Shown: in pieces, positions 1-32,840 of the stretch
Position numbering within the stretch: the first letter of the stretch is position 1
How the letters are laid out: every line of letters begins with the position of its first letter
Virus record (IMG/VR): IMGVR_UViG_3300023116_000184
Coordinates: 1-32,840 of that record
Source: a virus
Direction: 5' to 3' (one strand)
Length of the DNA stretch: 32,840 nt
Program-made: the position numbers and the translations under genes
Notes under the pieces: generated by a model
The model's input: the letters and a program-made list of their open reading frames with translations, nothing else
What the model was told of the DNA's origin: nothing
Databases searched by the model: none

Positions 1-2
1 GA

Positions 3-47
3 GACAACCCAATGGGACAATCTGTTGGGACCCCTATAGAAACATAA
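3..47 (+). CDS. C-terminal end of an upstream gene (partial)
   Basis: The window opens inside a plus-strand reading frame whose last 14 residues (DNPMGQSVGTPIET) end at a TAA at 45-47, one base before the ATG of the next gene. The tight spacing matches the rest of the tail operon, so this is probably the end of the preceding late structural gene. The other two frames also stop close to position 49 (a TAG at 37-39 and a TGA at 50-52), so the choice of frame is tentative. The product cannot be named from this fragment. Confidence 0.4.
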   Translation, partial: DNPMGQSVGTPIET

Positions 48-48
48 A

Positions 49-2172
49 ATGAATATATCTATTACAATTGATGATAATGGCAATCCAATCTTCTCTCAAG
101 AGGGAACAGTGGATATGGATTCTATTATCAAAGAGGTTATGGGTGATCAATCGCAGATGAAAGATGTGTTCACCGATAAGTTCGAAAAGCTTGCTGAATC
201 AATTAAAATAGATGAAGAGCAGTTAACCGAAGCGTTAACGTCTAGTTTTGGTGCTATGTTCTCTTTTGGTGAGGACATGAAAGAGAAATTTCAGAAATCT
301 GTTCACGCAAAATTCAATAAGAAAATGTCATCCTTAATCGATAGTATTAAAATCGATGATAAAAAAATATCCGAAAGCTTGACTTCTTTATTCTCTCTAG
401 AAGGTTCGGATGGTTTAGGTGATAAGGTTTCTGATCTGTTTTCAAAAGTCGCACCGGAAAAGAAAGCCGCAGTAATCAATACAAAAGCGAAGGAAAAGGA
501 TGAAAGTGCGTTTGACGCTGGTCCGTCAGAAGTTAAGGTGGTGGAACTATCCCCTGAAGTTAAAAAGTATTTGACTACTTTAGGTATTGACGAAGAACCT
601 GAAGTTAAAAAAGAAGCCCCAAAAGGTGGACTCTTAAAAATGCTTGCTGGTGTTCTTGGTATTGGCGGTGGTACTGGTTTGACCGCTTCTAGCTTACAAG
701 CATACGCAATGGGCAGCATTAAAGACGCTTTCAAATTACCCGCTGCGGTTATGAAATTCGCCACAAATCCAATAACCTTAATTGGGGCTGGTGTCATATG
801 GGGGGTTGTTGATGCTGTTAAAGCGGGAGTAAACGCTGAAGAGTGGGGTACGAGTAAGTTATCTGCACAATTAGGGGGTTTCTTCGCTGGAAGTGCTGAT
901 GGTATGTTTGCTAATATGGGTAAATGGGCCTTGATTGGTGCAGGTGTAGGTACTGCGGTGTTTCCGTTTGTTGGCACTATTGCTGGTGGTTTACTAGGTG
1001 CTATTATTGGTGGTGTTTTAAATTCAATCGGAGCGGAAGCTATCGCTCAAAAGTTTGATGCGTTGGGGTATTGGTTTGAAGAGAACATAGGAAGTAAAAT
1101 AGATTCTATGTTGACAGAATTAAAATACACATGGTCACAGGTTACGACATGGTATGATGATAAACTAAAACCCGCTATAGACAATTTCAAAACTGAAATG
1201 GAACCTGTATTTGAAAGGTTGAGAAAAGTATTTGACAATGTTTCGGATACTGTTTCACCATTGCTAGATTCGATAGAGGAAGTTGTAAGTGAAACCATTT
1301 GGCCTGCTATTAAGGGTATTGGAACGTTTTTCGGAGATGGGCTAATAAAAGTATTAGGTACCTTACCTGAGTTTTTAATTTGGTCGATGGAACAGATTGA
1401 CGAAACCGTTTTAATTATCCGTGAAAAAGTACAAGCTGTGCAGGATTGGTTCGAAGCGATATCCGAAAAGATAAATAATCTTCTCGAAAAGCTACCTTTC
1501 ATGAAAGACTCCGAATCTAAAATGTTAGATCGTCGTCTAAAAGCTGAAGAGAAAAGAAGAGAAGAACTTGAGAACGATATAAAGAAGTTCGACGATTCAA
1601 TCGCTAAAGAGAAGACAAGAATTAAAGATCTCGAATCTAAATTGGAATATCTTCGTGATAAGAAAGATCAAGTTGAAATTGATCGTGTGGAAAACGAAAT
1701 AAAAGAAGCCCAAAGAGAAATCACACTTTCTGAAAGACAAAGAGGAACGTCTAGAAGAGAGATGAGAATGATCGACGAAAGAGTTGATGGGACTATTAAA
1801 GCGCAGGATCTGGTTTACTCTCCAAATAGTCTTCAAGTCCAATTGGATAAAAAAGATTCCTTAGAGACTATTGGCGATCAACAGATTTTCTCTAAAGAAG
1901 GTGGGACTCTCGATAAAGCTATAAAAGATTTAACAGAGAAAGTGGAAAAACAAATCGGAATTTTAGTTGAGCAAATGAATAGTGCAACAAACTTCAACGA
2001 AATGTTCAAGGAATATGTGGATATGTATGCGATGGGTAATTCCGAATTGATAGGTGCTGTTGGGGGTATTGGTGGGTCTAGTGCTCTACCGTCTGAACAA
2101 GCTATTCAAAATGGTTATATCCGTGACCCTAACTATGAATTTAGAATGAAAATGAGAGAGGTTAAACTATAA
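49..2172 (+). CDS. Probable tail tape-measure protein (gp29-like)
   Basis: A 707-residue protein. Residues 1-190 are charged and helical, with an internal repeat (SIKIDEEQLTEALTSSF at about 51-67 and SIKIDDKKISESLTSLF at about 99-115). Residues about 195-335 hold three Gly/Ala-rich hydrophobic stretches, and about 495-605 is a strongly charged coiled coil. Long helices plus hydrophobic Gly-rich segments are typical of tape-measure proteins, which span the tube lumen and set tail length. In T4 the tape measure gp29 (590 residues) lies directly before gene 48, as this gene does here. The stop codon overlaps the next ATG (TAATG). Naming rests on composition and synteny; a baseplate hub or DNA-ejection protein is an alternative. 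No obvious catalytic motif is seen. Confidence 0.55.
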   Translation: MNISITIDDNGNPIFSQEGTVDMDSIIKEVMGDQSQMKDVFTDKFEKLAESIKIDEEQLTEALTSSFGAMFSFGEDMKEKFQKSVHAKFNKKMSSLIDSIKIDDKKISESLTSLFSLEGSDGLGDKVSDLFSKVAPEKKAAVINTKAKEKDESAFDAGPSEVKVVELSPEVKKYLTTLGIDEEPEVKKEAPKGGLLKMLAGVLGIGGGTGLTASSLQAYAMGSIKDAFKLPAAVMKFATNPITLIGAGVIWGVVDAVKAGVNAEEWGTSKLSAQLGGFFAGSADGMFANMGKWALIGAGVGTAVFPFVGTIAGGLLGAIIGGVLNSIGAEAIAQKFDALGYWFEENIGSKIDSMLTELKYTWSQVTTWYDDKLKPAIDNFKTEMEPVFERLRKVFDNVSDTVSPLLDSIEEVVSETIWPAIKGIGTFFGDGLIKVLGTLPEFLIWSMEQIDETVLIIREKVQAVQDWFEAISEKINNLLEKLPFMKDSESKMLDRRLKAEEKRREELENDIKKFDDSIAKEKTRIKDLESKLEYLRDKKDQVEIDRVENEIKEAQREITLSERQRGTSRREMRMIDERVDGTIKAQDLVYSPNSLQVQLDKKDSLETIGDQQIFSKEGGTLDKAIKDLTEKVEKQIGILVEQMNSATNFNEMFKEYVDMYAMGNSELIGAVGGIGGSSALPSEQAIQNGYIRDPNYEFRMKMREVKL

Positions 2173-3059
2173 TGGCCGAACAAGTTACAGCTAAACCACT
2201 ACCTTTAAATGAGTTAGACGGCGATAAATATGGCGCTGCCTCGCAGTACGACATAGTTAATGAATATGATTGGACGTTAGCAGGGCAAGATGCGAGAACA
2301 GAAGTTTCAGAACTATTGTTAACACAATATGAACTGGATGCGAATGCTCTTTTAGCGAATTTAAAATACTGGACGACTCCTATTTTAAGTGAACAATCTA
2401 ATCCTTACGAGGGTTTATACCGTGCTAAACCTACAGGGGTTAGTTTCATTCTTCCTTGGTTTGAAGAGTATCACCACCAAGTAACTCAAAATTGGGAAGA
2501 CTTCAAAGGTCTGGAATCCTCTGAGTTTGCTGATAAGATAGTTAAGGGTGTACAACTTCTAACTAATTCTCCCGGTATTGCAATCAACACCCCCAAAATA
2601 TGGAAAGGTGCTGCTTTAGCTGACGTTCCCTACACTATTACCCTCTTTAATACGACAGGGAAACAGGATTCTATCGAAAAGAATAAGAAGTTTATAAACC
2701 GTTTAATTTCCTCAACGCTTCACGATCAACAAAACCCATTATTAGCGACACCCCCGGCTTTATATTCAATGGAAATTAAAGGGGTTAGATATTCCCCTGC
2801 TTGTGTGCTGGCCAATTTAACTATTAGTAATGTCGGCACTATGATAAAAGCGCCAAACGGCGAAGTTTTACCTGAAGCGTATAAGGTAGCATTCCAAGTT
2901 AGAGAACTGATATCCGAATCCAGACAAATATTTGAAGGTGCTATTGGAGGTTCGAAGGTAGAGGCTATTGTTTCGTCGGATGGGGCAGTCGCACAAAACC
3001 AAGACTCAGATCTTCAACGTAGTATAGAAGCATTAGGAGGTAATACAAATGACTCTTAA
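2172..3059 (+). CDS. 48: Baseplate tail-tube cap/initiator (gp48-like)
   Basis: A 295-residue protein resembling the T4 gp48/gp54 group, which closes the centre of the baseplate and starts tail-tube polymerisation. The clearest part is the C-terminal half. It has an aromatic/proline segment (TPPALYSMEIKGVRYSPA, about 196-213) followed by LANLTISNVG, then an Asn-Gly turn and PEAYKVAFQVREL, then SRQIFEG. This pattern of alternating strands is shared with tube-type proteins. It follows the probable tape measure, as gene 48 follows 29 in T4. It is somewhat shorter than T4 gp48. Its end overlaps the gp53 start by 11 nt. Telling gp48 from gp54 needs a profile search. Confidence 0.65.
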   Translation: MAEQVTAKPLPLNELDGDKYGAASQYDIVNEYDWTLAGQDARTEVSELLLTQYELDANALLANLKYWTTPILSEQSNPYEGLYRAKPTGVSFILPWFEEYHHQVTQNWEDFKGLESSEFADKIVKGVQLLTNSPGIAINTPKIWKGAALADVPYTITLFNTTGKQDSIEKNKKFINRLISSTLHDQQNPLLATPPALYSMEIKGVRYSPACVLANLTISNVGTMIKAPNGEVLPEAYKVAFQVRELISESRQIFEGAIGGSKVEAIVSSDGAVAQNQDSDLQRSIEALGGNTNDS

Positions 3060-3405
3060 GACTAACGATATACCTAATGTTCAATATAAGATTTTGTTCT
3101 CACACCTTGAGAATCTTTTCAACGTGTATGAAGATACTGATGGTCAGTATTTTTACAACATACTCAAAACGGTGAGTATTCCTGAAGAAATTGGTCCTGA
3201 ATTTTTTGATTATTACACTGTTGGTCAGGATGATATGTGGCCTATTATTGCTTATAGATTTTACAATAATGTCAGTTTATGGTGGTTAATTTGTTCAGCC
3301 AATCAAATTCAAGATGCTACACAAAAACCAGAGGCGGGAACCGTTCTCAAAATCATAAAGAACGAATACGTGACTGATATATTAAATAAAATCTCGGGGC
3401 AATAA
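3049..3405 (+). CDS. 53: Baseplate wedge subunit gp53-like
   Basis: A 118-residue protein, shorter than T4 gp53 (196 residues), with the family's recognisable core. YFYNILKTVSIPEE near residue 25 is followed by a segment in which the protein 'clamps' a partner (DDMWPIIAYRFYNNVSLWW, about 61-79), then a LysM-like run LICSANQIQDATQKPEAG and a hydrophobic end. gp53 staples neighbouring wedges together around the hub in the T4 baseplate. The ATG lies inside the end of the gp48-like gene and its stop overlaps the next start (TAATG), so translation is probably coupled. The neighbouring gp48-like and hub-like genes support the call. Confidence 0.7.
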   Translation: MTLKTNDIPNVQYKILFSHLENLFNVYEDTDGQYFYNILKTVSIPEEIGPEFFDYYTVGQDDMWPIIAYRFYNNVSLWWLICSANQIQDATQKPEAGTVLKIIKNEYVTDILNKISGQ

Positions 3406-4967
3406 TGGTAGAACAAGTTAAACAATTCAACTCACAGCAATATCTTTTTGAAATCACGCTTTTACCTTATGACGAAGCGGTTGAACCTGTTAAGATAAAT
3501 CCCGATGCTGTTGTACAGTTAGTTATCGAGGAAGAACTACTTATTGGCTGTGAGAAGGGATTCTTAACCTTTCAAAACTCTAATGAGATGTTTCAAAGGC
3601 AGATTAAAAACATAGGCGACACAAACCTTTCCGCTAAAGCGAAAAGTGCGTTTAATAATGTCGGTTATATTTTCCGTAATGATGGTAAAGATAGACTTCA
3701 CATAAGAATAAAGCCTATTAAAACTCCTAATCTCGATAACCCTGAAATCGATGAAGTTCCTGATGAAGGGTGGTTAAAAGAAATAACGGCTAACATATAT
3801 GACGTTGAAGACCCTATGGTTAATGATATCGGCTCTAAATTGAAAAGGCTTTATTTCCATGATCATAAATATCAAAAGATGACGGAACGTGATCTTCTTT
3901 CAGTCGATAATAAGATATGGTCAACCGCCACTTCTAAAATGAACCCGAATTATGGGGAGGTCGCCCCATCACTCGCAACAGACGAACAGAGGAAAATGTT
4001 CACAGGAGATGCGATTAGGGACATACTTGAAAACTCTTTAGGTTTTGAAATCGATGAAGATAATTTCGATATCGGAAGGACTAAGATGTTTCACACCGCA
4101 ACGGCGGGGTCCTCACCATTAGATAACATTACATATTTATGGGAACATCATTTATCAGAGAAACAATTACCTTCGGAATATTATGACATTAGTCTTATTC
4201 TATGCGATCCTGATACGGAAAAGTTTCAATTTATGCCTCTTTCTAAGATTTTTGAAAACGCAGGGAAAGGTATAAATGAACCGGGAATCTATCAGATCGA
4301 ACACCTTTTCATAGAAGATGTAGGCACACAAGATAAAGCCGATAAGGTTTGGATGGCCCCTGTATTGAGAACATATGATCCCAATTTAGACGTTAAAATA
4401 ACAAAGTTGAAAAAATACAGTTTCACTGAAATGTCTGGTGTGGATAGTACCAGAGATTTGGTATCGAAATCGGTTCACACATACGATTCTAAAAGTAAGA
4501 CCTTCTCAAAGCATTCAGCAGATTCTCAAATAAAAGACGTTCCCAACGCATTACAACAAGACTACATCACAGATAAGTTATTTGTAAAGGGGAATGAAAA
4601 CACGAATATCGATTTAAATAAGATTAAAACGGATAACTTGAAACATTCATATAAGTTCACACCTATAGCTGATGGAGATGTCGCACAGAGATTAGGACAC
4701 GCGAGTTTAATACTCAAGTCAATTTTCTTCAACAATTGCTTAACTGTCGAACTTGAAGGCTCAACTAATAGAAGAGTCGGGAGATTTATTGGTGTTGATA
4801 GATATCATAACAATGAAAACGAGTTTGATTATAGTATGTGTGGGCAGTGGCTTATAACCCGAATTAGTCATAACTTCTTCAAGAATAGTTATGTCAATGA
4901 GGTTAATATGGTTAAACCACAAGTATACGATAAGATCACATTTAACAAAGAGGAAGATGTAGTCTAA
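3405..4967 (+). CDS. Putative baseplate hub protein (gp27-like)
   Basis: A 520-residue, mostly beta-rich soluble protein. The N-terminus begins with short strands (YLFEITLLPYDEAVEP). The last 100 residues contain a compact domain with GRFIGVDRYHNNENEFDY and CGQWLITRISHNFF, which resembles the closing domain of tail-hub proteins of the gp27/gpD type. In those proteins a G-x-W-x-I-x-x-x-x-H strand precedes the C-terminal end. It sits between the gp53-like and gp5-like genes. In T4, gp27 trimers form the cup that holds the gp5 spike. Length is above T4 gp27 (391). The middle (about 90-400) has no motif I recognise. The call is an inference from position and C-terminal pattern; a different baseplate component is possible. 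Confidence 0.45.
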   Translation: MVEQVKQFNSQQYLFEITLLPYDEAVEPVKINPDAVVQLVIEEELLIGCEKGFLTFQNSNEMFQRQIKNIGDTNLSAKAKSAFNNVGYIFRNDGKDRLHIRIKPIKTPNLDNPEIDEVPDEGWLKEITANIYDVEDPMVNDIGSKLKRLYFHDHKYQKMTERDLLSVDNKIWSTATSKMNPNYGEVAPSLATDEQRKMFTGDAIRDILENSLGFEIDEDNFDIGRTKMFHTATAGSSPLDNITYLWEHHLSEKQLPSEYYDISLILCDPDTEKFQFMPLSKIFENAGKGINEPGIYQIEHLFIEDVGTQDKADKVWMAPVLRTYDPNLDVKITKLKKYSFTEMSGVDSTRDLVSKSVHTYDSKSKTFSKHSADSQIKDVPNALQQDYITDKLFVKGNENTNIDLNKIKTDNLKHSYKFTPIADGDVAQRLGHASLILKSIFFNNCLTVELEGSTNRRVGRFIGVDRYHNNENEFDYSMCGQWLITRISHNFFKNSYVNEVNMVKPQVYDKITFNKEEDVV

Positions 4968-5251
4968 TGAAAATCACAGACAAAATAATTACAGACGCAA
5001 TCAAGACATCTGAAGATGCGTACATCAATTCAGGGTTTTCTGAATTGTTGGATGAGAAAATGAAGTCATATGACTCTTCGGGATTAGAGTCGTTAATTTC
5101 AGGACCAAACTCTTTTTTCAACCAAATAAAGAAATTCATAGGTAATTATATTGGGAAGTATACGAATTCGTTGAATGTTGTAGAAGAGAATAAAAACCAG
5201 TTCTTCAATAAAATTGAAGGTCTTAAAAAGCTTCCAGAGGATTTAAAGTAA
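4967..5251 (+). CDS. Small helical protein of the tail operon, unrecognised
   Basis: A 94-residue protein, mainly alpha-helical by composition, with no cysteine, no signal peptide and no convincing membrane segment. The only notable stretch is an amphipathic helix around residues 45-65 (NSFFNQIKKFIGNYIGKY). The start overlaps the previous stop (TAATG) and the stop abuts the next ATG, so it is certainly co-translated with baseplate genes. It may be a small virion component or an assembly chaperone. I do not recognise the family. Confidence 0.6.
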   Translation: MKITDKIITDAIKTSEDAYINSGFSELLDEKMKSYDSSGLESLISGPNSFFNQIKKFIGNYIGKYTNSLNVVEENKNQFFNKIEGLKKLPEDLK

Positions 5252-6418
5252 ATGGCAGAATATAAAACAGAGTGGGTGGAACCAAGTTACGGTTGTTGTT
5301 ATATGACAGCAGCCGACCACCAGAATTTCAAAGATGCCATTGGTACAGATGAACAAGTGTTCACCACTAGAAGGGCCATCCTTGAGAAGTACAAGAATCA
5401 ATCGCCTTTTGGTGGGGATGGGCTTTATTTGAAAGTTGAAAGTTTTGAGGATTTACAGAGTCGTCTCCCTAGAATAAGAAAGATCAATTCCCCTGAACAG
5501 GAAGAACAACGCGCAAAAGCGGATATCCTTCATAATATTTCAGGTGGTAATGTAGATCATAAAAAAGCTATGTTGAATGGTATACCTTCTTCGTCTAATG
5601 CGTTAAAAAACAACCCTATTAGAGTTTCTGAAACGAAGTCTTCTATGAGTAAGCGAAAAGAAGAAGGCGTTAAAAAAGACTCAGGGAACGTTATGAAATC
5701 CATTAGTTTACCCATCACCGCTGCTGTCGCTGATGCGGCAGAAAAGATTTCTTCAGAGTTTCAAGACGCTAAAAATAAAAGTGAGGGATTAATTGATTCG
5801 GTTATTAATAAGGTTATAAATCCGGCTAAATCGAAATTCTCTGAAAAGTACAGCGGGTTAAAAGAGAATTACGAGAAATATAAAGAACAAGTTTCCCAAT
5901 TATCGGAAACTCTTGCTTCTCTACCAGACCGAATAGGTGGAATAACAGATGCTGCCATTGGGCAGTATAACCAATTGACAAATCAATTCAATCTGAGTCT
6001 AACCAATGTTCAAAACCAAATAACAGATCAATTTCAGTTTAATCTGGATTCTACTATTGACTCGTTAGCGGGTGCCTTTGGGGTGGTCGCCTCTATTGTC
6101 GCTGCACCTACAGGGTTCTCGAATACTATATTGGCAGGTGGGGGTGGAGATGGTAGCGGATACACCGCAGCAGACGTTACAGACGATTATCCCAATGGGG
6201 TGAGCAGGGATGGGTGTCCTGTTGTTAGAGGCTTTTCTGTGTACTCTAGAGGGCAATTTAGCGGCTATGAGGCGAGACAATTCAGACCCACCAATTTAGG
6301 GAATACCCAATCCATTCAAAATGCCGTGAATGCAGCAATAGAATTTGCAAACCAGAGAAATGGTGTTGTTTGGGATGATTGTAGTAGAGGAAGATTTATA
6401 GTATTTTGGCAGGCATAA
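5252..6418 (+). CDS. Unrecognised tail/baseplate-operon protein
   Basis: A 388-residue protein in three visible parts. An N-terminal globular part (1-80) has CC at 15-16 and many aromatics. A charged helical middle (about 125-270) probably forms coiled coil. A short Gly-rich hinge (AGGGGDGSG, about 294-302) leads into a C-terminal domain with two further cysteines (GCPVVRGF and WDDCSRGRF). No signal peptide is present. Its place between the hub-like gene and the gp5-like gene suggests a baseplate or hub accessory, perhaps an elongated protein with a head at each end. No catalytic motif is evident. The function is unknown. Confidence 0.6.
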   Translation: MAEYKTEWVEPSYGCCYMTAADHQNFKDAIGTDEQVFTTRRAILEKYKNQSPFGGDGLYLKVESFEDLQSRLPRIRKINSPEQEEQRAKADILHNISGGNVDHKKAMLNGIPSSSNALKNNPIRVSETKSSMSKRKEEGVKKDSGNVMKSISLPITAAVADAAEKISSEFQDAKNKSEGLIDSVINKVINPAKSKFSEKYSGLKENYEKYKEQVSQLSETLASLPDRIGGITDAAIGQYNQLTNQFNLSLTNVQNQITDQFQFNLDSTIDSLAGAFGVVASIVAAPTGFSNTILAGGGGDGSGYTAADVTDDYPNGVSRDGCPVVRGFSVYSRGQFSGYEARQFRPTNLGNTQSIQNAVNAAIEFANQRNGVVWDDCSRGRFIVFWQA

Positions 6419-6419
6419 C

Positions 6420-7220
6420 ATGAACGTTTTAGATATACAATATAAAGTGAAGCTGGATAAGGCTAAAAGTAAGCCGAATAGCATTAATGAACTCAATAAG
6501 CTAACGACTGAAATCTTGAATGCTGCTCAAAATGATGGTGCCGAGCGTTATCGTTTTTGGTTGAAAAAGATAAAAGGCTTACACCCTCTTATTGACCACT
6601 ATCTTTCTGGTCAAAACGTTGGGACAGATATTTCGGATATAAGTGGAGAGCATATACTGAATTTGGGCGTTGACACTCAGACCGTAGATTTAAAGTATTA
6701 CTATGAACAATATAAAGATTCGAATGGTCAAACTAAAGAAAACGGATTACTTCCCACACCAATAAGAACTAGTATTAGGAATAAGTTATCTGAGCAGCAA
6801 CTGAAGATGTGTGAAGATTCGTATACTGAATTGAATCAGGCTTATTCGATTATCATGTCTACGTTCTTCAACGATCCAAGCACACAAGCAGGTGGTGATC
6901 CTAACAATTGGGTAGTCACTCGAAATATCGCACATGACTTCTATAACACACAAGATTACTTAGGTTTTAGTGTTAAACTGTTTCTATATGACAGCCAATA
7001 TAGATCTTTAGTCGCTAAATACGATAAGAAGCTGCAATTATTAGACACGATAACTCCTGTGTCAGAGAAGATTTTAGTGGATTTAGATCCCATTGTAATG
7101 ACGGTGGAGGGGAAACAATTGGTTATGGATAATCTGGGGAATAAGATTATAAGAATGCCTCAAACGGTGGATAAATCTATCATTACCCCAACGTCATTGA
7201 ATAACGAACAGGAAGTGTAA
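6420..7220 (+). CDS. Unrecognised tail-operon protein
   Basis: A 266-residue soluble protein, helical in the first 60 residues and mixed afterwards, with a single cysteine in the middle. It starts one base after the preceding stop and ends nine bases before the gp5-like gene. No family was recognised. T4 places hub assembly proteins (gp26, gp28, gp51) close to gp5 and gp27, so an assembly or hub role is possible, but no sequence feature proves it. Confidence 0.6.
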   Translation: MNVLDIQYKVKLDKAKSKPNSINELNKLTTEILNAAQNDGAERYRFWLKKIKGLHPLIDHYLSGQNVGTDISDISGEHILNLGVDTQTVDLKYYYEQYKDSNGQTKENGLLPTPIRTSIRNKLSEQQLKMCEDSYTELNQAYSIIMSTFFNDPSTQAGGDPNNWVVTRNIAHDFYNTQDYLGFSVKLFLYDSQYRSLVAKYDKKLQLLDTITPVSEKILVDLDPIVMTVEGKQLVMDNLGNKIIRMPQTVDKSIITPTSLNNEQEV

Positions 7221-7229
7221 TTATTTAAT

Positions 7230-9767
7230 ATGAAAGAATATCTTGGAAATTATAGAGGGATTGTAATACAAAACAATGATCCTCATATGCGAGGGAGAAT
7301 TAAGGTATTTATACCTAATGTCTCTTCAAATATCTATACTAATTGGGACCAAGATAACGACGATAAGATATTCAATTTCATAGATAATCCTGACGTTCAA
7401 AAGATTATAGAAGAAGTTAAAGAAGTTCTACCTTGGGCTGAATACGCTGGACCTATCTTCGGCGGGTCAGCATCCGCTAGGTACAACGCAACCCTTAAAG
7501 AGGGTGTGGTCTCGGATACAAATAGTTTCGAAGGTAATGAACCTACAGAAGGTTATAGACCTTTAAACATGTATGCGAATGAGTTAGCATACCCCGATGC
7601 CTTTTCAGCTTCAGGGAAAGTCGGCAATCGTTCAGTTAACCCTTATGCAAACCAATACATTCCTGCTAACTATTCGAACTTAGCGAAGGGGATGTTTAGT
7701 ATTCCTAACGTAGGATCTCACGTTTGGGTCTGGTTTATTGGTGGTGATAGTAATCAGCCTGTTTATTTTGCTTCTTCATACGGCGAGGAAGACATCAAAA
7801 GAATTTTCACCAATTCTCAAAAGACAGGTTTAGAGGGTGAAGAAGCGAGTTCACTACACTATCCCGGCACCTATGAAAACATCGTGGAAGACGAACTTTC
7901 ATCTGATGGAAAAACCTTTAGAAGTAAACATGTAATTAATTCCAATAAAAACTCTATTGAAATGATCGATACCGATGGTTTCGAAAGATTGCGTCTAACG
8001 CAGTATGGTGGTTCTTTCATTGATATGACCAATGAAACAACTATTAAAATGAGTACGAACAATGATCAATCAATGGTGTTGGGAGACACGTTCGAAACCC
8101 ACCAAAAAGATAAGAATGAATTCATTGGTGGTGTTAATGATCGAATCATTCACGGAGATAGTTACGAGAAGGTCGGCAATCAAAACTCTTTCGCAGTAAA
8201 TGAGATATTCGATAATTATAAGATTATCCATGAATATAAAACTCTTTTCGACGTTAAAAGGACAAATGCTAACAGCGTTGGGGGAAGATATGAGCAGAAT
8301 GTGACTTCCCCTTATCAGGAACAAGAAGGGTCATATGGAATTTGCCCTGTATGTAATAACATACCGTATGCACAGAAATTGTGGAGACTAAACCCTTTAC
8401 ATAATAGAATAAACTTGTTCTTACCTCTACCTGATCCCGGTTGGCCGGGGCAAAGTTTATTCACACCCGTTTCACCACCAACACTTGCCAATATTGGGGA
8501 TACAGGTTTCGTTGAAGGTGGTTTTTGTCCTCTTTGTAATGATCCTGTGAGCCCTTACTTCTACGAAAATCCCGGTTTTTCGTCTTCAACTGTTAATGGA
8601 AACTGGAATGTTGAAGATAGGAAGCTTTCTGATGGTGTGTTGGGTGATCTCTATAAAAGCACTTCATCCCAAATACTTGACCTTCAAAACTCACTAGGGA
8701 ACGGTGGGGATAGTATTAAGAACATTTCACGCAATTTCGTCTTGAATGTCGGATTAGCGATGAACAATTTACAATCGTATCGTGTTGACGCTACGGGTAA
8801 ACTGAAGAGTGTAGGGGTTTATGTGGCCCCTGAAGGCACAATAATTAAACCCGCACCAACACCTCACGTTGAGCATGTAGATGTAGACCCATTACCGGGA
8901 GGCGATTACATAATAACTGCTGGTAATAAAATGAAGTTCTTAGCAGGGGCTAATGGAATAAACATAAAGACGTTTGGACCTATAGAAATGTATGGGTCAA
9001 TAACCAATTTAACATCTGAACAAATGAATATTCTCGCAAAACATGAATTATTCATTGACGGTGGGGAGAAACTTTCATTACGTGGTCGTCACATTTCCTT
9101 GAATCCTTTTGAACAGAATCCTGTATTAGTCGAAGGTGGGTTACACGTTTCTAAAAATGCTATTATTAAAGGTGGTATGCATGTTGATGGTGAGTTAGGG
9201 GTTCAACATGTTACAGGTCCATCACAATGGTATAAGACTGAACCTAGTGGTGGTTTAACTATGTTAGTGAACACCTTGATTCCACTTGGTTCACCGTCTG
9301 TAGAACCTCATGTCCATCCGGTTATAATTAAATTACCAGATCACGAACATTATTTCGAGAGTTTAAGTATGGATTTGAAATCGTGTAAGGAAGAAGCTAG
9401 ATCTACAATGGTTCAATTAGGTATAAACTCTAACGTAGAAGTTAATTCCCAAAGTGTTAAATACCCGAATCCCGCTAGTGGTGAGGTTAACTTAGCTCAA
9501 CCTGTAGGTGGTATCGTTAATCAAGCGCAAGCTGAAGCGACATTAGCGGACACGCCGGGACTTCCATATAGCTCAATAACAAATGTCTTTAATACAATCT
9601 CACAAGTCAGTGACGTTTCACAGTTTAATGACCTATATAGCACTTTCCAAACAAATGCTGATGGTGTTACCTCATCGGTTAACGCACAAACTGAGGCTAT
9701 AAACGAAGTGTTAAGGGGTAATCTCGGAGCAGTAGAAGACGCTATTGCTGACATCTATTCATCGTAA
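7230..9767 (+). CDS. 5: Central baseplate spike, gp5-like, without lysozyme domain
   Basis: An 845-residue spike-like protein. Residues 1-190 form a gp5-type OB-fold: LGNYRGIVIQNNDPHMRGRI at the start and NVGSHVWVWFIGGDSNQPVY near 160-179. Residues about 215-330 and 560-690 carry the short repeating strands expected of a VgrG/gp5 beta-helix (for example ERLRLTQYGGSFIDM, TAGNKMKFLAGANGINIKT). The lysozyme domain found in T4 gp5 is absent. Two odd features stand out. CPVC at 372-375 and CPLC at 433-436 form a likely zinc-ribbon insertion, and HVH (694-696) plus HEH (705-707) recall the metal-binding tip of phage spikes, although about 140 helical residues follow. It would form the trimeric membrane-piercing needle of the tail. 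Confidence 0.75.
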   Translation: MKEYLGNYRGIVIQNNDPHMRGRIKVFIPNVSSNIYTNWDQDNDDKIFNFIDNPDVQKIIEEVKEVLPWAEYAGPIFGGSASARYNATLKEGVVSDTNSFEGNEPTEGYRPLNMYANELAYPDAFSASGKVGNRSVNPYANQYIPANYSNLAKGMFSIPNVGSHVWVWFIGGDSNQPVYFASSYGEEDIKRIFTNSQKTGLEGEEASSLHYPGTYENIVEDELSSDGKTFRSKHVINSNKNSIEMIDTDGFERLRLTQYGGSFIDMTNETTIKMSTNNDQSMVLGDTFETHQKDKNEFIGGVNDRIIHGDSYEKVGNQNSFAVNEIFDNYKIIHEYKTLFDVKRTNANSVGGRYEQNVTSPYQEQEGSYGICPVCNNIPYAQKLWRLNPLHNRINLFLPLPDPGWPGQSLFTPVSPPTLANIGDTGFVEGGFCPLCNDPVSPYFYENPGFSSSTVNGNWNVEDRKLSDGVLGDLYKSTSSQILDLQNSLGNGGDSIKNISRNFVLNVGLAMNNLQSYRVDATGKLKSVGVYVAPEGTIIKPAPTPHVEHVDVDPLPGGDYIITAGNKMKFLAGANGINIKTFGPIEMYGSITNLTSEQMNILAKHELFIDGGEKLSLRGRHISLNPFEQNPVLVEGGLHVSKNAIIKGGMHVDGELGVQHVTGPSQWYKTEPSGGLTMLVNTLIPLGSPSVEPHVHPVIIKLPDHEHYFESLSMDLKSCKEEARSTMVQLGINSNVEVNSQSVKYPNPASGEVNLAQPVGGIVNQAQAEATLADTPGLPYSSITNVFNTISQVSDVSQFNDLYSTFQTNADGVTSSVNAQTEAINEVLRGNLGAVEDAIADIYSS

Positions 9768-9777
9768 AGGGAATATT

Positions 9778-10725
9778 ATGGCCAATAAATTCTATAATAG
9801 AAGTCAGACACAAGAAAACTTCAAACCTAATACAGATTATTCCGATTTCGTTTCCACTGTAACAGAAGGAAACAACTCTTTTGAATTGAAACAAAATAGT
9901 GTTCTGTATGATCTCGCTGTGGAAGAAATAAACGTCACTAATTTCGTTTCGAGAGAAGACATACCGGATTGGTTATGTGGGTTTATTGATCTTTCTGAAA
10001 ACGATTCCTATCTCTCACAAGAGCAGCAGAACATTAATAATTTCATAAATGTGAATGAATCTATTCAGGAAGCATTCGATTCTGGGTTAGTAGATCCTGT
10101 TAGATTCGTTAGTGATGAATGCTTGAAATATGGAGTTCCCGGTTCCTATTACTATTCGAAATGTGTGCAAGAAGGCGATTCAGAACGAGCAGAATACATA
10201 AACCAGTTAAATTTTGGTAGTAATTTCCAAAATGTGGATTATATAATAGATAGTACTTTAACGGATCTAGAAGATGCGGTTTTTGAAGAAGTCAATCAGG
10301 CTATTCTCCTTGCTAATATTGACATACAAGCCTCTGTTGTGGGAATAGTCAGGAGGGGCAGCGAATGTAATGGTTGTACACCAAACCCAACTACAGGGGG
10401 GTTTGACCCTACTTGTGGTGGTAATGGGGACCCTTTTTTATGGTGGATAGCGTCGAATGACGATGGTGTCGCTTCAGTCTTACTTCCTTGCTATATGTCA
10501 AATGAAACTGATGTGAGAGTAAGGGATAAAGGCAACGAAAAAACTTGGGAGGGCACTTTCGTGCGCTATGGTGGCGCTAGAAAAATATTCGTTTTCAATG
10601 AACCGGGAATAAATATGGGAGCAGACGTAGTACTCGTCGCCCGTGATGTTAACATGTCATGGAGAATAGGTAATCCCGGTAAAGATCATACGTGGAACGA
10701 AGACCCCAACGATTGGGTTGATTAA
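9778..10725 (+). CDS. Unrecognised protein closing the tail operon
   Basis: A 315-residue protein. I chose the ATG at 9778 because AAAGGGAATATT directly upstream supplies a ribosome binding site; the in-frame ATG at 9745 would lie inside the spike gene and lacks one. The first 200 residues are acidic and rich in Asn, Ser and aromatics. At about 206-227 a short Cys/Gly segment occurs (ECNGCTPNP, then DPTCGGNG). The C-terminal 100 residues alternate hydrophobic strands and end acidic and Trp-rich, suggesting a beta-sandwich. Such modules are common in fibres and baseplate-decorating proteins, but no family was recognised. The stop abuts, with no spacer, the stop of the convergent minus-strand gene. 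Confidence 0.6.
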   Translation: MANKFYNRSQTQENFKPNTDYSDFVSTVTEGNNSFELKQNSVLYDLAVEEINVTNFVSREDIPDWLCGFIDLSENDSYLSQEQQNINNFINVNESIQEAFDSGLVDPVRFVSDECLKYGVPGSYYYSKCVQEGDSERAEYINQLNFGSNFQNVDYIIDSTLTDLEDAVFEEVNQAILLANIDIQASVVGIVRRGSECNGCTPNPTTGGFDPTCGGNGDPFLWWIASNDDGVASVLLPCYMSNETDVRVRDKGNEKTWEGTFVRYGGARKIFVFNEPGINMGADVVLVARDVNMSWRIGNPGKDHTWNEDPNDWVD

Positions 10726-11076
10726 TTATTCCTCATTCTTCACAATTAAACTCATAAAAGCTTTTTTAAGTAAATGCATAAGGGCATTATATTCTTTCTG
10801 AGTTTTGGTTCTAGAGAGAACGATTTCTTCACCATTTAAATCATAACCAATGATCATAAACGTATCTAACCATTCAGAATTTACAGCTAAAAGGGATTTG
10901 AAATTTCGAACTCTTTCTTTCTCTAATTCATCTTCCTGATCAACATTATCTTTAAGAAGTTTAGATATAAACTTTGTAATATCTTGTTCGCGTCTTATAT
11001 TCAATGATTCATCGTCATTTTCAAACTTTTCATCACGATTATCATTGTCGTCATTATCTTTAGCTTTCGGGGACAT
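10726..11076 (-). CDS. Small acidic protein, likely late-expressed
   Basis: A 116-residue protein with a highly charged, Asp/Asn-rich N-terminus (residues 1-30, probably disordered), a helical middle and a hydrophobic C-terminal helix (NALMHLLKKAFMSLIV). The family is not recognised. It is the last gene of the minus-strand block. Its ribosome binding site (AAAAGGA) is embedded in the 11077-11116 hairpin, whose loop carries a perfect T4-type late promoter. Expression is therefore probably late even though the upstream genes are early or middle. The stop codon (TTA on the plus strand, 10726-10728) touches the stop of the tail operon. Confidence 0.65.
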   Translation of the reverse strand: MSPKAKDNDDNDNRDEKFENDDESLNIRREQDITKFISKLLKDNVDQEDELEKERVRNFKSLLAVNSEWLDTFMIIGYDLNGEEIVLSRTKTQKEYNALMHLLKKAFMSLIVKNEE

Positions 11077-11116
11077 AATCCAATCCTTTTAAGTATTTAT
11101 ATAAAAGGATTAAATT
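11077..11116 (-). promoter_or_regulatory. RBS-sequestering hairpin with late promoter in its loop
   Basis: On the minus-strand RNA, AATCCTTTTA (11111-11102) pairs perfectly with TAAAAGGATT (11091-11082) around a 10-base loop. Five more outward pairs, two of them G-U, extend the stem to about 15 pairs. The stem begins at the stop codon of the 106-residue gene and ends just before the ATG at 11076, burying the AAAAGGA ribosome binding site. Read-through RNA would be poorly translated. RNA started at the loop promoter loses the 5' arm and frees the site. The same arrangement is established for T4 genes e, soc and 49. Confidence 0.7.
11094..11101 (-). promoter_or_regulatory. T4-type late promoter TATAAATA
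   Basis: The octamer TATAAATA, an exact match to the T4 late promoter core recognised by gp55, reads toward the ATG at 11076. With T4 spacing, transcription would start near 11088, leaving a leader of about a dozen bases that still contains AAGGA. The gp55 homologue at the right end of this window is the expected sigma factor. Confidence 0.7.
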
Positions 11117-11436
11117 CAACTATTTCCCTGAATACCATGCTCCACTAAAAAAGTCACAATAACTTCAATAGAACTTGTAGAAAGCTTGAATTTCTGAGGG
11201 AGGAACTGACCACCATCATATAACTCAAAATAGTTATCACCAATGGAAGACTCCTTCAAATTGTCCTTATTGGCGTTGACGTAGCATGTGCAAAGGACAC
11301 TTGCAGAACCGGGATTAATGACAATTGTCCACGCTCTTGGGTCAACATCGGAATAATCCACATCTAACCGTGAAACGTTGTATCCGCATCCCTTTAATCT
11401 ACTAATAAAATAACCTTGACTGTTTAACCTATTCAT
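11116..11436 (-). CDS. Small protein downstream of the sliding clamp, unrecognised
   Basis: A 106-residue soluble protein with a central beta-rich part containing CTC (SVLCTCYVN near residues 46-54), a DGGQFLP turn and a C-terminal helix. The initiating ATG has a good site, AAGGAAAAGAG, in the 18-base gap after the gp45 gene. Its stop codon begins the regulatory hairpin that controls the next gene. It looks like a compact folded domain. I cannot assign a family; co-transcription with gp45 suggests an early or middle role. Confidence 0.6.
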   Translation of the reverse strand: MNRLNSQGYFISRLKGCGYNVSRLDVDYSDVDPRAWTIVINPGSASVLCTCYVNANKDNLKESSIGDNYFELYDGGQFLPQKFKLSTSSIEVIVTFLVEHGIQGNS

Positions 11437-11454
11437 CTCTTTTCCTTTCGTTTT

Positions 11455-12210
11455 TTACTTCACTAATGCTGTTATTATATATTGAAGGACGAAATCATCT
11501 TCCTTCACTTCAAACATAATAATACCCTTGTCAACATTCACTTTAATTTTCACGGAATCGAAATTCAACGTGGAAATAACTCTAAATATCTCTAAATTAA
11601 TGGGTAGCTTGTTTTTAATCTCATCCCCATCATACTCATCCGCTAGTTTGAACTCGATCATATCAACATTCTGAAGACTCTCATCCGTTAGAATGCCGTA
11701 TAAGGCGTCATCTTTGGTGTAAAGGTATATCTTATTCGTTTTATCTGCGAATGTGGAGCCTTTTAGGATGTCTTTAAGTGACTGATTATACACATCACAC
11801 TCAAAATCGAATCCCATCTTATAGACATTTTCCATCTTAATAGATGGTGCTTCTAATATCCCATCATCTAACAAATGATATTTGAAGGAGGTTCCCGAAT
11901 CTGACTTATACGATATATTATTCGTATTCACAGATAAGGAGATTGTATCTTCCTTCAAGAAAGAAAACACATTTAACAACTTCGAAACGTCAGGGATGTT
12001 GAGATCGATGGATTCAACGTCATGTTCAAAGTCGAATGTCCCCTTATACTTTGAAAAGAGGATGATCGTTTGCTCTTTCTTATCAAAAGAAGTGGTGGCT
12101 AAACACTCAACACCGTCTTTTTTAAGGGTGAAAATCCCCCTATCAGATATCTTGTTAATTGGATTTAAAAACTTCTTACAAAATACTGTCTTATCTAGAA
12201 CGACTTCCAT
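11455..12210 (-). CDS. 45: DNA polymerase sliding clamp gp45
   Basis: A 251-residue protein (T4 gp45 is 228) with the PCNA-like two-domain plan of repeated beta strands and short helices. The N-terminal domain runs from LDKTVFCKKFLNPINKISDRGIFTLKKDG through the ECLATTS strand. The second domain starts around residue 130 and ends in strands FDSVKIKVNV and DFVLQYIITALVK. As a trimeric ring it would tether gp43 and, in T4, also activate late transcription. The ATG at 12210 is preceded by AGGTGATGA and overlaps the upstream coiled-coil gene by 20 nt. Its place downstream of gene 32, away from 44/62, is unlike T4. No clamp-loader gene is in this window. Confidence 0.75.
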   Translation of the reverse strand: MEVVLDKTVFCKKFLNPINKISDRGIFTLKKDGVECLATTSFDKKEQTIILFSKYKGTFDFEHDVESIDLNIPDVSKLLNVFSFLKEDTISLSVNTNNISYKSDSGTSFKYHLLDDGILEAPSIKMENVYKMGFDFECDVYNQSLKDILKGSTFADKTNKIYLYTKDDALYGILTDESLQNVDMIEFKLADEYDGDEIKNKLPINLEIFRVISTLNFDSVKIKVNVDKGIIMFEVKEDDFVLQYIITALVK

Positions 12211-12469
12211 TCATCACCTGTAGGGTTGCGTTTAAATCTTTATTAGATTTTATAACTTTCTTCAAATCACGCTGCATTTTATCAATAATATTTTGATGTT
12301 GCTTATGCGTTTTTTCCAACTTTGCCACTTTGCGACGAAGGGCCTTATTCTCTTTGTCTATATTAACCACAGACAATTCATTACCCTCTTTTATCACTAC
12401 TTTAGGTAAAGCTTGACTGACCTTTTTTAAGGCTTCAAAGTCTTCTATATTTTCTTCTTTTTCTTTCAT
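12191..12469 (-). CDS. Small coiled-coil protein, unrecognised
   Basis: A 92-residue, Lys/Glu-rich protein. Residues about 38-82 show heptad-like spacing of Leu, Ile, Val and Met, indicating a coiled coil. There is no cysteine and no membrane segment. The ATG overlaps the preceding stop (ATGA) and the gene's own end runs 20 nt into gp45. It may be a small structural or regulatory partner of the replication proteins encoded beside it; nothing in the sequence fixes the role. Confidence 0.6.
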   Translation of the reverse strand: MKEKEENIEDFEALKKVSQALPKVVIKEGNELSVVNIDKENKALRRKVAKLEKTHKQHQNIIDKMQRDLKKVIKSNKDLNATLQVMNGSRSR

Positions 12470-13095
12470 GACTCTTCGGGGTTATGCTCCACTACGATAT
12501 CAGAATGGGGTCCGTCAGTCATAGGGGGTACTGCTGGTTCTTGGGGAACCTCTTCATAATTAGGCCCATCAGTTTCAGTGTTTTCCACTTCAGCAGGACT
12601 AAACGTAGAATCCAAAATGCATTTCAGATTTACAGCTAAATCCTGAAGTAAGAAAACGACTTTCGCTAATTCCTTCAATACCTGATCATTGGAACCTTTA
12701 ACTTCAGCGATTGCGGACACTACCTTCTCCACATCCTCTTTCAGATCAACATTAACCGTAGTTGTGTTGGGTAAGGGTGGAGGTGTGGGTGCCATTTGCT
12801 TTTGACCTGTCGCGGCTACTTGCTGCGGTGGCATTTGCGCTTGAGGCGGTTGAGGTGGTTGAATGTCCTCCACTTCCTGACCCGCTTCTCTCATCCTTTG
12901 AACCAATTCCTGCCGTGCAGAGAGCACAGCAGGGGTTATATCGTCACTAGCAACTTTCTTAATGAATTCGTGTGGGTTATTCATACCAATTAAATTAGCA
13001 CCGTTCCCAACGCCTTCTGCTTGTTTTTGGAGATTTTTCATTTCCCCACCAACGATCATAGCTAAGGCCATTACGTCTTCTTTTTCGCTACTCAT
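12466..13095 (-). CDS. Pro/Gln-rich accessory protein downstream of SSB
   Basis: A 209-residue protein. It has a helical N-terminus (1-75, including RQELVQRMREAGQEVED), a Pro/Gln-rich linker (about 79-110) that is surely disordered, a helical segment (about 113-160, with repeated Leu/Val spacing) and an acidic Pro-rich tail. It starts three bases after the gp32 stop (TAAGCCATG), so it is tied to SSB synthesis. I do not recognise the family. The layout of two helical parts joined by a flexible linker suits an adaptor or scaffold, which is inference only. Confidence 0.6.
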   Translation of the reverse strand: MSSEKEDVMALAMIVGGEMKNLQKQAEGVGNGANLIGMNNPHEFIKKVASDDITPAVLSARQELVQRMREAGQEVEDIQPPQPPQAQMPPQQVAATGQKQMAPTPPPLPNTTTVNVDLKEDVEKVVSAIAEVKGSNDQVLKELAKVVFLLQDLAVNLKCILDSTFSPAEVENTETDGPNYEEVPQEPAVPPMTDGPHSDIVVEHNPEES

Positions 13096-13098
13096 GGC

Positions 13099-14049
13099 TT
13101 AGTCATCCAATTCCGCTAGAAGTTCGTCAATCTCGTCGCTTGCCTCTGAATTATCGTCCGAATCACCCATATCGAGTTCGTCCATGACATCATCAGCGTC
13201 TTCAACAGTTTCGACGACCTGTTCAGTCTTGACCTCTTTAGACTCGGAAGTAGTAGTCTTAGCCTTGGATGAAGACTTTTTACCCGTGGTATTCTTCAGA
13301 CCCAAGGTGTAATCCTCTTCCTCTTCAGCGATCTCTTGAAGTTCATCGAGGAAATTAACCTGAAGGGCTTCGAGTAATTCATCATAAGATAATTGCTCTT
13401 CAAAGATCTTTGTGTGATCCAGAGGATCGTTTAGAAGTTCCATAATCTGTTCATCAGTTAGATCTATCTCTGACGGAGGAAGGAACTTACTCGATGAATA
13501 AGAGGGCCATGCGTCTCTCGAATCAGAATTAGGCTTAACTGTGATTCTAAAGTTGCAACCCTTTTCATCTAATCTCCAAATATTCTTACCGAAGATTTCC
13601 TTATCTTCACCGTTCAGAGCGTCCTGAACAATTGAATTAACCTGCTTACCGAATCTAAATAACTTCAACTGGTTATTCATCTTAGGATTCTTGAGGTTTT
13701 CGATAACATAAAACTTACTGATCCAGTTTTCCTTTCTGCGAATCTTCTTCGACTGCTCCTTAAGGAATGGATCGTCGGACTTCCAGAATTGGATACTCTT
13801 TGCACAGATGGGACATTTCTTCCCTTCAAGTGAAGGACAACGATACGAGACGTATTCACCCGAGTTCGTTTTCCAACCGTGGTGCATGTAGTGGTGCATA
13901 CTCTCTTTAGGGTTTTCCTTATGGATTAGGAAACGACCTAAAACGGAATCACCAATTTCGGTCTTAATGATATGAGAGAAAATACCAGACTCTGGCTTGT
14001 CTTTCATACCGTCCATAATTTCACTAGTTAATGCGTCATAATCAATCAT
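13099..14049 (-). CDS. 32: Single-stranded DNA-binding protein gp32
   Basis: A 316-residue protein (T4 gp32 is 301). The zinc site of the family is visible: His57, Cys71, Cys79 and Cys82 (HHGWKTNSGEYVSYRCP then CPICAKS) match the His-Cys3 arrangement of T4. The OB-fold core continues through ENWISKFYVIENLKNPKMN and GKNIWRLDEKGCNFRITV. The C-terminus (about 255-316) is a Ser/Thr/Lys linker followed by a very acidic tail that would bind replication partners such as gp59 and gp43. It has its own sigma70-like promoter just upstream. The A-rich, unstructured leader with AAGGA would suit autogenous repression as in T4 (inference). Confidence 0.93.
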   Translation of the reverse strand: MIDYDALTSEIMDGMKDKPESGIFSHIIKTEIGDSVLGRFLIHKENPKESMHHYMHHGWKTNSGEYVSYRCPSLEGKKCPICAKSIQFWKSDDPFLKEQSKKIRRKENWISKFYVIENLKNPKMNNQLKLFRFGKQVNSIVQDALNGEDKEIFGKNIWRLDEKGCNFRITVKPNSDSRDAWPSYSSSKFLPPSEIDLTDEQIMELLNDPLDHTKIFEEQLSYDELLEALQVNFLDELQEIAEEEEDYTLGLKNTTGKKSSSKAKTTTSESKEVKTEQVVETVEDADDVMDELDMGDSDDNSEASDEIDELLAELDD

Positions 14050-14081
14050 AATTGTTTTCCTTTGTGTTTGTTTACTTTACT

Positions 14082-14109
14082 AATATAACATAATACATTA
14101 TCATGTCAA
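14082..14109 (-). promoter_or_regulatory. Sigma70-like promoter for gene 32
   Basis: A consensus -35 TTGACA (14109-14104) is separated by 16 bases from TATATT (14087-14082), with TGT directly before the -10 giving an extended -10. Transcription should start near 14075, about 26 bases before the gp32 ATG. The -35 lies in the last codons of the gp59-like gene. It would allow SSB to be made in excess over the upstream helicase genes. Confidence 0.7.
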
Positions 14110-14772
14110 CTCGTCGTCTATTATTTTTCTTATTTTTCTATAACCCCTTGTGGTTAACGATTTCGCCTTTTCCGATTCATTGAAATTATCTACATATGTC
14201 TGTATATTCTCCCCATATTTACCTAGAAATAGACTTCTCTCATCCGGTGGCAATTGACTAATCAGTAAATAAATATTTATCCCAAACTTCGAAAAAGCAA
14301 CGATATTATATATAGTTATTTTCCTGAAAAGTAAATGCGAACACCAATCGTAAGTCAGCGATTCAGTATAGTTTAGGTACTCCCCAAGTGGGATCTTTTT
14401 CTCAAGACAAAAATCTTTTATAAAGAGTAATCCGTTTTTTATCAATAGAAGATTATCGGGGGAATCGGGACCTTCTTCATCCAAATTCTGCAAGTACATA
14501 AAGTACGTTTTTATAGCAATAGGTCTTTTGTAAAATTCCAAATTAAAGACTTGTTTCTTGTTAAAAACCCTATATGGGGCTAACATGAAAACGTCCACGT
14601 TAATGTGGGATTCAGTTCTCTTCAACTTTTCAACTACTTCGTCGAGTAACTTTTCTTCCTTTTCAGATAACCCTTCAAAATCATCTACAGGAGTGTATTC
14701 CTCGCAGTTGAATCTCGCTACGTTGAACAAATATGCGTTATAAATCTCTTTTTTAAAAGACTCAATAGACAT
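14101..14772 (-). CDS. 59: Helicase loader gp59-like
   Basis: A 223-residue, mostly helical protein, close to the length of T4 gp59 (217). The C-terminal half follows the gp59 pattern: SHLLFRKITIYNIVAFSKFG, then a helix with a YVDNF turn, then a basic RGYRKIRKII end. gp59 binds fork DNA and gp32 and loads gp41 helicase. Synteny is strong, since T4 gp59 also precedes gene 32, and here gp41 lies one gene further upstream. The N-terminal half is more divergent and contains an acidic segment (about 25-45). It overlaps the upstream gene by 11 nt. Confidence 0.65.
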   Translation of the reverse strand: MSIESFKKEIYNAYLFNVARFNCEEYTPVDDFEGLSEKEEKLLDEVVEKLKRTESHINVDVFMLAPYRVFNKKQVFNLEFYKRPIAIKTYFMYLQNLDEEGPDSPDNLLLIKNGLLFIKDFCLEKKIPLGEYLNYTESLTYDWCSHLLFRKITIYNIVAFSKFGINIYLLISQLPPDERSLFLGKYGENIQTYVDNFNESEKAKSLTTRGYRKIRKIIDDELT

Positions 14773-15121
14773 TAATATTCTTCTTTTTTAAGGTTTTATT
14801 TATCTTACTTGCTTTCGTCTTCAACATCTTACTCTTTATTAAGTTCGGATATCGTTTCAATATACCTTGTAAAATCGGCATTAATGTTGGAGAACTTGTC
14901 ATTTTCATAGATAATTCTTGCATATTTGGATCTGATAAAATTGTCAAGAATAAATTTGTAGGGTTGATGTTTTTGTTATTTATCAGAAACAAGAACGCAC
15001 CTAATTTGTTTATTATTATGTCAAATTCGACTTCATTAATTTGATTATAAGGTATAAAAGACTCAATAGAATCGTGAAAACTTTCACATAACCCTAATGC
15101 GTTGTCATTACCTTTACTCAT
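14762..15121 (-). CDS. Small protein between helicase and loader, unrecognised
   Basis: A 119-residue helical protein with a hydrophobic central helix (KLGAFLFLINN, about 39-49) and a strongly basic C-terminus (about 96-117, Lys-rich). It starts inside the gp41 stop (ATGA) and overlaps the gp59-like gene by 11 nt. In T4 the gene directly before 59 is 33, the 112-residue late-transcription coactivator. Length and place agree, but I see no clear gp33 sequence pattern and no hydrophobic clamp-binding C-terminus. The product is best left as unknown. Confidence 0.6.
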   Translation of the reverse strand: MSKGNDNALGLCESFHDSIESFIPYNQINEVEFDIIINKLGAFLFLINNKNINPTNLFLTILSDPNMQELSMKMTSSPTLMPILQGILKRYPNLIKSKMLKTKASKINKTLKKKNINVY

Positions 15122-16512
15122 TCAAATTCCTTCTCTAGATCGTTAATGGCATCCATTGTACTCGTAATATCACCATCTTCATCTGAACTACTTACTTCTT
15201 CCTCATCAGATGCTAGTTCTTTTAATAACAAATAATTATAATCTATACCTAAAGTTGTATACTCGTTAACAGGGCCATTTCTATTCTTTTGAATAGCCAT
15301 ATTGATAATTCCAGCAAGGCGATCCTCTTCAGAAGCCCAAATACTCAACTGAAGATCGGCTGTGAATGGGACACCAACACTTTCACTAATAGCATCCATA
15401 TCAGGTTGCGCGTCATTCATACCCTTACGATTGACCTGAGAAGCCGTGATAACAGGAGCATTGAACTCATATGACGTAGCTCTTAATTGTTCCGCAACAC
15501 CTTTTACATCCTCATATGACCCACCCGTAGCTTTACTCGGTTTGATTAGATTCAAATAATCTACTACAATAGCATCGAACTTATGCCCTTTCTGCTCAAG
15601 CTTCTTGATATAAGAGTTGATATGTGCGACTGTAATCGATTTAGGTGGGAACTCTTTTATATAAAGGGTGGCGTCTGCATTATCGGATTTAAAGTTCATA
15701 ACCTTAGTCTTTAAGGTTTCAATATCCTTACTAAGATCCATGAAAGGTATGCGACTGATTTGAGATGAAAATCGTCTTGCGTAAAGATCTTCAGGCATTT
15801 CCAATGTGATCAATAAGACGTTCTTATTCTGCTTTAGAATGTTTAAACAACTATTACCAAGGAAGATAGACTTACCGACATTAGTTCTTCCGACAAAAAC
15901 TATTAATTGTCTACCTTCCTTGAAATAGCCGCCCCCGATCCTTTCGTCCAACCATCCCCAACCGGATGATAATGTGTGTACTTTCTTGTTCAACTCATCA
16001 CAATGAATATCGATACTTTCAAAATAGTTAAATCCAAGATCATCGACCAAGGAAATACTACAGGCATCTTCAAATACGGGAAGTAACTCAGGAACGTTTA
16101 ACTCTTGCTCGTCATCTTGAAGCTTAAATGCAGCATCTTTAATGGCGAGGTAAAGAGCCTTTTCACGAAAGAAAGACTCAGTGTTCTCATATAACTCATC
16201 GTCATTGAACTCTTTATCCAACGTTTTAAATGAGAGAAGAACCTCTTTAAACGATGATTTGAGGTCATCGGTTTCTAGATACGATTTAACTTCTGTTAGA
16301 TTCGGTGCAGTGTTTCTTCTTTTGAAGAAGTCCATTATAATATTCATAATGGATCTAACATCTTTATTTTCTATGAATTCAGGTCTATAGAAATCAGTGA
16401 TTGCACCCAAATATCTGGGATTATAAATGCTGTTAAATGCTATAACTGTTTCGAAGTACTCTTTATCTAATTTTGGTTTTACTTTAGTTGGTGTCTTCTT
16501 CGTCTTCTTCAT
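15118..16512 (-). CDS. 41: Replicative DNA helicase gp41 (DnaB family)
   Basis: A 464-residue DnaB-like helicase, near the 475 residues of T4 gp41. The N-terminal helical domain (to about 170) precedes a RecA-fold motor. Walker A is GRTNVGKS at 208-215, the TLEMPEDLYARR segment (236-247) follows, and Walker B is AIVVDYLNLI with Asp318. Downstream come ITASQVNRKG (355-364) and the Arg-finger region NMAIQKNRNGP. It forms the hexamer that unwinds the lagging strand. The start overlaps the acidic 3' end of uvsX by 29 nt, and an acidic tail ends the protein. Neighbouring uvsX and gp59 genes match the T4 primosome and recombination context. Confidence 0.93.
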   Translation of the reverse strand: MKKTKKTPTKVKPKLDKEYFETVIAFNSIYNPRYLGAITDFYRPEFIENKDVRSIMNIIMDFFKRRNTAPNLTEVKSYLETDDLKSSFKEVLLSFKTLDKEFNDDELYENTESFFREKALYLAIKDAAFKLQDDEQELNVPELLPVFEDACSISLVDDLGFNYFESIDIHCDELNKKVHTLSSGWGWLDERIGGGYFKEGRQLIVFVGRTNVGKSIFLGNSCLNILKQNKNVLLITLEMPEDLYARRFSSQISRIPFMDLSKDIETLKTKVMNFKSDNADATLYIKEFPPKSITVAHINSYIKKLEQKGHKFDAIVVDYLNLIKPSKATGGSYEDVKGVAEQLRATSYEFNAPVITASQVNRKGMNDAQPDMDAISESVGVPFTADLQLSIWASEEDRLAGIINMAIQKNRNGPVNEYTTLGIDYNYLLLKELASDEEEVSSSDEDGDITSTMDAINDLEKEFE

Positions 16513-17656
16513 CCATTATCTCTTCTTCTAAAGTGTCCATCTGTTCTTTCAAATCAGCGTATTCTTCGTTACTATATGTTAATTCCGCTTTCAGAACTTC
16601 ATCAAATTGCTTGAGTACGCCCTCATTCCAGAAATCAGGGTTTTGTGCGAAAGTTGATGCGTAACCTAATTTCTCACCATTCATGGTGTATGTGGGTCCA
16701 GTTTTCTGAATGAAATCCATCTTCGTGGCAAAATCTAAAAGACCTGAATAGGGGTCTAATCCGGTTTTGAAATTGAGATACATCTCAGCACTCATGAAAG
16801 GTGGTACGAATCTATTCTTCGTTACGAAAGCCCTTAAATTAGTCCCACTGACCTTATCGGATAGTTTACCTACCTCACCCTTATCGTCTTTCGATTTGAT
16901 GTTAGTCGCAGATAACTGAACTAATAGGGAAGCGATAAAGAGAGGTGAAAGACCTCCCGGTTGCTTCTTAATCATAGACGGGTAAAGATCACCGGGATTC
17001 TCATAAATGTGGTTCGTGAATAGGATTGGCGTTTCGGATTTAGCTGCTCGAAAAGTCAACTTGTTAATCATACTTTTCAACTGCTTTGCTCTAAGGCCCA
17101 TGTCCGCTGCGCTTTTACCCTCTAATGAATCCGTCATTTCTTTAAGAGTATTCAAACCACCTAAAGAATCAACACAAAGAATGAGTCTCTTCTTTAAACC
17201 AGCTTCAATAGCTCTTTCCAAGACCGTCAACATTTGAGTTTTACACTCTTCTATGATCTCAACGGGAACGTGCTTAATTTTGCTTACATCGCATCCTAAT
17301 CTTGCGGCTACCAGATTATCAAGTGCCTGCTCGCTGTCGAAATAAACGGGTCTGAAGCCCATTTTTTGGGCGTTTGCGATGATCTTGTTCACGATAAGGG
17401 TTTTACCTGTCGCAGGGGGTCCAAAGAACCCCCCTACACGACCTATCGGGAAACCACCAAACACACTGCCAGATATAATGGCGTTTAGAGCAAAGTTACC
17501 CGTATCGATAAAACCACTAACAGTAGAGAGTGAGTTCTCGGATAGGGTGGAAGCGTCAGGGTTCAGTTCTTCGATCATATCGAAGATTGCATCTACTTCG
17601 CTTTCGGACGATACATCGTCAACGACTATATCTTTTGATTTTGCTTTTTTAGCCAT
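16484..17656 (-). CDS. uvsX: RecA-like recombinase UvsX
   Basis: A 390-residue protein (T4 UvsX is 391). Walker A is GPPATGKT at 79-86 and Walker B is RLILCVDSLGG with Asp163. GMRPVYFDSEQA-like residues (100-112) carry the conserved Glu after strand 2. The segment around 202-225 (SETPILFTNHIYENPGD) matches the sensor region of phage recombinases, and an acidic tail ends the protein. It would drive strand invasion for recombination-dependent replication and repair, together with gp32, gp41 and the gp46/47 nuclease encoded nearby. The start has AAGGTAACTA upstream in the 11-base gap after the preceding gene. Confidence 0.93.
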   Translation of the reverse strand: MAKKAKSKDIVVDDVSSESEVDAIFDMIEELNPDASTLSENSLSTVSGFIDTGNFALNAIISGSVFGGFPIGRVGGFFGPPATGKTLIVNKIIANAQKMGFRPVYFDSEQALDNLVAARLGCDVSKIKHVPVEIIEECKTQMLTVLERAIEAGLKKRLILCVDSLGGLNTLKEMTDSLEGKSAADMGLRAKQLKSMINKLTFRAAKSETPILFTNHIYENPGDLYPSMIKKQPGGLSPLFIASLLVQLSATNIKSKDDKGEVGKLSDKVSGTNLRAFVTKNRFVPPFMSAEMYLNFKTGLDPYSGLLDFATKMDFIQKTGPTYTMNGEKLGYASTFAQNPDFWNEGVLKQFDEVLKAELTYSNEEYADLKEQMDTLEEEIMDEEDEEDTN

Positions 17657-17667
17657 TAGTTACCTTC

Positions 17668-18093
17668 TTATTCGTCAGGGAAAAGCTTAATTACTTCAGC
17701 CTCTTCATTTTGTTCGGGGGCATTAGCTTGTGCCTGCTGTTCACCTGCGGCCTGCTGTTCACCTGCGGCCTGCGGTGCGTCTGTCATATAAAACATTCTT
17801 AGATACTGACCGTAAATCTTATGATCGAACGGAGTTTTCTTCATTGGAGTAATGTTGTTTCTAACATACTCTAAAATTGCACCTTCTTCAGGGGCGGCTA
17901 AGAATTCCTTGAAAACTACCGGGAAGAATTGAATCGAAAGGTTTCCCTGATTCTGTTCCATATGGATAATGACCGGATCTTTCACCGCCATAACCGTATC
18001 TGTGGAATCCTCTTCTACCTTCTCACCAATAATTACTCTACCAATAGAATCTAAAAATAGTGTTAATTTGTCCTGTAACTGCTTTGTGTCCAT
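17668..18093 (-). CDS. Small protein between gp43 and uvsX, unrecognised
   Basis: A 141-residue protein. Residues 1-105 look like one beta-rich domain (DPVIIHMEQNQGNLSIQFF, then VVFKEFLAAPEEGAILEYV). The tail (about 107-141) is Ala/Gln/Glu-rich and carries a duplicated AGEQQA unit. The ATG follows an excellent site (AAAAAGGAGATAAG) and a promoter in the gap after gp43. Its location at the head of the uvsX-41-59 transcription unit suggests a replication or recombination role, but no family is recognised. Confidence 0.6.
   Translation of the reverse strand: MDTKQLQDKLTLFLDSIGRVIIGEKVEEDSTDTVMAVKDPVIIHMEQNQGNLSIQFFPVVFKEFLAAPEEGAILEYVRNNITPMKKTPFDHKIYGQYLRMFYMTDAPQAAGEQQAAGEQQAQANAPEQNEEAEVIKLFPDE
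17732..17767 (-). repeat. Two tandem 18-base repeats in a coding tail
   Basis: The 18-base unit GCCTGCTGTTCACCTGCG (plus strand) occurs twice without a gap, followed by the first part of a third copy. It encodes the repeated AGEQQA in the disordered tail of the 141-residue protein. Because 18 is a multiple of three, copy-number changes would keep the frame. Confidence 0.85.
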
Positions 18094-18116
18094 TTACTTC
18101 TTATCTCCTTTTTATT

Positions 18117-18144
18117 ATTTTACCAAAATGGATGTCTTTTTCAA
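18117..18144 (-). promoter_or_regulatory. Sigma70-like promoter before the uvsX/41 unit
   Basis: TTGAAA (18144-18139) lies 16 bases from TAAAAT (18122-18117), and TGG before the -10 gives an extended -10. The start would be near 18110, followed by AAAAAGGAG and the ATG at 18093. The -35 overlaps the gp43 stop codon. Confidence 0.55.
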
Positions 18145-20777
18145 CTAAACATCTCCATTAGATCGTTTTTCTCTTCACTTGTCATTGATGGCATATTCCA
18201 CTCCATCACTTCGAATATTCTCTTTAACGGCTTTAGAACCGTCTTCTCAAACATAGCACTTCTATCGATATCTAACATTGTAAACTCTTCTGGATAATCG
18301 AATAAAAACGCTATACATTTTATACCTAACTCATTCTTGTTGAGAAGGACGAACTTTATCTTATCACCCGACTTCAACAATTCATACTTATTCGTTAGAT
18401 TTAACTTTTCAAGAAGTCTATTGTAATAAATAGCCGACTTAACTTGAATGGGGGTCTTCTTACCAATTCTAAAACCCACTGCCTTCTTTTCATATTTATT
18501 GTAATTGTTTAGGGAAATAGGAACGGCAATTTCTTCAATTGTGAAATCCTCAAAAGAGTCATAAATCTTTTTGATTTCCGCATTGACCTTCTTTTGGTCC
18601 TTTTCACGCATTATCATTTCGATAATCTCTTTTAAGAATGGCTTCAGTTTTTGAGGTGTAGATGTCTTAACAACTTCTAATCCGGTATATTTATATTTCC
18701 TATGGAGTTTCTTACCGTTCTCATCGTAAAACGATTGTCCGTCCTCATCACAAATCATTTCAAGAACATAGTTCTTCTTCTTAACGAAAATCGCTGATGA
18801 TGAAATACTTTCCAGTTTGAATTCGTAATTCTTCCATTTGGAATTGAGTTTTTTCTTAGCCCAACTATTGATCTTTCTATCGATAACCTTTTTGAATTCC
18901 ATAGACAATTCAAAAACTTCAGGGTTTATCTCACCATCTTTCTCTAATGGTAATTCCAACTTTTTCAGTATTTCGTGAATAGTTATACCCACACTGTCGG
19001 TATCACCGAAAACAACACAGTCGTAATCCATATCATACTTCTTTTTGACGTACTGTTCAACTACCGTAGCAGCTTCCTTAATACACCCCTGTCCTGTATG
19101 TGTAATAGATTCAGCCAATTCAACGTCGTAGAAAGGGCTACTCTTCTCTGCAAAATAACCGTAGATCTTGTTAAGTAAGATCTTCAATACATATTGCATA
19201 GTGTCGTTTTGTGCTAGTTTGTAATCAATCTCAGTTATTTTAGAAAGTATTTTACCATCCTTATCCGATCCATCGTTTTGAATAGCGTTTGAAAGTTTCA
19301 CCTTTTTAGTGTTTAACTTCTTAGAATCTTTCTTAATGTCTACACGTTCAGCATAGATCTCTTCGATAATAGACGGGACTAACCCTTTACTCTTTTGCGA
19401 GAATAAAATGTTAGATTCGGAAATAGACACTTCATTATCCTGAACGAACTTATCAAATTTTTCAGGTGTGGTCCTCACCTTTTTACCACTTTTCGATTTT
19501 ATGATGACGCCTTCATCGTCTTTATGAATGGAACCAATCTTCGTCTCAGGTGAAAGATTTAACGTCACAATAGTGTTAGGATACAGGGAGTTAACGTCAA
19601 AATAAAGAATGTCTTGTTGGAGACCTTTTTTAGATTCACGAACAAAACCCCCCATGAAATCGTCTGTAGATTTATTCACATACGTCGAAATTATCTTTCC
19701 GTCATCAAGTCCTTTTTGTGCAATAATACCAGTTACAACATTGACTGTGCTCTCAGCTTTTTTAAACGGGGATAAACTCAAATACCCAATTTTTCGACAG
19801 ATCTCAAGATATCTCAACTTATCTTCAAGAAGTTTAATAAGTCTTACATCCTGAATATTATATTCAACAAAAGCGTCCCAATCGGTATCAGCTAATTGGG
19901 AAAGGTTTACTTTGTTAACCGCATTTTTACCAAGACCCAATTCAACTTCAGATATGTGGTTTAATGAATACGATTCTCTAGGATCTCTTGTGAAGACCTT
20001 ATAGAGATACATATAGTCGAATAATGTGACACCTTGAATGTACCACATCTTCTCATAAGACTCTAAACGCTTTTCTACGTTCTCAATGAAAAAGCAGTAA
20101 TCCAAAGGGGAAAGTCTATGTGCAGCATTCTTACCCTTGTAAACGCCATTCTCTCTAAACAGAATGTTTATACGATTGATAATGTATGGAATGTCAAAAC
20201 TATCGCTATACCACCCTGTAACTATATCAGGGAAATCCGATCTCCAAAACCTTAGAAACCCCCTAAGCATTTGGAATTCGTCAGCAAACTCATGATAAAC
20301 GATATTGTTTCTACTATCAGCGCCATAGTAAGGCTTTGTGCCGAAGGTGTGATAAATGTTTGTCGTACTATCTAAAATGGTTATTAGATTGATTGGGAAC
20401 TTGGCTTCGTGGGGATCGGGAAATTCATCAGGACTATAAACCTCAATATCCAAATAGAATATCTTTAGAGGGTTCTGTGAAAAATAGTCTTGACGATTCA
20501 TTCCTTTGAAATGGTCGATAAGGAATTGCTGTTCAGGAGCTAAATTGTAATAAACGTCTTTTTTGTTGTCCGCAAACTTCTTTCTATCTTTTTTGTTTTT
20601 GAAGTTTATTCGTGTTAATTTTTCGTTGTAAATGGAGACACCATCTTTACCAGTGTCGTTCTTTACATACAAATAGGGTTTGAATGGATGAGTCTCATGG
20701 ACCCTTTCTCCATTATTATCCCATGTGAAGAGATGAACTTCTTCATCTCTCCCTGAATACACAACATTTCTAAACAT
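18141..20777 (-). CDS. 43: Replicative DNA polymerase gp43 (family B)
   Basis: An 878-residue polymerase (T4 gp43 is 898). The proofreading exonuclease has Exo I FYLDIEV (Asp110, Glu112), Exo II near GWYSDSFDIPYI (Asp195) and Exo III YNIQDVRLI (Asp310). Polymerase motif A is DVNSLYP (394-400), motif B is KILLNKIYG (532-540), and motif C is GDTDSVG with Asp592 and Asp594. All catalytic residues are therefore present. The C-terminus NDLMEMFS resembles the hydrophobic clamp-binding tail of T4 gp43 (inference). The start overlaps the glycosyltransferase stop by one base (TAATG). The clamp loader and RegA genes that flank gp43 in T4 are missing here. Confidence 0.96.
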   Translation of the reverse strand: MFRNVVYSGRDEEVHLFTWDNNGERVHETHPFKPYLYVKNDTGKDGVSIYNEKLTRINFKNKKDRKKFADNKKDVYYNLAPEQQFLIDHFKGMNRQDYFSQNPLKIFYLDIEVYSPDEFPDPHEAKFPINLITILDSTTNIYHTFGTKPYYGADSRNNIVYHEFADEFQMLRGFLRFWRSDFPDIVTGWYSDSFDIPYIINRINILFRENGVYKGKNAAHRLSPLDYCFFIENVEKRLESYEKMWYIQGVTLFDYMYLYKVFTRDPRESYSLNHISEVELGLGKNAVNKVNLSQLADTDWDAFVEYNIQDVRLIKLLEDKLRYLEICRKIGYLSLSPFKKAESTVNVVTGIIAQKGLDDGKIISTYVNKSTDDFMGGFVRESKKGLQQDILYFDVNSLYPNTIVTLNLSPETKIGSIHKDDEGVIIKSKSGKKVRTTPEKFDKFVQDNEVSISESNILFSQKSKGLVPSIIEEIYAERVDIKKDSKKLNTKKVKLSNAIQNDGSDKDGKILSKITEIDYKLAQNDTMQYVLKILLNKIYGYFAEKSSPFYDVELAESITHTGQGCIKEAATVVEQYVKKKYDMDYDCVVFGDTDSVGITIHEILKKLELPLEKDGEINPEVFELSMEFKKVIDRKINSWAKKKLNSKWKNYEFKLESISSSAIFVKKKNYVLEMICDEDGQSFYDENGKKLHRKYKYTGLEVVKTSTPQKLKPFLKEIIEMIMREKDQKKVNAEIKKIYDSFEDFTIEEIAVPISLNNYNKYEKKAVGFRIGKKTPIQVKSAIYYNRLLEKLNLTNKYELLKSGDKIKFVLLNKNELGIKCIAFLFDYPEEFTMLDIDRSAMFEKTVLKPLKRIFEVMEWNMPSMTSEEKNDLMEMFS

Positions 20778-22129
20778 TAATCAATCTTTTGTTCAGGATT
20801 CGTTTCCAATATGAATTTACGATTTGGGTCACCGACCTTGTAAAAGGTGGTTTCGTATCTCTTCATCCAATTGTTTTCATTTTCCAACCACATAGACTCT
20901 GTATATTCTCTTGCTTTCTTCGAATATTCCATATATGTTTGCTCATCCTTGAATGCCTCATCTAATCTATCTATTAGATCATTTCCTGAGTTGAATTTCA
21001 AGTCTGCATTTTTATATGTGCAAAGGTCTTGTGCTACACAGGGTAATCCGAGCGCACCAGACTCTAAGAGTTTAATGTCACTTTTAGCCTTGTTGAAGTT
21101 GTTATCTTGTAATGGGGCGTATGTTATGTTAGCACCAATATTATGGAGCCCTCTAAACAAATCAAGAAGAGGAACCCAATCGAAGTAAAGCATCTCACCG
21201 CTATCAATAAAAGGCTTCAGAGGGTGAGGGAAGCCTCCCATAAATGCAAATTGGTATTTCTTCCTTGCTTTTATGATGTCCTTTATCACATGCTCGAAAT
21301 CGTCCTTTTGACCTGTTTTGTTTGTAACGTCAAAATGGGTGCCGCTACCAGCATAAAGGACTATGGGTTTCTTTTTGTTCTTATCATAATTCTCTAATAC
21401 CTTGTCCTCATCGTAAAAACCATCAGCCCAGAACTTAGGGAGGTAATTGGGAACAACAGTCACATTTGGGTTTGATGTCTTATGTTTGTAGTAATCCTTC
21501 ATGAACTCACAAGTGACTGTAATTTCATCAACAAGCTGCATCATCTCTTCAATCTGCTGCCTTATCTTAGGATCTTCAAACGCAAATTTACATCTGTTAT
21601 AATCGGGAATATCTTCCTTGAATACGATGTCATCAATCTCATAATTGATTTTGAAACCGAGATCTTTTCCACCCTCTTTTATGAAATGCATGAACGCTTT
21701 TTGAACATCTGTAGCTTGTCGTTGAACAGTGACCGATGAGATGCCGGGATAAAAACGAGGATCAATAACCATAGACGAAAGTTCGTTAATGATCGCTTTA
21801 CCGTTATAATTCATGAAAAATGCAGGGTATCCCATTCTCCACGCATTACACCCACCTAAGTCTGCACCGTAATACACAGCACGTTTCAAGTCCGATCCCG
21901 GCATTGAAAGCGGTGGTGGAGGTAACGGTTTCTTTATAGCAGAAAACACACTAACTTTAGGTGTGCTTCTAGGGGTTCCGATAGGAGCGAAGGGTAATCC
22001 TAAAGTTCTTGATGTAATAGTTTTATCCGAAAAAGATTTAGGAATGTCCTTCGACATTCTATTGACTACCTCTTGTGTCGCTGAATCGGGCTTCTTCGGA
22101 TTGTTAACGTTCTTAAATTTCAATGTCAT
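20777..22129 (-). CDS. GT-B glycosyltransferase, group-1 (GT4-like)
   Basis: A 450-residue protein. The N-terminus (1-80) is basic, then Pro-rich (PLPPPPL at 68-74) and probably disordered. A first Rossmann-like half contains YEIDD at 163-167. A second half begins with VLYAGSGTHF (257-266) and carries the GT-B donor-binding pattern around 338-368: APLQDN, then KLLESGALGLPCVAQD with Glu356. Retaining GT-B enzymes of this type move sugar from a nucleotide sugar to an acceptor. It has no membrane segment or signal peptide. It lies between gp46 and gp43, overlapping gp46 by 17 nt. T4 has clamp, loader and regA genes there. Donor and acceptor cannot be read from sequence; DNA, virion protein or the product of the downstream-encoded cassette are all possible. 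Confidence 0.75.
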   Translation of the reverse strand: MTLKFKNVNNPKKPDSATQEVVNRMSKDIPKSFSDKTITSRTLGLPFAPIGTPRSTPKVSVFSAIKKPLPPPPLSMPGSDLKRAVYYGADLGGCNAWRMGYPAFFMNYNGKAIINELSSMVIDPRFYPGISSVTVQRQATDVQKAFMHFIKEGGKDLGFKINYEIDDIVFKEDIPDYNRCKFAFEDPKIRQQIEEMMQLVDEITVTCEFMKDYYKHKTSNPNVTVVPNYLPKFWADGFYDEDKVLENYDKNKKKPIVLYAGSGTHFDVTNKTGQKDDFEHVIKDIIKARKKYQFAFMGGFPHPLKPFIDSGEMLYFDWVPLLDLFRGLHNIGANITYAPLQDNNFNKAKSDIKLLESGALGLPCVAQDLCTYKNADLKFNSGNDLIDRLDEAFKDEQTYMEYSKKAREYTESMWLENENNWMKRYETTFYKVGDPNRKFILETNPEQKID

Positions 22130-24221
22130 CTTGCTCTCCTATTTTAGTAAACCCATTACGTTTTTCAAGAAAAATCGTATTATTGATGAGTTTTTTGTTT
22201 TCGCTTTTGAATTCTTTTCTATGAGTAATTATGTAGGAATTCTCATTATACAAGTCTTTTCTCTCATTTAAAATGTTGAAGATCAAATCACATGCATTTG
22301 ATGAAATTGCACTGTCCAACAGTTCATCGAAGAAAATCACGTTAAATCTAACGTCTCCCTGAATTCTTCTAATATCGAGGAACGAGAACAGACACGCTAA
22401 GTCAATACGTTTCCTCTCACCACCTGAGAAGTTTTCATATGATTTTTCAAGACCCTTATCATTCAATAACTCATAGTCGAAAAATTCGTCGAATGTTAAT
22501 TTCGCATTCGATTCCAACATTTCCAGATAGTATTCAATCCTCTCATTTAAAACTGTAATGAGTTTATTTATGATGTAAGATTTAATTCCTTCTTCTGAAA
22601 CGATGAATTTAATGTTATCAAATACATCAAGATTTTCTTTTGTAGAATCAACTTTATCCTTGGAAACGCCCAACTTCTCGTCGTTTTCGGATATTAAAAC
22701 TTCGAAGGTGTTTTTCTCGTTTTCCGCTTCGAGGATATCTTCTTCGACAGTTGAAAGCATTTTAACGAGGTTTTCAACTTGAGAATTTAAATTCTTATTT
22801 GTTGAAATTAAATCCTGCATTTCCTTTAATTTGGTGGAAATCTCACGAAACTCTTCACCTTTGGAATTTAGGATTTCTTCTAATGGAGCAATCTTTTCCT
22901 CTAGTTTTTCCTTCTCCGCTTCAACACCTTTTATCTTTTCTTTTATTTCTAACAGTTCTTTATACTGCTTAATAGCTTCTGATAAAGCCATTAATTTACG
23001 TTTTTTCTGAGTTAAAGTGTCTATCTTTTCACGATTGGAATTACGTGTTTCGTCTGAGTTCTTTATCGTTTCTTTCAACTGATCAATCGTATCTTGATTA
23101 TTTTTCTGCTCTTCCTTTGAGAAGGGACGTTCACACTCTAGACAGATATCTCCATACTTTTCTATCTTTTTTAACGTCGATTTAGCTGATTTGGTTTCTG
23201 CGTCCAACTTGACATTTTCTTCGTGGAGTTTATCAATTTTAAGAGGAATGGAATCGATAGCCTTCTTTATAGCCTCTTCTTTTCCAATCTCCTTTTCGAC
23301 AAGTTCTTCGTCAATATCGTAAGATTTAACGTGAGAAGCAAAGGTTTTAAGGACCGCATCAGAAGAACTAATATCCGCTTTTATTTCCCCCATCTTCTCT
23401 TTGGTATTGTGAATGTCTTCAGATAATTCATTTAAAACCGACTCATAGGTGGAAGGGTCAAGACCGTCGATATCAACAGTTTTCTCCTTAATTACCCCAA
23501 TTTCGTTCTCATAATCCGTCTTACGAATTTTGAGTTTTCTTATCTTCTCTTTTTTAAGGTCCTCAAATTCCTTCTCTTTTTGCTTGTAATTGTCTCTATT
23601 TTGCTCAAGGAGTTTTAAGGTTTGTAAATTGACATCTTGTTCCCTAGAAAACTCATTATACTTCTGCCTTGCCATCTTCTCCATATGCTTCAATATTTCC
23701 AATCTGAAAATACTTTGCACGAAATTGTTCCTATCAGCCTTCCCCTGTTGCATGAAAGGGACGGAATTGTTTAACGAGTGAACTATGCAGTTTTTAAAGA
23801 TTATCGACGAAGAAGAGATAATGTTTTCAATTTGCTTATTTAACAATTCAATGGCGGGTGGATTCTCATCCTCATCACCATCGATGAATAATTTGCAATA
23901 TGAAGGTTTTATACCCCTTTCAATCTTATATGACTTTGTAACACCATTTTTAGTTACATCGAACTCTAATACCCCGACGCAACCTTTTTTATTAACGTCA
24001 TTTAAGATGTCACTCTTTTTAAGTTTAGCGATTGTAGTTCCGAAAAGAGTCCAATAAAAGAGTTGGACGATAGTTGTCTTTCCAGAACCATTTTCGTCGT
24101 TTTTGTCGAAATTATAGCCTGTTATGATGTTTATCCCTGATGAGAAATCAAACTCAATTGGGACGTTACCTATAGAAAGGAAATTCTTTCCGTATAGTTT
24201 TTTAAATACGACTTCTTTCAC
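22113..24221 (-). CDS. 46: Recombination nuclease subunit gp46 (SbcC/Rad50-like)
   Basis: A 702-residue SMC-like ATPase, longer than T4 gp46 (560). Walker A is ENGSGKTT at 43-50. Long coiled-coil arms (about 180-350 and 375-530) flank a zinc hook CLEC at 360-363. The ABC signature FSGGERKR (598-605) and Walker B NVIFFDE (627-633) close the protein. With gp47 it forms the Mre11/Rad50-type complex that resects DNA ends and degrades host DNA. The start is a GTG overlapping the stop of the guaB-like gene (TAGTG). Unusually, gp47 is about 7 kb away, beyond the sugar cassette. Confidence 0.93.
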   Translation of the reverse strand: MKEVVFKKLYGKNFLSIGNVPIEFDFSSGINIITGYNFDKNDENGSGKTTIVQLFYWTLFGTTIAKLKKSDILNDVNKKGCVGVLEFDVTKNGVTKSYKIERGIKPSYCKLFIDGDEDENPPAIELLNKQIENIISSSSIIFKNCIVHSLNNSVPFMQQGKADRNNFVQSIFRLEILKHMEKMARQKYNEFSREQDVNLQTLKLLEQNRDNYKQKEKEFEDLKKEKIRKLKIRKTDYENEIGVIKEKTVDIDGLDPSTYESVLNELSEDIHNTKEKMGEIKADISSSDAVLKTFASHVKSYDIDEELVEKEIGKEEAIKKAIDSIPLKIDKLHEENVKLDAETKSAKSTLKKIEKYGDICLECERPFSKEEQKNNQDTIDQLKETIKNSDETRNSNREKIDTLTQKKRKLMALSEAIKQYKELLEIKEKIKGVEAEKEKLEEKIAPLEEILNSKGEEFREISTKLKEMQDLISTNKNLNSQVENLVKMLSTVEEDILEAENEKNTFEVLISENDEKLGVSKDKVDSTKENLDVFDNIKFIVSEEGIKSYIINKLITVLNERIEYYLEMLESNAKLTFDEFFDYELLNDKGLEKSYENFSGGERKRIDLACLFSFLDIRRIQGDVRFNVIFFDELLDSAISSNACDLIFNILNERKDLYNENSYIITHRKEFKSENKKLINNTIFLEKRNGFTKIGEQDDIEI

Positions 24222-25222
24222 TAAACAACACTTTCACTTCTAGAGCCGCCACTCAACATGATGAATTCACAATTCTCTTGGAATTCTCCGAGATTAGTCG
24301 CCCCAACGTAACTAAAGGCACTCTGAAGCCCTTGTTCTATTTCTCTGAAAATATATTTCACATGCCCTTTAAATGGTGTGGTTTTAATAATACCCTCAAC
24401 AAAGCGATTTTCACCTTTGTTCTCAGCACTAGCCGAACCCCCATACACAGTGTAGAATTGACCCTCATCGTTCCTGAAAACGGACACAGGGGTCTCAGAT
24501 GTACCTGAGATCATACTACCCAACATAACAGCGTCAGAGAACGCTAAAGCCTTTGAGATGTCTCCTACGTGACTTATCCCACCATCTGCAATGATGTCGA
24601 TGGGTAGGGGAGAGTGGTCCGCTTTCTCGCAAATTTTCTCTAAGGCGTAAAGCTGTGGCATACCTACACCTGTGTTATACCGTGTTCTGCAAACGGGGGA
24701 GGGACCTATTCCGACCTTTGCAACGTCTGCGCCCCAATAGATGAAATCCTCATAAGCTTCTGGCGTTGCTATGTTACCAGCTATTATAGTCACCTTTCTT
24801 CTTTCCTCTTCTGAAAGGGTGGAATTAATCCAAAGAAGCATATTCTTCATTAAGATGTGATGCCCATGAGCGACATCGATACAGAAGATTCTCGCACCAT
24901 ATTCGTATAATCTACTGAATCGTTCCTTATCTTCATCTTGAACACCTATAGAAACGCCAACACCTTCTGAGGAACCACATTCATCGAAATCATCAAGGGC
25001 TTGCTCTATACTGTTGAATCTATGAAGAAGCCCTAAACCGCCATGATCACTAATTTCCTTAGCCATCTTGGGTCCTGTTATGTTTTTCATGTTAGCTGAA
25101 ATAACAGGAAATTTAAATTCATGATTACCTAAATGAGTGGTCAGATCAACGGATGTTCTGGTTTTTATCTCTGAATAATTAGGTTTTATTAATACGTCAC
25201 TATAGGTGTAGCCTTTTTCCAT
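24221..25222 (-). CDS. IMP dehydrogenase / GMP reductase family enzyme
   Basis: A 333-residue TIM-barrel enzyme. The family's catalytic loop is GIGPSPVCRTR with Cys178 and Thr180. IDVAHGHH (115-122), IADGGI (211-216) and MLGSMISG (233-240) build the NAD and phosphate sites. There is no CBS domain, as in GMP reductase (E. coli GuaC has 347 residues). The flap (about 259-285) is short and lacks the Arg-Tyr pair of typical IMP dehydrogenases. The ending SYVGATNLGEF also resembles GMP reductase. It could either make XMP for guanine nucleotides or turn GMP into IMP; both would shift purine pools during phage replication. A perfect AAGGAG precedes the ATG. The substrate direction is unresolved. Confidence 0.85.
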   Translation of the reverse strand: MEKGYTYSDVLIKPNYSEIKTRTSVDLTTHLGNHEFKFPVISANMKNITGPKMAKEISDHGGLGLLHRFNSIEQALDDFDECGSSEGVGVSIGVQDEDKERFSRLYEYGARIFCIDVAHGHHILMKNMLLWINSTLSEEERRKVTIIAGNIATPEAYEDFIYWGADVAKVGIGPSPVCRTRYNTGVGMPQLYALEKICEKADHSPLPIDIIADGGISHVGDISKALAFSDAVMLGSMISGTSETPVSVFRNDEGQFYTVYGGSASAENKGENRFVEGIIKTTPFKGHVKYIFREIEQGLQSAFSYVGATNLGEFQENCEFIMLSGGSRSESVV

Positions 25223-25241
25223 TATACTCCTTAAAAGGGGG

Positions 25242-25275
25242 ACACACCCAAATCACTTATCGGATTTAGGTGTGT
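25242..25275 (-). promoter_or_regulatory. Hairpin over the stop codon of the 52-residue gene
   Basis: On the RNA, ACACACCTAAATC pairs with GATTTGGGTGTGT (13 pairs, one G-U) around an 8-base loop. The 3' arm starts next to the TGA stop, which lies at its base. The sequence then runs CCCCCTTTTAAGGAG into the next ATG. The T-run is short and displaced, so this is a partial terminator, a processing or stability hairpin, or an attenuator setting guaB-like, 46 and 43 levels. It is not a strong intrinsic terminator. Confidence 0.45.
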
Positions 25276-25411
25276 TGAGAGATTCTTTGATATCTTCTAA
25301 CTTGACGATTTCTCTCATCTCGTCAACTGACGGACATACAGATTGATTGTCGGTTATTTTATTGATATAGAAATCAATACACTTAACAATCAGAGTAGTT
25401 TTCTCACTCAT
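25253..25411 (-). CDS. 52-residue small protein
   Basis: A short gene encoding a mixed-charge protein with an N-terminal helix (TTLIVKCIDFYINKI), two cysteines (residues 11 and 26) and an acidic/basic C-terminus. It starts nine bases after the stop of the 31-residue gene and has only a weak site (AGATAACAG), so it may be translated by coupling. Its stop lies in the 25242-25275 hairpin. It is not recognised. Being among the first genes after an early-type promoter, a host-directed role is possible but unproven. Confidence 0.55.
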   Translation of the reverse strand: MSEKTTLIVKCIDFYINKITDNQSVCPSVDEMREIVKLEDIKESLNTPKSDK

Positions 25412-25419
25412 CTGTTATC

Positions 25420-25515
25420 TCACTTGCTTGTGAAACGACCGAACTTATCTCTCTTGGCCCAATACTTACGACAGAAACGACCATCTCTTGTTCTATTACT
25501 GTAATACTTCTTCAT
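25420..25515 (-). CDS. 31-residue basic microprotein
   Basis: A very short gene with the best translation start in the region: AAAAAGGAGAAAAACGT then ATG, directly behind a strong promoter. The product is rich in Lys, Arg, Phe and Tyr and holds a two-fold pattern, RDGRF at about 10-14 and RDKFGRF at about 22-28. Such small basic proteins in T4-like early regions often act on host machinery. No specific function can be assigned. The strong promoter and site are the main evidence that it is real. Confidence 0.6.
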   Translation of the reverse strand: MKKYYSNRTRDGRFCRKYWAKRDKFGRFTSK

Positions 25516-25543
25516 ACGTTTTTCTCCTTTTTAATGCGTTATT

Positions 25544-25572
25544 ATTATACAATAATTCAAAACCTTTTTCAA
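25544..25572 (-). promoter_or_regulatory. Consensus sigma70 (early-type) promoter
   Basis: TTGAAA (25572-25567) and TATAAT (25549-25544) are separated by exactly 17 bases, with an AT-rich spacer. The start would be near 25537, about 20 bases before the ATG of the 31-residue gene. It sits in the 80-base gap after the methyltransferase-like gene and would drive the microproteins, guaB-like, 46, GT and 43 independently of the sugar cassette. Confidence 0.8.
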
Positions 25573-25595
25573 ATGGAAAAGTTATTTAATCACTT

Positions 25596-26231
25596 TCATT
25601 TCTTAATAGCGTCCACCACAATTGAATGCGGGACGTTTAAATACTGTTCATATCTTTTAAAGTTATCAGGTGTTCTCATAACATAAAAAATACTATAATC
25701 TATTTCATTTAAAACGGGAATACCATCCTCATCGAAATAATGTAAATAGTTTATCTCGCCATTTGTTTTGAAGGGGCTGTTATCGAAAAGTTCTTTAACG
25801 GATTCTATTGTCGGAAACCAAACGTGCCCACCTCCAATTACCGTTTTACTATTTTCGTCATAACTCCCACCGCCAACAGGATCGAAGATTATGTTACCTT
25901 TTTCATCCTTTACAGATCTATTAATATGATGTTCCCACTTATAATCAGGGACAGATAAGCGAAAGATTCCATTCGGTTTTAAAATTCTATAAATCTCTTT
26001 AATGGTGTCGTGTAATTTATCAAATTCTATATGTTCAAACACATCTTCAGCTTGAAAGTATTTGACTAAATTATCATCAAGTGGTATAGGTTTCGTTAAA
26101 TCGTGTTTAATATGGCGGTTGTCCTGCCTGTTTAGAGATATCCCTATAGTGTTTTTGTATTTGTGATTGACTCTGGAATCACTTACAATATCCCCTGCGT
26201 ATAAAATTGTGTCTTCATTTATGTTATACAT
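25596..26231 (-). CDS. SAM-dependent methyltransferase-like protein
   Basis: A 211-residue protein. I place the start at ATG 26231, with AAAGG upstream, rather than further up where the frame would run deep into the preceding gene. The class I methyltransferase core is partly visible. The acidic motif FQAEDVFEHI (59-68) and YRILKPNGIFRLSVPD (81-96) match motifs of the Methyltransf_11/UbiE-like type. The usual Gly-rich motif I is poorly conserved (ILYAGDIVSDSR at 9-20). A long C-terminal part (about 97-211) with GGGHVWF may bind the acceptor. Clustered with sugar-transfer genes, it is more likely to methylate a sugar or cap a glycan than DNA. Confidence 0.65.
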   Translation of the reverse strand: MYNINEDTILYAGDIVSDSRVNHKYKNTIGISLNRQDNRHIKHDLTKPIPLDDNLVKYFQAEDVFEHIEFDKLHDTIKEIYRILKPNGIFRLSVPDYKWEHHINRSVKDEKGNIIFDPVGGGSYDENSKTVIGGGHVWFPTIESVKELFDNSPFKTNGEINYLHYFDEDGIPVLNEIDYSIFYVMRTPDNFKRYEQYLNVPHSIVVDAIKK

Positions 26232-27213
26232 CTTTATTGCCTTTAAATGTATCCAATAACCCTGCGTAATAATCGAAAACGTCATCCACCATAGAATCCA
26301 TAGTCTTCGGCTCTTCTTTTCCCCATGCTTCTATTTTCCCTAAGTCTATCATAGACGGGAGAAGGGCTTTTGCTCCTGATAATATAACTGCACTTTGCCT
26401 TGTGTCGAACCCGCAAGAAAGAACATCGGCACCATTAGCTTGACTGACTATACAACCATGCACTCTATTACCAAAAAACTTGTCCACATTTCTATAGTGT
26501 TTTAAAAATTCTATAGAATCACCTCGATAAGAAATGATATTGTCATCGCTCCACCCCATACCTTTTGCGGTGTTGTGTTCATTTTTATTATGTGCGAAAA
26601 ATTTGAACCCATTTTCTAAAAGAATTTTAGCAATAGGGGTTACTTTATTTTTCCATTGTTCACATTCATTAGGACTAAACTCACCATAATGCCCACCTAA
26701 TGGCATTAAGTTGCACCCTTTAATAGAATCTGTTTTTTCCATGCCGTATGTGGCGAGATATGCGGGGCAAACTTGAACAGGGAAGTCAATTCCCGTTATT
26801 AGATTGGCTATTTCATCTCGAACGACGACAGTATGCGACCTCTCTTTTAAAAGTTCGGCTTCTGAGTGTAACCTTTCCTTGTCAACGCCTCTGAAGATGT
26901 TTGTGGCATCTTGAAAGGACCCTGCGCCTATCACACAAAAGTTATCCTTATTCTCTGAAACCCAACCTCTAGTCATAACTTTCCACCAAGGGACTGATGA
27001 CCATGAGCTATTATGGTTTAAACTCCAAAAAACAGGCATTCCTGCCCAGATACACCTGTCAAAATCTATAGGCTTAAAAATCCCATTTGTTTCCTTATCC
27101 ACAACATTCCCTATTGCGGATTTATCTATTTCACGTATGACGTTACTTAGACCGATTCGAATAAATTCGTCGCCGGGATTCTTCCCAATTGTTGATACTA
27201 ACAACCACTTCAC
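26224..27213 (-). CDS. Polysaccharide pyruvyltransferase-like protein
   Basis: A 329-residue protein with a GTG start in the GTGA overlap with the preceding gene. It matches the layout of the WcaK/CsaB polysaccharide pyruvyltransferase family. The N-terminus WLLVSTIGKNPGDEFIRIGL gives the NxGDE-type loop (about 12-16), GAGSF occurs at 96-100, RDEIA at 132-136, and the C-terminal half holds GNRVHGCIVSQANGADVLSC (248-267), the family's nucleotide-side signature. Members transfer pyruvate from PEP onto sugars, and some relatives have become sugar transferases. There is no membrane segment. It overlaps the methyltransferase-like gene by 8 nt. Confidence 0.7.
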   Translation of the reverse strand: MKWLLVSTIGKNPGDEFIRIGLSNVIREIDKSAIGNVVDKETNGIFKPIDFDRCIWAGMPVFWSLNHNSSWSSVPWWKVMTRGWVSENKDNFCVIGAGSFQDATNIFRGVDKERLHSEAELLKERSHTVVVRDEIANLITGIDFPVQVCPAYLATYGMEKTDSIKGCNLMPLGGHYGEFSPNECEQWKNKVTPIAKILLENGFKFFAHNKNEHNTAKGMGWSDDNIISYRGDSIEFLKHYRNVDKFFGNRVHGCIVSQANGADVLSCGFDTRQSAVILSGAKALLPSMIDLGKIEAWGKEEPKTMDSMVDDVFDYYAGLLDTFKGNKDV

Positions 27214-28028
27214 AATTTAATTCCCTCTAATTTCTCGATAATCTTATTCGAAAACCCACTACACACACTCCATGTGTAATGTCCAAACTTATTTATATTG
27301 GAATTGTAAAAGTCTACGCATTCCTCGGCTTTCCCACTTTCGGGAATTGGCAACTCATTTAAAAATTCACTAATAACTTTTTCATCTGTGGAGTGTAGTC
27401 TAAGTGCTAGATCGCCATAATTCTCAAAGAAAGGGTTTGATTTATCGTTTATTAATATAGGTATTGAACCACATGCGAGAGATTCGGCTACCCTCATACT
27501 TGATGCGCCTTTACCTTTTGGGCATAGTGTGTAATGTGACTTAACCATCTCATTATACGAGTTTAATGATATTTCTTCTTTCATTTCGACTGACTCACCC
27601 CAATAATTTTTACACTCTTGTATTTTCCATTTGTCGGAGTTTAAATTCCGCATAAAGCGTCTCTCGGGGGTGTCCCAAATTGTCCCACCAAAATATCCGA
27701 AAGTGGATTTACTGGTAACATCACCTGATTTAAATTTGTGTATTCTCGGGTTTGTTGTGTATAATTGAAATTTTCTAACGTTATCAGGCACTATTGTAGT
27801 TGCAAACCACACACTTTGATCGTCTGAAAAGTTAACGTCCCCACTTAATATGAATACAAGTTTCTCTTTACAATAAGAGAACTTATTTTTCACCATAGAT
27901 ATCTTTCCGTGATCGTCACCAACACTCTCATAGATAATAAAGTCAGCGTCTTCTGGGGATTGAGAAATTTGACAACCCTGTCCCTGAATCCAAGAAAGTG
28001 ATGTTCTTTCTAATGGGTATAATTTCAT
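27210..28028 (-). CDS. Exostosin-like (GT47-type) glycosyltransferase
   Basis: A 272-residue protein starting at ATG 28028, which overlaps the previous stop (ATGA). A TTG 15 bases upstream is less likely. The diagnostic segment is at about 166-195: YTLCPKGKGASSMRVAES followed by LACGSIPILIND. It matches the C-terminal donor-binding half of exostosin-family GT-B enzymes. The N-terminal half has ADFIIYES and KLVFILSGDVNF strands. It would add a sugar to an acceptor in the cytoplasm; no signal or membrane segment is seen. It is embedded in a co-translated series of sugar genes. Confidence 0.65.
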   Translation of the reverse strand: MKLYPLERTSLSWIQGQGCQISQSPEDADFIIYESVGDDHGKISMVKNKFSYCKEKLVFILSGDVNFSDDQSVWFATTIVPDNVRKFQLYTTNPRIHKFKSGDVTSKSTFGYFGGTIWDTPERRFMRNLNSDKWKIQECKNYWGESVEMKEEISLNSYNEMVKSHYTLCPKGKGASSMRVAESLACGSIPILINDKSNPFFENYGDLALRLHSTDEKVISEFLNELPIPESGKAEECVDFYNSNINKFGHYTWSVCSGFSNKIIEKLEGIKL

Positions 28029-28768
28029 TGGATTATTTGCCAATCACCCTTTAAAATGGGTGTACCTAAGTGTAAATCCCGACCGTCGAGTTTTTCTCTA
28101 TAGTATCCCGGTTTCATTATTAAAAACTTTTCAGTGTCTATTTTTAATTGATCCACTAAATTACTAAAGCAACTCTCTATTAGAACTAACTTAGTCGCAT
28201 TTTCCATTATTTTACACCAATCGAAAACACAATCTGAAATTGGTTGGACTAACACAACTTGTAAATCTCTTTTCTGAAGATCTAATTTATAATTTGTGTT
28301 TGTGTCGGAGGCTTGATTTTGAAAGACGACATAATTAGGGTTTTGAACCAATTTTGAATAAAGGTCTTCTTCCCGTTCCACGTTTCTTTTAATGTCAAGA
28401 TTCCACTTTTCTTCGATAGGGACTCTAGCCAATTTATACCTAAATTCGTCGAAGGTGAATTCTCGTTGATTTAAGAATTTTTTCGTGTTATTGTTATTCC
28501 AGCTTCCCGGTGAATTGAAAGAAAGGTCTAAAACCTTACTCCCAATACTATTAGCGTATTTTTGACTATCCACAATGGGATTACTAGTGCGAATAGGGAC
28601 AAAATTCACATAATCTATATGTCCCCTCACAAAATTCGTAATTAAATGATCGTAAACGGGCCAATGAACATTGTATCCTTGCTGATGATAGTACTTGGCA
28701 ATAGGAAGGCATATGATAATATCTCCTATTTTACCGGGAAGGATTATAGTTAGATTTTCGCTTCTCAT
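28025..28768 (-). CDS. GT9/heptosyltransferase-like protein
   Basis: A 247-residue protein. The N-terminus LPGKIGDIIICLPIAKYY (about 10-27) is the hallmark of the ADP-heptose:LPS heptosyltransferase (GT9) fold. It is followed by GYNVHWPVY. The C-terminal half has VLVQPISDCVFDWCKIMENA and LVLIESCFSNL, fitting the donor-site helix of that family. The protein is shorter than bacterial heptosyltransferases (about 320-350), so it may be reduced. Start and stop both overlap neighbours by 4 nt. Confidence 0.6.
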   Translation of the reverse strand: MRSENLTIILPGKIGDIIICLPIAKYYHQQGYNVHWPVYDHLITNFVRGHIDYVNFVPIRTSNPIVDSQKYANSIGSKVLDLSFNSPGSWNNNNTKKFLNQREFTFDEFRYKLARVPIEEKWNLDIKRNVEREEDLYSKLVQNPNYVVFQNQASDTNTNYKLDLQKRDLQVVLVQPISDCVFDWCKIMENATKLVLIESCFSNLVDQLKIDTEKFLIMKPGYYREKLDGRDLHLGTPILKGDWQIIQ

Positions 28769-29607
28769 CTTATCTCGTTTGGTATGTGAACGTTGAAGTT
28801 GTCGAAGTATATCTTCTCTTGAAGCTGCTCATTAGGTTGCGGTTTTAGGAACGCGCCCCAAGGTTCACGTTTAGTAAGGTTATGTTTTAAGTTGAAAAAC
28901 ATCATATTATCTATAAAAATATCAAGGTCATCGTTTTCAATAGCATTTATGTTGAATTGAGTTTCCTTAGAATCGTTATTCCACTGATTGGCGTGATGAA
29001 TGTGGAAACAAAACGGTGGGTATTGATTTCCTATTGGGGTGTTATCACCAAAACACTTCATAATACCCGCATATACAGGATCGAAACGTGGTCTACTCAA
29101 TAAATAGTCGTTGAAAAGATCATAATATTCTTTATACCATTCGCGTTTAAACACAAAACAATCGAATCCAGCAATCTCCCATCGAACGGGTTGTGCTTGC
29201 TCCTTTAGTTTATCGAAACTATCTATATCTCGAATGTCTAACCTCGAACAGGGGAAGCATTGGGGTTCATTTTCAATGATATATTCTATCAGATTAGGGT
29301 TGATGATGACATCACTATTCACAAATATGAAGTAATCTTCACTTTGTTCATAAAGAGTTCGTAAGATGTCGTTGACGAAGGGTAGTTTCTTCTCTCCATC
29401 TTCAATGTAATCATGACTAGAACGTGTTAAATCGAATATGATGTCGAGTTTATAATGGTTTTTAAAGGTGCTCTCTTCGTCTCTGAATTGAACATCTAAA
29501 ACGTCAACAACATCTGGGAAGACTTTCTTCAGATGTTTATACGAATCAACGGCAATATCTTGTCTTTTATATTTTCCGAATGTATTGGTCCCTATTAAAA
29601 TCTTCAT
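28765..29607 (-). CDS. GT-A-type glycosyltransferase-like protein
   Basis: A 280-residue protein with a nucleotide-sugar-transferase-like N-terminal half. It begins MKILIGTNTFGKYKR. The short acidic metal motif FVNSDVII (95-102) follows a YEQSEDY strand in the place where GT-A enzymes have DxD. The C-terminal half holds the acceptor-side segment RWEIAGFDCFVFKREWY and a His cluster (FHIHH). It is distinct from the two GT2-like proteins encoded upstream but has a similar size. Its stop and start form ATGA overlaps, so it is part of the same translational chain. Confidence 0.6.
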   Translation of the reverse strand: MKILIGTNTFGKYKRQDIAVDSYKHLKKVFPDVVDVLDVQFRDEESTFKNHYKLDIIFDLTRSSHDYIEDGEKKLPFVNDILRTLYEQSEDYFIFVNSDVIINPNLIEYIIENEPQCFPCSRLDIRDIDSFDKLKEQAQPVRWEIAGFDCFVFKREWYKEYYDLFNDYLLSRPRFDPVYAGIMKCFGDNTPIGNQYPPFCFHIHHANQWNNDSKETQFNINAIENDDLDIFIDNMMFFNLKHNLTKREPWGAFLKPQPNEQLQEKIYFDNFNVHIPNEIR

Positions 29608-30395
29608 AGCTTCTCCGAATACTTTTCCTTAATGGTTTTTAAATTTTCGAGTACCTTTTCCTCTGTGAAAGCTCTCGCTTCGTTAGGATAACCCCCATAC
29701 TTATGCTTCCAATGCATTGCTGACATGTTAACGTTTTCAGCATATTCCCCTTTATTGGTGATTGAAGAGTTCTCTGTAGCTCCCTCTATCTCACTAATGT
29801 ATTTATCACTGTTCATAACGTCAGGCGACCACCACATAGAAGGTAGATATCCCCGTCTCACACACATAAAACTCCAATCAGCATGTTCAAAAGCATTCAT
29901 ATACCCAACATCGAAAGGCCCTACTACATCCAAAAGGTCTTTACGCATGTACATGAATGCACCTTGGAAGTTTTGATGGAAATCAACACCCCTCCCATCC
30001 TCATAAAGAATGGTTTTGATTTTAGGGTTCTTGTTTATCTTACTAAACATCAGATGTTTCAACCCTGTCACTTTCGATGTGTTAATATATCTTTTGAAGG
30101 CGTAAGGATCATTCACTAAAATGTCTTCCTCAACCAAAAAGAGATGTTCACACTTTTTACTTGTAAGAAAACTCAAGGCCAAATTCTTACAGCGCCCAAC
30201 CCCTTGATTATCTATTAATGTAATCATGGGGTAATCATCGACGATGGGGTATTCTACATCACTCCCGCCGTCTCTAATAACGACAAGTTCACTGATAAAC
30301 CCATAATTTGCATATTTCGATAACAATTCATAGGATTGTTTGAAATATTCGGGTCTATTATATGTTATTAATGCAACACCAATCTTTTCGATCAC
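29604..30395 (-). CDS. Family 2-like glycosyltransferase (second paralogue)
   Basis: A 263-residue GT-A enzyme with a GTG start overlapping the previous stop. It starts IGVALITYNRPEYFKQSYE, a typical GT2 opening. The metal-binding position is FLVEEDILV (87-95) with Glu90/Asp91 in place of DxD. The acceptor side has FQGAFMYMRKD, AFEHADWSF and the SPDVMNSDKY segment. It is clearly related to the next gene (EHxDxS and WxPDVxNS at equivalent positions), pointing to a tandem duplication followed by divergence. It probably adds a sugar; which one is not visible. Confidence 0.75.
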   Translation of the reverse strand: MIEKIGVALITYNRPEYFKQSYELLSKYANYGFISELVVIRDGGSDVEYPIVDDYPMITLIDNQGVGRCKNLALSFLTSKKCEHLFLVEEDILVNDPYAFKRYINTSKVTGLKHLMFSKINKNPKIKTILYEDGRGVDFHQNFQGAFMYMRKDLLDVVGPFDVGYMNAFEHADWSFMCVRRGYLPSMWWSPDVMNSDKYISEIEGATENSSITNKGEYAENVNMSAMHWKHKYGGYPNEARAFTEEKVLENLKTIKEKYSEKL

Positions 30396-31216
30396 GGTAA
30401 AAACTTTCTTGCGTAATTCTTCTGAATAGTTTCGAGCCTTTTTAGAACCTGTTCATTAGAAAGTAACTGTTCATCTGTCGGTTGTGTTGGGTTGAAACCA
30501 TACTTATGCTCAAATATCATGCAAGCTAATTTAAAATTCTTCTCAAAGTTCTCGTCTTTGCTTTGACTTTTCTCTACAGACTCCTGAATGGTCGTAATGT
30601 AATCCCATGAGTTATTAACATCAGGCCACCAGCAGTAAGAGGGTAGTAAACCAGACTTAACAATCTTATAACTATGGTCAACGTGCTCCATATTTTTAAG
30701 TTTACTGTAGCGTTCGTCCATATATCCAACCGCCTGAATCACAGACTTATGGAAAAACTGAAAACCTGCCATTAGATTTGGTAGGAAATTAACTTCAAGG
30801 TCATCGTCGTATTCTAATGTTGCTCTAATAGCTTTAGAACCGTCAGGGTTGAAGTTGTAAACATTCGAAAACCCATAATTCATATGCCACAATCCGCTTG
30901 CTTCAGCAGTTTTAATGTACTTGATGAAGATTTCGGGGTTCTTTATGATGACATCATCTTCAATTAAGAAGAGAAAGTTACAATCGTTCTGTATGAGGCA
31001 TCTTAATGCATCATTTTTCGAACAGGCTATGCCAAGATTCTTATCGTGTTGGATGACCTGTAAATCGTCGTTATTGGCGAATTCATATACAGAATCATCG
31101 TATGGTTCGCCATCATTGACGACACAAAGGAAATCTATTTGAGGTAGAGATTTTATACATTGTTTGAAATAATCTTCTCTATCTTTGGTCGTTACTGCTA
31201 TTCCTAATTTATTCAT
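30392..31216 (-). CDS. Family 2-like glycosyltransferase (first paralogue)
   Basis: A 274-residue GT-A enzyme. The opening LGIAVTTKDREDYFKQCIK and the metal motif FLIEDDVII (83-91, Asp87/Asp88) define it. AGFQFFHKS, NMEHVDHSY and WWPDVNNSWDY match its neighbour along the length, so the two genes are paralogues. The ATG overlaps the gp47 stop by 8 nt, which puts the head of the sugar cassette under the same transcript and probably the same early expression as gp55 and gp47. There is no transmembrane segment. Confidence 0.75.
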   Translation of the reverse strand: MNKLGIAVTTKDREDYFKQCIKSLPQIDFLCVVNDGEPYDDSVYEFANNDDLQVIQHDKNLGIACSKNDALRCLIQNDCNFLFLIEDDVIIKNPEIFIKYIKTAEASGLWHMNYGFSNVYNFNPDGSKAIRATLEYDDDLEVNFLPNLMAGFQFFHKSVIQAVGYMDERYSKLKNMEHVDHSYKIVKSGLLPSYCWWPDVNNSWDYITTIQESVEKSQSKDENFEKNFKLACMIFEHKYGFNPTQPTDEQLLSNEQVLKRLETIQKNYARKFLP

Positions 31217-32309
31217 CGTTAGTATTCACTTCCAATAATGCTTCTTCATAAAGACTTAAGGTTTCACTTAATATTTTATCTTTATTATCTTCAATTTCAA
31301 GTTTTTCTACATATTCTGTGAGTAATAAATCCATATCAATCTCGACAGATTCGAAATCATCTGCTGTTTTGTTAGAACTTGAAGTGATTATTTCAGCGTT
31401 AAAATCTAAAGGTTTCAATTTGGATAGTCTATCGGAAATAGCATACACCTTTTCGATATCCACTTCCTCATCCACTATCAACTTTGTGATATTACCTTTG
31501 AAATCATTCTTCAGAATTGCGATCTCATCCTCATCTTTTGCCAATATCTTGGAAAGAGAGACCTTGATGTGTTTCGGAGAAACGTCATTCTTTATAAATT
31601 CCATTTCTCCGGTGCTGAAATTCAAAATCTCTACACCCTTTTCTTCTTGATAATCCGACCAATTCTGCTCATACGTATTACCAATGTATTTGATAATGCC
31701 GCTTTTGTACTTCTTCTCTGAACGAACATGGAAATGACCAGTTATAACCTTGTCAATCTTCTTTAGAAGACTAGCGGAATTAATTGAGTGGTGGTTCTTC
31801 TCACAAATCTTAACCTTATTCACTCTAAACGTTTCAATTTCCAAATGACCAAACGCATAATCCACTTTAGAAGGGATCTCAGAATAGTCAAACCCCCAAG
31901 GGAGGAATGCGATAGTTTTGTCCATATACTCGAAAGAAGTCGTTTCATCAACAACAACTATATTATCCCATTTTTCGAAAATTTGCGTGGAGTGAATCCT
32001 TGCATTATCCTTGTAGTAACAATCGTGATTCCCTACCAATATGATAATTTGAAAATCTTTTAATGTCTCAAGGAACTTATTCGCAGTGTAAACCGCTGTT
32101 AGATTCAACTCTTCACGGTAATGGAAAAAATCTCCAAGGAAAATGAGTGTGTTTATATGATTATCGTTAGCAGTCTGTTTCAGCCATTCAACATACCCAA
32201 GTGCGGTTTTATGGAAGGCAGACGAGTTCATTTTGTTTCCAATGTGGAGATCAGAAAACAAGAGAACTCGTTCTTCGAGCATCTGTTTAATTCGTTCTAT
32301 TTTAGTCAT
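31209..32309 (-). CDS. 47: Recombination nuclease subunit gp47 (SbcD/Mre11-like)
   Basis: A 366-residue metallophosphoesterase (T4 gp47 is 339). Motifs in order: FSDLHIG with Asp20 and His22, GDFFH (59-63), GNHDCY (93-98), FGHLEIE (153-159) and GHFHVRS (191-197). All metal ligands are thus present. I chose ATG 32309, which overlaps the gp55 stop by 8 nt. The further upstream ATG at 32351 would overlap gp55 much more, and ATG 32282 is an alternative that leaves ten residues before the first motif. It is the nuclease partner of gp46. Confidence 0.9.
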   Translation of the reverse strand: MTKIERIKQMLEERVLLFSDLHIGNKMNSSAFHKTALGYVEWLKQTANDNHINTLIFLGDFFHYREELNLTAVYTANKFLETLKDFQIIILVGNHDCYYKDNARIHSTQIFEKWDNIVVVDETTSFEYMDKTIAFLPWGFDYSEIPSKVDYAFGHLEIETFRVNKVKICEKNHHSINSASLLKKIDKVITGHFHVRSEKKYKSGIIKYIGNTYEQNWSDYQEEKGVEILNFSTGEMEFIKNDVSPKHIKVSLSKILAKDEDEIAILKNDFKGNITKLIVDEEVDIEKVYAISDRLSKLKPLDFNAEIITSSSNKTADDFESVEIDMDLLLTEYVEKLEIEDNKDKILSETLSLYEEALLEVNTNDE

Positions 32310-32748
32310 AAGAATTGTAATCGTGGTCTTCGGTTTCCCTACTACCTTCAAGCATTATATCATCATGTACTGTGTCATGCAAATTCAAAACGAACTCTTT
32401 TTCCTTTTTCTCACGCTTGATTCGGTTACAAAACGCATTGAACGCTATTCGGGTGAAATAAGAAAAGGCGTTGCCCTTCTCTTTGGCGAACTTTTTCTTG
32501 TCGATAGCCTGCAACATCTTAACAATAGCATCCCCAACCATCTCATCTTTATAGCTGTAATTGATGAAATTAGGTGCGAATGAAAGACGAGTCGATATCT
32601 TTAAAACGCAATCCGCTAATTCATCGCATATCACACCCGTCCCATAAGACTCCACAATAAGGTCTGCAAACCTTTTCGAGTCTACGTAGTGTTCTTTTTT
32701 AGGTTTCTTTGATTTCGATTCTTTTGATTTTGAATCCTTCTTCTTCAT
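32302..32748 (-). CDS. 55: Late-transcription sigma factor gp55
   Basis: A 148-residue sigma-like protein, compact compared with T4 gp55 (185). A Lys/Ser-rich N-terminus (1-25) precedes a helical domain that ends in NAFSYFTRIAFNAFCNRIKR (about 93-112), the region-2-like segment that opens the late promoter. A good site, AGAGGAAAT, lies before the ATG. In T4, gp55 directs host RNA polymerase to TATAAATA promoters, like the one at 11094-11101 here. T4 gp55 also carries a clamp-binding C-terminus; here the protein ends acidic and aromatic (DHDYNSYD), and I cannot tell whether that works the same way. Confidence 0.88.
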   Translation of the reverse strand: MKKKDSKSKESKSKKPKKEHYVDSKRFADLIVESYGTGVICDELADCVLKISTRLSFAPNFINYSYKDEMVGDAIVKMLQAIDKKKFAKEKGNAFSYFTRIAFNAFCNRIKREKKEKEFVLNLHDTVHDDIMLEGSRETEDHDYNSYD

Positions 32749-32840
32749 ATATTTCCTCTCTTTTCAATAAGTGCTTCTTTCCATATCTCAACATATCCGC
32801 AATGTCGAAAATTATTAACAATGTTTTATTGGCGTGTAAG

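Follow-up and report, generated by a model that had tools for sequence, protein, structure and literature searches.

An exchangeable island of sugar-modifying genes between gp47 and gp46 in uncultured T4-like phages, with a possible role in virion glycosylation

INTRODUCTION

Glycosyltransferases encoded by phages are already known, and so are a few virions that bear glycans. Phage DNA, too, reportedly can bear diverse glycans (Pyle 2024). In bacteria, O-antigen (rfb) loci occupy a fixed site with conserved flanks, between which the glycan genes are replaced as whole blocks. In chlorovirus PBCV-1, the capsid is glycosylated by soluble, early-expressed transferases, most of them without signal peptides; the system includes GDP-fucose synthesis, a predicted methyltransferase, and the exostosin-like protein A075L, and its glycans are lineage specific (PMC5408694, PMC11571054). 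Virions of the cluster F1 mycobacteriophage Che8 are glycosylated, with glycans on the capsid and tail tube, according to Freeman 2023 as cited in PMC11256854 and PMC12619734, and moraphages have four core glycosyltransferases (PMC12619734). Pelagimyophages carry a host recognition cluster between VrlC and gp14, together with tail fibers, which has been read as modifying the host O chain (PMC7029224). The alpha-glucosyltransferase (alpha-GT) of T4 has a GT-B fold (PMC13216743). In the literature that we searched, a dedicated one-site glycan locus with complete allele replacement between close phages is not described.

RESULTS

We analyzed a 32.8-kb genome fragment of an uncultured T4-like phage, the whole of which is called the window here. 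Seven overlapping ORFs lie on the minus strand at positions 25,596 to 31,216 and extend the gp55/gp47 operon (Table 1), which confirms the location, strand, and continuity given in a preliminary description. That description had each gene overlapping the next by 4 to 8 nt. This holds for five junctions, with 8 nt at gp47/GTa1 and 4 nt each at GTa1/GTa2, GTa2/G3, G3/G4, and G5/G6. For the other two it holds only with the start codons of the shorter ORFs: the G4/G5 overlap is 4 nt with the G5 ATG at 28,028 and 19 nt with the TTG of the longer ORF at 28,043, and the G6/G7 overlap is 8 nt with the G7 ATG at 26,231 and 62 nt with the ATG of the longer ORF at 26,285. The interval had been presented as a seven-gene cassette between gp47 and gp46. 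All seven genes are present, but an IMP dehydrogenase/GMP reductase (IMPDH) family gene and two small ORFs also lie in the interval; these had been left out, as had a candidate promoter before gp46 and a glycosyltransferase gene after gp46, which is conserved whether the island is present or absent. The promoter might drive genes as far as gp46; it is unproven, because about 42 matches are expected by chance and 55 were found. The motif TATAAATA, read as a late promoter, has four copies in the window. Every copy is on the minus strand and the plus-strand structural genes are preceded by none, so that this reading gives no indication of expression timing. GC content is 36.5% in the cassette and 34 to 35% in the flanks.

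Table 1. Features of the gp47-gp46 region, in order of transcription of the minus strand
Feature	Coordinates	Strand	Evidence
gp55-like late sigma factor, upstream gene in operon	32302..32748	-	PHROG 234, E 4.4e-27
gp47 (SbcD-like nuclease subunit), left border of island	31209..32351	-	PHROG 100, E 4.8e-72; border in relatives
GTa1, GT-A glycosyltransferase (GT2-like), EDD and EHVD motifs	30392..31216	-	PHROG 2456, 1.7e-25; AF2 pLDDT 93.9; Foldseek to GT-A enzymes
GTa2, paralogue of GTa1, EED and EHAD motifs	29604..30395	-	PHROG glycosyltransferase family, 3.7e-23; identity to GTa1
G3, GT-A-fold glycosyltransferase	28765..29607	-	AF2 pLDDT 86; Foldseek to RmlT, GalNAc-T2, TarP
G4, probable GT-B-type transferase	28025..28768	-	alignment; synteny
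G5, exostosin-family transferase (ATG start)	27210..28028	-	PF03016, 5.7e-09; PF24785, 1.4e-07
G6, polysaccharide pyruvyltransferase family, GNRVHG motif	26224..27213	-	Pfam, 5.7e-04; homologue, 3.7e-11; alignment
G7, SAM-dependent methyltransferase (shorter ORF)	25596..26231	-	PF08241, 1e-05
Candidate sigma-70-like promoter (TTGAAA-17-TATAAT), after cassette	25544..25572	-	11/12, best of 55 matches
31-aa Arg/Lys-rich ORF, AAGGAG upstream	25420..25515	-	between cassette and gp46
52-aa ORF	25253..25411	-	between cassette and gp46
IMPDH family gene	24221..25222	-	Pfam PF00478, 8.2e-74; between cassette and gp46
gp46 (SbcC-like subunit), right border of island	22113..24221	-	synteny and tblastn with relatives; border in relatives
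Glycosyltransferase directly after gp46	20777..22129	-	PHROG 7162, 7.5e-28

Fold or profile identifies GTa1, GTa2, and G3 as glycosyltransferases. GTa1 and GTa2, introduced as paralogous GT2-like proteins, are 37% identical, and both match PHROG glycosyltransferase families. Foldseek recovered the GT-A fold in the models of GTa1 and G3, and GTa1 and GTa2 carry acidic donor motifs. The description of G3 as a further GT-A-like protein thus agrees with its predicted structure; Pfam and PHROG searches gave it no significant family match. Its cluster spans 20 loci, the window counted, and recurs as the second to fourth island gene. GTa1 has sequence homologues among the glycosyltransferases of many mycobacteriophages, for example, Squirty gp100. 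Searches by tblastn against GenBank phage records found no relatives of G3 or G6.

The labels of the other four proteins fared unevenly. G4 had been called GT9-like from an N-terminal motif seen by eye, and no profile bears this out: it has no Pfam, PHROG, or PDB-sequence match. Its alignment suggests that it is probably a GT-B-type transferase, and its pairing with G6 is conserved in other viruses. G5 exceeds the Pfam cutoff for both Exostosin_GT47 (PF03016) and RXYLT1_C (PF24785), and G7 exceeds that for Methyltransf_11 (PF08241), in keeping with their exostosin-like and methyltransferase-like labels. When G5 was aligned with chlorovirus A075L (GT114), the donor-contact residues T150, R158, G203, R208, and E211 were aligned and conserved, N153 and N202 differed, and the Asp73 side lay outside the aligned part; the match as a whole is weak (E = 0.02). 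The pyruvyltransferase-like label of G6 draws support from a relative: G6 itself scores 20.3 bits against PS_pyruv_trans (PF04230), below the cutoff of 25.3, but a 53%-identical homologue scores 43.9 bits over the full profile. Pattern scans, which find close relatives only, returned no bacterial relatives for either G6 or the IMPDH gene. Within the 32.8 kb of the window, we recognized no gene for nucleotide-sugar synthesis. In one contig without a T4-like gene set, a G4-G5-methyltransferase-G6 block adjoins a GDP-mannose dehydratase gene, a GDP-fucose-synthase-like gene, and a UDP-sugar dehydrogenase gene, and the G4-G6 pair adjoins GDP-mannose dehydratase in two further contigs.

None of the seven cassette proteins has a clear membrane segment. 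The one borderline hydrophobic window, in G4 (1.85), probably falls in a Rossmann-type strand/helix and not in a membrane segment. Across the clade, none of about 320 island proteins has two membrane segments, and PF01943, PF04138, and PF02397 (flippase, GtrA, and undecaprenyl-phosphate transferase) were found in 0/31 records, with positive controls. These records therefore lack the components that mark a Wzx/Wzy- or GtrABC-type envelope glycan locus; their glycosyltransferases come with no export or lipid-carrier route, as virion glycosylation would have it. The earlier picture of a soluble cytoplasmic cassette with no membrane segment, flippase, polymerase, or undecaprenyl-phosphate transferase is supported, and the pattern extends to the clade.

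Comparison of the interval in related phages for gain or loss as a block had been suggested, and it revealed both occupied and empty sites as well as whole-block replacement. We scored 72 gp47-gp46 intervals from uncultured T4-like viruses, the window counted: 13/72 are empty, 26/72 hold a single gene, and 33/72 hold a sugar-gene island. Islands with both ends seen span about 4 to 13 kb; islands have up to 16 genes and encode glycosyltransferases of many families along with methyltransferases and sugar-nucleotide enzymes. In six complete islands, all 75 ORFs share one strand. Because this strand uniformity is joined by the same site in many relatives, the island is not due to chance. In six records, island-family proteins, defined by a reference set of island proteins with matches of >90% identity excluded, account for 57/75 ORFs inside the site and 3/699 elsewhere. 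Uncultured T4-like viruses share a fixed hot spot between gp47 and gp46. Closely related viruses bear unrelated islands, with homology that ends just after gp47 and restarts at gp46. One pair (G017/G037) matches at 79% of nucleotides to about 300 bp beyond gp47, then has a single 129-bp match over about 12 kb, and matches again at 80% from the start of gp46. In another (L055/L056), the gp47 proteins are 98.8% identical, yet only 1/10 island proteins is in common. The locus is old and hypervariable, and the cassette is one of its alleles. Chance ORFs or misassembly of the window are ruled out, as large relatives show the same order of genes. A recent insertion is unsupported, as the GC content of the cassette is near that of its flanks and the site is filled across deep gp47 lineages. 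GenBank phage records contained no near-identical phages, and in two named cultured relatives, Methylophilales phage Melnitz-3 and Synechococcus phage S-WAM1, the annotation shows no sugar genes in the 47-46 interval.

DISCUSSION

We propose that the cassette represents a single allele at a glycan locus that is hypervariable and serotype-like and whose soluble enzymes build a glycan on a virion protein, a proposal to which we give about an even chance. The cassette would be transcribed together with gp55/gp47. GTa1, GTa2, G3, G5, and probably G4 would add sugars sequentially in the host cytoplasm from nucleotide-sugar donors, and the chain would then be capped through methylation by G7 and pyruvylation by G6; judging from these two protein families, a methylated or pyruvylated cap is plausible. 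The most likely acceptor would be a capsid, decoration, or fiber protein exposed on the virion, and for that reason each phage lineage would display a different surface glycan. Whole islands may be traded by recombination in the conserved flanks, the gp47 side and gp46. The sugar-gene sets of relatives are swapped as a whole block, and changeable sugar coats, comparable to the changeable surface antigens of bacteria, are therefore probable. Selection could act through adsorption, through superinfection, or through escape from recognition by hosts or grazers. As a side observation, Ser/Thr-rich candidate acceptor proteins are present in relatives; they were noted without a control set and are not used as evidence.

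A virion protein, a modified DNA base, and host lipopolysaccharide precursors had all been put forward as acceptors; a virion protein and host lipopolysaccharide remain candidates, while a DNA base is disfavored. Host lipopolysaccharide modification is the main rival to the virion-protein reading. The island would then remodel the host envelope: while still in the cytoplasm, O-antigen precursors or the lipopolysaccharide core would have sugars added or capped, and export by the host flippase and ligase would follow, blocking superinfection or progeny readsorption. Glycosyltransferases in pelagimyophages are usually read in this way (PMC7029224), lipopolysaccharide core enzymes are likewise soluble or peripheral, so that soluble transferases could equally extend the core, and hypervariability would suit a changing host surface. 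However, a lipid-linked step, flippase, and GtrA are absent from 31 records, the islands carry sugar-nucleotide synthesis genes that a host surface pathway would already supply, and the pattern scan, within its limited reach, gave no bacterial G6 relative. We consider envelope remodeling rather unlikely.

Glycosylation of a modified phage DNA base against restriction, as by the T4 alpha- and beta-glucosyltransferases, could be suspected from the position of T4 a-gt between 55 and 47, and phage GT-A enzymes such as TAGT in T-even phages are thought to act on DNA (PMC13216743). However, PF00303 (TS, dCMP/dUMP hydroxymethylase) is absent from 37 related records (0/37, about 2.2 Mb, T4 control positive), where the window is a genome fragment and no record is certified complete. 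Tet_JBP also gave no match, in a search that had no positive control and is uninformative. Moreover, up to 16 genes of many families, variable among close relatives, exceed what a DNA shield needs, and we regard this explanation as improbable. A further reading, in which the product has nothing to do with virion, envelope, or DNA, is very improbable. The island would in that case yield a small glycoconjugate, free or secreted, or act on cytoplasmic proteins of the host. The solubility of all the enzymes would agree with such a role, but allelic replacement by whole blocks is what one typically sees for surface structures that are exposed, and no export or natural-product genes were noticed.

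If virion glycosylation is generalized beyond the window, a large uncultured T4-like group may possess a phage "serotype locus": a fixed-site, wholly exchangeable set of sugar genes, up to 16 in number and with soluble products, that would coat the virion in lineage-specific, partly self-made branched, methylated/pyruvylated glycans. We advance this tentatively, at somewhat under an even chance. If virions are coated in this way, then tailed phages evolve exchangeable glycan serotypes, and virion surface chemistry diversifies, not only tail-fiber sequence. This would bear on how particles adsorb, how stable they are, which hosts they infect, and how predators or immune systems recognize them. 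The islands would also offer a large and diverse collection of soluble sugar enzymes.

The preliminary description likened the locus to the alpha-glucosyltransferase gene that T4 keeps in the same neighborhood. The geography is right, with a sugar transferase gene near gp55/gp47, but site and fold differ: a-gt is a single gene between 55 and 47, whereas the island is between 47 and 46, and the GT-B enzyme alpha-GT acts on hydroxymethylcytosine, whereas GTa1 is GT-A in a clade where no hydroxymethylase was found (37 records). Pelagimyophages are likewise T4-like, infect uncultured bacteria, and have a hypervariable region with many glycosyltransferases, but their cluster is in the structural region and not between 47 and 46. 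Che8 is also a tailed phage, and GTa1 matches mycobacteriophage glycosyltransferases, but Che8 has few glycosylation genes, near the genome end. Direct homology to Che8 gp108-110 is not convincing for the two window enzymes compared: GTa1 matches gp110 at E = 0.006 over 33 residues and gp109 at E = 1.6, and the glycosyltransferase after gp46 matches gp108 at E = 0.34. Although the island is phage borne and has no Wzx-type flippase or undecaprenyl-phosphate sugar transferase (31 records), it appears analogous to rfb loci in its fixed site, conserved flanks, and block replacement. The chloroviruses are eukaryotic viruses with scattered genes, and their acceptor is known, whereas here it is inferred from genes and the similarity of G5 is marginal. 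However, the kit is of the same kind: virus-encoded soluble transferases, GDP-fucose synthesis, an exostosin-like enzyme, and a methyltransferase.

Exchangeable sugar islands between gp47 and gp46

A gp47 scan gathered 80 relatives. In 13 of them the gp47-gp46 interval is empty, in 26 it holds a single gene of about 255 aa, and in 32, as in the window, it holds an island of sugar genes; 9 contigs were not scorable, and contigs or flanks ending before gp46 were scored as islands if they ran at least 1.3 kb beyond gp47. Thus, the site named in the preliminary description, which saw a cassette inserted between these genes, is upheld, but it is not a lone insertion, as the interval is a hot spot in relatives. 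Islands with both ends seen measure about 4 to 13.4 kb from gp47 to gp46, and every one of the 75 ORFs of 100 aa or more in six complete islands has the same orientation. Members of island families made up 57 of these 75 ORFs, against 3 of the 699 ORFs in the rest of those records, with the island proteins themselves as the reference set and matches above 90% identity excluded. Large relatives retain the order gp55-gp47-island-gp46-GT-gp43-uvsX-gp41-gp32-gp45. On the gp47 tree, the interval states cluster and at least four changes are needed, with a long branch leading to the window; because the root is not known, gain and loss are indistinguishable.

The content of the site is replaced between close relatives. 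Records G017 and G037 share 79% DNA identity until about 300 bp past gp47 and 80% from the first bases of gp46, whereas a single 129-bp match is all that links their islands across about 12 kb. The gp47 genes of loci L055 and L056 are 98.8% identical, yet 1 of 10 island proteins is alike at 50% identity, and L076 and L084 have 0 of 10 in common. Other pairs retain part of the island (for example, 6 of 9 in L072/L074). Whole-block and piecemeal exchange therefore both occur. The homologous flanks would be the most obvious path for it.

In one clade (L012, L021, L028, and 23 similar loci), the gp47-gp46 interval contains exactly one gene, about 255 aa long, with NDS-like motifs; it is distantly related (20 to 25% identity) to GTa1, the first of the window's two GT2-like proteins. 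The first island gene of one clade is a GTa1 paralogue with xSN in place of the acidic motif EDD; judging from this replacement, it may be an inactive glycosyltransferase with a structural or scaffolding role. In the window, gp46 is followed by a glycosyltransferase and then gp43. This glycosyltransferase (PHROG 7162) is also present in G004, G007, G011, G015, G018, and G019 and is kept with or without an island (L045 and L082, for example, have none).

Layout and enzymes of the window cassette

The window is a 32,840-bp piece of a virus record; its minus strand carries a T4-like replication and recombination block and its plus strand carries baseplate and tail genes. We confirmed the seven-gene cassette, and its reported overlaps of 4 to 8 nt are right given ATG starts at 28,028 (G5) and 26,231 (G7). 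From gp47 to gp46, the seven overlapping genes come first, then a pair of small ORFs, and last a gene of the IMPDH/GMP-reductase family. The gp55-gp47 operon runs on into the cassette without a gap. With the region's best promoter match behind the cassette, the following genes, including gp46, could be independent of whichever island is present. A 31-aa Arg/Lys-rich ORF (MKKYYSNRTRDGRFCRKYWAKRDKFGRFTSK) lies right behind this match. No homologue of the IMPDH/GMP-reductase gene was found by tblastn in the first 85 loci or by pattern scans of viral and genome collections.

Features of the gp47-gp46 interval in the window and of island loci in relatives
Feature	Position	Strand	Remark
gp47	32,351-31,209	minus	upstream border of the seven-gene cassette
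Best promoter match of region	25,572-25,544	minus	directly behind cassette
31-aa ORF	25515-25420	minus
IMPDH/GMP-reductase family gene	25222-24221	minus	between cassette and gp46
gp46	24,221-22,113	minus	other border of interval
PHROG 7162 glycosyltransferase	22129-20777	minus	directly after gp46
GTa1 paralogue with xSN	L008:10270-11031, L015:9885-10652, L020:1640-2407, L083:11014-11790		and others
Island proteins of about 600 aa	L072:18985-20796, L084:14057-15841

GTa1 and GTa2 are paralogues (37% identity); both match PHROG glycosyltransferase families and have intact acidic motifs (EDD/EHVD and EED/EHAD, respectively). The confident GTa1 model (pLDDT 93.9) resembles GT-A enzymes such as TarP, the fucosyltransferase WrtF, and POMGNT2-type O-mannose GlcNAc-transferase entries; among viral models, those nearest to it include several entries without a name and a glycosyltransferase from a mega-virus. 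G3 gave no significant match in a profile search; its model (pLDDT 86) is GT-A, nearest by fold only to RmlT, GalNAc-T2, and TarP. Two Pfam models assign G5 as exostosin-like. Donor contacts of A075L, a chlorovirus exostosin-like transferase, include T150, R158, G203, R208, and E211 (PMC11571054), and these residues are kept in aligned G5, in a weak overall match (E of about 0.02). G6 is a predicted pyruvyltransferase-family member, through a 53%-identical homologue, and G7 is a methyltransferase by Pfam assignment. The earlier GT9 label for G4 found no profile support, but other viruses carry G4 together with G6.

Among 134 proteins (the window's seven plus 127 representatives taken from relatives), Pfam recognized transferases (GT2, GT10, GT11, GT25, GT47, GT7, and group 1), thiamine-diphosphate enzymes, FkbM methyltransferases, and epimerases and dehydratases, in agreement with NCBIfam and PHROGs. 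Several relatives have epimerase-family genes inside their islands. The tally's thiamine-diphosphate (acetolactate-synthase-like) enzymes probably correspond to the proteins of about 600 aa in L072 and L084, which could suggest branched-chain sugars. G002, a contig that lacks the T4-like gene set, has G4, G5, and G6 homologues with an FkbM methyltransferase between, beside a GDP-mannose dehydratase, a GDP-fucose-synthase-like epimerase, and a UDP-sugar dehydrogenase; in G001 and G003, a GDP-mannose dehydratase adjoins G4 and G6. Therefore, the G4-G6 block belongs to sugar metabolism, and it seems to pass from virus to virus as one piece. The latter two non-T4 contigs (loci L003 and L005) also encode long proteins that, judged by eye only, resemble planctomycete-type cytochrome/DUF1549 proteins.

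Acceptor of the sugar

The preliminary description, whose interpretation is supported in part, proposed a soluble cassette without a flippase or undecaprenyl-phosphate transferase, acting on a virion protein, a modified DNA base, or host lipopolysaccharide precursors. None of about 320 island proteins has two hydrophobic segments, and searches of 31 records, run alongside positive controls, recovered no family of flippases, GtrA proteins, or undecaprenyl-phosphate transferases. The soluble, export-less character thus holds beyond the window, and these negatives speak against a conventional envelope locus. DNA is disfavored as acceptor by the absence of the thymidylate-synthase/hydroxymethylase family from 37 records (about 2.2 Mb); T4, searched in the same way, gives three matches. 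Because none of these 37 is certified complete, the absence is strong but not final.

This leaves a protein, or the core of host lipopolysaccharide if the host supplies the export. We tentatively favor protein, because chloroviruses use the same kit for protein glycosylation (PMC5408694), because glycosylated virions are known from mycobacteriophages (as cited in PMC11256854), many of which have GTa1-like enzymes, and because serotype-like replacement would be expected of an exposed structure. The glycosyltransferases of mycobacteriophage Che8 showed no convincing homology to the window enzymes compared.

Relation to known systems

In the literature searched, with subscription papers mostly outside reach, we found no description of a sugar island between 47 and 46, and priority is unproven. 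Pelagimyophages have hypervariable glycosyltransferase regions elsewhere in the genome (PMC7029224), moraphages have core glycosyltransferases (PMC12619734), and the T4 DNA transferases have been described (PMC13216743). The locus is a variant of phage-encoded glycosylation, and what is new about it is its organization as an exchangeable allele at one fixed position.
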